From assembly GCA_002937775.1 (NCBI GenBank), contig PTKO01000006.1:1-43789 (forward strand): a stretch of 43,789 nt of DNA. The letters run 5' to 3'. Position 1 is the stretch's first letter; each line of letters opens with the position of its first letter. Both the position numbers and the translations under genes were made by a program. Positions 1 to 43,789 of this stretch are shown here, one piece after another. Origin of the DNA: Alphaproteobacteria bacterium MarineAlpha6_Bin4 (GTDB lineage: Bacteria > Pseudomonadota > Alphaproteobacteria > GCA-002720895). Below the pieces are notes generated by a model. That model was not told the origin of the DNA. It saw only the letters and a list, made by a program, of their open reading frames with translations, and searched no databases.

Positions 1-794
1 ATAAAATTTTTAGATTTCAGTTTTCTAGTTTTAAAAAAATCATACATAATTTTTAAAGCAAATGATAAAAGAAAAATAAAAAAAATAAAATTAATATTAT
101 TTAATATTCCAACTAAAGAAAAAACTATTACAAAAGATAAATAAAAAAAACTTATCCAAAAATTAATATTTTTTTCTAAATATATGGCCAATGACTTTAC
201 ACCAATTTTTTTATCATCCTCTTTATCTTGGCAGGCATAAATTGTGTCATATCCTAAAGTCCAAAAAAAACATGCTAAATATAATAATAAAGATTGATAG
301 TCAAATTCTCCCTTAGCAGCTGTCCATGAAATTAAAACACTAAAATTAAAAACAATTGCAAGAAAAATTTGTGGCAAATTGGTATATCTTTTCATTAAAG
401 GGTAAATTAAAATCAAAGGAAAAACAATTAGGCCTAGCAAAATACATGTAGAATTTAAAGTTAATAATATTGAAAGACCAATAGATATAAAAATTATAAA
501 TAATATTATTGCATCAGTAATTTCTAAATTTTCAGATGCCAAAGGCCTGGATTTAGTTCTTTTAACATTTTTATCAAATTTTATATCAATAATATCATTT
601 ATAATACAACCAGCAGATCTCATTATGAAAGATCCATATGCAAACAAAAAAATTAGATAAATATCGATTTCTTCTTTTAATACAATTAATATTGACCAAA
701 TTGCTGGGAACATTAATAACATAATTCCAGTTGGCTTATTTATTCTTATTAAAATGAGAAAGTTTTTTAAGTAATATAAAATATATTTAAACAT
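1..794 (-). CDS. ubiA: 4-hydroxybenzoate polyprenyltransferase, 3' end missing
   Basis: Membrane prenyltransferase that attaches the polyprenyl tail to 4-hydroxybenzoate in ubiquinone synthesis. The first 264 codons are visible with no stop before the left edge; the family is usually near 290 residues, so only a short C-terminus is missing. The prenyl-diphosphate/Mg site is clear: NDIIDIKFD at about residues 66-74, followed by the KRTKSRPLAS segment at about 78-87 typical of UbiA. The rest is hydrophobic, as expected for a multi-span protein. The ATG at 792-794 is the only good start, because the next in-frame Met falls inside the first conserved segment. It is divergent from rsmE with only 6 bases between the two start codons. 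The ubiA-rsmE-gshA neighbourhood is common in Alphaproteobacteria. Other UbiA-superfamily substrates cannot be excluded from sequence alone. Confidence 0.9.
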   Translation of the reverse strand, partial: MFKYILYYLKNFLILIRINKPTGIMLLMFPAIWSILIVLKEEIDIYLIFLFAYGSFIMRSAGCIINDIIDIKFDKNVKRTKSRPLASENLEITDAIILFIIFISIGLSILLTLNSTCILLGLIVFPLILIYPLMKRYTNLPQIFLAIVFNFSVLISWTAAKGEFDYQSLLLYLACFFWTLGYDTIYACQDKEDDKKIGVKSLAIYLEKNINFWISFFYLSFVIVFSLVGILNNINFIFFIFLLSFALKIMYDFFKTRKLKSKNF

Positions 795-800
795 AAAATT

Positions 801-1532
801 TTGAGAGATATTCTGCCATTAAAAAGATTATTTATAAAGACTGAACTTAAAGAGAAATCTTTAATCAATCTATCAGTTTCTAATACACATTATATATTAA
901 ATGTTTTAAGAATAAGAGAAAAACAAAAAATTTCTATTTTTAATGGAATTCAAGGAGAATGGGAGGGAATTATAAAAAGTTTAAATAAAAGAAAAGGCGT
1001 GATACTGATTAATAAACAAATAGAAAAACAAGAAAAGGATTTATTAATAAATATAATCTATGTACCAATAAAAGGTCATAGAAATCAATATTTAATAGAA
1101 AAAGTAACTGAGTTAGGCGTTTCTGATATTTATCCAATTGTTTCTGAACATTCGGTTATAAAAAAATTTAATTACAAAAGAGCAATCGCATGTTCCATTG
1201 GTGCTTCTCAACAGTCAGGAAGATTAACTATTCCAAAAATACATGAAATTAAAAATTTAAAAAAGTTATTAAGTTTATGGAATAAAAATAATAAAATTAT
1301 TTTTTGTGATGAAACAGAAAAAAATAATTATTTTAGTGAATTATTTAAATTTAAAGCAGAAAAAAATATTAATACCGTTCTTATTGGGCCTGAGGGTGGT
1401 TTTTCTCTAGCCGAAAAAAATTTTTTAAAAAATTTGGATTTTATTAATGGAATAAGTTTAGGAAAAAGAATTTTAAGAGCAGACACCGCTGCAATTAAAG
1501 CTTTATCTTTGTTAACAGATAAGAAATATTAA
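801..1532 (+). CDS. rsmE: 16S rRNA m3U1498 methyltransferase RsmE
   Basis: SPOUT-class methyltransferase that makes N3-methyluridine at position 1498 of 16S rRNA, using S-adenosylmethionine. The protein has 243 residues, the usual length. The C-terminal knot shows the family signatures IGPEGGF at about 196-202 and LGKRILRADTAAI near 220-232; EKVTELGVSDIYPI lies mid-protein. The N-terminal RLFIKTEL fits the PUA-like domain. The start is uncertain: a TTG at 801 gives MRDILPLKRLF, there is no upstream in-frame ATG, and no Shine-Dalgarno is visible, so a slightly later non-ATG start is possible. It is 3 bases from gshA downstream and divergent from ubiA. Confidence 0.9.
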   Translation: MRDILPLKRLFIKTELKEKSLINLSVSNTHYILNVLRIREKQKISIFNGIQGEWEGIIKSLNKRKGVILINKQIEKQEKDLLINIIYVPIKGHRNQYLIEKVTELGVSDIYPIVSEHSVIKKFNYKRAIACSIGASQQSGRLTIPKIHEIKNLKKLLSLWNKNNKIIFCDETEKNNYFSELFKFKAEKNINTVLIGPEGGFSLAEKNFLKNLDFINGISLGKRILRADTAAIKALSLLTDKKY

Positions 1533-1535
1533 AAT

Positions 1536-2879
1536 ATGAAAAAAAATTTAGAAAATAAAAAAGATATAATTGAATATTTTGAGAAGGGATCAAAACAAAA
1601 AAAATTTTGGAAAATTGGAACTGAGCATGAAAAGTTTATATACGATATAAAAACATTGAGGCCAATTAATTATTTTGGAAAAAATGGAATTTTATCTTTA
1701 TTTAAGATGTTAAAAAAAAATGGATGGACTGGAATCAGTGAAAACAACAATCTAATAGCGTTAAAAAAAAAAGGTTCAACAATATCTCTTGAGCCAAGAT
1801 GCCAAATTGAACTGTCTGGAGGAACAGTTAAAACAATTCATGAAACTTGTAAGCAAGCAAAAACTTATTTAGATGAACTTAAAAAAATTTGCAAAAAAAA
1901 GAAATTAGGAATTCTTGGTCTTGGCTATTATCCAAAAAAATTTAAAAAAAATACTGGTTGGGTTCCAAAAGAAAGATATAAAATTATGAAAAAAAAAATG
2001 AAAACCTCAGGTTCTCTTGGTATCGATATGATGTCTTCTACTTGTTGCATACAAACAAATTTAGATTACTCAAGTGAAAATGATATGTTTAAAAAAGTAA
2101 GAGTAGGCTTTGCTTTACAACCATTTGTTACAGCTTTATTTTCTAATTCACCTATTATAAATAATAAAAAATCTAAATTTTTAAGTTATAGAAGTTATAT
2201 TTGGTCTAATACGGATAAAAAAAGATGTGGAGTAATTTCTGATGTTTTTTCAAAAAAATTTACTTTTGAAAAATATGTTAATTATTTATTAAAAGTACCA
2301 ATGTACTTTGTTGTTAAGAATGGAAAATATTTTGAAATAAACAACCAATGTTTTGAAGATTTTTTAAATGGTAAATTAAAAAAATTTCCAAATCAATTGC
2401 CAACTATAGATGATTTAGAAAATCACATTAGCACAATTTTTACAGACGTTAGAATAAAGCAATATATTGAAATGAGAGGAGCTGATAGTGGTGCATGGAA
2501 TAGAATCTGCTCTTTACCGGCTTTTTGGGTTGGACTGTTATACAGTCAAAAAATTTTAGATCAAATTTTTTTAATGATTAAAGATTGGAAATTGGATGAA
2601 ATTTCTCAATTAAATAAAGATGTTCAGAAATATGGATTAAAATCAAAATTGAAAAATAAAAAAATTCAAAATATTTGTATTGAGATTTTAAAATTATCTC
2701 AAAAAGGTTTAAGTTTAAGAAATTGTTTAAATAAAAAGAAAGAAAATGAAGAATATTTTTTAAATACATTATTTGAAATAGCAAATTCTAATACAACACC
2801 TGCAGAAAAATTAATAAGTGATTATGTTGGTAAAAATAACAATTGTTATGACAAAATTTTTCCTGATAATTCATATTAG
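1536..2879 (+). CDS. gshA: Glutamate-cysteine ligase, plant/alphaproteobacterial type
   Basis: ATP-dependent ligase that forms gamma-glutamylcysteine, the first step of glutathione synthesis, in the cytoplasm. It has 447 residues, right for the GCS2 family found in plants and Alphaproteobacteria. Family blocks: IGTEHEKFIYD near residues 27-37, LEPRCQIELSGG near 86-97, GIDMMSSTCCIQTNLDYSSE near 163-182, and RGADSGAWNRICSLPAFWVG near 316-335. It begins 3 bases after the rsmE stop, so the two are probably cotranscribed. The partner gshB is not in the window. The gene is very lysine- and AT-rich, like its neighbours, with no sign of transfer. Confidence 0.93.
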   Translation: MKKNLENKKDIIEYFEKGSKQKKFWKIGTEHEKFIYDIKTLRPINYFGKNGILSLFKMLKKNGWTGISENNNLIALKKKGSTISLEPRCQIELSGGTVKTIHETCKQAKTYLDELKKICKKKKLGILGLGYYPKKFKKNTGWVPKERYKIMKKKMKTSGSLGIDMMSSTCCIQTNLDYSSENDMFKKVRVGFALQPFVTALFSNSPIINNKKSKFLSYRSYIWSNTDKKRCGVISDVFSKKFTFEKYVNYLLKVPMYFVVKNGKYFEINNQCFEDFLNGKLKKFPNQLPTIDDLENHISTIFTDVRIKQYIEMRGADSGAWNRICSLPAFWVGLLYSQKILDQIFLMIKDWKLDEISQLNKDVQKYGLKSKLKNKKIQNICIEILKLSQKGLSLRNCLNKKKENEEYFLNTLFEIANSNTTPAEKLISDYVGKNNNCYDKIFPDNSY

Positions 2880-2909
2880 AAATATTTTAAATATGTATTT
2901 TTTAAAAAA

Positions 2910-3203
2910 ATGAAAAAAAAATTTAAAAACTTAAACGAAGTTAGAAAAAGTATAGACAATCTAGACACACGTTTAGTTAAACTAATTGCTGAAAGAGAGT
3001 TTTATGCAAAGCAAGCAGTAAAATTTAAAAATAATAGAAGTGAAATAATAGATAAAAAAAGAATTAATGCTATTTTAAAAAGAATTAAAATTTTATCAAA
3101 AAAATATAAAGTAAATACTTTAACAGTTGAAAAGATTTGGTTATTAATGATAAAAAATTTTATTATTTTAGAAAAAAAATTATTTAAAAAGCCAAAAAAA
3201 TAA
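2910..3203 (+). CDS. Small AroQ-type chorismate mutase
   Basis: A 97-residue, all-helical protein with the monofunctional AroQ-class chorismate mutase pattern: EVRKSIDNLDTRLVKLIAER in the first helix (about 9-28), then DKKRINAILKR near 48-58 and a final hydrophobic helix with IWLLMIKNFI. The first-helix Arg (R11) and R28 sit where AroQ proteins bind the substrate carboxylates. Expected role: chorismate to prephenate, for Phe and Tyr. No pheA or tyrA domain is attached. The related isochorismate-pyruvate lyase (PchB) fold cannot be excluded. The 30-base gap after gshA and same orientation suggest cotranscription. It converges on tldD with 15 bases between stops and no obvious hairpin. Confidence 0.75.
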   Translation: MKKKFKNLNEVRKSIDNLDTRLVKLIAEREFYAKQAVKFKNNRSEIIDKKRINAILKRIKILSKKYKVNTLTVEKIWLLMIKNFIILEKKLFKKPKK

Positions 3204-3218
3204 TTTTTTAATATTTAT

Positions 3219-4652
3219 TTAAACGTCAGTTCCACCAACTAAAATTTCATCAACTAAAATTGTTGGTTGCCCAACTCCCACAGGAACCCCTTGGCCTTCT
3301 TTCCCACAAGTACCTATTCCACCATCAAGAGCCATGTTATTTCCGACTAATGAAATCTTTTTTAAAACCTCTTCACCTTTTCCTATTAATGTCGCTCCTT
3401 TAACTGGATAAGTTATTTTTCCATTTTCAATCATGTATGCTTCTGATGCTGAGAATTCAAATTGACCCGATGTTATATCTACGCTACCACCTGAAAAATT
3501 AACTGCGTACAAACCTTTTTTGACTGATTTAAATATGTCTTCTTGAGGAACATCACCTGACAGCATATAAGTATTAGTCATTCTAGGCATTGGAAGATAT
3601 TCATAACTTTCCCTTCTACCGTTTCCAGTGGATTTAGTTTTCATTAAACTTGCATTCAATCTATCTTGCATATGTCCAACCATTATTCCTTTTTCAATTA
3701 ATGTAGTACATTGACTAGGAGTTCCTTCATCATCAACTGTTATAGATCCTCTTTTATTATCAATTGTTCCATCATCAACGACTGTTACATTTTTAGAAGC
3801 AATTCTTTTTCCAAGTAGATCTGAAAAAACAGATATTTTTTTTCTATTAAAATCACCTTCTAATCCATGACCTATTGCTTCATGTAAAATTATTCCTGGC
3901 CATCCAGGGCCTAAAACAATTGGCATTTTTCCAGCTGGAGTTGTTTTAGATTTCAAATTTGTTATTGCTTGTCTTAAAGCATCTCTAGTTTGTTCTTTCC
4001 AAATATTTTCATCAAAAAAATCTATATAATTTTTTCTTCCTCCTGCTCCGCTTGAACCAGTTTCCATTCTTTTTCCATCATCAACTGTTATTGATATATT
4101 TAATCTAACTAAAGGCCTAATATCTCCACAGTTATAGCCTCCTTTTCTTAATATATGGACAGCTTGCCATTCTCCATGAAGAGATGCCGAAACTTGTTTA
4201 ACTTTTTTATTTAATTTCCTTGCATACTCATCAATAGATTTTAAAAGTTTTGTTTTTTCTTCTGATGCAAACCCATTTAAAGGATTAACGCTTGAGTAAT
4301 GTTTTTTATTAGTTCTTATAGGTTCGATAATTTTTGATTTAGATGAAGAGGACAAAATAGATTTAACAGTTTTACCTGCATTTTTTATGCTTTTCTCACT
4401 AATATCTGATGAATGAGAATATGCAGATGTTTCATTTTTTATAGAACGTAAACCAAAGCCTTTGTCAGTAGAAGCACTTGCATTTTTTATTTTTTTATCA
4501 TCATATACAAAGCTTTCAGATTGTTTAAATTCTAAAAAAAGCTCTCCATCATCTGCTTTTTGTAATGATTCGTTCAATATTTTTTCTGTTTTATTAAAAT
4601 TTAAGCCTTCTTTGTTGAAAAAAAGGTCATATGAATTGTAATTTTTAGTCAT
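3219..4652 (-). CDS. tldD: Metalloprotease TldD
   Basis: Zinc-dependent protease subunit of the TldD/PmbA(TldE) family, known to form a heterodimer that degrades unfolded peptides and matures some peptide antibiotics. It has 477 residues, the family length. The catalytic zinc motif HEAIGHGLEGD (HExxxH) lies near residues 258-268, and the C-terminal block GGIGTCGKEGQGVPVGVGQP is typical of TldD. The partner pmbA/tldE is not in this window. The start at 4650-4652 is preceded on its strand by AGGTAA as a fair ribosome site. It is divergent from coxB across about 100 bases. Confidence 0.93.
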   Translation of the reverse strand: MTKNYNSYDLFFNKEGLNFNKTEKILNESLQKADDGELFLEFKQSESFVYDDKKIKNASASTDKGFGLRSIKNETSAYSHSSDISEKSIKNAGKTVKSILSSSSKSKIIEPIRTNKKHYSSVNPLNGFASEEKTKLLKSIDEYARKLNKKVKQVSASLHGEWQAVHILRKGGYNCGDIRPLVRLNISITVDDGKRMETGSSGAGGRKNYIDFFDENIWKEQTRDALRQAITNLKSKTTPAGKMPIVLGPGWPGIILHEAIGHGLEGDFNRKKISVFSDLLGKRIASKNVTVVDDGTIDNKRGSITVDDEGTPSQCTTLIEKGIMVGHMQDRLNASLMKTKSTGNGRRESYEYLPMPRMTNTYMLSGDVPQEDIFKSVKKGLYAVNFSGGSVDITSGQFEFSASEAYMIENGKITYPVKGATLIGKGEEVLKKISLVGNNMALDGGIGTCGKEGQGVPVGVGQPTILVDEILVGGTDV

Positions 4653-4754
4653 ATTTACCTAAATAATATAGTTTAATTAATTAATTTTTGTTTATTTTTT
4701 TTGTTGATTAAGTTGTAATTTCTTTTACTTTATTTGTGTATAGGGAGTTAATTT
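4653..4754. promoter_or_regulatory. Divergent intergenic region tldD/coxB
   Basis: This 102-base AT-rich gap separates two divergently read genes, so it should hold both promoters. For coxB, TTGATT (4704-4709) with TACTTT (4726-4731) at a 16-base spacing is a weak candidate; I would not trust it without a mapped transcript start. The coxB ribosome site AGGGAG (4742-4747) lies 7 bases before a GTG start, stronger than most ribosome sites here, consistent with high expression of the oxidase operon. No operator or riboswitch is recognised. Confidence 0.4.
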
Positions 4755-5594
4755 GTGAAAAAAGTTCTATTTTTTTTAACATGTATGTCTATTTCTCTAG
4801 GTGTAACCCTAGCTGATGGAGGGCCAAAACCCTGGCAAATGGATTTTAGACCAGCAGCCACTCCAACTATGGAGAAAGTAGTTGCATTTCATAATTTTGT
4901 TAACCCAATAATTATAGCAATTGCTCTTTTTGTAATAGCTTTGATGATTTACATTTCTATACGTTTTAGTGAAAAAAATAATCCTAAACCTTCTAAAACT
5001 ACTCACAATACATTTCTTGAGATAGCCTGGACAGTAATACCAGCTTTAATTTTAATTGTTATTTCTATACCAGCATTTAAACTTTTATATTTTTCTCATC
5101 ATAATCCAAATACAGAAATGACCATCAAAGCAATTGGCAATCAATGGTATTGGTCTTATGAATATCCAGACCATGGAATTGCTTTTGATAGTAATATGAG
5201 TTGCGGTACTCAAGAAGAATGTGATGAATTGTCAAAAGAAACAGGTAAAAAATATGTAAGATTGCTTGATGTTGACGAACCAATCGTCGTTCCTGTAAAT
5301 AAAAAAATTAAAGTTATTGCCACAGCTAGTGATGTAATTCATAGTTTTTCAGTTTCTGCATTTGGAATAAAAATTGATGGGGTTCCTGGAAGAGCACAAG
5401 ACACATGGTTCGAAGTTCTTAACGAAGGACTTTATTATGGGCAATGTTCTGAACTATGCGGTATGCTTCATGGATTTATGCCAATAGCAGTTAAAGCTGT
5501 ATCAGAATCAGAGTTTGAAGATTGGGTACAAAATAAAAAAGCTGCTGCTAATAAAGATAGTGAAATTAAAAAAGTAGAAATTATTAATAATTAA
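4755..5594 (+). CDS. coxB: Cytochrome c oxidase subunit II
   Basis: Subunit II of the aa3-type oxidase; its periplasmic CuA centre accepts electrons from cytochrome c. It has 279 residues: a signal-like N-terminus (1-20), two membrane helices (about 48-70 and 88-112), then the cupredoxin domain. CuA ligands are all present: H196 in DVIHSF, C231 and C235 in GQCSELCGM, H239 and M242 in MLHGFMP. The aromatic patch WYWSYEYP (131-138) for electron entry is also present. Odd point: between the FDS strand (144-146) and RLLDVDEP (169-176) is a polar stretch with two extra cysteines, C150 and C156, not common in the family. The start is GTG at 4755 with AGGGAG upstream. It is first in the oxidase operon. 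Confidence 0.96.
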   Translation: MKKVLFFLTCMSISLGVTLADGGPKPWQMDFRPAATPTMEKVVAFHNFVNPIIIAIALFVIALMIYISIRFSEKNNPKPSKTTHNTFLEIAWTVIPALILIVISIPAFKLLYFSHHNPNTEMTIKAIGNQWYWSYEYPDHGIAFDSNMSCGTQEECDELSKETGKKYVRLLDVDEPIVVPVNKKIKVIATASDVIHSFSVSAFGIKIDGVPGRAQDTWFEVLNEGLYYGQCSELCGMLHGFMPIAVKAVSESEFEDWVQNKKAAANKDSEIKKVEIINN

Positions 5595-5599
5595 ATTTT

Positions 5600-6460
5600 A
5601 TGAAATTTGAAAAACATAATTATCATTTAGTAGACCCAAGTCCGTGGCCGGCACTTGGCACTCTTGCTGTTATAATACTTGCCTTTGGAGCAATTCATTA
5701 TTTTGGAACTGGTAATCCATTTGTATCTCCGGGCGATGATCCTAATGAAGTGGTGAGAGGATCTATGACACCAATGTTGATTGGTTTAGCCCTAGTTGTA
5801 CTTACAATGATATTTTGGTGGAGAGATGTTATAAAAGAATCTCATGGCGGATTTCATAATGAAATAGTTCAAATAGGACTTAAATATGGCATGGTATTAT
5901 TTATTGCTTCAGAAGTTTGTTTTTTTGTAGCTTTTTTCTGGGCTTTTTTTGATGTTAGTCTCCCAGGACAACATGAATGGCGGGCTGCTATAGGTGGAGT
6001 TTGGCCACCAGAGGGGGATGGTTATCTAAAACCTGAAACAATGCACGCTGGGGGAATTCCACTTATTAATACAATTATTTTGCTTTCTTCAGGTGCTACA
6101 CTTACTTGGGCTCATCATGGACTAAGGCATAATAATAGAAAACAACTTATCATCGGTTTAATAGTTACTTTAATTTTAGGTTTTACTTTTACTTTTTTGC
6201 AAGGATATGAATATCACGAAGCAAAATTTGGCTTTACAGAAGGAATTTATCCTTCAACTTTTTATATGGCAACCGGGTTTCATGGTTTCCATGTTTTAGT
6301 TGGTTCTACTTTTTTATTAGTTTGCTTGATTAGGTCTATCCAAGGTCATTTTACAGCAGATCATCATGTAGGTTTTGAAGCTGCAGCATGGTATTGGCAT
6401 TTTGTAGATGTCGTTTGGATTTTTCTATTTACTGTTGTATATTGGTGGGGGACAATATAA
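5600..6460 (+). CDS. coxC: Cytochrome c oxidase subunit III
   Basis: Core membrane subunit III of the aa3-type oxidase; it stabilises subunit I and its proton uptake path. It has 286 residues with seven predicted helices. Recognisable blocks: [16 protein letters not shown] near 5-20, the helix-[17 protein letters not shown] with its conserved Glu near 104-117, GGVWPPEG near 132-139, and the C-terminal [17 protein letters not shown] with the conserved His and Asp. Its place is unusual: it lies between coxB and coxA, whereas alphaproteobacterial operons commonly have it after ctaG. It starts 5 bases after coxB and ends 5 bases before coxA. Confidence 0.96.
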
Positions 6461-6465
6461 GAAAA

Positions 6466-8052
6466 ATGGCATACTCAGCTACAGCAGGACATCATGACCA
6501 TGGACATCCAACAGGATGGAAAAGGTGGGTTTTTTCAACAAATCATAAAGACATAGGAACAATGTATATTATCTTTGCAATTGTTGCGGGATTAGTTGGT
6601 CTTGCAATGTCTTTAACAATGAGATCAGAATTAGCAGAGCCAGGCTTACAAGTTTTAGGTGGAGATCATCAACTTTATAATACGCTTGTGTCAATGCATG
6701 GGTTAATCATGATTTTCGCTATGGTTATGCCCTCTATGATAGGAGGTTTTGGGAATTGGTTTGTGCCGATTATGATAGGTGCCCCAGATATGGCATTTCC
6801 ACGAATGAACAATATTAGTTTTTGGTTATTAATTCCAGGTTTTTTATGTTTATTGATGGCATACAAAACTGGTATGGGTTCTGGTTGGACCTTTTATCCT
6901 CCACTTAGTTCAAAAATTGGACATCCTGGGAATTCAGTAGATTATTTAATTTTAGGAGTGCATATCCTAGGAGCATCTTCAATCTTAGGTGCAATAAATT
7001 TCATTACTACAATTTTTAATATGCGTGCTCCAGGTATGACGTTACACAAAATGCCATTATTTGTTTGGGCAATTTTAGTTACAGTTTTTTTATTACTTTT
7101 ATCACTTCCTGTTTTAGCTGGTGCTATAACGATGTTATTAACAGATAGGAATTTTGGAACTAGTTTCTTTGACCCAGCTGGCGGAGGTGATCCAGTTTTA
7201 TTTCAACACTTGTTTTGGTTTTTCGGACACCCAGAAGTTTATGTTTTAATTATACCTGGTTTTGGTGTTATTAGTCATATAGTTGCAACTTTTTCAAAAA
7301 AACCAATATTTGGTTATTTAGGAATGGCCTATGCAATGGTTGCAATTGGCGTTGTAGGATTTGCGGTATGGGCTCATCATATGTACACATCTGGTATGGA
7401 CATAGACACAAGGGCATATTTTAATGCAGCTACTATGGTTATTGCAGTCCCAACTGGTATAAAAGTTTTTAGTTGGCTTGCAACTATGTGGGGAGGATCT
7501 ATTAGTTTTAAGACTCCAATGTTATGGGCTTTAGGTTTTATATTTTTATTTACAGTAGGTGGGGTAACAGGCGTTGTGCTTGCAAATGCCGGACTAGATT
7601 TTGCTTTACATGACACCTATTATGTTGTTGGACATTTTCATTACACTATGTCTATTGCAGCGCTTTTTGGAATTTTTGCTTCATTTTATTATTGGTTTTC
7701 TAAAATGTCAGGAAAAGAATATTCTGAAAGTTTAGGAAAGCTTCATTTTTGGTTAACATTCATAGGTGTTAATGTGACTTTTTTCCCTATGCATTTTCTA
7801 GGTTTAGCTGGAATGCCTAGAAGAATTCCTGATTATCCTGACGCATATGCTGGTTGGCACGGTATTTCAACGATAGGAGCATACATTAGTGCTGCTGGTA
7901 CCGTTGTTTTTCTTTATCTTGTTTTTAAAGCACTTGCATCTGGTAAAAAAGCTACAGCAAATCCATGGGGCGAAGGTGCTACAACTTTGGAATGGACAGT
8001 AAGTTCACCACCACCTTTTCATACTTTTGGCGATAAAGTTCCTAAAACTTAA
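6466..8052 (+). CDS. coxA: Cytochrome c oxidase subunit I
   Basis: Catalytic subunit of the aa3-type heme-copper oxidase in the inner membrane; reduces O2 to water and pumps protons. It has 528 residues and about 12 helices. Ligands visible: H78 in [10 protein letters not shown] (low-spin heme a), HPEVY with the His-Tyr crosslink and the A1-type Glu, WAHHMY (CuB), and [14 protein letters not shown] (Mg/heme a3 and low-spin heme). [11 protein letters not shown] carries the D-channel entry, so this is an A-type enzyme and not cbb3. The reading frame is open 26 codons further upstream, but that part lies inside coxC in another frame; the ATG at 6466 ([10 protein letters not shown]) gives the usual N-terminus. 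Residues 9-14 are histidine-rich. Confidence 0.97.
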
Positions 8053-8085
8053 TTTTAAAAATTACTGTTTTGAGAGGTTAATTAA

Positions 8086-9009
8086 ATGATAACAAAAACT
8101 GCCTCTTATTATAAAAAAGTTTCTAATGAGCCAAATTATATTTTTTTTATAAAAGATTACTTTAGCTTAGTTAAACCAAAAGTAATGACGTTAGTTGTTT
8201 TTACAGCTTTTGTAGGGATCTTTGTAGCGCCAGTTAATATTCATCCTTGGTTAGCATTTGTTTCAATTTTTTGTATTGCTTTAGGATCTGGTGCAGCTGG
8301 AGCTTTTAATATGTGGTACGAAAGTGATTTAGATTTTAAAATGCTTAGGACACGCAAGAGAGCTTTGCCATCAGAAATAATAAAAAAAACTGAAGCTTTG
8401 GGTATAGCAATTTTTTTATCTTTTATATCGGTATACGTAATGGCTGTTACTATTAGTTATTATGCAGCAGCATTTTTAGCTTTTTCAATCTTTTTCTATG
8501 TAGTTATTTATACAATTTGGCTGAAACCTAAAACAAAATATAATATAGTAATTGGAGGAGCGGCTGGTGCATTTCCTCCTGCGATTGGCTGGCTTTCTGT
8601 TACTGGCAGTCTTGATGTTTTACCTTTTTTAATGTTTCTTATAATTTTTATGTGGACTCCGCCACATTTCTGGGCGCTATCTATTTATTGTTTAAAGGAT
8701 TATAAGTCAGCAGGTTTTCCAATGCTTCCAGTTGTATCTGGAGTTAAAAAAACAAAAGAACAAATTGTTATATACTCAATCTTAATGTTTTTAGTAACGT
8801 TACTTCCTTTTATTTTGGGTTATTTTGGAGTAATTTATCTCTTTTTATCTATAGTTCTAGGAATATATTTTATTTATCATTCACTTAAAGTTTATTTTGA
8901 TAATAATAAAAATGAAAAAAAATCTATAAAAATGTTTCTTTATTCGATTATTTATTTATATATTTTATTTTTAGGGATGATTATAGACCGTTTAAATTTA
9001 TTAAACTAA
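8086..9009 (+). CDS. ctaB: Protoheme IX farnesyltransferase (heme O synthase)
   Basis: UbiA-superfamily membrane enzyme that adds a farnesyl group to heme b to make heme O, the precursor of the heme A needed by the oxidase encoded just upstream. It has 307 residues. Active-site motif NMWYESDLDFKMLRTRKRAL (about 79-98) has the NxxxDxxxD form typical of CyoE/CtaB; WTPPHFWALSIY and a second Asp-rich loop (CLKDYKSAGFPML) follow. A good ribosome site GAGAGG (8072-8077) precedes the ATG. Heme A synthase (ctaA) is not in the window. Confidence 0.95.
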   Translation: MITKTASYYKKVSNEPNYIFFIKDYFSLVKPKVMTLVVFTAFVGIFVAPVNIHPWLAFVSIFCIALGSGAAGAFNMWYESDLDFKMLRTRKRALPSEIIKKTEALGIAIFLSFISVYVMAVTISYYAAAFLAFSIFFYVVIYTIWLKPKTKYNIVIGGAAGAFPPAIGWLSVTGSLDVLPFLMFLIIFMWTPPHFWALSIYCLKDYKSAGFPMLPVVSGVKKTKEQIVIYSILMFLVTLLPFILGYFGVIYLFLSIVLGIYFIYHSLKVYFDNNKNEKKSIKMFLYSIIYLYILFLGMIIDRLNLLN

Positions 9010-9011
9010 TT

Positions 9012-9134
9012 ATGGTAAAAAATTTTAACAAAGAAGAATTAAAAAAAAGAAAAGCTAAAAATTTAGCTTTATTAATAATTTTATTAACGCTAGTTTTGAT
9101 TTTTTACGTCATTACTTTTGTTAAACTTTCATAA
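9012..9134 (+). CDS. Small CoxF-like oxidase assembly protein
   Basis: A 40-residue reading frame (MVKNFNKEELKKRKAKNLAL and on to VITFVKLS) squeezed between ctaB (2-base gap) and ctaG (9-base gap). It has a lysine-rich N-terminus of about 17 residues and then one hydrophobic helix (about 18-38). This matches the short single-helix protein that sits between ctaB and ctaG in many alphaproteobacterial oxidase operons, with the same pattern: basic head, one helix, ending in a V-K-L-type tail. Its role in oxidase assembly is inferred from position only. It is shorter than many gene-calling cutoffs, so it is easily missed. Confidence 0.75.
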   Translation: MVKNFNKEELKKRKAKNLALLIILLTLVLIFYVITFVKLS

Positions 9135-9143
9135 TTTCTTTAT

Positions 9144-9701
9144 ATGAAAAATAATAATTTAAAAATAACTTTTAGTCTTATTTTTGTTGTAACTTTTATG
9201 CTTTTTTTATCATTTGCAGCTGTTCCTTTATATAAATTATTTTGTCAGGTGACTGGTTATGGCGGTACACCAAAAATAGTTAATATAGAAAATGAAATAA
9301 AAGTTGCTGAAAAAAAAATAAAGATTGAATTTAATTCAGATATAAATAAAAAATTGAATTGGTCTTTTAAACCAGAGCAAAGAAGTGTTGAGTCTAAAAT
9401 AGGAGAATCCATATTAGCTTTCTACAAAGCTAAAAATAATGGTATTGAAAGTATAACAGGAATTGCTACATACAATGTTCTTCCATTTGAAGCAGCAAAA
9501 TATTTTAACAAAGTTGATTGTTTTTGTTTCGAAAATCAAACATTAGAACCAGGAGAAGAGGTTTTGTTACCAGTAAATTTTTATATTGATCCCGAGATCT
9601 TAGACGACCCAGATGTAAAACATTTAAATAGTATTGTTTTATCATATACTTTTTTTGAATCAGACCAGAACCTAGAAAAAATTTCAAAGAGTAATAACTA
9701 A
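9144..9701 (+). CDS. ctaG: Cytochrome c oxidase assembly protein CtaG/Cox11
   Basis: Membrane-anchored copper chaperone that delivers copper to the CuB site of subunit I. It has 185 residues: a short cytoplasmic N-terminus, one membrane helix (about 9-30) followed directly by the conserved YKLFCQVTGYGGT (near 31-43), and a periplasmic immunoglobulin-like domain. The copper motif CFCFENQTL (CxCF) is present near 126-134, followed by PGEEVLLPVNFYIDP. It ends 5 bases before the DUF983 gene. In many relatives coxC is the next gene; here it is not. Confidence 0.95.
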   Translation: MKNNNLKITFSLIFVVTFMLFLSFAAVPLYKLFCQVTGYGGTPKIVNIENEIKVAEKKIKIEFNSDINKKLNWSFKPEQRSVESKIGESILAFYKAKNNGIESITGIATYNVLPFEAAKYFNKVDCFCFENQTLEPGEEVLLPVNFYIDPEILDDPDVKHLNSIVLSYTFFESDQNLEKISKSNN

Positions 9702-9706
9702 ATTTT

Positions 9707-10045
9707 GTGAAAACTCCTTCACTTATATATATTCTTAAAAATTTATCTTGCCCACAATGTGGAAAACAATCAGTGTTTCAAACTTATTTAAGATTAAAAA
9801 AAAGATGTCATTGTGGTTTAAAGATATCAAATATTGACATTGGCGATGCACCGAGTTTTTTTGCAATGTTTTTTTTAAATATTTTTATAATTTTACTTGC
9901 AATTACAGTTGAAATAAAATTTTCCCCGCCACTTTGGATTCATATTATTTTGTGGGCTCCATTAATAATAATATTATCGATTTTATTAATAAGATATTTA
10001 AAAGTAATTTTTTTATTTTTAAATTTTAAATACAGAAACAAGTAA
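9707..10045 (+). CDS. DUF983 family membrane protein
   Basis: A 112-residue protein with an N-terminal zinc-ribbon-like CPQCG ... CHCGL (four cysteines, near residues 14-37) and two hydrophobic helices (about 50-68 and 74-97). This is the DUF983 architecture, and members frequently lie beside coxC or surf1 in Alphaproteobacteria. The function is unknown; location suggests oxidase assembly, or metal or heme handling. The GTG start at 9707 is 5 bases after ctaG. Its stop is immediately followed by the surf1 GTG, so the two are surely cotranscribed. Confidence 0.85.
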   Translation: MKTPSLIYILKNLSCPQCGKQSVFQTYLRLKKRCHCGLKISNIDIGDAPSFFAMFFLNIFIILLAITVEIKFSPPLWIHIILWAPLIIILSILLIRYLKVIFLFLNFKYRNK

Positions 10046-10717
10046 GTGTTATTTAAAATAAAAACTATAACTTTAATTTCAATAATAGCATCTGTAATTT
10101 GTTCAAGTTTAAGCTTTTGGCAAATTAAAAGACTTAAATGGAAACAAGATTTGATTAATAATCTTGAAAAAGCTTACAATTCAGAAGCAGTAAATATAAA
10201 TAAATTAACTGGGGATTTCCTGAACTTTAAATTTAAAAAAGTATATTTAGAAGGATATTATATTAATGATAAAAGTATGTTTTTAGGACCTAGAGTAAAT
10301 AAAGATAAAGTAGGCTATAATTTAATAACGCCATTTTTGATTAAAGATAACAGATATATTTTAATAAATAGAGGTTGGATCAAAGAAAAAATAAAAATAA
10401 GAAAAAAAGAAAATAAATATAAAGTAAAAGGTATATTAAAAGAGGCAAATATAAAGAATGCTTTTACCCCAAAAAATTCTATGGAAGAAAATTTATGGTT
10501 TTATATAAATACTAATCAAATGTCAGAATTTTCTGATGTGAAAGTGATAAATAATGTTTTTTTAGATTTAATTGAAAGCAATCCCAATGATAATTTTGTT
10601 GCTATAAACAGAATTTCAAAAATAACAAATAACCATTTACAATATGCAATAACTTGGGCAATACTTGCATTATTATTTTTAGTCATGAATTATATTTACT
10701 GCAATAGAAATAAATGA
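10046..10717 (+). CDS. SURF1 family oxidase assembly protein
   Basis: Inner-membrane protein of the Surf1/Shy1 family that helps insert heme a into subunit I. It has 223 residues with two membrane helices, one at each end (about 6-22 and 200-219), and a periplasmic domain between. Family marks: SFWQIKRLKWKQDLI near 23-37, LGPRVNKDKVGYNLITPF near 81-98, ILINRGWI near 104-111, and NNHLQYAITWAILA near the second helix. The GTG start at 10046 directly abuts the DUF983 stop. It overlaps the next gene by 4 bases (ATGA). Confidence 0.92.
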   Translation: MLFKIKTITLISIIASVICSSLSFWQIKRLKWKQDLINNLEKAYNSEAVNINKLTGDFLNFKFKKVYLEGYYINDKSMFLGPRVNKDKVGYNLITPFLIKDNRYILINRGWIKEKIKIRKKENKYKVKGILKEANIKNAFTPKNSMEENLWFYINTNQMSEFSDVKVINNVFLDLIESNPNDNFVAINRISKITNNHLQYAITWAILALLFLVMNYIYCNRNK

Positions 10718-12207
10718 AAATAAACTTTTACAAAAATTTAGAAGAAAAATATAAAGAAATATCATTACTGTATGAAGCTATGGGAATTTTACATTGGGAT
10801 AGGGCGACTATCATGCCTAAAAATAGTAACAATGGCAGAACTGACCAGCTTACAAACCTATATGTTTTGTCTCATAGAATGTTGAAGGATAAAAAAATTT
10901 ATGAATTTATAACAAAATCAGAAAAAATAAAAAAATTAAATATTTGGGAAAAAAAAAATATTAATTTAATTAAGAAAGAATATGTTCTAAATAATGCGTT
11001 AGACAAAGACCTATTAGAAAAAATTTCAAAAGCTACATCAGAATGCGAAATGCAATGGAGAATTTCTAAAGAAAAAAATGATTTTAATTCGGTAGCTCCT
11101 TACTTGGAAAAAGTAATAAAATTAAGAAAAATTGAAGCTGGAATTAAAAGTAAGGTTTTAAATTGTGGTTTATATAATGCTTTATTAAATGATTATGAAG
11201 AGAATTTAAATTCTAATGAAATTGATAAAATTTTTAATCAATTACTTACTTTTCTACCAGATTTCTTAAAGGAAGTTTTAGTTTTTCAAAAAAAAAATAA
11301 AAAAATACTAAATATAAAAGATGAAATACCTATAAATTTTCAAGAAAAGCTTGGTAAAACTTTAATGGAAAAAATAGGTTTTGATTTTTTATATGGTAGG
11401 CTAGATATTAGTATGCACCCATTTTGTGGAGGCTCATATAAAGATTCTAGAATAACTACTAGATATAATAAAGCCAATTTTGTTGAAAGCCTTATGGGCG
11501 TTTTACATGAAACTGGACATGCTTTATATAATTTAGGATTGCCAGAAAAATGGAAATATCAACCCGTTGGTGATGCACTAGGCACAGTTGTACATGAAAG
11601 TCAGTCCCTTTTTATGGAAATGCAAATTTGTAGGAGTTATGAATTTTTAAAATTTGCCTCACCTTTCATTAAGAAAATTTTTAAAAAAAGTGGAAAAAAA
11701 TGGGAAGCTGATAATTTATATAAGATTTATACTTTTGTTAAACCTAGTTATATAAGAGTTGATGCGGACGAGGTAACGTATCCTTTACACGTAATTATAA
11801 GATATAAAATAGAAAAGGATCTTATTGAAGGAAATATTAAAGTTAAAGAAATACCAAATATATGGAATATGTATATGAAAAAATATCTTAATATTAAACC
11901 AAAAAATAATACAGAAGGCTGCTTACAAGATATTCATTGGTATGATGGAACATTTGGCTATTTTCCCACATATACATTAGGTGCGCTATATGCAGCACAA
12001 TTGCATAATAAATTAAAAAATAAAATTCCAACTATTGGAAATCAAATTAAAAAAGGCGAGTTTAAAAATCTAATAAATTGGTTAAGAAAAAATATTCACT
12101 CAAAAGGTTCGTTGTCTAATAGTAATGAGCTAATTAAAAATATTACTGGAGAGGAATTAAATATTGAATATTTTAAAAAACATCTAATAAATAGATATCT
12201 AAATTAA
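10714..12207 (+). CDS. M32 family carboxypeptidase
   Basis: Cytoplasmic zinc metallocarboxypeptidase of the Thermus aquaticus carboxypeptidase family, releasing C-terminal residues from peptides. It has 497 residues, the usual length. The zinc motif HETGH (in GVLHETGHALYNLGLP) lies near 266-270, with the downstream VHESQSLFMEM supplying the third ligand Glu. Other family blocks are MHPFCGG, TTRYN, and DIHWYDGTFGYFPTYTLGAL near 409-428. It shares ATGA with the surf1 end, so it is translationally coupled to the oxidase operon, although its job is unrelated to oxidase assembly as far as is known. Confidence 0.93.
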   Translation: MKINFYKNLEEKYKEISLLYEAMGILHWDRATIMPKNSNNGRTDQLTNLYVLSHRMLKDKKIYEFITKSEKIKKLNIWEKKNINLIKKEYVLNNALDKDLLEKISKATSECEMQWRISKEKNDFNSVAPYLEKVIKLRKIEAGIKSKVLNCGLYNALLNDYEENLNSNEIDKIFNQLLTFLPDFLKEVLVFQKKNKKILNIKDEIPINFQEKLGKTLMEKIGFDFLYGRLDISMHPFCGGSYKDSRITTRYNKANFVESLMGVLHETGHALYNLGLPEKWKYQPVGDALGTVVHESQSLFMEMQICRSYEFLKFASPFIKKIFKKSGKKWEADNLYKIYTFVKPSYIRVDADEVTYPLHVIIRYKIEKDLIEGNIKVKEIPNIWNMYMKKYLNIKPKNNTEGCLQDIHWYDGTFGYFPTYTLGALYAAQLHNKLKNKIPTIGNQIKKGEFKNLINWLRKNIHSKGSLSNSNELIKNITGEELNIEYFKKHLINRYLN

Positions 12208-12229
12208 TAAAAACTTAGTAAGTATCAAA

Positions 12230-13633
12230 TTGTATTACGAAAGTACTAGAAATAATAAATTAAAAAAGAGTTTCAGCGAAGTTTTGTTAACGGGCTTAGC
12301 TGAGGATGGCGGTTTATTTCTTCCTAAAAAATGGCCAAAGTTTTCAAAAAAAGAATTAGTTAAATTTAAAAAAATGAATTATCAAGAAATTGCATTTCAT
12401 GTTTCAAAAAAATTTATAGGGAATGAGATAAAAGATAGTGACTTAAAAAAAATAATTTTAAAGTCATTTAAAAATTTTTCAAAAAAAGAAATTGCTTCTT
12501 TTAAAAATTTAAATGATAACAAATGGCTTTTAGAATTATTTCATGGGCCCACTCTTGCTTTTAAGGATTATGCATTACAAATTGTAGGAAATTTATTTGA
12601 GTTTATTTTAAAAAAAAATAAAAATAAAATTACAATTATTGGCGCAACATCTGGCGATACCGGCTCAGCAGCCATAGATGCTTGTAAAAATAAAAGTACA
12701 ATGGAACTTTTCATTTTTCATCCTTATAAAAAAGTTTCTAATATTCAACGTAGACTAATGACAACTGTTAATGCAAAAAATATTCATAATATTGCAATAA
12801 AAGGAAATTTCGATGATTGTCAAAGAATTGTAAAAAAATTATTTACAGATAAATATTTAAAAAGTGTTTTTAGTTTTTCTGCTATTAATTCTATTAATTG
12901 GGCAAGAATTTTATTTCAAATAATATATTATTTCTATTTTGTATCAAAAATTAATTTAAAAAATAAAAAATTTAATTTTTCTGTTCCTTCAGGTAACTTT
13001 GGGAATGTTTATTCTGGTTATGTAGCAAAAAAAATTGGGCTTCCTATTGATAAATTAATTATTGCTACAAATGAGAATGATGTCTTATCTACTTTTACAA
13101 ATAATGGTTATATTAAGTTAAAACCAGTTAAACAAACTATATCTCCTAGTATGGATATACAACTACCAAGTAACTTAGAAAGACTTATTTACGATTTATT
13201 TAATAAAAACAATAGTTTAGTTAAGAGTCATATTGAAAAATTATATAAAAATAAAAGAATTATAATTAATAAAAAATATCTTAAAAAAATACAAAATAAT
13301 TTTAAATCTTCAAAGGTAACTGAAAGTAATACTCTATTAATATTAAAAGATTTTTTTCTTAAAAATAAGATTGTACTTGATCCCCATACAGCGGTAGGCA
13401 TTGCTGCAGAAAAACAATGTAAAATAAAAAAACAACCATTAGTTTATATTTCCACAGCTCATCCCGCCAAATTTCCTGAAACAATTTATAAAGCTTTAAA
13501 GAAGAAAATAACATTGCCAAACAAATATAAATATTTGTTAAAATCCAAAGAGAGTTATAAAGTAATTAATTTAAATTATAATAAAATTAAAAATTACATA
13601 ATTGAAAAATCTATTTTTGTAAAAAATGTATAA
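12230..13633 (+). CDS. thrC: Threonine synthase
   Basis: PLP enzyme that converts O-phosphohomoserine to threonine. It has 467 residues, matching the long proteobacterial form. The PLP lysine is in HGPTLAFKDYALQ (near 104-116), the phosphate-binding loop is GATSGDTGSAAIDA near 138-151, and the SVPSGNFGNVYSGYVAKK block is near 252-269. STRNNKLKKSFSEVLLTGLA at the N-terminus is the usual opening. The start is a TTG at 12230, with no better ATG before the conserved region. Its last 8 bases overlap the acetyltransferase gene. Homoserine kinase (thrB), the preceding step, lies 4 kb away on the other strand. Confidence 0.95.
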   Translation: MYYESTRNNKLKKSFSEVLLTGLAEDGGLFLPKKWPKFSKKELVKFKKMNYQEIAFHVSKKFIGNEIKDSDLKKIILKSFKNFSKKEIASFKNLNDNKWLLELFHGPTLAFKDYALQIVGNLFEFILKKNKNKITIIGATSGDTGSAAIDACKNKSTMELFIFHPYKKVSNIQRRLMTTVNAKNIHNIAIKGNFDDCQRIVKKLFTDKYLKSVFSFSAINSINWARILFQIIYYFYFVSKINLKNKKFNFSVPSGNFGNVYSGYVAKKIGLPIDKLIIATNENDVLSTFTNNGYIKLKPVKQTISPSMDIQLPSNLERLIYDLFNKNNSLVKSHIEKLYKNKRIIINKKYLKKIQNNFKSSKVTESNTLLILKDFFLKNKIVLDPHTAVGIAAEKQCKIKKQPLVYISTAHPAKFPETIYKALKKKITLPNKYKYLLKSKESYKVINLNYNKIKNYIIEKSIFVKNV

Positions 13634-14198
13634 TATTTTTTTAATAAAAAAAGAGAAGGAGCTTATTGGTAAAGATGTTGTTTTAAAAAAACCAAAAAGA
13701 GAAAATTGGAAGGAATGGGCAGAACTTAGACAAAGATCAAGAGAATTTTTACAGCCATGGGAACCAAAATGGCCTAATAATTTTCTCACAAAGGATTCTT
13801 TTATGAGCTTTATAAGTATGGTTGAAAAATCATTAAAGAATAAAACTGGTTATAATTTTTTTATTTTTAATAAAAAAAATAATCTGTTAATGGGAGGCGT
13901 AAGTTTAACAAATTTTAAATCAGAAGGTTATAAAAGTATCACAATTGGTTATTGGATGGGAAAAGAGTATGCGGGAAAGGGATATATGAAAGATTCCCTC
14001 AAAATCATTTGTGATTATTGTTTTACAGATTTAAGTATAAATAGAATAGAAGCTGCCTGTTTGCCTAAAAATTTGACAAGTAAAAAAGTTTTGTTGAATG
14101 TTGGTTTTAAAATAGAGGGCTATGCAAAAAAATATTTAAATATCAACGGAAAATTAGAAGACCATTTACTTTTTGCAAAAATAAAAAAAGGAATTTAA
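13626..14198 (+). CDS. GNAT acetyltransferase, RimJ-like
   Basis: A 190-residue GNAT-family N-acetyltransferase resembling RimJ/RimL, which acetylates the N-terminus of a ribosomal protein. The acetyl-CoA site IGYWMGKEYAGKGYMKDSL is near 110-128 (the Q/RxxGxG/A-type loop), and RIEAACLPKNLTSKKVLLNV near 140-159 is the fourth motif. The N-terminal region has WAELRQRSREFLQPWEPKWP, a segment common to the alphaproteobacterial members next to thrC. The substrate is inferred. It begins inside thrC (8-base overlap) and its stop shares TTAA with the stop of the convergent gene. Confidence 0.85.
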   Translation: MYNIFLIKKEKELIGKDVVLKKPKRENWKEWAELRQRSREFLQPWEPKWPNNFLTKDSFMSFISMVEKSLKNKTGYNFFIFNKKNNLLMGGVSLTNFKSEGYKSITIGYWMGKEYAGKGYMKDSLKIICDYCFTDLSINRIEAACLPKNLTSKKVLLNVGFKIEGYAKKYLNINGKLEDHLLFAKIKKGI

Positions 14199-14761
14199 CA
14201 TTTACCAGAGTTTGAACTTAAAAAATTTGGGTTTATTCCAATAGATTTCACTGCCTGTGTCCATTTCTTTTCAGCTTTACATTCAAAAATTAACTTTGAA
14301 TTGCCTGGTGCAACTAACCAGCCATCATTTGTCAATTCTTCTTCTAGTTGTCCAGCAAACCAACCAGCATACCCTAATGCAAAAAGGGACCTTCTAGGGC
14401 CTTCACCTTTAACTATTGATTTAAGTATATTAATATTAGAAGTTAATGAAATTTCACTATCAACTTTTATAGTTGTTTCGTCTTTAAATTCTGAAGTATG
14501 AAGTATAAATCCCTTTTTTGTATCAACTGGTCCGCCATATGTAATTGGAATATTATCAATATTTGAGTTATTATTTAATTCTTCATTATTTATTATATTT
14601 TTTATTTTAGTTTGAATAATAGGTTGATTTATTACAATACCCATAGCACCTTCATTTTTATGTGTAATTATATAAATTACAGATTTGTAAAATCTGGGGT
14701 CTGTCATTGATGGAGATGCTATTAAAAATTTACCTGATAAAAACTTTTTACTTTTTTTCAT
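14195..14761 (-). CDS. YqgE/AlgH family protein (UPF0301)
   Basis: A 188-residue cytoplasmic protein of the YqgE/AlgH family. Recognisable blocks are GKFLIASPSMTDPRFYKSVI near 10-29, GAMGIVINQP near 38-47, the GGPV motif near 76-79, and FALGYAGWFAGQLEEELTND near 128-147. The molecular function is not firmly known; AlgH was first linked to alginate regulation in Pseudomonas. It is transcribed toward rimJ, and the two stop codons share TTAA at 14195-14198. It is divergent from the dsbD-like gene with 52 bases between starts. Confidence 0.92.
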   Translation of the reverse strand: MKKSKKFLSGKFLIASPSMTDPRFYKSVIYIITHKNEGAMGIVINQPIIQTKIKNIINNEELNNNSNIDNIPITYGGPVDTKKGFILHTSEFKDETTIKVDSEISLTSNINILKSIVKGEGPRRSLFALGYAGWFAGQLEEELTNDGWLVAPGNSKLIFECKAEKKWTQAVKSIGINPNFLSSNSGKC

Positions 14762-14813
14762 ATAATTAATTATATTACTTTAAAGACTGATATAGTAAAT
14801 TTAAATATATAAA

Positions 14814-16457
14814 ATGAATTTAATATTGCTAAGAAACACTTTTCTTTTTTTTCTTTTTATTTTAAATTTTTTATCTATTTCGCTAGCTAAAAGTGAAAAA
14901 AATTTTATAGAACATGAACATGTGTCGCTAGAGTTAATTTCTTCGGTTAAATCAATATCTAATACAAATAATTTAAATCTCGGACTTCATTTTAAATTAA
15001 ATAAAGGATGGAAAATTTATTGGAAATATCCTGGTAAAGCAGGGTATCCTCCTCAAATTGATTGGACTAATTCAAAAAATATTAAAAATTTAGAAATTAT
15101 TTGGCCAAAACCAAAAAAATTTGAAATTTTAGGAATGGAAAGTATTGGATATTCAGACGAGGTTGTTTTACCAATCAAAGTATTTTTAAATGAAAATAAT
15201 AAAGATCTATTAGCAAATCTTAATATTGATTATTTAACTTGTAAAAAAATATGTGTCCCGTATTCGGACAATCTAATATTAAGCATTCCAATAGGAGATG
15301 GAGAAGACTCAAAACACAAAAAAATCATAAAAACTTATATTGATAAATCTAATTATTTAACTTATTCCAAATTATTTAATTCAGATAGTATTTTATTTTT
15401 TTTATTTATAGCATTTATCGGCGGGTTTATTTTAAATTTCATGCCTTGTGTTTTTCCTGTTCTATCTTTAAAAATTTATAATGTATTATTGCAACAAAAA
15501 AAGAATGTAAGTAGTGAAACTGTAAAAAAAAATTTTCTAGCAACTATACTAGGAATTTTATTTTCTTTTTTAATTTTATCTTTTATTACTATTTTTTTAA
15601 AAAGCCTAGGCCATAATTTAGGTTGGGGGTTTCAATTTCAATCACCCATATTCTTATTTTTTATGATTTTAATATTATTAATTTTTTCATTAAATTTAAT
15701 AGATGTATTTAAAATTGATATTCCAAATTTTTTTAAAAATAATCTAAATAATATTATTATTTTGAATAAAAAAAATTCTGAATTTTATCAAAATTTTTTA
15801 TTAGGATCTTTTATAACGATTTTGTCTACACCTTGCTCTGCTCCCTTTATAGGAACAGCATTAGGATTTGCGTTTATTAGTCCAAATCATACAATTTTTT
15901 TAATTTTTCTTTTTATTGGTCTTGGATTATCTAGCCCTTATATTGTTTTAGCTACGAACCCAAAGATTTTATTATTTCTTCCAAAACCAGGATTATGGAT
16001 GAAAAAATTAAAATATTTTTTAAGTATTTTATTAATAGCTACAGCCATCTGGCTTTCTAGCGTTTTACTGATTCAAATTAATGCTATTGATAACCAAGTA
16101 AATAAAAATAATTGGTTAGAATTTGATAAAGATAGGCTTGGTGAATTAATAAAAAAAGATAATGTTGTTTTTATTGATATAACGGCAGATTGGTGTATTA
16201 CATGTTTTTATAATAAAAAAACTGTAATTGATAGAAAAAAAGTTAAAGTTTTATTTGAAAAATATAATGTAAAAAAGATGCGTGGTGATTTAACAAAGCC
16301 AAATAATGAAATTAATGAATATATAAATAGTTTTGGCAGATTTGGCATTCCTGTAAATGTTTTATATAGCCCATCAACACCCCAAGGCATATTATTATCA
16401 GAAGTCTTGACTGTTAAAGAACTTTTGAGTACCTTCGAAAGTATAAAAAATGATTAA
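14814..16457 (+). CDS. DsbD/ScsB-type protein-disulfide reductase
   Basis: Transmembrane thiol-disulfide relay that carries electrons from cytoplasmic thioredoxin to periplasmic proteins. It has 547 residues: a signal peptide (about 1-25), an N-terminal periplasmic domain with CKKIC near 143-147 as its redox pair, a DsbD membrane domain (about 190-420) with the paired cysteines in MPCVFPVLSLK and STPCSAPFIGT, and a C-terminal thioredoxin domain with DWCITC near 462-467. All three cysteine pairs needed for the relay are present. Length and the N-terminal domain resemble ScsB/DsbD-like proteins rather than short CcdA. The last 8 bases overlap the peroxiredoxin gene. Confidence 0.9.
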   Translation: MNLILLRNTFLFFLFILNFLSISLAKSEKNFIEHEHVSLELISSVKSISNTNNLNLGLHFKLNKGWKIYWKYPGKAGYPPQIDWTNSKNIKNLEIIWPKPKKFEILGMESIGYSDEVVLPIKVFLNENNKDLLANLNIDYLTCKKICVPYSDNLILSIPIGDGEDSKHKKIIKTYIDKSNYLTYSKLFNSDSILFFLFIAFIGGFILNFMPCVFPVLSLKIYNVLLQQKKNVSSETVKKNFLATILGILFSFLILSFITIFLKSLGHNLGWGFQFQSPIFLFFMILILLIFSLNLIDVFKIDIPNFFKNNLNNIIILNKKNSEFYQNFLLGSFITILSTPCSAPFIGTALGFAFISPNHTIFLIFLFIGLGLSSPYIVLATNPKILLFLPKPGLWMKKLKYFLSILLIATAIWLSSVLLIQINAIDNQVNKNNWLEFDKDRLGELIKKDNVVFIDITADWCITCFYNKKTVIDRKKVKVLFEKYNVKKMRGDLTKPNNEINEYINSFGRFGIPVNVLYSPSTPQGILLSEVLTVKELLSTFESIKND

Positions 16458-16929
16458 AGAAGGCGATATATTTCCAAATAACAAAGTAACAGTTGTTGGA
16501 AGCCAATCTGAAGAAATTGAAACAGACCAATTATTTTCAGGAAAAAAGGTAATTTTATTTGCTGTTCCAGGAGCTTTTACTCCAACTTGTAATAATTCTC
16601 ACTTACCTTCCTTTATTAAAAATTATGATGAAATAAAAAATAAAGGAGTTGATAATATAATTTGTCTATCAGTTAATGATCAATTTGTCTCAAAAGTTTG
16701 GAGAGATAGTAAATCTGTAAAAGATGATTTTTTATTTATGGCTGATGGAAATGCTAAAATTACAGAATCTTTAGACATGATTTTGGATTGTTCAGGATTT
16801 GGTATGGGTAACAGATCAAATAGATACGTAATGCTGGTAGAAGACAAAGTAGTTAAAAAGTTAATTGTGGAAGAAAACCCAGGTGTTTGTGATTTAACAA
16901 ATGCAGAAGCTATTATGAAATCTATTTAG
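16450..16929 (+). CDS. Peroxiredoxin, Prx5 type
   Basis: A 159-residue thiol peroxidase of the AhpC/TSA superfamily, Prx5 group. The active-site PGAFTPTC (peroxidatic Cys near residue 48) is followed by NNSHLPSF, and RSNRYVMLVEDKVV near 117-130 is the typical second half. It reduces hydroperoxides; the electron donor (glutaredoxin, glutathione or thioredoxin) is not determined. Additional cysteines (LDCSGFG, GVCDL) could resolve the sulfenate. It overlaps the dsbD-like gene by 8 bases, so the two are translationally coupled. Its last 8 bases overlap the 3' end of rnhA on the other strand. Confidence 0.92.
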   Translation: MIKEGDIFPNNKVTVVGSQSEEIETDQLFSGKKVILFAVPGAFTPTCNNSHLPSFIKNYDEIKNKGVDNIICLSVNDQFVSKVWRDSKSVKDDFLFMADGNAKITESLDMILDCSGFGMGNRSNRYVMLVEDKVVKKLIVEENPGVCDLTNAEAIMKSI

Positions 16930-17359
16930 ATTTACTTATAGCATCTTTTGCCAAGAAATCCGCTCTTTCATTTAATATATTCTCATTGTGGCCTTTTACC
17001 CATACCCAGTGTACTTCATGATTCATGATTTTTTGATCTAATGATTTCCACAAATCAGAGTTTTTTACATCTTTTTTGTTTGAAGTTTTCCAACTATTTA
17101 ATTTCCATTTATTTATCCAAATAGTTATACCTTCTTTAACATATTTACTATCAGTATAAATATTAATTCTTGTTTTTTTCTTAAAATACTTAACAGCTTC
17201 TATTGCAGCAGTTAATTCCATTCTATTATTTGTAGTATATTTTTCTGAACCACTATATTCTTTTATTTTTTTACTTTCGTTTTTAATTATAAAACTCCAA
17301 CCACCAGGTCCTGGATTTCCAATACACGAACCATCAGTATAAATATCAACACTTTCCAT
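16922..17359 (-). CDS. rnhA: Ribonuclease HI
   Basis: Cleaves the RNA strand of RNA-DNA hybrids, for example at primers and R-loops. It has 145 residues, the normal size. Metal-binding acidic residues are in place: YTDGSC near 7-12, RMELTAAIEA near 46-55, and IYTDSKYV near 67-74, followed by KGHNENILNERADFLA near 119-134 with the catalytic His and final Asp. It begins 2 bases downstream of thrB on the same strand. RNase HII (rnhB) is also encoded in this window at about 26 kb. Confidence 0.95.
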   Translation of the reverse strand: MESVDIYTDGSCIGNPGPGGWSFIIKNESKKIKEYSGSEKYTTNNRMELTAAIEAVKYFKKKTRINIYTDSKYVKEGITIWINKWKLNSWKTSNKKDVKNSDLWKSLDQKIMNHEVHWVWVKGHNENILNERADFLAKDAISKSK

Positions 17360-17361
17360 AT

Positions 17362-18306
17362 TTATTTAAAAATATTTTTTAAATTATTAGATTGAAAATA
17401 TTTTAACTTTCGAAGGTAATCTTTTGGATTTTTTTTATATTTTTTTGGAATTTTTTTATTTTGTAAATCCATTAGTCTTGACAAATAAAACCTTAAACTA
17501 CTTACTCTTAAAAAGAAATTAATGTTCCTAATTTCATTATTTTCTAATTTTCTAACAGAATTATAACCTTTAATTAAATTTTTCATTTTATTAATATCTA
17601 AATTTTTTTTATAACACCACGCATTTATACATATTGATAAATCATAGCAAAAGAAATCATTGCAAGCATTAGATAAGTCAATTACTCCAACAATATTATT
17701 ATTTTTAAAAAAAACATTATCTGGAAATAAGTCCCCATGAATAATTCCCATAGGTAAATTTTTAGGCCAATTTTTCTTTATATAATTAATTTCTTCTTTT
17801 AAAAACAACGCTCCTTTTTTTGACAATTTTATTCTTTTAGTTAAAGCATGCCACTCTTTTAAAGAAAAATCGTTTTTTCTTTTATTTTTGAATCCTAAAG
17901 TTTTTTTATGTAATGTTGCTAAGATTTTTCCTAATTTATAACAATGTTGATTATTAATTTTTTTTGTAATTTTACCGTCAATAAATTCTACAATTGAGAA
18001 TTGTTTTTTTTTGTAAGTATTTAATTGCTTATTTTTATTATTAGATATTATTTTTGGAGTAGGGAAATTTTTTTTTCTTAGAAAATTTATCAATTCTATA
18101 AAAAAAGATAGATTTTTTTGTTTAATTCTTTCCGTAATTTTATTTTCATAAATTGTTAGAACATATTTTTGTGCTTTTGTTTTAAAAAAATAATTTGTAT
18201 TTTCTATACCCTCATCTATACCTTCAAAGTAAGAAAGTTCTCCAATAGAATAATTTTGAATATATTTTTGGAATTCTTTCTTGGTAATTTTTGTGTAATA
18301 TGCCAA
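17362..18306 (-). CDS. thrB: Homoserine kinase, ThrB type II
   Basis: ATP-dependent kinase giving O-phosphohomoserine for threonine synthesis. It is the choline-kinase-fold (APH) version of ThrB used by Alphaproteobacteria, not the GHMP version. It has 314 residues. The catalytic loop is MGIIHGDLFPDNVFF near 191-205; the metal Asp follows in GVIDLSNACNDFFCYDLSIC near 212-231, which is diagnostic together with INAWCY. The N-terminal ELSYFEGIDEGIENTNYFF (near 18-36) is the nucleotide-loop region. In many relatives ispH precedes thrB; here it does not. rnhA follows by 2 bases. Confidence 0.93.
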   Translation of the reverse strand: MAYYTKITKKEFQKYIQNYSIGELSYFEGIDEGIENTNYFFKTKAQKYVLTIYENKITERIKQKNLSFFIELINFLRKKNFPTPKIISNNKNKQLNTYKKKQFSIVEFIDGKITKKINNQHCYKLGKILATLHKKTLGFKNKRKNDFSLKEWHALTKRIKLSKKGALFLKEEINYIKKNWPKNLPMGIIHGDLFPDNVFFKNNNIVGVIDLSNACNDFFCYDLSICINAWCYKKNLDINKMKNLIKGYNSVRKLENNEIRNINFFLRVSSLRFYLSRLMDLQNKKIPKKYKKNPKDYLRKLKYFQSNNLKNIFK

Positions 18307-18363
18307 TATTTATATATAAAATAAGATATTATATTTATAGTAGTTTAGATAAAAATAAAAAAA

Positions 18364-18603
18364 ATGAATAAAAAAAAGATTTCTCAACTTGAACCATACT
18401 GCGTTAATGTTGTCAAAGGCAAAAAATATGCGTGGTGTTCATGTGGTTTAAGCTTAAAACAACCGTATTGTGATGGATCACATTCAAAAACTAAATTTAA
18501 ACCTATGATTTTTACAGCTAATAATAGTGAGACTATTTATTTATGTGGTTGCAAGCATTCTAAAAAATCTCCATACTGTGATGGGAGTCATAGCTCTTTA
18601 TAA
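18364..18603 (+). CDS. Small protein with two CDGSH iron-sulfur motifs
   Basis: A 79-residue protein made of two tandem CDGSH (mitoNEET-like) motifs: CSCGLSLKQPYCDGSH near 21-36 and CGCKHSKKSPYCDGSH near 61-76. Each carries the three-Cys, one-His set for a 2Fe-2S cluster. There is no membrane helix or signal peptide, so it is probably a soluble cytoplasmic redox or cluster-transfer protein. Its substrate is not known. It is monocistronic, divergent from thrB with 57 bases between starts, and its last 16 bases overlap the 3' end of atpF on the opposite strand. Confidence 0.9.
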   Translation: MNKKKISQLEPYCVNVVKGKKYAWCSCGLSLKQPYCDGSHSKTKFKPMIFTANNSETIYLCGCKHSKKSPYCDGSHSSL

Positions 18604-19124
18604 TTTCTTTCTTTATTTTTTTTTTCTTTAAATAGTTCAGTAATTGACTTTGCAATAGAATCACTTTGATTGACAACCTTTTCTTGCTTAAAAAATTCTA
18701 AGATGCTTTTTATTGATACTTCAAGAGCTATTTTTTTTATATCTGAAATAGCCTCATTTTTTGATTGCTCAATTCTATCAAATATTTTTTTTTCATATGT
18801 TAAGTTATAATTTTTTTCTTCATTCAAAAGTTTTTTTTTTAAATTTAGGCCCTCTTCGTTTGCATTTTTGATAATTATTTTTTTGTTCTCAATCATTTTT
18901 TTTAAATTCGTTTTTGCTTCTATTAAATTATCTTCTGCCTCTTTTTTTATTTTTCTTGCTTCTTCAATTTTTTTTCTTATTTCTTCAATTCTTTTATCTA
19001 AAGCCTCAATCAAAGCTTTCTTGCCTTTTTTAAAGCATAAAATTACAAAAATAATAAAGGCAACTGCTACCCAGAAAGTTTCACTATGTAAAAGTTCTCC
19101 AAAAATATTATTGATTGATGTCAT
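18588..19124 (-). CDS. atpF: F0F1 ATP synthase subunit b
   Basis: One of two peripheral-stalk b-type subunits. It has 178 residues: a short N-terminus, one membrane helix (about 13-28, FWVAVAFIIFVILCFKKG), then a long charged coiled coil to near the end. A run of the RIEEIRKKIEEARKIKKEAE type is typical of b subunits. It is last in the minus-strand F0 cluster and its start overlaps the b' gene by 17 bases. Presence of both b and b' genes fits Alphaproteobacteria. The F1 genes (delta, alpha, gamma, beta, epsilon) are not in the window, as expected for this class. Confidence 0.92.
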   Translation of the reverse strand: MTSINNIFGELLHSETFWVAVAFIIFVILCFKKGKKALIEALDKRIEEIRKKIEEARKIKKEAEDNLIEAKTNLKKMIENKKIIIKNANEEGLNLKKKLLNEEKNYNLTYEKKIFDRIEQSKNEAISDIKKIALEVSIKSILEFFKQEKVVNQSDSIAKSITELFKEKKNKERNYKEL

Positions 19125-19614
19125 TCTTAATTTCTTTCAAATTTTTATTTATTATTAATTTTATTTTATTTTTTTTTTTATTTTTTATTGATATTTTTTT
19201 TAAAATTTCATCACTTAAATTTAAAGAAATTGCATTAATTTCTTTTAATACCTTTTTTTTATTTTTAAGAATCTCTTGTTCGTTTTTCTGTAATTTTTTT
19301 TCTAGTTTTTCTTTTAAAACATTATAATTTTGACTTATTTTCTTATTAGTTGTTTCTTTTAAACTATTAATTATTTCTCTTGCTTCTGTTTCTGTATCTT
19401 CTCTTACTTTATCTAGCTCATCATTTATTATTTTAGTTTCCTTATAAATTTTTTCAGATGCATAAATATTATTTTTTATTTCATCTTCCCTATTTTTTAT
19501 GACTGAAGAGATTCTAGGTATAATGATTCTAGACATTATTAAATATAATGTTACGAAGCTTACTACAAGCCAAAATATTTGACTTGGATAAGTTGCAATT
19601 TCCAACTGAGGCAT
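19108..19614 (-). CDS. atpF': F0F1 ATP synthase subunit b'
   Basis: Second peripheral-stalk subunit (b', also named atpG or atpX). It has 168 residues with MPQLEIATYPSQIFWLVVSF at the N-terminus, the diagnostic b' opening, a membrane helix at about 12-30, then a basic and acidic coiled coil. It pairs with b to hold F1 still. It lies 21 bases after atpE and overlaps atpF by 17 bases. Coding is very lysine-rich, as in all the surrounding genes. Confidence 0.92.
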   Translation of the reverse strand: MPQLEIATYPSQIFWLVVSFVTLYLIMSRIIIPRISSVIKNREDEIKNNIYASEKIYKETKIINDELDKVREDTETEAREIINSLKETTNKKISQNYNVLKEKLEKKLQKNEQEILKNKKKVLKEINAISLNLSDEILKKISIKNKKKNKIKLIINKNLKEIKNDINQ

Positions 19615-19635
19615 TTTTTTTTAAAATTTGAAAAA

Positions 19636-19860
19636 TTATACAAATAGAAAAAAAAATGCGATTAGCAAAGCATATAACGCCACAGCTTCGACTAACGCAA
19701 AGCCTAACATTCCAATTGGAAAAACTTGTGGTCGTGCAGACGGGTTTCTAGCTATAGCAGTTACTAGTGCCGCAAAAATACTACCTATTCCTGCGCCAAC
19801 TCCTCCCAATCCAATGACTGCAAGTCCGGCTCCAATTATTTTAGCTGCTTCTATTTCCAT
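19636..19860 (-). CDS. atpE: F0F1 ATP synthase subunit c
   Basis: Proteolipid of the rotating c-ring. It has 74 residues forming two helices with the polar loop ARNPSARPQ near 37-45. The ion-binding acidic residue is E58 in GFALVEAVALYALLI on helix two. Helix one has the glycine-rich VIGLGGVGAGIGS (15-27) needed for tight ring packing. No obvious sodium-type ligand set is seen, so proton coupling is expected. It has the best ribosome-binding site of the window, in keeping with the need for many copies of c. Confidence 0.96.
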   Translation of the reverse strand: MEIEAAKIIGAGLAVIGLGGVGAGIGSIFAALVTAIARNPSARPQVFPIGMLGFALVEAVALYALLIAFFFLFV

Positions 19861-19865
19861 ATAAT

Positions 19866-19871
19866 CCTCCT
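19866..19871 (-). promoter_or_regulatory. Strong Shine-Dalgarno of atpE
   Basis: On the minus strand this reads AGGAGG, a perfect anti-16S match 5 bases before the atpE ATG (19858-19860) and just after the atpB stop (19874-19876). Most other genes here have weak or no such site, so this one probably raises subunit c synthesis relative to its operon neighbours. Confidence 0.8.
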
Positions 19872-19873
19872 AA

Positions 19874-20596
19874 TTAATGTAGATTAATAGCTTCATTTAA
19901 ATATAAGCAAGTTAATATAGTAAACACATAAGCTTGTAAAAAAGCAATAAGAACTTCTAAAGCTGTTAAAGCAACGTCGACCATGAGTGGTGCAATGCCA
20001 AATATTCCTAAAGGAACTATAAATCCTGCAAATATTTTTAACATTGTATGACCAGCCATCATATTGGCAAACAATCTTACAGATAAGCTTATAGGTCTTG
20101 ATAAATAAGATATTATTTCAATAGGTATCATCAAAGGTAACATTACCATTGGAACACCTTTTGGTACAAATAAGCCAAAAAATTTAAATCCATGAATAAA
20201 AATTCCAAGCAAAGTAACAAGTAAAAAAACAAACATTGCTAGCACAAACGTAACAATTATATGGCTTGTAAAAGTAAAACTATAAGGCAACATACCAAGC
20301 ATGTTACCGAAGAGTAGAAAAGTAAATAATGTAAATATTAAGGGAAAAAATTTATGACCTTTGTCTCCTATATTATCACTAACCATATTAGCAATAAATT
20401 CGTAAAAAATTTCTGAAACTGATTGTAGCCGGCTTGGTACTAAACTTTTTTTTTTAATAGATACTAATAATAGTAAACTAACTAAAATAATAGATAAGCT
20501 CATAAATAGTGAAGAATTTGTATAAGAAATGTTTGTTTCAAATATTTCTAGAGGTATTAATTCTTTTATCTTAAATTGATAAATAGGATCAGCCAT
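19874..20596 (-). CDS. atpB: F0F1 ATP synthase subunit a
   Basis: Membrane stator subunit that forms the proton half-channels against the c-ring. It has 240 residues and about five to six helices. The essential arginine is in SLSVRLFANMMAGHTMLKI (near 171-189). The C-terminal block ALEVLIAFLQAYVFTILTCL near 212-231 carries the conserved Glu and Gln of the channel. It follows atpI by 17 bases and precedes atpE by 13 bases, the usual alphaproteobacterial order. Confidence 0.96.
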   Translation of the reverse strand: MADPIYQFKIKELIPLEIFETNISYTNSSLFMSLSIILVSLLLLVSIKKKSLVPSRLQSVSEIFYEFIANMVSDNIGDKGHKFFPLIFTLFTFLLFGNMLGMLPYSFTFTSHIIVTFVLAMFVFLLVTLLGIFIHGFKFFGLFVPKGVPMVMLPLMIPIEIISYLSRPISLSVRLFANMMAGHTMLKIFAGFIVPLGIFGIAPLMVDVALTALEVLIAFLQAYVFTILTCLYLNEAINLH

Positions 20597-20613
20597 AATT
20601 AAAAAAAAAATAC

Positions 20614-20928
20614 TTAATGCAATTTATCATTTTTTTTTTTAAAACCAACCTCAAATCCTAATTTTTTTACAGATCTGTAGACATTTATAATTCCTGTTGC
20701 AAAACCAAGAACTAAAAAAATAATTAAGAAAACAGGTTTAGATTGAAAATAATTATCAAGGAAAATGCCAATTACTAAACTTACAATTATTGCAGATATT
20801 AATTCTACCCCTGATTTTAAATAAACTCCAAAATCTTTAAAATCTTTATTTTTTTTATTTTTTGACTTTGAATTTAAATTTTTTAAATTTTCTAGTCTTT
20901 TACTGAAGTCTTTAAGTTTTTTCTTCAA
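20614..20928 (-). CDS. atpI: ATP synthase protein I (AtpI/AtpZ type)
   Basis: A 104-residue accessory protein, first in the F0 cluster. The N-terminal 40 residues are lysine-rich and probably helical; two membrane helices follow (about 42-60 and 66-86), with GVELISAIIVSLVIGIFLD as the conserved part. AtpI/AtpZ proteins help c-ring assembly or magnesium supply, but the role in this class is not settled. It begins 5 bases downstream of the smc stop, so the F0 genes may be read through from the smc operon. Confidence 0.85.
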   Translation of the reverse strand: MKKKLKDFSKRLENLKNLNSKSKNKKNKDFKDFGVYLKSGVELISAIIVSLVIGIFLDNYFQSKPVFLIIFLVLGFATGIINVYRSVKKLGFEVGFKKKNDKLH

Positions 20929-20933
20929 TATTT

Positions 20934-23387
20934 TTAACTAACTTCTCTAAGTTTTTGTGCTTCTTCAAGTTTAACAGATATTAATTTAGAAACACCCGTT
21001 TCAGCCATTGTCACTCCATACAATCTATCCATATGTGCCATTGTTATTGGATTGTGTGTAATAATAATAAATTTAGTAGACGTATCTTGATTAATTTTTT
21101 TGATTACCTTACAGTATTTTTCAATATTAATATCGTCTAATGGGGCATCCACTTCATCTAAAACACAAATAGGTGAGGGATTTTGTAAAAAAACTGCTAA
21201 AATTAGAGCTGTTGCAGCCATAGTTTTTTCTCCTCCAGATAATAATGATAATGCATTCATTTTTTTCCCAGGTGGTGATGCAAATACCTCCAATCCAGAT
21301 AATAAAGGGTCAGATGAACCAACCATTTTAAGAAAAGCTTTTCCTCCATCAAAAAATTGAGTAAATAAATCTTTAAAATTTTTATTAATCCCATCAAAAC
21401 AGTTATTAATTTTTTCTCGACCTTCTTTGTTTATGCTTGATATTGTTTCTCTTAATTTCATTATTGCTTTTTCAACATCTATTTTTTCATTAACCATTCT
21501 TTCTATTTTTTTATTCGTTTCTTTTGCCTCATTTTCTGCTGTAAAGTTTATTGGTCCTATATTATCAAATTTTCTCTTTTCCGCGTTTAAATTACTTTGC
21601 AAAATATTCATTGCTGGTAGATCTTTAACATTAATTTTTTCTTTTTCTAAGAGATTCTCATCTAATTTTAAAGAAAAGTTATTTTCACTTTCTTGATAAG
21701 CATTATCTAAATCATTTTTTAAATATTCTAAATCTGTTTCTAATCTAGTTTTTTCTTCATGATGCTCTATTTTTTTATCTGAATTTAATTTTATTTTTTC
21801 ATCTATTTCTTTTGTTTGGGTTGGGTCTATTATAATTTCTTTTTCTAATTTATTAATACTTTCATCTAATAAAGCTATTTTAGCTTCAATATCTTTATTT
21901 TTATTATTTATCTCTTCAGGTTTTTTTTCTAAGATTAATAATTCATTATCAGTAAATTTTTCTCTTTCTTGAAGTTCATTCATATGTTTTTTTGCATCTT
22001 CAATTCTTTTGCTCCATTTAGAATGTTCTTCTTCAAAATCAAAAATTTTGTCTAAATTTGTTAATTTAGAAAAATTATTTTTTATATCTTTAATTGCTGT
22101 AAATACACTACCAATTTTTTCTGAAATAATATCAAAGGTATTTTTTATAGGATTAATTATTTCTGTATTTGTTTTGATCAATTCATCAATTTTAGAATTT
22201 AATTCATTTGATTTTGATATAATAAATTCAATTTTTTTGAGTTCACTTTCTATATCTTTTTTTAAATTTATAAAATTTTCTTTATCTGTATTTTTTTCGG
22301 TATTTGAAATTTTTATATCTAGCTCCTTAGTTTCATTAAATATATTTTTTTGAAGCTTAGATAGAGAGAAATTTGCATCTTCAAGAAACTTTTTTTCTCT
22401 TGAAATATCATCAGACAATTGTACTAGTCGATTTTTTAGATTTTCCTTTTGAATTGATATTCTATTAATCTCATCTAAATTTTTTTGTTTTTCTATAAGA
22501 TTATTTTGTTTTTCAATTTTTAGACTATTTAATTCGTTGTTTTTTTTATTATTTTTATTTAAAAATTTATCTTTTTCGTTTTTATAATTTTCAAGAAGAG
22601 CATCAATTTCTTTTATATTAAAATTGATTTTTTCTAACCTTTCAGTTTTTTTTTTAATTTTATCTATGTTATTGATGCATCTAATTTTTATAAGTGAAAT
22701 TTCCAAGTTATTTATCTTGTTTTTAACTGTTTTATATTTTTCTGCTTCTTTTACTTGTTTTTCAAGAATTTTATACTGATCTTTATGGGTTTTAATAATA
22801 TCATCTAATCTTGATAAATTTACATCCGCTGATTTTAGCTTAAGTTCAGATTCATGTCTTCTTGCATGTAAACCAGTAATGCCAGCCGCTTCTTCTAATA
22901 ATATTCTCCTTTCTTCAGGCTTAGATGTGATCAATCTATGAACTTGACCTTGCGCAACTATTGAAGTTGTATCTGGGCCAGATGATGCATCAGCAAATAG
23001 TAAATGTACATCTTTTGCTCTAACTACTTTATTATTTACATAGTATGTAGAACCTTTCTCTCTTTCTATTTTTCTTTTTATTTCAATAGTTTCTAACTCG
23101 TTAAATAATTCTGGTGCTTTTTTCTTTTTATTATCAATAGTAATTTCAATTTCAGCTAAATCGTTCTGAGGCCTAATGGAAGTTCCGCTAAATATTACAT
23201 CATCCATTCCTTTGCCACGCATTTCTTTTGGCGATGTTTCTCCCATGATCCATTTCAGCGAGTCTACTATATTAGATTTTCCACACCCATTAGGACCAAC
23301 AATTCCAGTTAATCCTTTTTCAATATCTAGCTCTGTTCTTTCAACAAAAGATTTAAAACCAGTTATTTTTATTTTAGTAAAATCCAT
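20934..23387 (-). CDS. smc: Chromosome-partition SMC protein, short, no visible hinge
   Basis: ATPase of bacterial condensin, which organises and separates chromosomes. Both head halves are intact: Walker A GPNGCGKSN at 31-39, the QGQVHRLI Q-loop region near 146-153, signature LSGGEK at 716-721, and Walker B VLDEVDAPLDD near 742-752. The protein is only 817 residues, against roughly 1,150-1,190 for most SMCs. Coiled-coil arms run about 175-405 and 450-640. Between them (about 405-450) there is only a short stretch and no 120-150-residue hinge with its conserved glycines. No frameshift is apparent. scpA and scpB are not in the window. It lies between a dsbA-like gene (1 base) and atpI (5 bases). 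Confidence 0.93.
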   Translation of the reverse strand: MDFTKIKITGFKSFVERTELDIEKGLTGIVGPNGCGKSNIVDSLKWIMGETSPKEMRGKGMDDVIFSGTSIRPQNDLAEIEITIDNKKKKAPELFNELETIEIKRKIEREKGSTYYVNNKVVRAKDVHLLFADASSGPDTTSIVAQGQVHRLITSKPEERRILLEEAAGITGLHARRHESELKLKSADVNLSRLDDIIKTHKDQYKILEKQVKEAEKYKTVKNKINNLEISLIKIRCINNIDKIKKKTERLEKINFNIKEIDALLENYKNEKDKFLNKNNKKNNELNSLKIEKQNNLIEKQKNLDEINRISIQKENLKNRLVQLSDDISREKKFLEDANFSLSKLQKNIFNETKELDIKISNTEKNTDKENFINLKKDIESELKKIEFIISKSNELNSKIDELIKTNTEIINPIKNTFDIISEKIGSVFTAIKDIKNNFSKLTNLDKIFDFEEEHSKWSKRIEDAKKHMNELQEREKFTDNELLILEKKPEEINNKNKDIEAKIALLDESINKLEKEIIIDPTQTKEIDEKIKLNSDKKIEHHEEKTRLETDLEYLKNDLDNAYQESENNFSLKLDENLLEKEKINVKDLPAMNILQSNLNAEKRKFDNIGPINFTAENEAKETNKKIERMVNEKIDVEKAIMKLRETISSINKEGREKINNCFDGINKNFKDLFTQFFDGGKAFLKMVGSSDPLLSGLEVFASPPGKKMNALSLLSGGEKTMAATALILAVFLQNPSPICVLDEVDAPLDDINIEKYCKVIKKINQDTSTKFIIITHNPITMAHMDRLYGVTMAETGVSKLISVKLEEAQKLREVS

Positions 23388-23388
23388 C

Positions 23389-23988
23389 TTAGTTAATTAA
23401 TTTTATAATAATTTTTTCAAAATTTTCGTAATCCATAGCACTATATTTTTTACCATTAATTATTAACGAAGGAGTAGATGTTATATTATATTTTTTTTCA
23501 GCAATTGATCTTGTTTCTAAAATTTTATCAACTAATTTTTCATCTATAAAACAGGCATTAATTTTGCTTTCTTTTAATCCAGCTAATTTTCCTATATTTT
23601 TTAAATTATTTTTATAAGTTTCATCATTTGTATTCGAAATCCATTTTTTTTGCGTTGTAAGAATTAATTTAACAAAATCAAAATATTTTTCTTTTGGTGC
23701 ACATTTTGCTAAAACAGAGCCAAATAAGGCTTGTTTATCTAAAGGAAAATCCCTAAAAATGAATTTTATTTTATTAGTATCTATATAATTTTTTTTTATT
23801 TTTGGATAAACTTCTTTATGAAAATTTGCACAATGTACACATGTCATTGAAGCATATTCTATGACAGTTACACTTGCGTTTTTATTTCCTAAAAAAACCT
23901 CTTCGTCAGTTTTTGCATTAATAATTTCATATTTATAAAAAACAAAGAGTGTTAATATGATTAAAAATTTGCCTATATTGTATTTCAT
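23389..23988 (-). CDS. DsbA-family periplasmic thiol oxidoreductase
   Basis: A 199-residue secreted thioredoxin-fold protein. The signal peptide covers about 1-25. The active site CVHC is in EYASMTCVHCANFHKEV (near 45-61), and the cis-proline loop is TSTPSLIINGKKY near 171-183. The helical insert between them fits DsbA. It probably introduces or shuffles disulfides in the periplasm; DsbD-like reduction is encoded at about 15-16 kb. Some members of this family next to smc and DUF721 genes in Alphaproteobacteria are annotated only as 'DSBA oxidoreductase', so oxidase versus isomerase use is open. Confidence 0.88.
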   Translation of the reverse strand: MKYNIGKFLIILTLFVFYKYEIINAKTDEEVFLGNKNASVTVIEYASMTCVHCANFHKEVYPKIKKNYIDTNKIKFIFRDFPLDKQALFGSVLAKCAPKEKYFDFVKLILTTQKKWISNTNDETYKNNLKNIGKLAGLKESKINACFIDEKLVDKILETRSIAEKKYNITSTPSLIINGKKYSAMDYENFEKIIIKLIN

Positions 23989-24053
23989 TTTTTAGATACA
24001 ACTATATATTGTATAATTATAAAAATTAATGCGTATTAGTTCAAGATATATTT

Positions 24054-24515
24054 TTATTTATCACGAAATGTTTTGTTAAGCTTATTTAATGCTAATTTTA
24101 AAGATTCTTCCTTAATTTTATTAATATCTTTAGAAAAATCATCAATTTTATTTTTTACAATTTTTTTCTTTTTATCTTCATATTTAAAATTAAAATCCTG
24201 TACTACGCTGATTTTAGTAATTGCTTTATATCCTAAATATTGATTTACTTTTTCTATTATCTCTAAATTTTTAAATTCTACTTCCATCGATTTTCCTCTT
24301 ACTGTTTTTAAATAAATAACACCGTTTGAATTTTCTATATTTGAAAATGAAATTTTTATTGGAAAACATAAATTGGAAATTTTTACACCCACTATTTTAA
24401 CCCAATTTTTAATTAAAGACGTTTCTGCAAAGTTTTTTTGTTTTACATTTTTTTCTATAAATTTAGGTATGCTATCACCAATTTTTTTAAAATAACTTTG
24501 TTTTCTAAATTTCAT
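24054..24515 (-). CDS. DciA-like DUF721 protein, possible helicase loader
   Basis: A 153-residue protein of the DUF721/DciA family. Seen: an N-terminal basic helix region with GDSIPKFIEKN near 12-22, the KH-like domain with SLIKNWVKIVGVKISNLCFP near 33-52, a YLKTVRGKSMEVEFKNLEII block near 72-91, then a lysine-rich coil. DciA is the ancestral loader or accessory factor of the replicative helicase DnaB in bacteria that lack DnaC. The family assignment is good; the function here is inferred. It begins 5 bases after ccrM. In many relatives mutY lies immediately upstream; here ccrM does. Confidence 0.75.
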   Translation of the reverse strand: MKFRKQSYFKKIGDSIPKFIEKNVKQKNFAETSLIKNWVKIVGVKISNLCFPIKISFSNIENSNGVIYLKTVRGKSMEVEFKNLEIIEKVNQYLGYKAITKISVVQDFNFKYEDKKKKIVKNKIDDFSKDINKIKEESLKLALNKLNKTFRDK

Positions 24516-24520
24516 TTTTT

Positions 24521-25606
24521 TTAAATTAAATTTAATTCTGATCTAACTTTTTCTCTCAAAATATCAATGCTTACTGAATTTTTATTTTCATACTTATACC
24601 AAAAAGTCCACCCGTTACATGAAGGGAGATTAAGTAAGTTTGCAGCAACAGTATGAATCGAACCTTTAAAATTTTCTGCAATTAAAGAGCCATCTATCCT
24701 AACTTTAGCATGCCATTTTTTTTTAAAATCGTGGAGTACATCGCCTGGCTTTATTAAATTAAACTCTATTAGTCTGCCAAATGGAATTCTTTTTTGTTGT
24801 CTTTTCTCACTTATTTCTAACATCTTTAGATTTTTCAACGGTTTTACCATACCAATTCTTTTTTTTGCAAATTTTACATAATTTTTTTCTTTTTCTATTC
24901 CTATAAAATTTCTATTATATTTTTTTGATACAGCTCCTATTGTTCCTGTTCCAAAAAATGGATCTAGTATTACGTCTTCAGGATTAGTAGCCGATAAAAT
25001 AATTCTTGTTATAAGTGACTCTGGTTTTTGAGTTGGGTGTACTTTTTTGCCTTTATATTTTAATCTTTCAGAACCGTTACATATAGGAAAAATCCAATCA
25101 CTTCTCATTTGCAAATCATCATTAAGCGATTTTAAAAGGTTGTAGTTAAATGTATATTTAGAATTTTTATTTTTAGAACACCAAATCAAAGTTTCATGAG
25201 CATTAGAGAATCTAGTTCCTCTAAAATTTGGCATTGGGTTTGACTTTACCCAAACTACGTCATTTAAAATCCAAAAATTTAAATCTTGCAAAGTTTTTCC
25301 TATCCTAAAAATATTATGATAAGTACCTATAACCCAAATTGTGCCGTTTTCTTTTAAAACTCTTTTAGCACAGATTATCCATTTCTTTGTAAAATCATCA
25401 TATTCTTGAAAATTCTTAAATTTGTCCCAATTATTATCAACTCCATTTACATCACTGCTATCAGGCCGTGTTAATTTTTTTTCAAGTTGAAGATTATATG
25501 GTGGATCAGCAAAAATTAGATCAACAGAATTCGATGGTAATTTTTCCATTATTTCTAAACAATTGCCTAAATATATTTTATTTAAAGTAAAATTTTTAGC
25601 TTTCAT
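24521..25606 (-). CDS. ccrM: CcrM-type adenine DNA methyltransferase
   Basis: Orphan beta-class N6-adenine methyltransferase of the cell-cycle CcrM family, which methylates GANTC. It has 361 residues. Catalytic DPPY is in LIFADPPYNLQLEKK (near 30-44). The SAM motif DPFFGTGTIGAVSKKYNR lies in the second half (about 216-233). The long C-terminal domain (about 265-361) with GDVLHDF, IHTVAANLLNLPSCNGWTFW and the closing helix is the CcrM-specific extension needed for DNA strand separation, so this is not a simple restriction-type enzyme. No restriction nuclease is nearby. It is adjacent to rnhB (18 bases), a common alphaproteobacterial pairing. Confidence 0.93.
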   Translation of the reverse strand: MKAKNFTLNKIYLGNCLEIMEKLPSNSVDLIFADPPYNLQLEKKLTRPDSSDVNGVDNNWDKFKNFQEYDDFTKKWIICAKRVLKENGTIWVIGTYHNIFRIGKTLQDLNFWILNDVVWVKSNPMPNFRGTRFSNAHETLIWCSKNKNSKYTFNYNLLKSLNDDLQMRSDWIFPICNGSERLKYKGKKVHPTQKPESLITRIILSATNPEDVILDPFFGTGTIGAVSKKYNRNFIGIEKEKNYVKFAKKRIGMVKPLKNLKMLEISEKRQQKRIPFGRLIEFNLIKPGDVLHDFKKKWHAKVRIDGSLIAENFKGSIHTVAANLLNLPSCNGWTFWYKYENKNSVSIDILREKVRSELNLI

Positions 25607-25624
25607 TTTGATCCCGACTATATG

Positions 25625-26239
25625 TTACTCTAACATTTTTATTATTGGTTTAAAAGATTTTCTATGATGTGGCGTAATTCCTAGTAACTTTATTTTATCA
25701 ATATGTAATTTTGTCCCATATCCAGAATTTTTATTCCAAAAAAAATCAGGATATTTATTTGATAGTTTTTTCATTAGGTTATCTCTTATAACCTTTGCAA
25801 TTATTGACGCAGAAGCAATTGATATAGATTTATTATCCCCATTTTTAATTGCTTTGACTTTTGTTGAAATTTTTGGAATGTTTATTCCATCAACTATAAC
25901 AAAATCTGCATTTATTTTTAGAGAATTATATGCTCTTTCCATAGCAATTAAAGATGCTTGAAGTATATTTTTTTCTTCGATTTCTTTAACACTTGCAGCA
26001 CCCACACCAAATGGGACAATGTTAATTAAAATTTTATATATTTTTTCTCTAATTTTTTTTGAAATTTTTTTTGAATCATCAATCATAATAATGTCTGGAT
26101 ATTTTTTTATAAATTTATTCCATAAAGATATTTTTATATAGACCGCTACAGCCACGACAGGTCCAGCTAATGTTCCTCTTCCTACCTCATCTATTCCAAC
26201 TACAATATCACCAGATTTTTTTTCTATATTAAAATTCAT
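25625..26239 (-). CDS. rnhB: Ribonuclease HII
   Basis: Removes ribonucleotides from DNA and RNA-DNA hybrids. It has 204 residues, standard size. Acidic active-site residues are in VGIDEVGRGTLAGPVVAVAV near 14-33, VIVDGINIP near 113-121, and IASASIIAKVIRD near 140-152. The C-terminal TPHHRKSFKPI is conserved. Its start overlaps the moaB-like stop by 4 bases, indicating coupled translation. Confidence 0.95.
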   Translation of the reverse strand: MNFNIEKKSGDIVVGIDEVGRGTLAGPVVAVAVYIKISLWNKFIKKYPDIIMIDDSKKISKKIREKIYKILINIVPFGVGAASVKEIEEKNILQASLIAMERAYNSLKINADFVIVDGINIPKISTKVKAIKNGDNKSISIASASIIAKVIRDNLMKKLSNKYPDFFWNKNSGYGTKLHIDKIKLLGITPHHRKSFKPIIKMLE

Positions 26240-26739
26240 TTTTTTAATTTCGGAATAATTTCAACTAAATTACACGGCTTAAAAGATGAATCTAATTGGT
26301 ACTTTATAATTTCATCCCAAGCATCTTTACAAGCGGATGGGGAGCCGGGTAATGAAAATAAGTATTTCCCATTTGAAACCCCTGCGCATGCACGAGATTG
26401 AATTGTAGATGTTTTAATTTTTTTAAAACTTATTAATCTAAAAATTTCACCAAAGCCGGGAATATCTTTTTCAAAGAATGATTTAAAAACTTCTGGGGTA
26501 ATATCTTTTTTAGTTAGTCCTGTACCACCAGTAGCTATAATTACGTTTAAGTTTTTATTACTTAGCCATGTTTTAAGAATCTTTTTTATTTCATTTTTAT
26601 TATCTTTACAAATTTTTTTTTCAAATAGATTGTGTTGAGAATTTAGCACTTTATCTTTTAATAATTTACCAGATTTGTCTGTTTTTAGATTTCTAGTATC
26701 TGAAACAGTAAGAATTGCGATATTTAATTTTTTCTTCAT
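26236..26739 (-). CDS. moaB: MoaB/Mog-family molybdenum cofactor protein
   Basis: A 167-residue protein of the MoaB/MogA family, which adenylylates molybdopterin before metal insertion. The loop ATGGTGLTKKDITPE near 69-83 and the FSLPGSPSACKDAWDEII block near 127-144 are diagnostic. No other molybdenum-cofactor gene is in the window, so whether the cell makes the cofactor cannot be said. It lies between udg (3 bases) and rnhB (4-base overlap). Confidence 0.88.
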   Translation of the reverse strand: MKKKLNIAILTVSDTRNLKTDKSGKLLKDKVLNSQHNLFEKKICKDNKNEIKKILKTWLSNKNLNVIIATGGTGLTKKDITPEVFKSFFEKDIPGFGEIFRLISFKKIKTSTIQSRACAGVSNGKYLFSLPGSPSACKDAWDEIIKYQLDSSFKPCNLVEIIPKLKK

Positions 26740-26742
26740 ATT

Positions 26743-27453
26743 TTATATTTTTAAAGTTGTTAATTTTCTTTTAACCTTTTTTAAATCTTCCCAAGCAATT
26801 TTTTTTTGGCTTGGAGATCTTAACAAATAACTAGGATGAAAAATACAAGTTGTTAATATTTCTTTTTTCAAAAAGGGGTTTTTATAATTAAACCATTTTC
26901 CATGGATTTTGGTTATACCATCTTCTATTTTTAGTATAGATTTTGAAGCAACATTGCCAAAAAGTAATATAATTTTTGGATTTATGATAGATATATGCTT
27001 CTCGACATATGGAAGAAAAATCCCAATTTCATCATTTGTTGGAGTCCTATTATCAGGAGGTCTCCACGGAATAATATTTGTGATATAAACATTTTTTCTT
27101 CTATCAAGATCAATAGCATTTATCATTTGATCTAGTTTTTTTCCAGCTGCTCCTACAAACGGTTTTCCAATTTTATCTTCTTCAAATCCTGGTGCCTCAC
27201 CAATAATCATAACATTTGAGTTTGTTATACCATCAAAAAAAACAAAATTTTTTGCTTTAAACTTTAATTCACAATCTAAATTAATTATTTCTTTTTTTAA
27301 ATTTGTTAATTTTGTTTTTAAAGAATTTTCATTTTTTTTACCGCTAAAACAACTCTCAAATCTTTTTCTTGGTTTATTTTGAATATGCGTTTCAACTCCA
27401 AATGATTTATAATAATTAAGTAACACTGATGCATATTTTTTTTTATTTAGCAT
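26743..27453 (-). CDS. Uracil-DNA glycosylase, family 4-like, without Fe-S cysteines
   Basis: Removes uracil from DNA to start base-excision repair. It has 236 residues. The uracil-binding loop IGEAPGFEED (84-93), KPFVGAAGKKLDQM (97-110), NIIPWRPPDNRTPTNDEI near 125-142, and the C-terminal FHPSYLLRSP are the family 4 marks. Canonical family 4 enzymes hold a 4Fe-4S cluster with a CxxC pair and two further cysteines. Here only C61 remains at the first site (NLDCELK) and the third position reads EIGIFLPYVEKH with Phe, so the cluster is probably lost. It is first in the long minus-strand run. Confidence 0.9.
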   Translation of the reverse strand: MLNKKKYASVLLNYYKSFGVETHIQNKPRKRFESCFSGKKNENSLKTKLTNLKKEIINLDCELKFKAKNFVFFDGITNSNVMIIGEAPGFEEDKIGKPFVGAAGKKLDQMINAIDLDRRKNVYITNIIPWRPPDNRTPTNDEIGIFLPYVEKHISIINPKIILLFGNVASKSILKIEDGITKIHGKWFNYKNPFLKKEILTTCIFHPSYLLRSPSQKKIAWEDLKKVKRKLTTLKI

Positions 27454-27524
27454 ATTTTTTTTAAATGTTAGTTTTTTCTGTTGTTTTATGATACAAAATT
27501 TTATTTATGACTAAAGGAACAAAT

Positions 27525-27552
27525 TTGATAAGTTAATTATTCTACTTATATC
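27525..27552 (+). promoter_or_regulatory. Candidate promoter of the ETF-QO gene
   Basis: TTGATA (27525-27530) and TATATC (27547-27552) are spaced by 16 bases in the 108-base gap between divergent udg and the ETF-QO gene. If used, transcription would begin almost at the ATG (27562), giving a nearly leaderless message; no ribosome site is visible there. In such AT-rich DNA chance matches are frequent. Confidence 0.3.
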
Positions 27553-27561
27553 TTTATATAT

Positions 27562-29193
27562 ATGACAAAAGAATCAATGAATTTTGATGTTTTAATAGTT
27601 GGAGCTGGGCCATCCGGACTTTCTGCTAGTATAAAACTTGCCCAACTTGCGAAAAAAAACAATAAAACTTTAAATATATGTGTTATTGAAAAAGGTTCAG
27701 AAGTTGGAGCGCATATATTGTCAGGAGCTGTTTTAGAGACAAAAGCTCTTGATGAACTAATACCTGATTGGAAAAGCAAAGATTCGCCTTTAAAAACTGA
27801 AGCAACTAAAGATAATTTTTTATTATTAACTAAAAATAGATCTTTTAAATTACCTACACCGCCTCAAATGAAAAATAACGGTAATTATATTGTAAGTTTA
27901 GGCAATTTTTGTAGATGGCTGGCAAAACAAGCAGAGGAATTAGGGGTAAATGTTTTTCCTGGTTTTGCTGCTTCAGAAATTATTTATAATGATAAAAAAA
28001 ATAAAGTTATAGGTATTAAAACTGGTGATCAAGGTCTTGATAAAGACGGAAATAAATTAGAAAATTTTCAAGAAGGTTACGATCTTTTTGCAAAACAAAC
28101 AATTTTTTCTGAAGGCTGTCATGGCTCACTAACTAAACAATTAATAAAAAAATATAATCTAAGAGAAAATTCAAATCCTCAGACATATGGAATTGGTTTA
28201 AAAGAACTTTGGGAAATAAAACCAGAAAATCATAAAAAAGGGGAAATCATTCATTCAATTGGATGGCCTTTAGATAATAAGACTTATGGCGGTTCTTTTC
28301 TTTATTATCTTGAAAATAATCAAGTTTCAGTAGGTTTTGTTATTGGTTTAGATTATCAAAATCCCTATCTAAGCCCATTTGATGAATTTCAGAGATTTAA
28401 AACCCATCCTGAAATTAAAAAAATTTTTGATGGTGGAAAAAGAATTTCTTATGGCGCTAGAGCACTAAATGAAGGTGGTTTCCAATCTATTCCTAAATTA
28501 ACTGCACCTGGAGCATTGCTAGTAGGATGCACAGCAGGTTTTATGAATGTTCCTAAAATAAAAGGAACGCATACAGCAATGAAGTCAGGAATCATTGCTG
28601 CTGAAGAAATTTTCAAAAATATTTTTAACGATAAAATTATAGAAATTAACTCTTACGAAGAAGAAATAAAAAAATCTTGGGTATGGGATGAATTATACAG
28701 CGTAAGAAATATCAGACCAGCTTTTCAATGGGGGTTTTGGCCTGGTTTAATATACAGCGCAATAGACACTTTTATTTTAAGAGGTAAGGCTCCTTGGACT
28801 TTTAAACATCACGAAGATCATAAATCATTAAAGCCAGCTAATAGTGCTAAAAAAATTGAATATTTAAAACCAGATGGTGTAATTACTTTTGATAAATTAT
28901 CATCAGTTTTTATTTCTAATACTAATCATTCAGAAAACCAGCCTTGCCACTTACAATTAAAAGATAAAGATATTCCAATTGAAAATAATTTAAAAAATTA
29001 TGATGCCCCTGAACAAAGATACTGTCCCGCAGGAGTATATGAGATAGTTGGTTTAGATAAAGATGCGCCAAAACTACAAATTAATGCTCAAAATTGTGTT
29101 CATTGTAAAACTTGTGATATAAAAGATCCTAGTCAAAATATTAATTGGGTAACTCCTGAAGGAGGGGGAGGCCCGAGATATCCTAATATGTAA
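27562..29193 (+). CDS. Electron transfer flavoprotein-ubiquinone oxidoreductase
   Basis: Membrane-associated FAD and 4Fe-4S enzyme passing electrons from electron transfer flavoprotein to ubiquinone, so linking acyl-CoA and amine dehydrogenases to the bc1 complex. It has 543 residues. The FAD dinucleotide loop VGAGPSGLSASIKLAQLA is near 13-30; GCTAGFMNVPKIKGTHTAMK near 319-338 is also conserved. The cluster ligands sit in RYCPAGVYEI and NCVHCKTCDIKDPSQNINW toward the end, and PEGGGGPRYPNM is the typical C-terminus. The two ETF subunit genes are not in the window. It starts a plus-strand group with the TPR gene and ispE. Confidence 0.95.
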   Translation: MTKESMNFDVLIVGAGPSGLSASIKLAQLAKKNNKTLNICVIEKGSEVGAHILSGAVLETKALDELIPDWKSKDSPLKTEATKDNFLLLTKNRSFKLPTPPQMKNNGNYIVSLGNFCRWLAKQAEELGVNVFPGFAASEIIYNDKKNKVIGIKTGDQGLDKDGNKLENFQEGYDLFAKQTIFSEGCHGSLTKQLIKKYNLRENSNPQTYGIGLKELWEIKPENHKKGEIIHSIGWPLDNKTYGGSFLYYLENNQVSVGFVIGLDYQNPYLSPFDEFQRFKTHPEIKKIFDGGKRISYGARALNEGGFQSIPKLTAPGALLVGCTAGFMNVPKIKGTHTAMKSGIIAAEEIFKNIFNDKIIEINSYEEEIKKSWVWDELYSVRNIRPAFQWGFWPGLIYSAIDTFILRGKAPWTFKHHEDHKSLKPANSAKKIEYLKPDGVITFDKLSSVFISNTNHSENQPCHLQLKDKDIPIENNLKNYDAPEQRYCPAGVYEIVGLDKDAPKLQINAQNCVHCKTCDIKDPSQNINWVTPEGGGGPRYPNM

Positions 29194-29202
29194 TTTTTTA
29201 AA

Positions 29203-30879
29203 ATGTATAAATTATTATTTTTATTATTTTTATTTTTTTGCAAACCATTATTAGCAATAGATTTTGGGAATTATTTAGCAGGAGAAAGCGCGTATAACAA
29301 CAAAGACAATAAGGCTGCTATATATTATTTTAAGAATGCTATTGACTTAAACAAATTAGATACAGAATTTGGAACAGATGTAGCGCAAAAATTATGCGAT
29401 TTATATCTTTTAGAAGGTGAAATAGACAATTGTATTTCATTAGGAAGAAAAATTGAAAAAAAACTTACTTCAGATAACATCAATAATACAAATATTTTAA
29501 TGGCACTGGTAGTAGGAGATATTAAAGATAAAAAATTTAATTTAGCTTTAAAAAGATTAAAAAAAATAAAAAAAAGTTCTTATGAAAGATTTTCCGTTCC
29601 TATAATTGAAGCCTGGTTAATTTCTGAAGAAAAAAAAGATTTCAAAAAGGCAGAAAAAAAATTGCACGAATTAGATAAGGATCTTGCGATAAATGGTCTT
29701 AGAAATTTGAATTTAGCTCTTATCCATGAATTCTTTGATCAAAATGATGAAGCATTAATATATTATAAAAAAACATTAAATGCTTTTACTCAACCATCTT
29801 TTAGATTAGCTGAATTAGCAGCGAATGCTTTTGAAAGAAATAATGATTTTGAAAAGTCTAAAGAAATATATTTAAAATTTTTATCTAATTCTAGTGATAA
29901 ACTATTAATAGAAAAACCACTCAAAAGAATAGAAAGAAAGCAGATACCAGATAAAATAATAAAAAATATTGACGATGGAATTTCAGAACTATTTAGTACC
30001 ATTGCAAGTACTTTTAATTCAGATTTTACAAACGATTTTTCAATAATTTATTCATATTTTTCTTTATATTTGGAAAAAGATTCTGAAGTTGCACAGCTGT
30101 ATCTTGCTGAATTATTAGAAAATAATTCTAAATTTTTAGAAGCAAATAATTTATATAAAAAAATAAAACCATCATCTAGTTTTTTTTGGCATTCAAAGCT
30201 AAAAACTGCAAGAAATTTGGAGCTTCTGGGAGAAAATAAAAGTTCAATTTCAATGTTAAAAGAAATGTCAGATGAAAAAAAAGAAAGATATGATTCTTTG
30301 AAACTTCTTGGGGATATATATAGAAATTATGATAAATACAATGAAGCTATAAAATCTTACAATAAAGCAGTGTCCAGAATTGAAGAAATTAATAAGGAGC
30401 ATTGGGATTTGTTATATTCTAGAGGCATGGCTTATGAAAGAAGCAATCAATGGGATAAAGCAGAAAAAGATTTTTTAAAAATCTTAGATTTGTTTCCAAA
30501 TCAGCCAGATGTATTAAATTATTTAGGATACTCTTGGGTTGAACAAAATCAAAATCTTGATAAAGCAAAAAATTTATTGATCAAAGCAGTAGGAATAAAG
30601 CCATCAGATCCATATTTCGTAGATAGTTTAGGTTGGGCATATTATCATTTAAAAGAATATGACAAAGCGGTTGAGGAGCTTGAGAAAGCCATTAGTTTAA
30701 TGCCAACTGATCCAATTATTAATGATCATTTAGGGGATGCGTATTTAAAAGTTAATAGAAAATTAGAAGCTTTATACCAATGGAAAAAAGCAGTTGAATT
30801 TAAACCTGAAAGCGATTTAGAAAAAAAAATAAAAAAAAAAATAGAAGAATTAAATGATAATAAACTAGATTCATTATAA
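29203..30879 (+). CDS. TPR-repeat protein with signal peptide
   Basis: A 558-residue secreted or periplasmic protein. Residues 1-18 form a signal peptide (MYKLLFLLFLFFCKPLLA); the rest is helical. Clear tetratricopeptide repeats occur in the C-terminal half, for example LGDIYRNYDKYNEAIKSYNK, RGMAYERSNQWDKAEKDFLK, LGWAYYHLKEYDKAVEELEK and LGDAYLKVNRKLEALYQWKK (about 370-540). Such TPR proteins often follow ETF-QO and precede ispE in Alphaproteobacteria. They probably act as scaffolds; the partner is unknown. It lies 9 bases after ETF-QO and 4 bases before ispE. Confidence 0.85.
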   Translation: MYKLLFLLFLFFCKPLLAIDFGNYLAGESAYNNKDNKAAIYYFKNAIDLNKLDTEFGTDVAQKLCDLYLLEGEIDNCISLGRKIEKKLTSDNINNTNILMALVVGDIKDKKFNLALKRLKKIKKSSYERFSVPIIEAWLISEEKKDFKKAEKKLHELDKDLAINGLRNLNLALIHEFFDQNDEALIYYKKTLNAFTQPSFRLAELAANAFERNNDFEKSKEIYLKFLSNSSDKLLIEKPLKRIERKQIPDKIIKNIDDGISELFSTIASTFNSDFTNDFSIIYSYFSLYLEKDSEVAQLYLAELLENNSKFLEANNLYKKIKPSSSFFWHSKLKTARNLELLGENKSSISMLKEMSDEKKERYDSLKLLGDIYRNYDKYNEAIKSYNKAVSRIEEINKEHWDLLYSRGMAYERSNQWDKAEKDFLKILDLFPNQPDVLNYLGYSWVEQNQNLDKAKNLLIKAVGIKPSDPYFVDSLGWAYYHLKEYDKAVEELEKAISLMPTDPIINDHLGDAYLKVNRKLEALYQWKKAVEFKPESDLEKKIKKKIEELNDNKLDSL

Positions 30880-30883
30880 TTTA

Positions 30884-31738
30884 ATGATAGAAAGAAAAAT
30901 CCTTAAATGTAAAGCTTACGCTAAAATCAACCTATTTCTTAATGTTTTTGAAAAGACAAAAGAAAATTTACATAATTTAGAAAGTTTAATATGCTTTTTG
31001 AATTTTTATGATGAAATAACAATATCAGAAAATAAAAAATTTTTAATTGAAGTAAAAGGACCTTTTAAAAAATTTATAAAAAGGGAAAATATAATTGAGA
31101 AAACTTTTATGATTTTTAAAGATTTTTCTAATTTAAAAAAAAATTACAAAATATCTTTAAATAAAAGAATACCAGTTTCAGCAGGTTTAGGCGGAGGCTC
31201 CGCTGATGCTGCTGCTGTTTTAAACGGTTTAAATTTATTAAATAAAAAAAAAATAAATAACAAAAATTTATTTAATATAGCTATGAAAATTGGTTCTGAT
31301 GTACCAGCCTGTTTATATAACAATAATGTTTTTGTATCAGGATATGGAGATATTTTAACAAAAGCTCCAAAAATACCACAGATCTCAGTTTTATTAATTA
31401 ATCCAAGGAAAGAGCTTTCCACAAAAAAAGTTTTTGGAATTTATAAAAAAAAGAAGAATAAAAAAAAAAAAATTATATTAAATAATAAAAATTTTTTTTC
31501 ATGGATAACGATGCAAGAAAATGATTTGCAAAAATATTCAGAAAAATTAATTCCAGAAATTAAAGTTATTCATAAATTCTTGAGTTCTTTAAACAATTGT
31601 TTTTTTTCAAAGATGTCAGGTAGTGGCCCGACATTTTTTGCACTATTCAAGAAAAAAGTAGATGCGAATAAAACAAAGCTTTTATTGAAAAAAAAATATC
31701 CTAAATGGTGGACAGGTATTTATTCAATCAAAACTTAA
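30884..31738 (+). CDS. ispE: 4-diphosphocytidyl-2-C-methyl-D-erythritol kinase
   Basis: GHMP-superfamily kinase of the non-mevalonate isoprenoid pathway, which also supplies the ubiquinone side chain. It has 284 residues. The N-terminal AKINLFLNVFEK near 12-23 holds the catalytic Lys region, the ATP loop PVSAGLGGGSADAAAVLNGL is near 98-117, and SKMSGSGPTFFALF near 242-255 is the third GHMP motif. It carries an uninterrupted run of 13 adenines (31460-31472) encoding lysines in a variable loop. Confidence 0.94.
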   Translation: MIERKILKCKAYAKINLFLNVFEKTKENLHNLESLICFLNFYDEITISENKKFLIEVKGPFKKFIKRENIIEKTFMIFKDFSNLKKNYKISLNKRIPVSAGLGGGSADAAAVLNGLNLLNKKKINNKNLFNIAMKIGSDVPACLYNNNVFVSGYGDILTKAPKIPQISVLLINPRKELSTKKVFGIYKKKKNKKKKIILNNKNFFSWITMQENDLQKYSEKLIPEIKVIHKFLSSLNNCFFSKMSGSGPTFFALFKKKVDANKTKLLLKKKYPKWWTGIYSIKT

Positions 31739-31741
31739 TCT

Positions 31742-31760
31742 TTGAATAAATTCAATTTTT
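31742..31760 (+). terminator. Weak hairpin with T-run after ispE
   Basis: TTGAAT and ATTCAA form an inverted repeat with only 2 bases between (31742-31755), followed by a run of T. It lies 3 bases after the ispE stop and before the tRNA. The stem is all but GC-free, so it may be a chance palindrome in AT-rich DNA. Confidence 0.25.
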
Positions 31761-31788
31761 AATATAGTTTTATATTATTAGGTTTTAT

Positions 31789-31863
31789 TGGGGCGTCGCC
31801 AAGTGGTAAGGCACGAGTTTTTGGTACTCGCATTCGCAGGTTCGAATCCTGCCGCCCCAGCCA
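31789..31863 (+). tRNA. tRNA-Gln (anticodon UUG)
   Basis: A 75-base cloverleaf with CCA encoded. Acceptor strands TGGGGCG and CGCCCCA pair fully; the anticodon stem is CGAGT/ACTCG with loop TTTTGGT, so the anticodon is TTG; the T arm is GCAGG-TTCGAAT-CCTGC. The discriminator is G. The CCA ends at 31863 and the stop codon of the convergent tspO gene begins at the next base, so there is no spacer for a terminator. Confidence 0.97.
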
Positions 31864-32349
31864 TTAGTTTAAATTCCAAATACTATAATTTAATAAAGAG
31901 GCATACATAACCCATAACAAATATGGAATTAATATATATCCAGAAATTTTATTAATTTTTAAGAAATAAATAATATTAATTATTATTAATAATATTAAAA
32001 ATATTATTTCAAAAAGTGCTAAATCAATTCTTTGTATGCCAAAAAAAAGATATGTCCAAAAAATATTAAAAAAAAATTGTATCCAAAAGATTTTAATTGC
32101 AAAATTCCTTATTTTACTTTTATTTTCCATCCAAATTAACCATACAGAAATCCCCATTAATATATAAATAATTGTCCAAACAGGGCCAAAAACCCAATCT
32201 GGTGGATTAAAATTTGGTTTATTTAATGTTTGATACCAAGTTTCTACTGAAATAAATGTAAAGTACCCGCCTAGACCATTGCCAAAAACAAGGCATAAAA
32301 AAATAAAGAAAAATAACCAAATAATATTTTTTTTATCTAAGTTTACCAT
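31864..32349 (-). CDS. TspO/MBR family membrane protein
   Basis: A 161-residue, five-helix protein of the TspO (tryptophan-rich sensory protein, peripheral benzodiazepine receptor-like) family, which binds porphyrins and sterol-like ligands. Diagnostic region PPDWVFGPVWTIIYILMGIS lies near 49-68, with many Trp and aromatic residues. The frame is open 16 codons further upstream, but the ATG at 32347-32349 (MVNLDKKNIIW) gives the usual N-terminus. It overlaps the doxX stop by 17 bases. Whether it acts as a light/oxygen sensor, as in Rhodobacter, or in porphyrin handling is not known here. Confidence 0.9.
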   Translation of the reverse strand: MVNLDKKNIIWLFFFIFLCLVFGNGLGGYFTFISVETWYQTLNKPNFNPPDWVFGPVWTIIYILMGISVWLIWMENKSKIRNFAIKIFWIQFFFNIFWTYLFFGIQRIDLALFEIIFLILLIIINIIYFLKINKISGYILIPYLLWVMYASLLNYSIWNLN

Positions 32350-32770
32350 CAAGCGAAAAATTCCCAGCACCTTTAAGAAATATAGCAAATGTAACAACTC
32401 CCCACATTAATGGGTACTCATAGCCTTGTTTAGTCCAAAAAAAACCTTGTTCTAGATGTTGTTCAACTGCAAATGCCATAAATACTGTTACAGACAAAGC
32501 AGCCAGTCTAGTGAAAAAACCTAGAGCTATACAAATACCACCAATAAATTCGGTTAAAGCAATTAGATATGCTAAGAAAAAACCAGTAAAAACAGGATTA
32601 GAATAGTCTTTATCTAAAAAATTGATAAAACCATCAAGATTTCCATTAAATCCTTTATATAATTTACCGTAACCATGAGGTATTAACAATATACCGGTTA
32701 TAACCCTAATTAATGGATATGAAAAGTATTCGCCTAAAGAGTCTAAATTTCTTAAAAATGGGTTTATCAT
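32333..32770 (-). CDS. DoxX family membrane protein
   Basis: A 145-residue protein with four predicted helices and the DoxX signature: YPLIRVITGILLIPHGYGKL near 18-37, FFLAYLIALTEFIGGICIAL near 64-83, and FFTRLAALSVTVFMAFAVEQ near 86-105. DoxX-type proteins are linked with oxidoreductase or stress functions, but no general activity is proven. Its end overlaps the start of tspO, so the two form a two-gene operon. It is divergent from the DUF1285 gene. Confidence 0.85.
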   Translation of the reverse strand: MINPFLRNLDSLGEYFSYPLIRVITGILLIPHGYGKLYKGFNGNLDGFINFLDKDYSNPVFTGFFLAYLIALTEFIGGICIALGFFTRLAALSVTVFMAFAVEQHLEQGFFWTKQGYEYPLMWGVVTFAIFLKGAGNFSLDGKLR

Positions 32771-32816
32771 AAATTATATTTTATTTTATAATTATAAATT
32801 ATTCATTCTAGTCACA

Positions 32817-33281
32817 TTGAAACAAAAAAAAAATATAATAAAAAAATTTCCAATAAAAATCAAATCTAATGGTGAATGGTTTTACCAAAATGAATTAATT
32901 CAAAAAAAGGCTTTGATAAAATTATTTTCATCGGTTTTGGTAGCAGATAGTAAAGGTAATTTTTACTTAGAAACACCAGCAGAGAAGGGAAAAATAGAAG
33001 TGGAAGATGCACCTTTTATAATTACGGATTTCAATGTAAAAGTTGTAAACAAAAAACAAGAAATAATGTTTAAGACTAACGTAGATGAGGAAATTATTTT
33101 AAGTAAAAAGAATCCTATTTTTTATAAAAAAAATACCATTCCTTATATTGTGATCAAAAAAAATATAAATGCTAAATTAGAAAGATCGGTTTATTATCAA
33201 TTGATTAATAAATTTTCTAATAAAAATACTAAAAATAAATTAAAAATAAAAAGCAAAGGCTGTGAATTTACATTAAAATAA
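32817..33281 (+). CDS. DUF1285 family protein
   Basis: A 154-residue cytoplasmic protein matching DUF1285: SNGEWFYQNELIQKKALIKL near 17-36, LVADSKGNFYLETPAEKGKI near 41-60, and VEDAPFIITDF near 62-72. The family commonly lies just before cca in Alphaproteobacteria, as here (4 bases). The function is unknown. A TTG start at 32817 is chosen since no in-frame ATG precedes the conserved core. Confidence 0.8.
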   Translation: MKQKKNIIKKFPIKIKSNGEWFYQNELIQKKALIKLFSSVLVADSKGNFYLETPAEKGKIEVEDAPFIITDFNVKVVNKKQEIMFKTNVDEEIILSKKNPIFYKKNTIPYIVIKKNINAKLERSVYYQLINKFSNKNTKNKLKIKSKGCEFTLK

Positions 33282-33285
33282 TAAC

Positions 33286-34503
33286 ATGAGTGCAATAGAT
33301 ATTAGAAAATGGAAAACTAATAAGAACATTCAACTTATTTTTAAAATTTTAGAAAAGAATGGAGAAGAAACAAGATTTATTGGTGGTTGTGTAAGAGACT
33401 TAATTGTAAAGAGAAAAAAGAATTATGATATTGATCTTGCAACTACCTTAAAACCAAATGTTGTAATTAAATTATTAAAAAAAAAAAAAATTAAAATCAT
33501 TAAGCCTGGCTTTAGCCACGGAACTGTTATAGCGATTATAAATAAAGAAAAATTTGAAATTACAACTTTAAGAAAAGATATACAAACTGATGGAAGACAT
33601 GCAAAAGTAAAATTTACAAGTGATTTTCTTACAGACTCAATTAGAAGAGATTTTACAATTAATGCAATGTCATGTGATATAAAAGGGACTTTGTATGATT
33701 ATCATGGAGGAATTAGAGATTTAAAAAAAGGTGAAATAAAATTTATTGGCGACTCTAAAGAAAGGATTAAAGAAGATTTTTTAAGAATTTTGAGATTTTT
33801 TAGATTTTACGCCTATTATGGAAAAAAAAAAATCACACAAACACAATTAAAGATATTTAAAAATCTATCAAAAAATTTAAAAAAACTATCAAGTGAACGG
33901 ATTTATTCAGAATTTTACCAAATATTATTATCTGATAATCAATATGATGTCATAAAGTTAATGAATAATTCCGGAGTCTTAAAATATTTAATTTTTAATG
34001 ATAATAATATAGAAAGATTAAAATCTTTAAATAAATTAATTGAAATCAATCATTTAATAGATTTTAGTACTAGACTTGCAATTCTTATGAATAAAAAGAA
34101 TTTAAATAAAATTTCAAAAAATTTAAAATTATCTAAAGATGAGGTTTTTAAAATAAAAAAAATTCTCAGTTTACATAAAAATTTTGATTTTAAAGATTTT
34201 AAAAAAAATAAAACTAAATATATTTACTATTATGGATATGACGAATGTCTCAGTTTATTAATATTTAATTTTGCAAATTTTCCTAATAAATTTAATTCAA
34301 AAGACTATTTAAAAATTATATTGTCTCTTAAAAATTTAAAAATTCCAAATCTTCCAATTTCTGGAAAAGATATTATTAAGCTTGGCGTTAAATCTGGCCC
34401 AAAAGTTGGAAAAATATTGGAGTTAATTGAAAGTTGGTGGGTACTTAATAATTTTAAACCTTCAAAAAAAGAGTGTGTAGAAAGATTAAAAGACTATAAC
34501 TAA
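33286..34503 (+). CDS. cca: tRNA nucleotidyltransferase (CCA-adding / poly(A) polymerase family)
   Basis: Class II nucleotidyltransferase that adds or repairs the 3' CCA of tRNAs. It has 405 residues. The active-site head FIGGCVRDLI (near 27-36) and NYDIDLATTLKP (near 43-54, catalytic DxD) are clear; the GHGTV-like FSHGTVIAIIN follows near 76-86, then RRDFTINAMSCD near 115-126 and RILRFFRFYAYYG near 167-179. The tail is helical. The poly(A) polymerase alternative within the family cannot be fully ruled out. It contains a 14-adenine run at 33477-33490. Its stop overlaps the convergent hemF stop by 4 bases (CTAA). Confidence 0.9.
   Translation: MSAIDIRKWKTNKNIQLIFKILEKNGEETRFIGGCVRDLIVKRKKNYDIDLATTLKPNVVIKLLKKKKIKIIKPGFSHGTVIAIINKEKFEITTLRKDIQTDGRHAKVKFTSDFLTDSIRRDFTINAMSCDIKGTLYDYHGGIRDLKKGEIKFIGDSKERIKEDFLRILRFFRFYAYYGKKKITQTQLKIFKNLSKNLKKLSSERIYSEFYQILLSDNQYDVIKLMNNSGVLKYLIFNDNNIERLKSLNKLIEINHLIDFSTRLAILMNKKNLNKISKNLKLSKDEVFKIKKILSLHKNFDFKDFKKNKTKYIYYYGYDECLSLLIFNFANFPNKFNSKDYLKIILSLKNLKIPNLPISGKDIIKLGVKSGPKVGKILELIESWWVLNNFKPSKKECVERLKDYN
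33477..33490. repeat. Run of 14 adenines inside cca
   Basis: Longest adenine homopolymer noticed in a coding region here; it encodes consecutive lysines near residue 65-68 of the cca product. Such runs favour polymerase slippage and sequencing errors. The frame is intact as read. Confidence 0.9.
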
Positions 34504-35354
34504 AGCCATTTTGCTTTTGGAGGCATAGACATTAAAATGGCCTCAATATTTCCTCCAGTTTTCAATCCAAACTGTGTTCCTCTATCGTAAAGTAAATTAA
34601 ATTCAGCATACCTTCCTCTTTTAATCAATAATTTTTCTCTTTCTTTTTTTGTCCAAGTTTTTTTAATATTATTTTCTATGATTTTTGGGTATGTTTTTAG
34701 AAAACACTTTCCAATATCTTTCGTAAAGTCAAAATCTTCCTCCCAATTATTTGTATTTATATAATCAAAAAAAATTCCTCCAGCTCCTCTTGTTTCTTGC
34801 CTATGTTTTAAATAAAAATACTCATCACACCATTTTTTAAATTTTTTGTAATATTTTTTATTATGTATATCGCAAGTTTTATTTAAAGAAGTATGGAATA
34901 AATTAATATTTTTTTTATCTGGCATTGTTGGAGTTATATCAGTACCTCCACCAAACCAAGATTTTGAGGTTACAATGTGTCTAGTATTAAAATGAGCTGC
35001 TGTTATAAATGGTGAATGCATGTGAGCAACAATTGAGATACCGCTAGCCCAAAATTTTGGATTTTTTTCACACCCAGGAACTTGCTTACTAAATTCTTTA
35101 GAAAAATTACCATAAACTGTTGATATGTTAACTCCCACCTTTTCAAATATTCTTCCTTTCATTATAGAAATCTCACCACCTCCACCTTTTTTATTTTTTA
35201 ATCTTTTCCACTTTTTTCTTATAAACCTCCCCTTTTTTTCTCTAATTTCATTATGGTGGAAATTATTTTCAATTTCTTCAAATCTTTGACAAATTTGATT
35301 CCTTAATTTTATGAACCAACTTTCAACTTTTTCTTTATTTTTATTAGTAGCCAT
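34500..35354 (-). CDS. hemF: Oxygen-dependent coproporphyrinogen III oxidase
   Basis: Aerobic step of heme synthesis: two decarboxylations giving protoporphyrinogen IX. It has 284 residues. Family blocks: GGGGEISIMKGRIFEKVGVN near 57-76, ISIVAHMHSPFITAAHFNTR near 106-125, WFGGGTDITPTMPD near 133-146, and RYAEFNLLYDRGTQFGLKTG near 246-265. It supplies heme to the oxidase and bc1 genes in the same window. It is divergent from the petABC operon across about 104 bases. Confidence 0.95.
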   Translation of the reverse strand: MATNKNKEKVESWFIKLRNQICQRFEEIENNFHHNEIREKKGRFIRKKWKRLKNKKGGGGEISIMKGRIFEKVGVNISTVYGNFSKEFSKQVPGCEKNPKFWASGISIVAHMHSPFITAAHFNTRHIVTSKSWFGGGTDITPTMPDKKNINLFHTSLNKTCDIHNKKYYKKFKKWCDEYFYLKHRQETRGAGGIFFDYINTNNWEEDFDFTKDIGKCFLKTYPKIIENNIKKTWTKKEREKLLIKRGRYAEFNLLYDRGTQFGLKTGGNIEAILMSMPPKAKWL

Positions 35355-35458
35355 ATTTTAACAAATTTTTAAACTTAGAATTGATTAATTAAAAAAATGA
35401 AATATTTTCATTATTATTGCTTATAATTTAATATTGAATCATTCTATATTAAAATTAA

Positions 35459-36001
35459 TTGATTAATAAAAATAAAATATCTAATTTGAAAAAAGAAAGA
35501 AGAAGTTTTTTAAAACTAACAACATTTTCTGTGGCTGCAATTGGCTCATCATTTGCGGTTTGGCCATTTATTGATTCTATGAACCCATCTGCGGATGTTT
35601 TAGCTCAAGGTATAAAAGAGTTTGATTTATCTAATATTGAAGAAGGGTCATCAAAAACAGTTAAATGGAGAGGAAAACCTGTTTTTATAAAACATAGAAC
35701 AAAAAATGAAATAGAAGAAGCAAGAAATGTAAAATTAAGTGAGCTTAAAGATCCACAAAAAGATGAGGATAGAGTTTTAAAACCAGAGTGGTTAATTGTT
35801 GTAGGTGTGTGTAGCCATTTGGGTTGTATACCTTCAGGACAAAAAGTATCTGATGCTAAAGGTGATTTTAATGGATGGTTTTGTCCATGCCACGGCTCTC
35901 ATTATGATTCATCAGGAAGAGTAAGAAAGGGACCGGCTCCAAGAAATTTAGAAGTTCCAAAATATAAATTTATTGATACAAATAAAATAAAATTAGGTTA
36001 G
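35459..36001 (+). CDS. petA: Ubiquinol-cytochrome c reductase Rieske subunit
   Basis: 2Fe-2S subunit of the bc1 complex. It has 180 residues with a twin-arginine-type N-terminus ([20 protein letters not shown] near 10-29) that also anchors the protein. Cluster ligands are in CSHLGC near 121-126 and CPCHGSHYD near 141-149. The start is uncertain: TTG at 35459 is the furthest, and a TTG nine codons later, just before the KKERR segment, is also possible. It directly abuts petB. Confidence 0.94.
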
Positions 36002-37213
36002 ATGGCAAAAAAATTTAAAAACAAAACTCTTGCATGGTTAGATTATAGACTTCCAATTTTCAGTGTATTAAAAGAAGCTCTTGTAGACCATCCAACACCT
36101 AGAAATTTAAATTATTGGTGGAACTTCGGTTCACTAGCAGGAATTACTTTAATAATAATGATCGTTTCAGGCTTAATGTTGTCAATGCATTATGTTGCAC
36201 ATGTAGATTTAGCATTTGATAGTGTAGAACACATAATGAGAGATGTTAATTATGGTTGGTTAATAAGATATATTCATAGCGTAGGCGCCTCGATGTTTTT
36301 TTTAATAGTTTATATACATATATCAAGAGGTCTATATTACGGTTCATATAAATCTCCTAGAGAAGTTTTGTGGTGGCTAGGTATAATAATTTTTCTATTA
36401 ATGATAGCATCAGCTTTCTTAGGATACACATTACCATGGGGACAAATGAGTTTTTGGGGCGCAACAGTAATAACAAATTTATTTTCTGCAATACCTTTGG
36501 TAGGTGATAGTATTGTTACTTGGTTATGGGGTGGGTTCTCAGTTGATAATCCTACTTTAAACAGATTTTATTCTTTGCATTTTCTAATACCTTTTGTCAT
36601 TGTTGGAATAGTTTTTTTACATATTGTAGCATTACATAAATTTGGATCTAATAATCCAACTGGAATTGACATTACTTTAAAAGAAGAAAGCATTCCATTT
36701 CATCCATACTATACAATTAAAGATTTATTTGGTTTAGGAGTTTTTTTTATAATTTTTGGTATTTTTGTTTTTTTTCTACCTAATTCTTTAGGACATCCAG
36801 ATAATTATATACCAGCCGATCCTCTTGTTACACCAGAACATATAGTTCCAGAATGGTATTTTTTACCTTTTTATGCAATTTTAAGAGCTATTCCTTTTAA
36901 GCTACTAGGAGTGTTGGCAATGCTTGGGTCAATTCTTATTTTGTTTGCTTTGCCATGGCTTGATACTTGCAAAGTAAGAAGTTGTAGATTTAGACCAATA
37001 TATAAACAGTTTTATTGGATATTTATAGTTAATTTTTTTATTTTAGGGTGGGTTGGATCGAAAGTTCCTGAAGGACATTATTTAATTATAAGTAGAATTT
37101 GTACCGGATATTATTTTATTCATTTTTTAATTATTTTACCTCTTCTTGGATTTTTTGAAAAAACATTACCAGTTCCAGCAAATATTTTTAAGGAACATAA
37201 TAAAAAAAAATAA
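36002..37213 (+). CDS. petB: Ubiquinol-cytochrome c reductase cytochrome b
   Basis: Core membrane subunit of the bc1 complex, carrying hemes bL and bH and the quinol sites. It has 403 residues and eight helices. It shows [20 protein letters not shown] (helix II, His ligands) near 88-107, [20 protein letters not shown] near 144-163, [20 protein letters not shown] near 193-212, and the Qo-site PEWYF near 287-291. Its ATG immediately follows the petA stop and its own stop is 4 bases before petC. Confidence 0.96.
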
Positions 37214-37217
37214 AAAA

Positions 37218-37979
37218 ATGATTAGAAACTTTTTTTTCATAATATTAACCATCTTTTTTTTGACACCAAATTTGTTTGGAGAAGAAAAAGCTGTCTTAAA
37301 AAAGCAAGAATGGGATTTTCAAGGTATATTTGGAAGATATGATAAACCAACTTTGCAAAGAGGATTGCAAATTTATCAAGAAGTTTGTTCAGCATGCCAT
37401 GGCATGAAAAGATTACGTTTTAGGGAATTAAAGGATCTCGGTTTTACTCAAGAACAAATCAAACAATATGCTGAAACTTTTGAAATCACAGATGGTCCAA
37501 ATGATTTAGGAGAAATGTTTACAAGACCAGGAGAGCCCAGCGACGCTTTTGTATCTCCATATAAAAATAAAGAGGAAGCAAAAGCAGCATTTGGAGGAGC
37601 ATACCCACTAGATTTATCATTGTTAACAAAATCTATGAAAAATGGCCCTGATTATATTTATTCTTTATTGACTGGATATGAAGACGAACCTCCAAAAGGT
37701 TTCGAGTTGCCAGAAGGTTTATATTATAACCCATATCATGATGGAAATGTTATAGGAATGCCACCACCACTTTATGATGAAGCAATAGAATATATAGACG
37801 GCACCAATGCAAGCCTGCACCAACTTTCTTATGATATAGTTAACTTTTTAAATTGGACAGCCGAGCCAGAATTAGAAAAAAGAAAATCATTAGGAATAAA
37901 AGTTATTCTATTCTTACTTGTTCTTACCGCACTTCTTTACGTTACAATGAAAGAAATATGGTCTAGAATTAAAAAATAA
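37218..37979 (+). CDS. petC: Ubiquinol-cytochrome c reductase cytochrome c1
   Basis: Periplasmic heme subunit of the bc1 complex that passes electrons to cytochrome c. It has 253 residues from the ATG at 37218: a signal peptide (MIRNFFFIILTIFFLTPNLF), the heme motif CSACH near 56-60, YNPYHDGNVIGMPPPL near 173-188 with the axial Met, and a C-terminal anchor helix (about 229-245). The frame is open 24 codons further upstream, but that part lies inside petB in another frame and would spoil the signal peptide. Its stop overlaps the ATG of mtnP by one base. Confidence 0.95.
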   Translation: MIRNFFFIILTIFFLTPNLFGEEKAVLKKQEWDFQGIFGRYDKPTLQRGLQIYQEVCSACHGMKRLRFRELKDLGFTQEQIKQYAETFEITDGPNDLGEMFTRPGEPSDAFVSPYKNKEEAKAAFGGAYPLDLSLLTKSMKNGPDYIYSLLTGYEDEPPKGFELPEGLYYNPYHDGNVIGMPPPLYDEAIEYIDGTNASLHQLSYDIVNFLNWTAEPELEKRKSLGIKVILFLLVLTALLYVTMKEIWSRIKK

Positions 37980-38860
37980 TGACAAAGAACTTTTTATTAT
38001 CTTTTATTGGCGGTAGTGGCCTTTACCAAATTGAAGATTTGAAAAATCAAAAGTGGATAAATGTTAGCACCCCTTGGGGGCCGCCTTCAGATAAAATTTT
38101 AACAGGAAATATAAATAAAAATAAAGTTTTATTTTTACCTAGACATGGTAGATCACATAAATATAGTCCTTCAGATATAAATTACAGAGCAAATATATAT
38201 GCTTTAAAAAAACTTGGTGCCACTGATATAATATCTCTATCAGCTTGCGGTTCTCTAAAACAAAAATTATCTCCTGGTACATTTGTATTAGTAGATCAGT
38301 TCATAGACAGAACTGTTTTAAGAAAAAAAACTTTTTTTGAAGAAGGGATTGTAGCACATGTTCCAATGGGCAGCCCAACAAGTAAACTTATAAGAAATGC
38401 ATGCGCAGAAGTATTAAAAAAATTAAAAATAAAATATCAAAATAAAGGAACTTATGTTGCAATTGAAGGACCACAGTTTTCAACAAAAGCAGAATCTGAG
38501 AATTATAGGAAACAAAAAATTGATGTTATAGGTATGACAAATATGCCTGAAGCTAAATTAGCAAGAGAAGCTGAAATAAGATATGCGACAGTTGCTATGG
38601 TTACAGATTATGACTGCTGGCATAATAAGCATGAGCAAGTTGATGTAGAGCAAATTATTAAAACGTTAAATAATAATTCAGATAAAGCAAAATCTTTAGT
38701 TACAAATATTATAAGTATACTTCCAAAGTATATAAACAGAGAAAAAGATATAGCGGAAAATATTCTTGATAAATCTATAATAACGCAAAAGCAAAATTGG
38801 AATAAAAAAACTAAAAAAAAATTAGATATAATTTTGAAAAGATATTTGGAGAAAAATTGA
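37979..38860 (+). CDS. mtnP: S-methyl-5'-thioadenosine phosphorylase
   Basis: Splits methylthioadenosine with phosphate to adenine and methylthioribose-1-phosphate. It has 293 residues. Signatures: FIGGSGLYQIEDLKNQ near 8-23, STPWGPPSDKILTG near 29-42, LPRHGRSHKYSPSDINYRAN near 51-70, IEGPQFSTKAES near 163-174, and GMTNMPEAKLAREAEIRYA near 185-203. The CGSL and VTDYDCW blocks favour MTAP over ordinary purine nucleoside phosphorylase. Activity on 5'-deoxyadenosine is known for some MtnP enzymes. It is coupled to petC upstream (TAATG) and to mtnA downstream (4-base overlap). Confidence 0.92.
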   Translation: MTKNFLLSFIGGSGLYQIEDLKNQKWINVSTPWGPPSDKILTGNINKNKVLFLPRHGRSHKYSPSDINYRANIYALKKLGATDIISLSACGSLKQKLSPGTFVLVDQFIDRTVLRKKTFFEEGIVAHVPMGSPTSKLIRNACAEVLKKLKIKYQNKGTYVAIEGPQFSTKAESENYRKQKIDVIGMTNMPEAKLAREAEIRYATVAMVTDYDCWHNKHEQVDVEQIIKTLNNNSDKAKSLVTNIISILPKYINREKDIAENILDKSIITQKQNWNKKTKKKLDIILKRYLEKN

Positions 38861-39939
38861 GAGTTAAAGGAAAAAATTATAAATCAATTTGGCTAGATAA
38901 AAAAGAACAAGCAGTTATTGCAATTGATCAAAGATTACTGCCACATCAATTTAAATTATTATATTTAAGAAATATTAAAGATATAAAAAAAGCTATTAAA
39001 GAAATGGTGGTAAGAGGAGCGCCACTTATTGGCGTAACAGCTGCATATGGAATTTATCTGTCTATGATTAAAGATCCAAGTAATAAAAGTTTAAACCAAT
39101 CTGTTAATTTTTTAAAAGATGCAAGACCAACGGCTGTTAACTTATCATGGGCATTAGAACTGATGAAAAAAAAATTATTAGATGTGAATATAGAAAATAG
39201 AGTCCAAGAATCAAAAAAAATAGCCCATGAAATTAGCGATAATGATATCGAGTGTTGTAAAAGAATTGCAGAAAATGGTTTAAAAATAATACTAGATATT
39301 AAAAAAAAGAAAAAAAATAAAACTATTAATATTTTAACTCATTGCAATGCAGGATGGCTTGCAACTGTTGATTGGGGAACCGCTTTATCTCCAATTTTTC
39401 TAGCACATAGAAAAAAAATAAAAATTCATGTATGGGTAGATGAAACGAGACCAAGAAATCAAGGCTCATCCCTGACAGCATGGGAGCTTTTACAAGAAAA
39501 AATTCCTCATACAATTATTACTGATAATGCTGGAGGGCATATTATGCAACATGGAATGGTAGATATGTGTATAACAGGCTCAGATAGAACTACATCAAAT
39601 GGTGATGTTTGTAATAAAATAGGAACTTACTTAAAAGCACTATCAGCTTATGATAATAAAATTCCTTTTTATGTTGCTTTACCATCAAGCACAATCGATA
39701 TTAAATCAAAAAACTATTTAAAAGATATTCCCATAGAACAAAGAAATTCAAATGAAATAACTCATATAAATGGTTTAAATTCCAAAGGAAAAAAAACAAA
39801 AATTAGAATAACTCCAAAAGGAAGTAAGGTTAGCAACTATTCTTTCGATGTTACTCCGGCAAAATATGTGACTAGATTAATAACTGAGAAAGGAATTCAC
39901 AAACCAACAAAAAATGAAATAAAAAAAATTTTTAATTAA
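38857..39939 (+). CDS. mtnA: Methylthioribose-1-phosphate isomerase
   Basis: Isomerises methylthioribose-1-phosphate to methylthioribulose-1-phosphate. It has 360 residues, eIF2B-like fold. Seen: MVVRGAPLIGVTAAYGIYL near 50-68, ILTHCNAGWLATVDWGTALS near 160-179 (catalytic Cys), WVDETRPRNQGSSLTAWEL near 194-212, and ITGSDRTTSNGDVCNKIGTY near 239-258 (catalytic Asp). The C-terminal FDVTPAKYVTRLITEKG is typical of MtnA. It starts with TTG inside the last codons of mtnP (TTGA). Confidence 0.94.
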   Translation: MRVKGKNYKSIWLDKKEQAVIAIDQRLLPHQFKLLYLRNIKDIKKAIKEMVVRGAPLIGVTAAYGIYLSMIKDPSNKSLNQSVNFLKDARPTAVNLSWALELMKKKLLDVNIENRVQESKKIAHEISDNDIECCKRIAENGLKIILDIKKKKKNKTINILTHCNAGWLATVDWGTALSPIFLAHRKKIKIHVWVDETRPRNQGSSLTAWELLQEKIPHTIITDNAGGHIMQHGMVDMCITGSDRTTSNGDVCNKIGTYLKALSAYDNKIPFYVALPSSTIDIKSKNYLKDIPIEQRNSNEITHINGLNSKGKKTKIRITPKGSKVSNYSFDVTPAKYVTRLITEKGIHKPTKNEIKKIFN

Positions 39940-39943
39940 TAAA

Positions 39944-40576
39944 ATGAGTAAAAAGGAATTAGTAAAAATAGCTAAATATTTAAACAGAAAAGATATAAAT
40001 CGTGGCTCATCAGGCAATTTAAGTTTTAGGGAAAAAAATGGTTTTGTAATTACGCCGTCATCAATTCCTAATGACAAACTAAATGAAAAAAGCTGTGTTC
40101 AAATGAAATTTAATGGAAATTATAAAAATAAATTAAAACCGTCAACAGAATGGAGAATACATAGAGATGTTTATTTAAAGAGGAAAGATATATTTGCAAT
40201 AATACATACTCACCCAACATTTTCCACAGCTATTGCATGTATGAATATAAATATTCCTCCTTTCCATTATATGATAGCAATGGCAGGAGGGTATGATATT
40301 AAATGTGCAAAATATGCTACTTTCGGCACAGAACAGCTATCAAGAAATATAATTAAAGCTTTAGAAAAAAGAAATGCATGTTTAATGGCAAATCATGGAT
40401 TAATTGTTGGGGCAAAAGATTTAAAAAAAGCTTCAAGGTTAACAGAAGAAATCGAAAGTATATCAAAACAATATTTACAAATATTAAAATCAGGGAAAAA
40501 GCCAGTGCTTTTAAGTAGAAAAGAAATGGAAAAAAATATAAAAAAAATTAAAGACTATAATTATGGAAAAATTTAA
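39944..40576 (+). CDS. Class II aldolase, FucA family; probable Ald2-type
   Basis: A 210-residue class II (metal) aldolase of the FucA/AraD family. Conserved: GSSGNLSFRE near 22-31, the catalytic Glu in STEWRIH, zinc ligands in HTH and NHG, and PPFHYMIAMAGG and CAKYATFGTEQLS as in fuculose-1-phosphate aldolase. The Glu in STEWRIH is what FucA-type aldolases have and is a reason to prefer aldolase over MtnB dehydratase. Right after mtnP and mtnA (4 bases), the likely reaction is cleavage of methylthioribulose-1-phosphate or 5-deoxyribulose-1-phosphate to dihydroxyacetone phosphate and an aldehyde, as for Ald2 in Rhodospirillum rubrum. MtnB remains an alternative. Its stop shares TTAA with the ychF stop. 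Confidence 0.8.
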   Translation: MSKKELVKIAKYLNRKDINRGSSGNLSFREKNGFVITPSSIPNDKLNEKSCVQMKFNGNYKNKLKPSTEWRIHRDVYLKRKDIFAIIHTHPTFSTAIACMNINIPPFHYMIAMAGGYDIKCAKYATFGTEQLSRNIIKALEKRNACLMANHGLIVGAKDLKKASRLTEEIESISKQYLQILKSGKKPVLLSRKEMEKNIKKIKDYNYGKI

Positions 40577-41670
40577 ACGTTAAATAAAAAATGCACAACA
40601 TCTCCATCTTTTATCAAATATTCCTTACCTTCTTGTCTAGTTTTACCATTCTCTTTCGCTCCTTTAGAGCCTCCAAATTTAATATAATCATCATAAGAAG
40701 TTGTTTCTGCACAAATAAAGCCTTTTTTAAAATCAGTATGTATAACACTTGATGCATCAGGTGCTTTTGAATCTTTTAATACGGTCCAAGCCTTGGTTTC
40801 TTTTTCACCAGCAGTAAAATATGTAATTAAATTTAATTTTTCATAAGAAGATTTAATAATTCTATCTAATCCAGAGTTACTCCAACCTAAAGAATTTAAA
40901 AATTCTTTTTTTTCTGTTTCACTATCTAATTGTGCAATTTGCGATTCAATCTCCGCGGATATAGAAATTACTTTATTTTTATCGTTTTTTAGATTCTTTT
41001 TTATTAAATCGACATATTTATTATTTAGCAAATCTTCTTTTTCATTTAAATTACAAATAAATATTTTGGGTTTTGTAGATATTAAATTAAATTTTTTTAT
41101 AATTTCTTTTTCATCTTTATTAAAGTCTAAGTTTTTAAGAGACTGTTCTGACTCCAAATTTTTTATTATTTGTCCTAATATTTGTATTTTTTCTTTATTA
41201 CCTTCTTCTTTATCAATTTCTTTTTTAAGTTTTTTTAATTGTTGTTCTGCGCTTACCAAATCAGATAAAATTAATTCATCTTCAATAATACCCATATCTC
41301 TTAAAGGATCTAAAGAATTTTCAATATGTTCAATATCAGCATCCTCAAAACATCTTATAACATGAAGGATTAAATCTACTTCCTTAATATGTGATAAAAA
41401 TTTGTTACCTAAACCTTCTCCTTTAGAAGCTCCTTTTACCAAACCAGCAATATCAATAAAATTTAATTGGGTTGGTATTATGCTTTTTGAATTTTCAATT
41501 TTACCAATTTTCTCAAGCCTATTGTCAGGCACTTCTACTATGGCCTTATTTGGTTCAATGGTGCAAAAAGCATAATTTGAAGCTTTCGCATTTTGTGAAT
41601 TAGTTAAAGCATTAAACAATGTTGATTTTCCAACATTTGGCAAGCCTACTATTCCACAAGAGAAACCCAT
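40573..41670 (-). CDS. ychF: Ribosome-binding ATPase YchF (Obg family)
   Basis: Universal P-loop NTPase that binds ribosomes and hydrolyses ATP, acting in translation and stress response. It has 365 residues. The G1 loop GLPNVGKSTLFNALT is near 8-22, DIAGLVKGASKGEGLGNKFL is near 73-92 (G3), and the NLNE/F-type G4 that lowers GTP specificity is near 207-210. The C-terminal TGS domain has YIKFGGSKGAKENGKTRQEG near 332-351 and ends in GDVVHFLFNV. It follows pth directly on the minus strand. Confidence 0.95.
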   Translation of the reverse strand: MGFSCGIVGLPNVGKSTLFNALTNSQNAKASNYAFCTIEPNKAIVEVPDNRLEKIGKIENSKSIIPTQLNFIDIAGLVKGASKGEGLGNKFLSHIKEVDLILHVIRCFEDADIEHIENSLDPLRDMGIIEDELILSDLVSAEQQLKKLKKEIDKEEGNKEKIQILGQIIKNLESEQSLKNLDFNKDEKEIIKKFNLISTKPKIFICNLNEKEDLLNNKYVDLIKKNLKNDKNKVISISAEIESQIAQLDSETEKKEFLNSLGWSNSGLDRIIKSSYEKLNLITYFTAGEKETKAWTVLKDSKAPDASSVIHTDFKKGFICAETTSYDDYIKFGGSKGAKENGKTRQEGKEYLIKDGDVVHFLFNV

Positions 41671-42240
41671 TTATTTTTTTGAAAGTTTGTTCATTAATAT
41701 TGATATATCATTATTATCTGAACTTAAAAAATATTGTAAAAAGGAAATAATTCTATTTATAGAGAAATAAATTTCTTTTTCTTCTTCTTTTTTAAAATTT
41801 TCAAGCACAAATTTATTAATATTTTTATTATTTTCTGGTCTATCAATACCAATTCTTATTCTTTTATAATTTTTTCCTACTATTTCATCAATGTTTTTAA
41901 GTCCATTATGACCTGCGTTTCCACCACCAATTTTAATTTTAATTTTTCCAAGCGGGAGGTCTAAATCATCGTGAAATACTAATAATTTCTTTAAATCAAT
42001 TTTATAAAAGTTCATGAACTTTTTTATAGATAAGCCAGATAAATTCATAAATTCTTTAGTTTTTAAAGTTATAATTTCATCTTTTAAAATTTTTCCTTTA
42101 GAAATAATCCCAAATTTTTTTAAATTTGTAATTTTTAATTTATATTTTTTTGTAATCATATCTATCGCCATATGACCAACATTATGTCTGTTATTTTTAT
42201 ATTTTGCTCCAGGGTTACCTAATCCAACTAGAAGGTACAT
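41671..42240 (-). CDS. pth: Peptidyl-tRNA hydrolase
   Basis: Recycles tRNA from prematurely released peptidyl-tRNA. It has 189 residues. The catalytic region LVGLGNPGAKYKNNRHNVGH (3-22) has the active His and Asn; FHDDLDLPLGKIKIKIGG near 88-105 and GNAGHNGLKNID near 106-117 are the other blocks. Its ATG is immediately preceded by a long A-run on its strand (T-run 42240-42252 on the plus strand) with no Shine-Dalgarno. Its stop abuts the ychF start. The prs-rplY-pth-ychF order is usual for the class. Confidence 0.95.
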   Translation of the reverse strand: MYLLVGLGNPGAKYKNNRHNVGHMAIDMITKKYKLKITNLKKFGIISKGKILKDEIITLKTKEFMNLSGLSIKKFMNFYKIDLKKLLVFHDDLDLPLGKIKIKIGGGNAGHNGLKNIDEIVGKNYKRIRIGIDRPENNKNINKFVLENFKKEEEKEIYFSINRIISFLQYFLSSDNNDISILMNKLSKK

Positions 42241-42276
42241 TTTTTTTTTTTTAAAATTGTTTTTATGATAATAAAT

Positions 42277-43017
42277 TTATTTTTTAGAATCCTGGTCTTT
42301 TTTAGCCTCAGTTTCTTTAGCATCTTCTTTTTTTTCTTCAGCCTTACCTTCTTCTCCTTCTTTAACTTCAGCACCTTCTTCTCCTTCTTTAGCCTCAGCA
42401 CCTTCTTCACCTTCTTCTCCCTCAGTCTCTGGTTTTTCTTCTTCCACAGGCATAACAGTAGGAGCAGCTATAGTTGCAATAGTAAAATCTCTATCAGATA
42501 TTTGAGGAACTACGTCTTCATCTAGCTTTATATCACTCATATGAATAACCGCGCCAACTTCTAAATTTGATAAATTTGCTTCTAACTTTTCAGGAATATT
42601 TTTAATTTTACAAATCAAGTCGACTTCTCTTCTTACAACATTTAAAACACCACCACTTTTTAAACCTGGTGATTTTTCATCATTAATAAAAATAATAGGA
42701 ACTGATATATTTATTTTTGAGTTATCATTTACTCTTAAAAAATCAATATGAACAGGCTTTTCATTTAAAGGGTCAGTTTGTATTTCTCTAGGTAAAACTT
42801 TAATATCTTTTTTATCCAACTTTAAATTAAAAACTGTAGAAAAAAAACCAGTTCTGGCTAATTCTTTAACAATTTTTGGATATTCAATCGCTATATACGA
42901 AGGTTCTTTTTTATCACCATATATAACTGCAGGTATTTTTCCTGAATTTCTTAAATATTTAGAATTACTTTTGCCAGTTTTATCTCTTGCAACAATATTT
43001 AAATTAACTTCTTTCAT
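42277..43017 (-). CDS. rplY: 50S ribosomal protein L25 (general stress/Ctc form) with long acidic tail
   Basis: 5S rRNA-binding protein of the large subunit, long TL5/Ctc type with an N-terminal L25 domain (about 1-95, including GKIPAVIYGDKKEP and VHIDFLRV) and a C-terminal beta domain (about 98-185, SPGLKSGGVLNVVRREVDLI and GAVIHMSDIKLDEDV). The last 50 or so residues are an almost pure Glu/Lys/Gly/Ala tail with short repeats. Such tails occur in alphaproteobacterial L25, but this one is underlain by a 27-base tandem DNA repeat. It lies 36 bases before pth and 70 bases after prs. Confidence 0.94.
   Translation of the reverse strand: MKEVNLNIVARDKTGKSNSKYLRNSGKIPAVIYGDKKEPSYIAIEYPKIVKELARTGFFSTVFNLKLDKKDIKVLPREIQTDPLNEKPVHIDFLRVNDNSKINISVPIIFINDEKSPGLKSGGVLNVVRREVDLICKIKNIPEKLEANLSNLEVGAVIHMSDIKLDEDVVPQISDRDFTIATIAAPTVMPVEEEKPETEGEEGEEGAEAKEGEEGAEVKEGEEGKAEEKKEDAKETEAKKDQDSKK
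42346..42426. repeat. 27-base tandem repeat in the rplY tail
   Basis: Three units: 42346-42372, 42373-42399 and a more diverged 42400-42426. The first two match at 25 of 27 positions. Each unit encodes nine residues, of the form KEGEEGAEV/A read on the minus strand. As 27 is a multiple of three, gain or loss of units would keep the frame and change tail length. Confidence 0.85.
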
Positions 43018-43087
43018 TTTAACATATTAAAAGATAATTAGTTTATAGTTAAATGCATTAAAAATTCAACTGTTAAATATAATTTAT

Positions 43088-43789
43088 TTAATCAAACAAT
43101 ACTGAAACAGATTTCTCAAAAGTAATTCTTTTTATTGCTTCGCTTAATAATGGTGCTATTGATAAAATATTTATTTTTTTAGAGTTTTTTGTACTTTGAT
43201 TTGGTTCAATACTATCAGTTATAACCAATCTTTTTATTGGAGATTTTGAAATTTTTGCTATTGCTTTACCTGAAAATACCCCATGAGTTATATATGCTGC
43301 AATATCTTTTGCGCCCTTTTTTTTAATTGCTTTAGCCGCATTACATAAAGTTCCGGCTGAATCCACAATGTCATCAATTATTATACATGTTTTATTTTTT
43401 ACATTTCCTATTACATTCATAACTTCAGATTTTCCTGGACCGGATCTTCTTTTATCTAGAATTGCTATATCACTTTTTAATTGGGACGCAATTTCTCTAG
43501 CTTTTGTAATTCCTCCTATATCTGGGGATACAAAAGTTGTATTTCTTTTATAATTTTTTTTTATATCTCTAATAAAAATTGGAGAACTATAAAGATTATC
43601 AGTAGGTATATCAAAAAAACCTTGAATTTGCCCTGCATGCAAATCTAAAGTTAATACTCTATCTGCTCCAGCATTTGTTATTAAATTTGAAACTAGTTTT
43701 GCAGTTATAGGAGTTCTGGGCCCAGTTTTTCTATCTTGTCTAGCATAACCGAAATATGGAACCACAGCTGTAATTCTTTTTGCAGAACC
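43088..43789 (-). CDS. prs: Ribose-phosphate pyrophosphokinase, 5' end missing
   Basis: Makes PRPP from ribose-5-phosphate and ATP, for nucleotide, His and Trp synthesis. The frame is open from the stop at 43088 to the right edge (233 codons), beginning [20 protein letters not shown], which is internal in the family; about 80 N-terminal residues lie outside. Seen: [20 protein letters not shown] (flexible loop and active site), [14 protein letters not shown], and the PRPP loop [20 protein letters not shown] inside the frame at 43763-43765 is a Val codon and not the start. First gene of the prs-rplY-pth-ychF series. Confidence 0.96.

Follow-up and report, generated by a model that had tools for sequence, protein, structure and literature searches.

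The window analysed here, 43,789 nucleotides from Alphaproteobacteria bacterium MarineAlpha6_Bin4, carries an smc gene whose 817-residue product lacks a hinge in sequence and profile searches (20934..23387; this and all features below lie on the minus strand). Sequence comparisons suggest that hinge loss is much wider than this genome and appears to span the whole SAR11 order. We think it probable that the product is an ordinary Smc of the Smc-ScpAB condensin, in which a helical hairpin at the apex has replaced the hinge and the pairing of two subunits is held by ScpAB and the arms.

An intact smc gene at the ancestral locus

The ends of the protein align to the corresponding halves of the head in solved bacterial Smc structures (3zgx and 5xg3), with residues 1-170 (22878..23387) making up the N-terminal half and residues 651-817 (20937..21437) the C-terminal one, also according to the secondary structure predicted by AF2. 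The Walker A motif GPNGCGKS (residues 31-38, 23274..23297) is invariant across 65 hingeless Smc. Together with the Q-loop and the switch histidine, the ABC signature LLSGGE (residues 715-720, 21228..21245) and the Walker B motif ICVLDE (residues 740-745, 21153..21170), it is conserved throughout the alignment of these proteins. TIGR02168 (SMC_prok_B) scored 668 bits against a cut-off of 567, the RecN and Rad50 models remained far under their own cut-offs, and a Foldseek search with the predicted structure matched Smc and other SMC-family structures. The heads had already been described as intact in an earlier note made from the sequence alone, and these results bear it out.

Smc is present as one copy in the genome. 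Upstream lie a thioredoxin-fold (DsbA-like) gene (23389..23988, PF13462) and dciA (24054..24515, PF05258), and downstream an atpI-like gene (ATPase_gene1, 20614..20928, PF09527). This order, dciA–thioredoxin–smc–atpI, is common to the window, a SAR11-type genome (L098) and a hinged relative (L099), which indicates that this is the ancestral smc locus. A search for scpA and scpB, suggested in the earlier note, found both, adjoining each other on contig C35, away from smc. The window gene is the intact, single-copy positional orthologue of alphaproteobacterial smc. An ATPase head, the equivalog score, antiparallel coiled-coil arms and the presence of ScpA (kleisin) and ScpB (kite) in the genome are all those of a bacterial Smc; only the hinge is missing, so that the protein is an Smc by descent and not by full architecture.

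Within the window genus, mean dN was 0.04-0.05 for the heads and 0.09-0.13 for the arms and apex, with a median dS of 0.6-1.2. Such low dN relative to dS indicates that the gene is maintained, i.e., under purifying selection. Since the same architecture was also found in independent genomes, the opinion that this is not a pseudogene has held.

Hinge searches

The Pfam model SMC_hinge (PF06470) gave no match in the window protein, and none anywhere in the genome at E<=1e-3. One match at E 0.05 fell in an unrelated frame of 363 aa on contig C1 and was taken as chance. However, PF06470 reaches only 193 of 289 alphaproteobacterial genomes even at E<=1, and we discarded it as the sole test because it misses or barely detects many true alphaproteobacterial hinges. 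Given this insensitivity, we took the hinges of other alphaproteobacterial Smc, which have the invariant pattern GQ...G..WRWDG, and made a class-specific profile from them. In a first set, scored with the divergent rows excluded from the profile, it recognised the hinge in all other alphaproteobacterial Smc (30 to 159 bits), and the strongly divergent hinges that had been kept out still reached 30-96 bits. The window protein and its genus mates scored ~0 bits or less. Among full-length proteins, none of the 21 with a hinge fell under 32.6 bits, and none of the 86 hingeless ones exceeded 2.3 bits. The absence of a hinge, as first read from the sequence, was upheld, with nothing matched in residues 350-480, and neither profile detects a hinge in the window Smc. 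The CXXC motif of the Rad50/SbcC zinc hook was found in none of the 86 hingeless sequences.

Two hinged proteins deserve mention. The Smc of L057 (G040) has a hinge of only ~30 bits with the alphaproteobacterial profile and possibly an apex in transition, and the Smc encoded by a frame of 1523 aa in L055 (G030) combines a diverged hinge with unusually long arms.

Arms, anchors and apex

Two anchors, D327 and W458 in window numbering, were fixed by alignment with hinged short-armed relatives. W458 (22014..22016), an invariant column, aligns with a tryptophan ~28 residues past the hinge of these relatives, in agreement with the resemblance noticed before between the HSKWSKR segment and the region that follows the hinge. 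The distance from head to D327 anchor is 150-162 residues in short-armed rows, hinged or hingeless. The W anchor and the signature lie about 250-260 residues apart in these rows, with 266 in one SAR11 family. In SAR11, the window protein, L052 and L099, the first distance comes to 155-161 and the second to about 256-257; in the window protein the latter is 257, as in L099. The HIMB59-like (AEGEAN-169-like) L052, and L099, have the same arm framework (head-to-anchor 158-161, W-to-signature 256-257), and L099 also the same locus order as the window, but both retain the ~113-residue alphaproteobacterial hinge that the window Smc lacks. The alignment with other Alphaproteobacteria, another check proposed in the note, showed no difference except between the two anchors, where the window protein has 131 residues versus 182-189 in L052 and L099.

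Because the head-to-arm spacings agree with those of the hinged short-armed relatives to within a few residues, the apex alone has changed. The arms of the hinged HIMB59-like Smc, proteins of 865-882 aa, are already short, which means that hinge loss did not take the neighbouring arm with it. The note had counted ~350 missing residues and explained them by deletion of the hinge together with neighbouring parts of the arms. The shortfall is real and the hinge is gone, but the arm spacings are unchanged with respect to the hinged short-armed relatives, and to judge from the alignment most of the shortfall is an older arm shortening and not hinge deletion. What has been replaced, by a putative helical hairpin of lineage-specific length, are ~113 residues of hinge and linkers. 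L052 and L099, which combine a hinge with the short arm length of the hingeless proteins, represent an apparent intermediate state.

In the AF2 model of the window Smc there is only helix, with the loops of the joint, and no strand between the two head halves. The N-terminal arm helix, residues 171-366 (22290..22877), comprises the predicted helices 173-272 and 279-361 and has the head-to-D327 spacing of hinged relatives. The apex that stands in place of the hinge, residues 367-442 (22062..22289), is unmatched by the hinge profile, and the C-terminal arm helix with the joint, residues 443-650 (21438..22061), contains the predicted helices 443-517, 526-571, 593-610 and the start of 617-679. Helices 367-404, 408-439 and 443-517 come together at the apex, where pLDDT is only 47-64, i.e., the window apex is predicted to be all-helical at low confidence. 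For a SAR11 apex fragment, a single blunt hairpin was obtained, with uninterrupted helices at 2-80 and 84-182 and a mean pLDDT of 94, and the SAR11 apex is accordingly predicted as a blunt two-helix hairpin.

The segment between the anchors has 114, 127-128, 168-174 or 199-200 residues in different SAR11 genera. Even within one genus there are two apex lengths, in proteins of 798 and 857 aa, which set L098, L131, L136, L139 and L145 apart from L073, L101 and others. The alignment divides the extra 59 residues about evenly between both strands of the hairpin, and the tree shows ~3 changes of length. A match of these steps to the arm period of 91 residues (PMC5344682) was considered, and the steps observed do not support it. 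One family of the SAR11 order (f174; L137, L133 and L142) stands apart from the others in its apex sequence, NSKRDDWQ...VEGYDD...W. In the window genus, a block of 23 residues, NNFSKLTNLDKIFDFEEEH.KW (residues 437-459, window 22011-22079), located at the apex turn and the start of the C-terminal arm, is nearly invariant.

Distribution and phylogeny of hingeless Smc

The architecture of the window Smc recurs in four genus mates, with 85-87% identity, and the named records that match it are MAGs labelled Pelagibacteraceae or Alphaproteobacteria. A search of the class revealed three single-contig genomes of another family that match the window Smc collinearly over residues 1-813. A further 81 distinct full-length hingeless sequences were recovered, nearly all from a SAR11-like order. 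In our draw of this order (11 genera, genomes mostly of 1.0-1.5 Mb), an Smc match was present in 266 of 297 genomes, and none of the genomes had a credible hinge. The 11 weak matches (best E 0.027, none in a Smc-sized frame) were considered as a hinge encoded by a separate gene, and this candidate was rejected; most of them recur in ORFs of 397-399 aa at the same profile positions. In a draw of the whole class, a hinge match at E<=0.01 was found in 245 of 385 genomes. On our reading of both draws, only the window genus and the SAR11-like family have intact Smc genes that give no hinge match; about 10 other misses are fragmented assemblies, and the two that were checked are both fragments. One hingeless smc of the SAR11-like order (G489:C2:149616-152051) has an in-frame TAG.

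The order appears to be Pelagibacterales/SAR11, which we infer because a classical SAR11 16S probe site was found with zero mismatches in four genomes of the order, and no such match was seen in the hinged relatives tested.

A tree of the heads only, built without actinobacterial sequences, recovered the SAR11 order as one clade (100/97) adjoining a hinged family (f49), and left the window genus on a long branch. In AU tests, neither a single clade of all hingeless rows (p 0.18) nor a grouping of the window genus with the HIMB59-like rows (p 0.36) was rejected, so the hinge may have been lost once or twice.

Relation to known systems

The window protein shares with the canonical bacterial Smc (TIGR02168) the head motifs, the coiled-coil arms, the joint, the scpA and scpB partners and the synteny of the locus, and differs from it in the absence of a hinge, the short arms and the helical hairpin at the apex. 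Hingeless Smc as a kind was already known, since hinge-less SMC proteins were reported in a clade that is abundant in the sea and carries the annotation Actinomycetes (Sussfeld et al. 2025, PMC12153180). According to their published description, from which we draw the contrast, those proteins likewise have a Smc-type head and coiled coil without hinge or CXXC hook and are oceanic, but they branch with actinobacterial Smc. The proteins described here are, in contrast, alphaproteobacterial orthologues whose hinged relatives occupy the same locus, and for the window Smc both synteny and nearest matches are alphaproteobacterial. Neither SAR11 nor Pelagibacter is mentioned in the main text of PMC12153180, and a literature search, which missed most subscription papers, found no report of a hingeless Smc in either. 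What is new is the alphaproteobacterial case, in which hinged relatives share the locus and the SAR11 apex could be modelled with confidence.

Rad50/SbcC also has a head and an antiparallel coiled coil without SMC hinge, but the CXXC zinc hook is absent here and the Rad50 models score far under cut-off. An engineered B. subtilis Smc carrying the Rad50 zinc hook (PMC5344682) is likewise without SMC hinge; that construct has a substitute dimerisation domain, whereas none is recognisable in the window Smc.

How two subunits may pair

In B. subtilis, Smc functions with the Rad50 zinc hook in place of the hinge and is inactive once hinge dimerisation is abolished (PMC5344682), so that some substitute for the dimerising role is to be expected. 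Without its hinge, B. subtilis Smc still shows some dimerisation, credited partly to arm contacts (PMC5526789). Dimerisation would differ in the window lineage and, as it seems, throughout the SAR11 order. Under the reading that we favour, ScpA would bridge the heads of two Smc subunits, while the ScpB dimer, ATP-driven head engagement and arm-arm (rod) contacts would help to hold the pair. The apex would be free or in no more than a loose pairing. No hinge gate would be needed for DNA entry or loop capture, and instead of forming a permanently closed ring the complex would work as a short clamp. The variable length of the SAR11 apex and its ordinary hydrophobicity make it most likely that the pair is held by ScpAB, heads and arms; a span that varies from 114 to 200 residues, with ~3 changes of length, is what would be expected if the apex were not a precise dimer interface. 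The stricter version, by which Smc in the SAR11 order, and separately in the window genus, is never dimerised at the apex and works as an open clamp closed at the heads by ScpAB, is possible, although we lean slightly against it.

The main rival is that the apex hairpin is a new minimal dimerisation module, two hairpins packing into a four-helix bundle that keeps the ring closed. We consider this unlikely, if worth serious attention. An unrelated dimerisation domain can stand in for the B. subtilis hinge (PMC5344682), and in the window protein the helix 408-439 has a broad hydrophobic face, with a regular a/d stripe plus I410, I420 and F429. This face and the near invariance of residues 437-459 within the genus may suggest pairing at the apex, which would speak against a free one. 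On the other hand, near its tip the SAR11 hairpin has just the ordinary hydrophobic pattern of a two-stranded coiled coil, apex length and sequence differ between and within genera as a conserved interface should not, and the zinc hook is missing.

A separate protein that caps or joins both apices in the hinge's stead is a very improbable solution. The strongly conserved sub-apical segment of the SAR11 proteins, DANSNEKRLKEEK..., could be a binding surface for it, but there is no candidate, with nothing new beside smc and no hinge-like ORF elsewhere in the SAR11 genomes. We give still less credit to a strongly diverged hinge that is present and goes unrecognised. PF06470 is certainly weak in Alphaproteobacteria, and the apex of some SAR11 genera reaches ~130 residues. 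However, the custom profile detects left-out divergent hinges and finds none here, the commonest class has ~48 residues available compared with ~113 in a hinge, and the apex is predicted to be all-helical; for the short apex class, the modelled SAR11 hairpin speaks against a diverged hinge. Equally hard to credit is a protein turned into a RecN- or Rad50-like repair ATPase that is no longer a condensin: the hinge is gone and the arms are short, but this is the sole Smc of a genome that retains scpA and scpB, and it passes the cut-off of the Smc equivalog while falling far short of those of the RecN and Rad50 models. Finally, as the window genome is a MAG of 69% completeness, one might suspect a decaying pseudogene or an artefact of assembly. 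Both are refuted by independent genomes with this architecture, namely four more of the genus, those of named MAG records and single-contig SAR11-like ones; low dN/dS and full catalytic motifs also speak against them.

Implications

The hinge is treated as a defining and essential part of SMC proteins, and models of DNA entry and loop extrusion make use of it. A large and deeply sampled order that keeps Smc and ScpAB under selection without it is a natural experiment, with the material for the test at hand: hinged relatives on the same arm framework and hairpins of several lengths. The hingeless lineages should include cultivated SAR11, and the function of the hinge could be tested directly by exchanging hinge and hairpin between relatives. 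Our results also suggest that the hingeless marine SMCs reported in 2025 (PMC12153180) are part of a wider pattern among ocean bacteria. If the open clamp is true, neither the hinge nor any dimerisation domain at the apex would be essential for a condensin in nature, and this would be seen in an exceptionally abundant bacterial lineage.
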